Origin: Candidatus Lithacetigena glycinireducens
Lineage (GTDB): Bacteria > Coprothermobacterota > HKB111
Assembly: GCA_018725485.1 (NCBI GenBank)
Contig: QLUP01000020.1
Span: 1 to 11,530, forward strand
Length of the DNA stretch: 11,530 bases
Direction of reading: 5' to 3'
Shown here: piece by piece, positions 1 to 11,530 of the stretch
How the letters are laid out: each line of letters begins with the position of its first letter
Position numbering within the stretch: the stretch's first letter is position 1
Notes under the pieces: generated by a model
What the model saw: only the letters and a program-made list of their open reading frames with translations
Told to the model about the DNA's origin: nothing
Database searches by the model: none
Translations under genes and position numbers: made by a program

Positions 1-1
1 A

Positions 2-877
2 GAAGTACAGGAATTCCTGCATACAGCTTCGCTTTTGAAAATGATGAAGAGAAGCGGTATTTCACATACTCTTTTAACAGGTAAAACCCTGGGTATGATA
101 TTTGAGAAACCATCTACCCGTACCCGGGTCTCCTTTGAAGTGGCCACTTTTGAATTGGGAGGACATGCCCTTTATTTGGGAGCCCAGGACTTGCAATTAA
201 AACGCGGAGAAACTATTGGCGACACTGCCCAAACACTATCTCGCTATTTAAGTGGAATCATGGGAAGGGTCTTTTCTCACCAAACACTGGTGGAGTTAGC
301 TCAATTTGCCCATATACCGGTTATCAATGGTTTATCCGACTTACACCACCCCTGCCAGGCGTTGGGTGATTTATTGACTATCAAAGAAAAGAAGGGTGGT
401 TTCAAAGGGATAAAACTAACCTACATAGGTGACGGTAATAATGTTTGCAACTCCCTGCTAATTGGTGGAGCTAAAGTCGGTTTAAATGTTTCTGTAGCTG
501 CTCCTCCTGGTTATGAACCTCCAAAAGGGATTATTGAACAGGCTAACTTAATCGCTAAAACCACCGGTTCGGTCATTGAAATAACCAATGACCTAAGCCA
601 GGCTATTAAAAATGCTGATGCAATTTACACAGATGTTTGGGCAAGTATGGGGCAGGAAAGTGAAACCGAAGCCAGAAAAAAGATATTCCTGACATACCAG
701 GTAAATATGAAGCTTTTGTCTTTTACTACTCCTGAGGTTATCGTACTTCATTGCCTTCCAGCTCACCGTGGTGAAGAAATAACTGATGAGGTTATGGATG
801 GCATTCATTCAGCTGTCTTTGACCAGGCTGAAAACAGGTTACACGCCCAGAAGGCAGTATTGGCACTATTGCTATAG
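2..877 (+). CDS. argF: Ornithine carbamoyltransferase, 5' end cut by window edge
   Basis: Transfers the carbamoyl group of carbamoyl phosphate to ornithine, giving citrulline (arginine synthesis, or the reverse direction in catabolism); cytoplasmic. The frame is open from base 2, with residues EVQEFLHTASLLK before the first possible internal start (TTG at 35), and these fit the family's N-terminal helix. The true start therefore lies left of the window, probably about 15-20 codons away. Visible motifs are the carbamoyl phosphate loop FEKPSTRTR, then HPCQALGDLLTI, GDGNNVCNSLL, the ornithine-side DVWASMGQE, and HCLPAHRGEE (bases 749-778) with the catalytic Cys. The SMG motif favours ornithine over other carbamoyl acceptors. 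The inferred full length of about 310 residues resembles biosynthetic ArgF. However, the next gene is carbamate kinase, which usually accompanies catabolic ArcB, so the physiological direction is open. The family is certain; the choice of argF over arcB is inference. Confidence 0.93.
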   Translation, partial: EVQEFLHTASLLKMMKRSGISHTLLTGKTLGMIFEKPSTRTRVSFEVATFELGGHALYLGAQDLQLKRGETIGDTAQTLSRYLSGIMGRVFSHQTLVELAQFAHIPVINGLSDLHHPCQALGDLLTIKEKKGGFKGIKLTYIGDGNNVCNSLLIGGAKVGLNVSVAAPPGYEPPKGIIEQANLIAKTTGSVIEITNDLSQAIKNADAIYTDVWASMGQESETEARKKIFLTYQVNMKLLSFTTPEVIVLHCLPAHRGEEITDEVMDGIHSAVFDQAENRLHAQKAVLALLL

Positions 878-880
878 AGG
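876..880 (+). promoter_or_regulatory. Ribosome binding site deciding the carbamate kinase start
   Basis: AGAGG lies five bases before the ATG at 886 and overlaps the last base of the upstream stop codon. The alternative GTG at 880 sits inside this site and has no purine-rich stretch before it. The ATG is therefore preferred. Confidence 0.5.
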
Positions 881-885
881 TGCAA

Positions 886-1839
886 ATGATTAACGGTAAA
901 AATACCGTGGTTATTGCCCTCGGTGGCAATGCCATTTTACAGGCTAACGACAGGGGAACCCTGGAAGAACAATATCGCAACCTCAAGGAAACTGTTCATC
1001 ACATAATGCCCTTCCTGATGAGAGAGGATATAAAGGTGGTGGTTACCCATGGAAATGGACCACAGGTAGGCAACGCCCTTCTTAGATCTGAAATCAGTAA
1101 AAATATTATCCCTCCTCACACCCTTGATGTCTGCGGAGCTGAAACTCAGGGAAGCATAGGTTATATGGTTGCCCAGACTATTCAGGAAGAATTTTATAAA
1201 ATCAATATTCCCCGGGTGGTGGTTTCCGTGGTAACCCGCACTCTGGTGAGCACAGACGACCCGGCTTTCCAAAATCCAACCAAATATATCGGACCTTTTT
1301 ACTCTGAAAATGAAGCCAAAAAACTTGCTGAGGAAAAAGGCTGGATAGTTAAGGAGGATTCAGGTAGGGGCTGGAGAAGGGTAGTTCCTTCACCTATACC
1401 ACAGGAAATTGTTGAATACAGGGCTATCTATGACCTGGTAAACCATGGTCACTTAGTGGTTTCTACTGGTGGTGGTGGCATTCCCGTGGTAAAAAGAGAC
1501 GAACGACTGGAAGGTATTGAAGCGGTAATAGATAAAGATTTAGCCTCAGCGGTATTAGCTACCGAGCTTAAAGCCAGGCAGTTTATAATCCTTACCGGTG
1601 TGTCCCAGGTGTCAATTAATTTTGGAAAACCCGATGAAATGAAGTTGACATCACTAACCCTGGAAGAAGCCCAAAAATATCATTCTGAAGGCCAATTTCC
1701 CCCAGGAAGCATGGGGCCAAAAATAGCCTCAGCTATTAAATACCTGGAAGCTACTGATGGTGAAGTCTTGATTACCTCCTCAGAAGCCTTATACCCTGCT
1801 TTAAAAGGAGAGGATGGAACCTGGATTAGTAGAGGTTAA
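886..1839 (+). CDS. arcC: Carbamate kinase
   Basis: Catalyses reversible phosphoryl transfer between carbamoyl phosphate + ADP and carbamate + ATP; cytoplasmic, amino acid kinase fold. From the ATG at 886 the protein has 317 residues, the usual family size. Visible motifs are IALGGNAI (about residues 10-17), VVTHGNGPQVGNALLRSE (52-69), the STGGGGIPVV loop (193-202), VIDKDLASAVLA (214-225) with the conserved Lys of the nucleotide site, LTGVSQVSINFG, and GSMGPKIASAIKYLE (274-288). An in-frame GTG at 880 would add two residues, but the ribosome binding site fits the ATG better. Only 8 bases separate it from the carbamoyltransferase stop, so the two are almost certainly co-transcribed. Together they could convert citrulline to ornithine and ATP, or supply carbamoyl phosphate. 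No arginine deiminase is visible in the window. The family call is firm. Confidence 0.96.
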   Translation: MINGKNTVVIALGGNAILQANDRGTLEEQYRNLKETVHHIMPFLMREDIKVVVTHGNGPQVGNALLRSEISKNIIPPHTLDVCGAETQGSIGYMVAQTIQEEFYKINIPRVVVSVVTRTLVSTDDPAFQNPTKYIGPFYSENEAKKLAEEKGWIVKEDSGRGWRRVVPSPIPQEIVEYRAIYDLVNHGHLVVSTGGGGIPVVKRDERLEGIEAVIDKDLASAVLATELKARQFIILTGVSQVSINFGKPDEMKLTSLTLEEAQKYHSEGQFPPGSMGPKIASAIKYLEATDGEVLITSSEALYPALKGEDGTWISRG

Positions 1840-1866
1840 TTTTATTTATTAAGAAGGCGAAATTCA

Positions 1867-2268
1867 TTGGATAGAGAAATTACTATTGACGATGAAGAGT
1901 TTATGAGTGTAGCCATCAGTATTTTTGATGGCCTAAAATCATTCTTTGGTGGGAAACTCCAAAACATTGTATTGGTGGTGGAAGATCAACCTTCCGAAGA
2001 GCAATTACAGAGTTTAAACATAAAGAACAACCAACAACTTTTAGGACTTTACCAGGGATGCCCCTATTCCAACCGGGGAGTGAGATATAATCTCGTAGCT
2101 CCCGACAAGATAGTGCTATTTAAAAATAATATTGAACAGCGAGCTAAATCTAAGGAGGAGATCCCAGATATTATTGAAAAGGTTTTGATACATGAAATTG
2201 GTCATTACTTAGGTTTAGGTGAACAAAAATTAAGATTGTTAGAAAAGAAAAATAAGGTCAGGTTTTGA
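1867..2268 (+). CDS. Zincin-like metallopeptidase family protein (Zincin_1 / DUF1025 type)
   Basis: A 133-residue predicted zinc protein with no signal peptide or membrane segment, so probably cytoplasmic. The zinc motif HEIGHYLGLGE has H109, E110 and H113, with E119 as candidate third ligand, six residues beyond H113. The preceding body matches the conserved family pattern from memory: LVVEDQPSEEQL (residues 36-47), LLGLYQGCPYSNRGV (58-72) and PDKIVLFKNNIE (79-90). Members are small, and their substrate is generally unknown. The start is a TTG at 1867 with AGAAGG nine bases upstream. The only in-frame ATG (1903) would remove part of the N-terminal helix, and the upstream gene's stop (1837-1839) is in this same frame. 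It lies 27 bases after carbamate kinase and overlaps guaA by four bases, so it is probably in the same operon. Family is confident; proteolytic activity is not shown by sequence alone. Confidence 0.85.
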   Translation: MDREITIDDEEFMSVAISIFDGLKSFFGGKLQNIVLVVEDQPSEEQLQSLNIKNNQQLLGLYQGCPYSNRGVRYNLVAPDKIVLFKNNIEQRAKSKEEIPDIIEKVLIHEIGHYLGLGEQKLRLLEKKNKVRF

Positions 2269-3812
2269 CAGGCATGGTAATAGTAATTGATTTTGGCTCT
2301 CAATACACCCAGCTTATAGTCAGAAAGATAAGAGAGTTGGGCTTTCGCTCGGAGATATTACCTTTTAACACCCCCATAGAAGAAATAATAAATAAAAAAC
2401 CCGGGGCAATAATTCTTTCTGGTGGTCCCCGAAGCGTAACCGAAAAAAATGCTCCAACCATTAATCCACTTATCTGGACCTTAGGCATTCCCCTGTTGGG
2501 CATTTGCTATGGTATGCAGTTAATAAGCCAACAGTTTGGAGGAAAGGTGGCTTCTTCTCCCACCAAAGAATATGGCTCTTCTTTACTGGTTTTGAACAAG
2601 TATTTGCATGATGAAAGCCCCTTATTTAAAGATGTACCCTCGCAAGATACTGTCTGGATGAGCCATGGTGATTATATCTCTTCACTACCATCTTCTTTCA
2701 CCGCCTATGCTTCTACTGAATCCTGTCCTTTCGCTGCTATGGGAAATCCGGAAAAAAGAATCTATGGTGTGCAGTTCCACCCTGAAGTTACCCATACCCA
2801 TTCAGGGAAGAAAATTCTTCATAACTTCCTATCGGTTGTCGCTGGATTAAAGCCTGATTGGAGTATTAAGTCCTATCTGGAAGAAATAACATCTTCTATA
2901 AAAGCCTTCGTGGGCGAGGGAAAAGTCATAGTTGCCCTTAGCGGGGGAGTAGATTCCACCATAATGATAACCTTACTTAGCAAAACCCTGCCCGGTCAAA
3001 TTTATCCCATATTTATTGACCACGGGCTTCTTAGATTCCAGGAAGCGGATGAAGTTTTGCAGGCACTGGCTAAGCTTGGTATACCCGTTAACTTAGTAAA
3101 CGCTCAGGATAGGTTCTTTAAAGCCCTTAAAAAAGTTAAAGATGGAGAAAAAAAGAGAAAAATCATGGGCAGAGAGTTCATCATGGTTCTGGAAGCTGAA
3201 GCACAGAAAATACCTGGAGTAACCCACCTTGCCCAGGGTACTATCTATCCCGATGTAATTGAAAGCGCAGTTTCAGTAAGCGGTTTAGCTGCTAAAATAA
3301 AAACCCACCATAATGTTGGTGGTCTCCCCAAAAGGTTAAGATTAAAGCTGGTTGAACCCCTGAGGTACTTGTTTAAAGACGAGGTCAGGGAGTTAGGCAA
3401 ATTATTAGGACTTCCCCTTAGCATCATAGAAAGAAGACCTTTTCCAGGACCTGGCCTGGCAGTGAGAATGCTGGGAGAAGTAACTATGGATAGGGCTAAC
3501 AAGCTTAGAATGGTTGACGAGATATTTAGAGATGAGCTAAAGAAATGGGAGGGCTATAAAAACATCTGGCAGGCTTTTGCAGTTCTTACCGGTGTAAAAA
3601 CGGTGGGGGTAAAGGGTGATGAAAGAAGTTATGAAGAACTAGTAGCCATCAGGGCTGTTTCCTCAACCGATGGAATGACTGCCGATTGGATAGAAATTCC
3701 TCCTGCTGTTTTAAGAAAAATATCTGAAAGAATAACCCGCGAGGTAGCTGGTGTTAACCGGGTGGTTTATGACATCACCACCAAACCGCCCTCTACTATT
3801 GAATGGGAATAA
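2265..3812 (+). CDS. guaA: GMP synthase (glutamine-hydrolysing)
   Basis: Converts XMP to GMP using ATP and glutamine, the last step of guanine nucleotide synthesis; a cytoplasmic dimer. At 515 residues it is the standard single-chain bacterial form. The N-terminal class I glutamine amidotransferase has nucleophile C81 in GICYGMQLI and the FHPE pair H172/E174. The ATP pyrophosphatase domain follows, with P-loop SGGVDS at 226-231 and the lid region GLLRFQEADEVL. The C-terminal dimerisation domain has RPFPGPGLAVR and ends TTKPPSTIEWE, the canonical terminus. The start is uncertain. TTG at 2265 overlaps the metallopeptidase stop as TTGA and has AAGGT about six bases upstream. ATG at 2274 would lose three residues and has poorer spacing. 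Both leave the VIVIDFGSQYT start of the domain intact. The overlap suggests translational coupling. All key residues I looked for are present. Confidence 0.97.
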   Translation: MTGMVIVIDFGSQYTQLIVRKIRELGFRSEILPFNTPIEEIINKKPGAIILSGGPRSVTEKNAPTINPLIWTLGIPLLGICYGMQLISQQFGGKVASSPTKEYGSSLLVLNKYLHDESPLFKDVPSQDTVWMSHGDYISSLPSSFTAYASTESCPFAAMGNPEKRIYGVQFHPEVTHTHSGKKILHNFLSVVAGLKPDWSIKSYLEEITSSIKAFVGEGKVIVALSGGVDSTIMITLLSKTLPGQIYPIFIDHGLLRFQEADEVLQALAKLGIPVNLVNAQDRFFKALKKVKDGEKKRKIMGREFIMVLEAEAQKIPGVTHLAQGTIYPDVIESAVSVSGLAAKIKTHHNVGGLPKRLRLKLVEPLRYLFKDEVRELGKLLGLPLSIIERRPFPGPGLAVRMLGEVTMDRANKLRMVDEIFRDELKKWEGYKNIWQAFAVLTGVKTVGVKGDERSYEELVAIRAVSSTDGMTADWIEIPPAVLRKISERITREVAGVNRVVYDITTKPPSTIEWE

Positions 3813-3843
3813 ATTACTTTCCCATCCTTCTTTCTCTTTTTTG
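3803..3843 (+). terminator. Weak candidate terminator at the guaA/uppS convergent junction
   Basis: ATGGGAA (3803-3809) and TTCCCAT (3819-3825) form a perfect 7-bp stem with a 9-base loop. It is followed on the + strand by a pyrimidine-rich run ending in six T (up to about 3841). The hairpin spans both stop codons. The stem is short and the T run starts late, so efficiency would be low. On the - strand no T tract follows. Confidence 0.3.
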
Positions 3844-4503
3844 GTAGTCTTCTAATACTTTTTTTAACTCCTCAAGACTAAAATCAGGAAAATAGCAGGG
3901 TAGAAAAAACAGCTCAGCATAGGCTATCTGAAACAATAAAAAGTTACTTATCCTCATTTCTCCCGAAGTCCTTATTAATATATCTACTGGTGGACTTAAG
4001 TGAGTATCCAGACAGGAATAAAACACCTCTTCGGTTATAGCGCTGGCTTGAAGTTGCCCCTGTAAAACCTTTTCCACTACTTTCCTGCTGGCTCGGACGA
4101 TTTCGTCTTTACTTCCATAATCAACCGCCAGGTTCAAAATAAGCCCCTGATTATTCTGGGTCATTTTTTCACTTTTATCTATGGCCAATGCTAATGATGA
4201 AGGAATGCGGTCCTTTCTACCTATATGAACAAGTTTTACCTTTTCTTTATGCAGGTTTTCTATTTCTTGGTTAATAATTTGTTCAGCCAATCGCATCAGG
4301 TAAGACACCTCTTCCCTGCTTCTATTCCAATTTTCGGTTGAGAAAAGGAAAAAGGTCATGCATTTGATCCCCAGGTCTAAACCGGTCCTTACCAGCTCTT
4401 TAACCCTGAGAAAACCCTGTTTGTGACCTTCAAAAGATGGCAAACCCCTCTCTTTTGCCCACCTTCGGTTTCCATCTACAATGAAGGCAATATGATTAAC
4501 CAT
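3814..4503 (-). CDS. uppS: Cis-prenyl diphosphate synthase (undecaprenyl diphosphate synthase family)
   Basis: Extends farnesyl (or similar) diphosphate with isopentenyl diphosphate in cis to make the polyprenyl carrier for cell wall glycans; acts at the inner face of the membrane. In 229 residues it shows the family blocks in order: AFIVDGNRRWAK (6-17) with catalytic D10, FFLFSTENWNRS (51-62), NLAVDYGSKDEI (124-135, usually a GGRDEI-like sequence), and the pyrophosphate-binding RTSGEMRISNFLLFQ (178-192) followed by E198. It is somewhat short because almost nothing precedes the first motif. Chain length of the product cannot be read from sequence, so undecaprenyl is an assumption. ATG at 4503 is 18 bases after the nrdJ stop and in the same frame, with no recognisable ribosome binding site between them. 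Translation may depend on reinitiation or coupling. It is last in the leftward gene block. Confidence 0.92.
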   Translation of the reverse strand: MVNHIAFIVDGNRRWAKERGLPSFEGHKQGFLRVKELVRTGLDLGIKCMTFFLFSTENWNRSREEVSYLMRLAEQIINQEIENLHKEKVKLVHIGRKDRIPSSLALAIDKSEKMTQNNQGLILNLAVDYGSKDEIVRASRKVVEKVLQGQLQASAITEEVFYSCLDTHLSPPVDILIRTSGEMRISNFLLFQIAYAELFFLPCYFPDFSLEELKKVLEDYQKRERRMGK

Positions 4504-4521
4504 AATAATCAGGTTATGGTG

Positions 4522-6873
4522 TTAAGAGCATTTGGTCCAACCGCAGTTATAACAGGTCGGACAACCCTCCTGATAAGAAAGGGGGTCAGAGCATTCCGGA
4601 CAAAACTTCACGCCCCTCCCTTCAAGTTGAGCCTGTCCCCTTTCCTTCCCATATACTGCTATTACTGTTTCTATCCCGCTCTCTTTTTTTCCGTTTTCTT
4701 CTATCTTTTTATATTTATCTTCGCCATCGTCTTTATTTAGTGGTTCAAAAGTCAAAACCGGAGAAATAAGGGTGGGCGTATGATTTTGCCGATTGTGATT
4801 CTCACGAGAGATTATTTCTTTAAGAGCCCTGCTTATGCCATTAGCCACCGACCTCAAACCATCTGGAGAAAGCTTATAAGTAACCGGACACAGTGGATTA
4901 TCTAATTGGTCGGTAATTACCTCTATAGGGATGCCATACTGAAGAGAAATAGAAGTTAAACGGGCTATAGCCTCCAGTTCAGCTGGAGCACCAGCACCTG
5001 ATAGGCTGGCGAAAACTTCTACAGGTTTACAATTTTCATCAAGGTTGACCGTTACATAAAGAGATGAGTCTTCTGCTGACCTGTATTTCCTGGTAAAACC
5101 CCTGAGAATTCGTGGTCTTTCGGGAAATATTCTCTTTAAGGGTTTTTTATCGCTCTCTTCGACTGCCCTGGGTGCCATAAGCACCTGGGTATCTAATGAA
5201 CCATCACGATAAATGGTTACGCCTTTACACCCTTCCTGATAGGCCAATAAGTATATTTTCTTAACATCTTCAACAGTGGCGTTCCTCGGTAAGTTCACCG
5301 TCTTAGAGATAGAGTTATGTATGTAGGTTTGCCAGGCACCTTGCATTTTTACATGCCATTCTGAATCAATATCATAAGATACAGGAAAACATTTCTTAAG
5401 TTCTTCAGGAGCGTTTTCCACCTTCCTCAAAGACCCGCCTTGGTTTATTATCTGTTCAACTAATAAATCGGCGTCATAACCTTTTAGCTCAGCATCTTCC
5501 ACCAAAGTAGGAACTATTTCGTTAAAATCACCAGCGGTGATTGACCTCTTGTAAGCCAGAGCAAAGAAAGGCTCCACCCCACCCGCCACCCCTGCCAGAA
5601 TAGATAGGGAACCGGTGGGAGCCACCGTGGTAGTAGCTGCATTTCTCATTAACCTTCCCTCAGTTTTCCAGCGCGATTTTTCGTAAGCCGGAAAGGGTCC
5701 CCTTAATTTCGCTAACTCTGTAGAAGCATCTGCGGAAGTTTCACTCAGGTAACGAGAGATTTTCTTAGCTTCTTCAATAGCTTCCTCACTATCATAGGGA
5801 AGACCTAATAAAGAAAGCGCATCTGCCCAACCCATCACTCCCAGGCCAATTCTACGGTTTTTCTGAGTTTTCTCTTTAATAGCTTCCACGGGATATTTAT
5901 TTACTTCAATTACATTATCAAGAAAGTGAACGGCCTCAAAAATAGTTTTTTTGAATAGTTCAAAGTCCCAATGGTAAGATCCATTTTCCCTTTTTAACAT
6001 GGCTTTGAGGTTAATACTACCAAGATTGCAGGAATCGTAAGGAGCCAGGAACTGCTCTCCACAGGGGTTGGTGCTCTCTATTTCCTCTCCATCCACCGGG
6101 TCTAAAGATTTTGCACGATCAATAAATAATACCCCGGGGTCCCCAGTTTCCCAGGCACGAGTAGCTATCCGGTTAAACACTTCATTGGCATCAAGATGTG
6201 CTTTAATTTCACCGGTTTGGGGGTCAACCAGCGGATAGGAAGAAGAGTTAAATAAAGCCTCCATAAAATCACCTGTGATACCTACTGAAAGATTAAAATT
6301 ACGAAAAGTTTTTTTATCAGCTTTAGCGTCAATAAAAAGAAGAATATCCGGGTGGTCTATCCATAAAACCCCCATCATAGCTCCCCGCCTAACTCCACCT
6401 TGAGCTATAGTTTCACACATCACATCAAATACTCTCATAAAGGAGAGTGGACCGCTCGCAGGTTGCCCGGTGCTTTTAACTATAGAACCAACCGGTCTAA
6501 GGTGGGATAAAGACATTCCGATACCTCCACCGGTTTTCATAATTAAAGCCCCCTCTTTTACTGCCTGGAAAATTCCTTCTACAGAATCATCGACTTTTAT
6601 CACAAAGCAGGCTGATAACTGCCCCAAAGGCCTTCCAGCATTTATCAGGGTAGGTGTGTTAGGCAAAAACCTGAAAGAGGTTAGTAAGTCATAAAAAGAC
6701 TGTTCGGTCTCTTTTACCTCTTCTTCAGTTGCTCCAAACAGGGTATCAGCCGAAGCTATAAATTTTGCCACTCTCCTGAACATTTCCTCAGGAGTTTCTA
6801 CAATGTTTCCCTGATGGTCGCGAGCTAAGTATCTCTGTTCCAGAACTTTCTGGGCAACATGTCCAAATATCAT
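4522..6873 (-). CDS. nrdJ: Class II (adenosylcobalamin-dependent) ribonucleoside-diphosphate reductase
   Basis: Reduces ribonucleotides to deoxyribonucleotides using a thiyl radical generated from adenosylcobalamin, without oxygen; cytoplasmic. 783 residues. C89 (LSACFV) and C282 (CNLGS) are the expected redox pair, and C271 in NPCGEQ (269-274) the radical Cys with E273. C271 and C282 are 11 apart, as in characterised class II enzymes. Other family blocks are MKTGGGIGMSLSHLRP (112-127), GGVRRGAMMGV (159-169), VAPTGSLSILAG (417-428) and GCKGVTIYRDGSL (548-560). A TSCPD-like region follows at about 590-700, then a charged low-complexity linker (about 705-750). The tail has six Cys (758, 761, 771, 774, 777, 782), typical of zinc-binding or disulfide-relay NrdJ tails. 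No ATP-cone precedes the catalytic domain. ATG has AAAGGAG about seven bases upstream. No NrdR-like box or long leader (B12 riboswitch) precedes it. It lies 50 bases after glutamine synthetase. Confidence 0.96.
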   Translation of the reverse strand: MIFGHVAQKVLEQRYLARDHQGNIVETPEEMFRRVAKFIASADTLFGATEEEVKETEQSFYDLLTSFRFLPNTPTLINAGRPLGQLSACFVIKVDDSVEGIFQAVKEGALIMKTGGGIGMSLSHLRPVGSIVKSTGQPASGPLSFMRVFDVMCETIAQGGVRRGAMMGVLWIDHPDILLFIDAKADKKTFRNFNLSVGITGDFMEALFNSSSYPLVDPQTGEIKAHLDANEVFNRIATRAWETGDPGVLFIDRAKSLDPVDGEEIESTNPCGEQFLAPYDSCNLGSINLKAMLKRENGSYHWDFELFKKTIFEAVHFLDNVIEVNKYPVEAIKEKTQKNRRIGLGVMGWADALSLLGLPYDSEEAIEEAKKISRYLSETSADASTELAKLRGPFPAYEKSRWKTEGRLMRNAATTTVAPTGSLSILAGVAGGVEPFFALAYKRSITAGDFNEIVPTLVEDAELKGYDADLLVEQIINQGGSLRKVENAPEELKKCFPVSYDIDSEWHVKMQGAWQTYIHNSISKTVNLPRNATVEDVKKIYLLAYQEGCKGVTIYRDGSLDTQVLMAPRAVEESDKKPLKRIFPERPRILRGFTRKYRSAEDSSLYVTVNLDENCKPVEVFASLSGAGAPAELEAIARLTSISLQYGIPIEVITDQLDNPLCPVTYKLSPDGLRSVANGISRALKEIISRENHNRQNHTPTLISPVLTFEPLNKDDGEDKYKKIEENGKKESGIETVIAVYGKERGQAQLEGRGVKFCPECSDPLSYQEGCPTCYNCGWTKCS

Positions 6874-6909
6874 ATTTCTCTCCTTTCCGGGGTCTTGAGG
6901 TTCAATATA

Positions 6910-6915
6910 ATTATA
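6910..6915 (-). promoter_or_regulatory. Possible -10 element upstream of nrdJ
   Basis: On the - strand this reads TATAAT, 36 bases before the nrdJ ATG, in the short spacer after glutamine synthetase. I find no good -35 at normal spacing, and AT-rich spacers produce such hexamers by chance. nrdJ may simply be read from the upstream gene. Confidence 0.25.
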
Positions 6916-6923
6916 ACTTATCT

Positions 6924-8870
6924 TTACAATTTAGAATTATCTAAAGAGTTTAATATATTCTTTTTATAGAGGTCATAAAGTGCTCTTAATTTTGACACTT
7001 CCTCTATCATTTCGATGTGTAAATTTGATATTTCCTGGTAATTTTCCGATTCAAACGCTTCTTTTAAACGGGTGAATAACGATTTCTCTTTACTACTATC
7101 TTTCATAAGGTATCGCTTTTTCTGATCTATCTTTTCCCAAAAAAGAGAATCAAGGTCAGTAGCTTCTTCGGTATGGTTTAAGTATTTACATCCCCTGATA
7201 AATTCTATGTTTGAAGGAATTATCCTGCCAATAATCTCCGTTCCCCACCTTGACAGGGCTCCTTTTTTGAAGGAATTAATGATTTCGGTGTTAAATACTT
7301 CGCCTTCTAACAATAGTGTAGGATTTTCCCTGAAACCTTTTTCAAATACCTGAACCACTTCCCAAACCGTCCTGGGAGATTTCCCAAAAAAGCTCTCTCT
7401 TTCCTGTTGGGTGAAATCATCATATACATTAAGTTCCGTTCTGTAGCCTCTATTTTTTTCAAGGTATAACTTATTATCTCCACATTGGCGTGAGAAATTA
7501 TCTTCTAAAGTTGCTTCGTCTAACTCATGTTCAACAATGTATCTAATCCCCTCTAATATTCCTAAATATGAGGCAGCTACATATAAATAAGTGTTAGATG
7601 TGGGGTTGGGAGACCTTAGTTCAAACCTGGTTGCCTGGGGATTGTTTTGTTCTCTAATCAACCCTACCAGCACAGTTCTATTTCTGCTGGGTTTTTCTTT
7701 ACTATGACCTATAGAAGCTACAATGCTCACCGGTGCTTCAAAACCAGGCTTTAACCGATTTAAGGCGTCATTGGTATAGGTTATAAACAGGTTGGATAAT
7801 TCGTAATTTTTCAGGAGACCCATGATAGCTCCCCAGCCTATAGGGCTTAAAAAACCATCATTTATAGAGGAAAATAAGTTAATCGTTTTTCCATTATGCA
7901 GGAGAAGTGCTAAACCCAGGTGAGTGTGCTTGCCACTTCCAGCTACTCCCTCTATAGGCTTAGCGGAAAAGGTTACTTCTAAACCATACAGTTTAAAGAT
8001 TTCTTCTATAAGATCCCTTATAAAGAAATCATTATCTGCAGCCTGTAGCGATTGCTCAAATCTCCAGTCGATCTCCAGCTGTTCCATAACATAACTCAGT
8101 TTCCCCTGAGCGGTCATCCTTGAAGCTATACCACCTACTTCTTTATGGCCCATTTCCGGATAAAAACCGTATTTTTCCATTAATACCATGGTTTCTTCCA
8201 GGGCTGACCTGACTGAACCCACTGTCTTTTTCCAATACTGTTCCTTTAGCATTTGAGAGGTTGAAAGTTTTTCTACATCAGCAGGGATTTCCGGTGTTTT
8301 TACCCAGAATTCCAGCTCAGTACCGACTGTCAACTGAACCTCCCTGATTTCATCTACCGAAGCAACCCCATAGTAATTTAATACCTGTGGTTTATTTTTG
8401 AATAATTTAATTAATTCTTCAACTATGTACTTGTGGCATCTTTTCAAAACAGACCTGGAATCCACGAATTTTCCTGAGTGCTCCAGAAAAGAAGGTATTT
8501 TAATTGTACCCGTAGGCAAGCCGGTATCTTCATCTATTAAATCATAGTTATAATCAACGAGCCACTTAGCATCCATGTCAGGTGCAAGACTAACCATAGC
8601 ATTATTAAGGGAGGCAATTCCCGGAAGCACCACGCTGGAACCATCTGTTTGAATGCCCTTTTCCATGATTTGCTCCATATTATTCAAGAACAGTGAAACT
8701 GGTATTTTCTCATCAGTACTATTTCCCCCCAGGTCTACAGCCACCAGGGAAACAAACCTGATATTTTTGTTGGTAGCAAGAATGCTTTTCAGGGATTGAG
8801 GATTAAGAAGGTTTTTAGATAAAAAATAAATTAGACTGCTGTTTTTTGCCTGGTTATTGGTTTGCTGCAT
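6924..8870 (-). CDS. Glutamine synthetase, long form with insertions and C-terminal extension
   Basis: Predicted to make glutamine from glutamate, ammonia and ATP; cytoplasmic oligomer. 648 residues, against roughly 440-470 for type I enzymes. The N-terminal beta-grasp part carries QTDGSSV (74-80). The catalytic domain shows GTELEFWV (183-190), HKEV (242-245, E244), MEQLEID (262-268, E266), GSGKHTHLGL (311-320, with the active-site His), NRLKPGFEAP (371-380), SRNRT (395-399) and TRFELRSPNPTSN (414-426). All the metal, ATP and glutamate blocks I expect are recognisable. Compared with type I, there are inserts of roughly 15 residues between E244 and E266 and about 9 before SRNRT. Some 100 or more extra residues follow the usual end, mostly charged and probably helical. 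No NLYDLP-type adenylylation site is seen. The subclass is unclear: it is neither plain GSI nor clearly GSIII. ATG has AGGAGG upstream at normal spacing, and the gene heads the leftward block. Confidence 0.88.
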   Translation of the reverse strand: MQQTNNQAKNSSLIYFLSKNLLNPQSLKSILATNKNIRFVSLVAVDLGGNSTDEKIPVSLFLNNMEQIMEKGIQTDGSSVVLPGIASLNNAMVSLAPDMDAKWLVDYNYDLIDEDTGLPTGTIKIPSFLEHSGKFVDSRSVLKRCHKYIVEELIKLFKNKPQVLNYYGVASVDEIREVQLTVGTELEFWVKTPEIPADVEKLSTSQMLKEQYWKKTVGSVRSALEETMVLMEKYGFYPEMGHKEVGGIASRMTAQGKLSYVMEQLEIDWRFEQSLQAADNDFFIRDLIEEIFKLYGLEVTFSAKPIEGVAGSGKHTHLGLALLLHNGKTINLFSSINDGFLSPIGWGAIMGLLKNYELSNLFITYTNDALNRLKPGFEAPVSIVASIGHSKEKPSRNRTVLVGLIREQNNPQATRFELRSPNPTSNTYLYVAASYLGILEGIRYIVEHELDEATLEDNFSRQCGDNKLYLEKNRGYRTELNVYDDFTQQERESFFGKSPRTVWEVVQVFEKGFRENPTLLLEGEVFNTEIINSFKKGALSRWGTEIIGRIIPSNIEFIRGCKYLNHTEEATDLDSLFWEKIDQKKRYLMKDSSKEKSLFTRLKEAFESENYQEISNLHIEMIEEVSKLRALYDLYKKNILNSLDNSKL

Positions 8871-8908
8871 TATTGGTCGCCTCCTGAAACATCAGCGTTA
8901 TTAAAGAT

Positions 8909-8914
8909 ATTATA
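8909..8914 (-). promoter_or_regulatory. Candidate -10 element for the glutamine synthetase block
   Basis: The - strand reads a consensus TATAAT 38 bases before the ATG at 8870, which would give a leader of about 30 bases containing the AGGAGG site. The sequence 16-18 bases upstream (about 8931-8938) is a poor -35, so the promoter may need an activator. Assignment rests on the -10 and its position. Confidence 0.4.
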
Positions 8915-8971
8915 CTCCTTAGCCAATTCATTTATGCTGTTTTTGTATGTAAAAAATTACCTATTTTCTGT

Positions 8972-8997
8972 ATATTTAATTTCCTGAAATTAAATAT
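8972..8997. repeat. Perfect 26-bp inverted repeat, candidate operator
   Basis: Left arm ATATTTAATTTC (8972-8983) and right arm GAAATTAAATAT (8986-8997) are exact reverse complements around a 2-base CT centre. The near-zero spacer suits a dimeric DNA-binding protein better than an RNA hairpin. It ends four bases before the -35 of the rightward promoter and lies about 60 bases upstream of the leftward -10, so one regulator could affect both directions. The regulator is unknown. A chance palindrome of this length is unlikely even in AT-rich DNA. Confidence 0.55.
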
Positions 8998-9001
8998 GTT
9001 T

Positions 9002-9030
9002 TTGGTAAAAGATAGGATGCTGATTATAAA
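9002..9030 (+). promoter_or_regulatory. Candidate sigma70-type promoter for the radical SAM-purB pair
   Basis: TTGGTA (9002-9007) and TATAAA (9025-9030) are separated by exactly 17 bases, close to the housekeeping consensus. This predicts a transcript start near 9037 and a leader of about 63 bases. It directly follows the inverted repeat at 8972-8997. Confidence 0.45.
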
Positions 9031-9099
9031 CGGGTTGTATTAGTTAATTAGATTTAAGAAGTAATGCTCTTCTGCTGAGATTTAAGGTAAAATTTAATT

Positions 9100-10242
9100 G
9101 TGGAGATTGAAAATAAATTATTCCAGTTAGGTGAATCTGCGCGTTTTGACCTCTGTAATTCACGCAGAGAAAGAGAAAGTAGCTTTTCTTACCTTATCCA
9201 CCCGGCAGTTTTGCCTGGTGGTGGATGCATTAATTTATTAAAGGTTCTCTACACCAACGAATGTAGTGGAGAGTGCTTTTATTGTGCTAATTACTGCAAC
9301 TCGCCTAAAAAAAGATTAAGTTTTAAACCCGACGAATTGGCAAAAATCTTCTTTAGTTTTTATCAGCAAGAATATGTTAAAGGTCTCTTCTTAAGCTCTG
9401 GATTGGGATTAGACCACAATCAAACTCAACAGGAAATGATTGATACCATAGAAATATTGAGAAAAAAATTCATGTTTAAAGGATATATACACCTGAAGAT
9501 TTTACCAGGGGTAAAAGAAGACCTGATAATTCGTGGTTTAGAATTAGCTGATAGGGTGTCAATCAATCTGGAAGCCCCTTCCGATTACCGACTGAAAATG
9601 CTTTCCCGAAAAAAAATAAATTATGATGATTTACTGGGAAAAATAAGCTTTATTAAAAACACCATAGATAAAAGGCACTTAAAAAAAGACCAAACTACCC
9701 AGTTTGTAGTAGGAGCAAGCGAAGAAAGCGATAAAGAAATATTGTCTCGTACTTTTAATCTCTATCAGGATTTCCAGCTTAAAAGGGTTTACTACTCTGC
9801 CTTTAAACCTCTACCTTCTACCCCTTTTTCTAATAAAGAAGCCACCCCCTTAATTAGAGAAGTCAGGCTCTACCAGGCAGACTTCTTATTAAGAGAATAT
9901 AACTTCCACTTAAGGGATATTTTGTTTGGCTCTCAGGATACCTTGAATAGAGAAATTGACCCCAAGTTAATGTATGCCAGGCTTCATCCTGAGATTTACC
10001 CAGTAGAAATAAACAAAGCTGATTACTTTTCCTTATTGAAGGTTCCCGGTATTGGTCCTAAATCTGCTAAAAGAATCATAGAAAACAGGAGAAAAAACAC
10101 TTATAAAACTACCAATGAACTAAAAAGTACTGGTGCTGTCTTGAAAAGAGCTTTACCTTTTATCACCCTTAATGGGAAAATACCTGAAAAACTTAATGAA
10201 GTTACTAACCAATTAAAAATGGAATGGAGGGAAGCTATATGA
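9100..10242 (+). CDS. Putative DNA modification/repair radical SAM protein with C-terminal helix-hairpin-helix
   Basis: 380 residues, cytoplasmic. The radical SAM cluster motif CxxxCxxC is CSGECFYC (C55, C59, C62), which binds a 4Fe-4S cluster and S-adenosylmethionine. Following blocks are GLFLSSGLGL (95-104), KGYIHLKILPG (127-137), DRVSINLEAPS (151-161), TTQFVVGA (199-206), LKRVYYSAFKP (227-237) and VRLYQADFLLREY (255-267). At 315-327, VPGIGPKSAKRII is a classic DNA-binding helix-hairpin-helix. This order matches the family described as 'putative DNA modification/repair radical SAM protein' (TIGR03916), recalled from memory rather than searched. Its reaction is unknown. The usual linked uracil-DNA glycosylase-like partner is not visible here. 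The start is GTG at 9100 with AAGGT about 11 bases upstream, slightly far. Its stop overlaps the purB start as ATGA, so translation of the two is probably coupled. Confidence 0.87.
   Translation: MEIENKLFQLGESARFDLCNSRRERESSFSYLIHPAVLPGGGCINLLKVLYTNECSGECFYCANYCNSPKKRLSFKPDELAKIFFSFYQQEYVKGLFLSSGLGLDHNQTQQEMIDTIEILRKKFMFKGYIHLKILPGVKEDLIIRGLELADRVSINLEAPSDYRLKMLSRKKINYDDLLGKISFIKNTIDKRHLKKDQTTQFVVGASEESDKEILSRTFNLYQDFQLKRVYYSAFKPLPSTPFSNKEATPLIREVRLYQADFLLREYNFHLRDILFGSQDTLNREIDPKLMYARLHPEIYPVEINKADYFSLLKVPGIGPKSAKRIIENRRKNTYKTTNELKSTGAVLKRALPFITLNGKIPEKLNEVTNQLKMEWREAI
10226..10231 (+). promoter_or_regulatory. Ribosome binding site deciding the purB start
   Basis: GGAGGG lies seven bases before the ATG at 10239 and within the end of the radical SAM gene. 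It supports 10239 over an in-frame ATG at 10224, which lies just before this site. The 10239 start also gives the usual PurB N-terminus MIKRYTRPEM. Confidence 0.75.
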
Positions 10243-11456
10243 TAAAACGATATACCCGACCTGAGATGGGTAAAATCTGGGAAGATACTTATAAGTATCA
10301 AAAATGGCTTGAGGTGGAAATAGCTGTTTGCGAAGCCCAGTTTGAACTGGGTAACATACTTGAAGAATCCCTGAAGATAATTAAAGAAAGAGCTTCTTTT
10401 GACATTAATCGCCTTGAAGAAATAGAACAGGTGGTTAAGCATGAGGTAATAGCTTTTTTAACTGCTGTTGGAGAAGCAGTTGGACCAGAGGCTAAGTATA
10501 TTCATATGGGATTAACCTCTTCTGATGTGATTGATACCAGCTTGGCTCTCCAGATGAAAGAATCAGCAGAACTAATAATTAAAGGGTTGCTGGTTCTTAA
10601 AAATGTCTTACGGGAAAAAGCTTTCCAGTACAAGAATACGCCCTGCATCGGCAGAACTCATGGAATTCATGCTGAACCGATGGTTTTAGGTTTGAAATTT
10701 ACCCTCTGGTACGAAGACCTCAAAAGATGCCTTATCAGAGTGGAACAGGCAAAAGAGATTATTAGTTTCGGTAAAATATCAGGACCTATTGGCACTTTTT
10801 CCAGTATATCACCGGAAGTGGAAGAAATTGTCTGTCAGAAACTTGGCTTAAAACCTGAGCCAGTCGCTACGCAGGTAGTTCAAAGGGATAGACACGCTGA
10901 ATTTATGCTTGCTCTGGCTCTCGTAGCTTCCTTTTTGGAAAAGATAGCTCTGGAAATCAGGCACCTTCAAAGAACTGAGGTGAGAGAAGTAGAGGAACCA
11001 TTTAGCTACGGGCAAAAAGGCTCTTCGGCTATGCCCCATAAAAAAAATCCCATAGGTTCTGAAAATATCTGTGGTCTGGCGAGGTTAGTTCGTTCAAATG
11101 CTTTTGCTTCCCTGGAAAATATAGCCCTCTGGCATGAAAGAGACATCTCTCATTCCTCAGTGGAAAGAGTGATAATACCTGATAGTATCATACTGGTTGA
11201 TTATATGATAAACAGGTTAACAGGAATTCTGCAAAACCTGATTATCCACCCGGAAAGGATGCTGGAAAACCTTGAAGTAAGTTTTGGTTTGTACAATTCT
11301 CAGAAAATACTCCTCGCTTTGACTGATAAAGGTCTTAGCAGGGAAAGAGCTTATGAAATAGTTCAAAAAATTGCTCTTGAATGCTGGGAAAAAGGTACAA
11401 GTTTTAAAACTGCCCTTTCTAACCATAACGAAATCATTAAATATCTTACAGTGTGA
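10239..11456 (+). CDS. purB: Adenylosuccinate lyase, C-terminus apparently shortened
   Basis: Cleaves adenylosuccinate to AMP and SAICAR to AICAR in purine synthesis; cytoplasmic homotetramer. From ATG 10239 it has 405 residues against about 430 in typical bacterial relatives. Catalytic histidines are in place: H68 (VKHEV), H89 (YIHMGLTSSD) and H141 (GRTHGIHAEP). The fumarase/lyase signature GSSAMPHKKNPIGSEN (261-276) supplies the mobile-loop serine. SGPIGTFS (181-188) and HERDISHSSVER (299-310) are also present. The C-terminal domain is normal through GLSRERAYEIVQKIALECW, but it stops at NEIIKYLTV. The family usually continues there with an acidic helix and a YYLKHVDxIFER-like end, so about 25 residues are missing. 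The stop codon directly abuts a short direct repeat (11457 onward), which suggests interruption by a repeat or an assembly join. It overlaps the radical SAM gene by four bases. The active site is complete; stability of the shortened protein is unknown. Confidence 0.93.
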   Translation: MIKRYTRPEMGKIWEDTYKYQKWLEVEIAVCEAQFELGNILEESLKIIKERASFDINRLEEIEQVVKHEVIAFLTAVGEAVGPEAKYIHMGLTSSDVIDTSLALQMKESAELIIKGLLVLKNVLREKAFQYKNTPCIGRTHGIHAEPMVLGLKFTLWYEDLKRCLIRVEQAKEIISFGKISGPIGTFSSISPEVEEIVCQKLGLKPEPVATQVVQRDRHAEFMLALALVASFLEKIALEIRHLQRTEVREVEEPFSYGQKGSSAMPHKKNPIGSENICGLARLVRSNAFASLENIALWHERDISHSSVERVIIPDSIILVDYMINRLTGILQNLIIHPERMLENLEVSFGLYNSQKILLALTDKGLSRERAYEIVQKIALECWEKGTSFKTALSNHNEIIKYLTV

Positions 11457-11530
11457 AGAATGGGGTCAACTCTATTTTAATTCTCTTTAGAATGGGTTTA
11501 GAATGGGGTCAACTCTATTTTAATTCTCTT
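11457..11530. repeat. Two exact 31-bp direct repeats, 43-bp period, running off the window
   Basis: Copies at 11457-11487 and 11500-11530 are identical (AGAAT, then GGGGTCAACTCTATTTT, then AATTCTCTT, with the T of AGAAT directly before the G run). They are separated by 12 bases that themselves repeat the start of the unit (TAGAATGGG). ATTCT (11480-11484) and AGAAT (11489-11493) can pair into a small hairpin. No other copy occurs in the window. The first copy begins immediately after the purB stop codon. The pattern resembles dispersed GGGGTC-containing repeats I associate with REP/IS200-type elements, but no transposase is visible, so that link is inference. Confidence 0.75.

Follow-up and report, generated by a model that had tools for sequence, protein, structure and literature searches.

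In the sequenced cells, the 3′ end of purB was probably joined to a dimer of a TIR-type mobile repeat (core GGGGTCAACTCTATTTT) by insertion or deletion, and a TGA triplet now serves as its stop codon. The analysed window is the whole of contig C113 (11,530 bp) of a draft MAG, here G000, with a size of 1.24 Mb in 204 contigs, a completeness of 83% and a contamination of 0.7%. G001, the congener, is the only other genome of the same genus. Contigs of G000 shorter than 3 kb read as N, and the genome searches cover the readable contigs only. The G000 sequence used directly consisted of short stretches, most of them contig ends. The features of the purB end are the following:

10239–11456, + strand: purB, adenylosuccinate lyase, 405 codons plus TGA (TIGR00928, 516 bits)
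11454–11456, + strand: TGA stop at the boundary, the first base without homology to the congener purB
11454–11530, + strand: terminal k-mer node of the assembler, 77 bp, which is the overlap length at contig ends
11457–11487, + strand: repeat copy 1, 31 bp, 100% identical to copy 2 (repeat search)
11462–11478, + strand: conserved core GGGGTCAACTCTATTTT in copy 1, belonging to a dispersed TIR-type family
11488–11499, + strand: 12-bp spacer, TAGAATGGGTTT, itself like the repeat head (from the sequence)
11500–11530, + strand: repeat copy 2, in direct orientation, running to the contig end (100% identity, repeat search)
11505–11521, + strand: conserved core GGGGTCAACTCTATTTT in copy 2, belonging to the same dispersed TIR-type family

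The likely start of purB at 10239 opens the family-consistent sequence MIKRYTRPEM(G). With 516 bits, the product passed the equivalog cut-off of TIGR00928 (326), which identifies it as PurB, and this was the sole purB in G000 as searched. Directly upstream, at 9100–10242, lies a radical SAM protein with a helix-hairpin-helix, TIGR03916-like but just under the cut-off; its frame nearly touches that of purB.

The 3′ end of the gene reads AAA TAT CTT ACA GTG TGA. An earlier, sequence-only reading had the protein following the family to KYLT at residue 403, with one more codon before the stop. The single extra residue was confirmed as V405, the final one, but KYLT occupies residues 401–404. The G001 PurB is 88% identical across all 405 residues and runs on from KYLTV into GEINSLFDFNEYLKYVDYIYNRVFN. 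At the DNA level, ACAGTG is followed by TGAAGAATGGGG in the window and by GGAGAAATTAAC in the congener (beginning TGAAG vs GGAGA). The same reading placed the stop exactly at the edge of a direct repeat, and this held to the base: the TGA ends at 11456 and the first repeat copy starts at 11457. From there the sequence is AGAATGGGGTCAACTCTATTTTAATTCTCTT, then the 12-bp spacer, and then the identical 31 bases up to the contig end. A frameshift concealing the tail was rejected, the downstream bases being repeat and not purB in any frame.

Comparison with relatives, a check that the earlier reading had proposed, gave a uniform picture. In 109 of 109 aligned relatives, T404 is followed by 23–39 residues (median 27), as against one in the window; the early stop leaves the gene about 26 codons short of the family. 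None of the 109 ends at the window's residue, which favors truncation, and on the same count a naturally short PurB lineage was rejected. TIGR00928 is covered from 1 to 411 of 436 positions, compared with 436/436 in G001. The Pfam domain ADSL_C is incomplete, with positions 1–51 of 79 covered in the window and 79/79 in G001. In the AlphaFold model of a full-length relative, the lost part folds into three short helices (405–411, 414–418, and 421–429), with pLDDT >90 except for the last residues. The predicted absence of some 25 residues thus stood, but they form three short helices and not one final helix.

The rest of the gene looks intact. Between the window and G001, dN was 0.065 and dS 0.589 over the 405 codons, and this low dN/dS indicates that the remainder of purB has not decayed. 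Residues 381–405 are looser (72% amino-acid identity between the congeners), with divergence on both branches, and the remaining codons showed no window-specific acceleration near the purB end relative to the congener. On these substitutions, purB appears free of long-standing decay. The model of the truncated 405-residue chain had a mean pLDDT of 90.8, a monomer value that carries no information on activity, and it matched PurB structures with Z ~41 over residues 2–405. Like the bacterial PurB structures of TIGR00928 (1C3U and 2PFM), the window PurB has an intact catalytic signature and fold; those proteins end at about residue 431, whereas the window PurB ends at 405. The solved PurB of the archaeon Pyrobaculum aerophilum (1DOF) is of similar length, with 403 aa, and aligns to model residues 1–391, although it is only 34% identical to the window PurB and its last 20 residues fall outside the alignment. 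Judging by the length of 1DOF, the PurB family may accommodate a short C-terminus. The earlier suggestion that an essential gene had been disrupted found no support. The truncation could have some effect on PurB activity; the literature on C-terminal deletion of PurB yielded nothing useful. The unusual part is a core enzyme without its folded tail, and overall this is only modestly surprising. As a point against the proposed truncation, one would expect selection to act on a tail that is folded and conserved in a core enzyme.

The earlier reading had left open whether a mobile repeat entered purB or the assembler joined purB to a repeat incorrectly. To the second of these belongs an assembly artefact in which an intact purB was joined, through chimeric reads or strain collapse, to a repeat from elsewhere in the metagenome, the true tail being normal. 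The junction lies 77 bases from the contig end, in a repeat that breaks other contigs, and the assembly is a draft MAG of 204 contigs and 83% completeness, all of which would suit such an artefact. Both the tail and purA may lie outside the bin or on the unreadable contigs below 3 kb. The earlier reading had also proposed looking for the tail in the rest of the genome; searches with the DNA and with a 25-aa peptide found no intact copy in the readable contigs of G000, which speaks against an artefact. PurA, encoded by the convergent neighbor in the congener, was likewise not found in the readable contigs of this 83%-complete genome, an absence that counts for little given the unreadable short contigs.

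A comparison of 103 contig ends of G000, 16 of which read as N, turned up three genuine overlaps between ends (C159/C169, C119/C15, and C2/C127). All three measured exactly 77 bases and so reveal de Bruijn assembly at k = 77. The window's terminal node starts at 11454, which is the purB/repeat edge and also the base where homology to the G001 purB breaks; two independent lines, the homology break and the 77-base node, place the boundary at one base. The last 77 bases are the first 77-mer lying wholly inside the repeat, so the terminal node is common to another context. Since the node starts at the repeat edge, the purB/repeat junction lies within unbranched k-mers (78-mers), and a blind mis-join is unlikely. 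A k = 77 graph makes false joins only at 77 shared bases, and purB and the repeat share none; moreover, every 78-mer crossing the junction must have had enough read coverage to survive cleaning. The exact break of G001 homology at 11454 also favors a repeat replacing the tail over a mis-join. With these arguments, we consider an artefact unlikely, and of the two possibilities first raised the mobile repeat is the better supported, through its dispersed family and the break at 11454. The contig would end 77 bases on since a multicopy repeat left the assembler unable to choose a continuation. As it stands, the finding mainly accounts for where the contig ends.

A mixed population would give the same contig if some cells or strains carried the purB/repeat junction while others kept the intact tail, the contig being the commoner or the only assembled branch. 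A second left-hand context of the shared 77-mer must exist, and it is absent from the readable part of the bin; across the phylum, the matches to the 77-mer 11454–11530 were short, partial, and confined to the two congeners. The 0.7% contamination figure of the MAG does not address strain mixture. The readable contigs hold neither an alternative purB tail nor a second purB, and we regard such a mixture as decidedly improbable. Returning to the repeat-joined purB, we infer that the junction is present in the chromosome, although the evidence is a single observation at the end of a contig, in a draft of 83% completeness. The feature is genuine and explicable in our judgment, real-looking but unproven.

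The length of 31 bp assigned to the repeat follows from the contig end, which cuts copy 2. Its only internal palindrome is a 5-bp hairpin, with a fold z of −0.06 relative to shuffles; a hairpin forms only from an inverted pair, as on C247 of G001 (z = −8.4). A literature search on the repeat sequence itself found no relevant paper, and the exact repeat was not found in viral contigs. In G000, the core GGGGTCAACTCTATTTT occurs on C113 (twice), C130, C159, and C169, and in a weaker form on C1. Counting the purB dimer once and the overlapping C159/C169 once, these make four places, three of which lie ≤110 bp from a contig end, as compared with 3.6% of the genome (p ~2e-4). The core is also present in the congener G001. 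In a search of 386 genomes, the only others with multiple copies were G215 (14 copies) and G345 (13 copies), which belong to one genus outside the window's phylum; a reversed control pattern gave 0–1 matches.

The family is linked to transposase genes. The sister repeat GGGGTCAGGTCT (GGGGTCAGGTCTTCATT) is abundant in G001, where two full-length Y1 transposase genes each lie between inverted GGGGTCAGGTCT copies. The one tested, on C207, passes the NCBIfam model REP_Tyr_transpos, 'REP-associated tyrosine transposase', and its C-terminus matches HTH_38 (E 2e-5) and HTH_23 (E 6e-5), both slightly under the Pfam cut-offs. The window variant, in inverted copies, flanks a 50-codon transposase remnant in G215 (MTRPLRIIVPNIPFHVLDRGNNRQ...); over 36 residues, this remnant has 72% identity with another one, on C148 of G000. 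The repeat at purB is a member of a dispersed, transposase-associated family.

Further transposase loci were noted in G000. The remnant on C148 (6661–6927; L138:1474–1740) is a truncated RAYT gene with a degenerate repeat before it and an integrase-like fragment after it. Contig C128 opens inside a RAYT-like gene (1–125; L037:1–125; MTRPLRIEYENACYHITSRGNEK...) beside a sister repeat. An apparently intact IS200/IS605-type pair, consisting of a Y1 transposase gene overlapping an OrfB/TnpB-like gene, is located on C173 (279–1836; L135:279–1836).

A terminal inverted repeat of an IS1595-type insertion sequence (or its MITE), instead of a TIRYT/RAYT repeat, might also have jumped into purB. In G001, an inverted AATGGGGTCAACTCTATTTTC pair 1.09 kb apart surrounds Zn_ribbon_IS1595 and DDE_Tnp_IS1595 remnants, and this pair interrupts another ORF. 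An inner inverted pair, GGGGTATCCACTYGACTCACG, lies nearer the transposase and looks like the element's own ends; the core is dispersed in G215 and G345, where it flanks the Y1 remnant; and the IS1595 transposase was not found in the readable part of G000 (contigs below 3 kb read as N). This origin is thus highly improbable. The G001 locus lies on C235 at 11420–12860 (L048:1200–2640): an ORF running in at 11721 is apparently interrupted by the 1.09-kb IS1595-like element, which has the window's repeat core in inverted orientation at its ends.

If the repeat at purB belongs to tyrosine transposases, HUH enzymes of the RAYT/TIRYT kind would move or amplify such repeats, and one of them may mobilize the window variant. 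Two routes could have led to the present purB end. Either the repeat dimer inserted at codon 406, or a repeat already present immediately downstream set the limit of a deletion that took out the last 26 codons; the order of events could be that of either insertion or deletion. By both routes, the TGA triplet at the left edge of the repeat would become the purB stop, and the resulting PurB would have 405 residues and lack the three small C-terminal helices.

Stop codons at the edge of this repeat recur among the retrieved loci, from which alone the pattern is drawn. The stop ends exactly 5 bp before GGGGTC in the window purB and in pbp2, argF, and nrdJ of G215; pbp2 and argF are both complete to the family end. 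Most genes abutting a repeat are full length, and the window purB differs in having lost family sequence. In G215, an NrdJ-type ribonucleotide reductase gene (C93, L297, minus strand, ~1500–1530) ends 5 bp short of the repeat. Neither side of the repeat at that locus encodes an equivalent of the 200 C-terminal residues of the window's homologue, and by this comparison of sequences the G215 NrdJ may be another protein truncated by this repeat.

The congener purB (G001 C220, L007:1402–1430) ends in the sister-family repeat GGGTTCAGGTCTTCATTCTTGACA, which encodes the end of the G001 PurB by adding LGSGLHS and the stop. The same gene end is reached by two different repeats in two species. GatB in G001 (C146, L150:225–243) ends in ELGSGLHI*, a repeat-encoded peptide that is the same as in the congener PurB. 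An element supplying a stop codon, as raised in the earlier reading, has precedents: such repeat-supplied stops have been published for REPs (PMC3733652) and are seen at several other genes here.

More broadly, TIR-type repeats of RAYT/TIRYT transposases might land preferentially at or just before stop codons and, in these lineages, reshape the C-termini of core proteins again and again, an idea that we hold to be rather doubtful. If true, preferential landing would account for the 26-residue loss in PurB, the short added tails on the congener PurB and GatB, and possibly the shortened G215 NrdJ, and the repeats would be a natural source of new protein ends. Were the purB junction confirmed, a core metabolic gene would clearly have received a new stop codon from a small transposase-associated repeat, and the dispensability of the PurB C-terminal helices could then be asked directly.

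Two known systems are comparable with the window repeat. REP elements and REPINs with RAYT are likewise short repeats, dispersed and associated with HUH tyrosine transposases, and mostly sit downstream of genes, their termini often supplying the stop codon of flanking ORFs (PMC3733652). These GTAG-tagged elements differ in that neither copy of the window repeat carries a GTAG or CGTC tag and one copy forms no palindrome; a classical GTAG REP was rejected on these grounds.

In sequence, the window repeat resembles the terminal inverted repeats (TIRs) of tyrosine transposases of the TIRYT/RAYT kind. TIRYTs are RAYT-like tyrosine transposases with long flanking TIRs, the heads of which have the motif GGGGWSAS in common (Di Nocera et al. 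2013, PMC3733652). Some of their repeats form moderately abundant families occurring in dimers or clusters (PMC3733652), and TIRYTs have tentatively been equated with subclass 2.1, the members of which have C-terminal HTH domains (PMC6006769). The repeats found here share with TIRYT/TIRtron repeats the short, GGGGTCA-headed unit and the dispersal in moderate numbers, as single copies, dimers, and clusters (four places in G000, more in G001, and 13–14 in G215/G345); for the sister repeat, there are also inverted copies around full-length Y1 transposase genes, with a weakly matched C-terminal HTH in the protein tested. The sister repeat (GGGGTCAG) fits GGGGWSAS at 8/8 positions, whereas the window variant (GGGGTCAA) misses the final letter (7/8). 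Also unlike the TIRYTs, the exact window variant was found only with a transposase remnant and with no intact transposase; both differences count against the proposed origin. The window's direct dimer differs further in sitting in a coding region and removing part of it. With these likenesses and differences, the repeat at purB would extend the little-studied TIRYT repeats to a further lineage.
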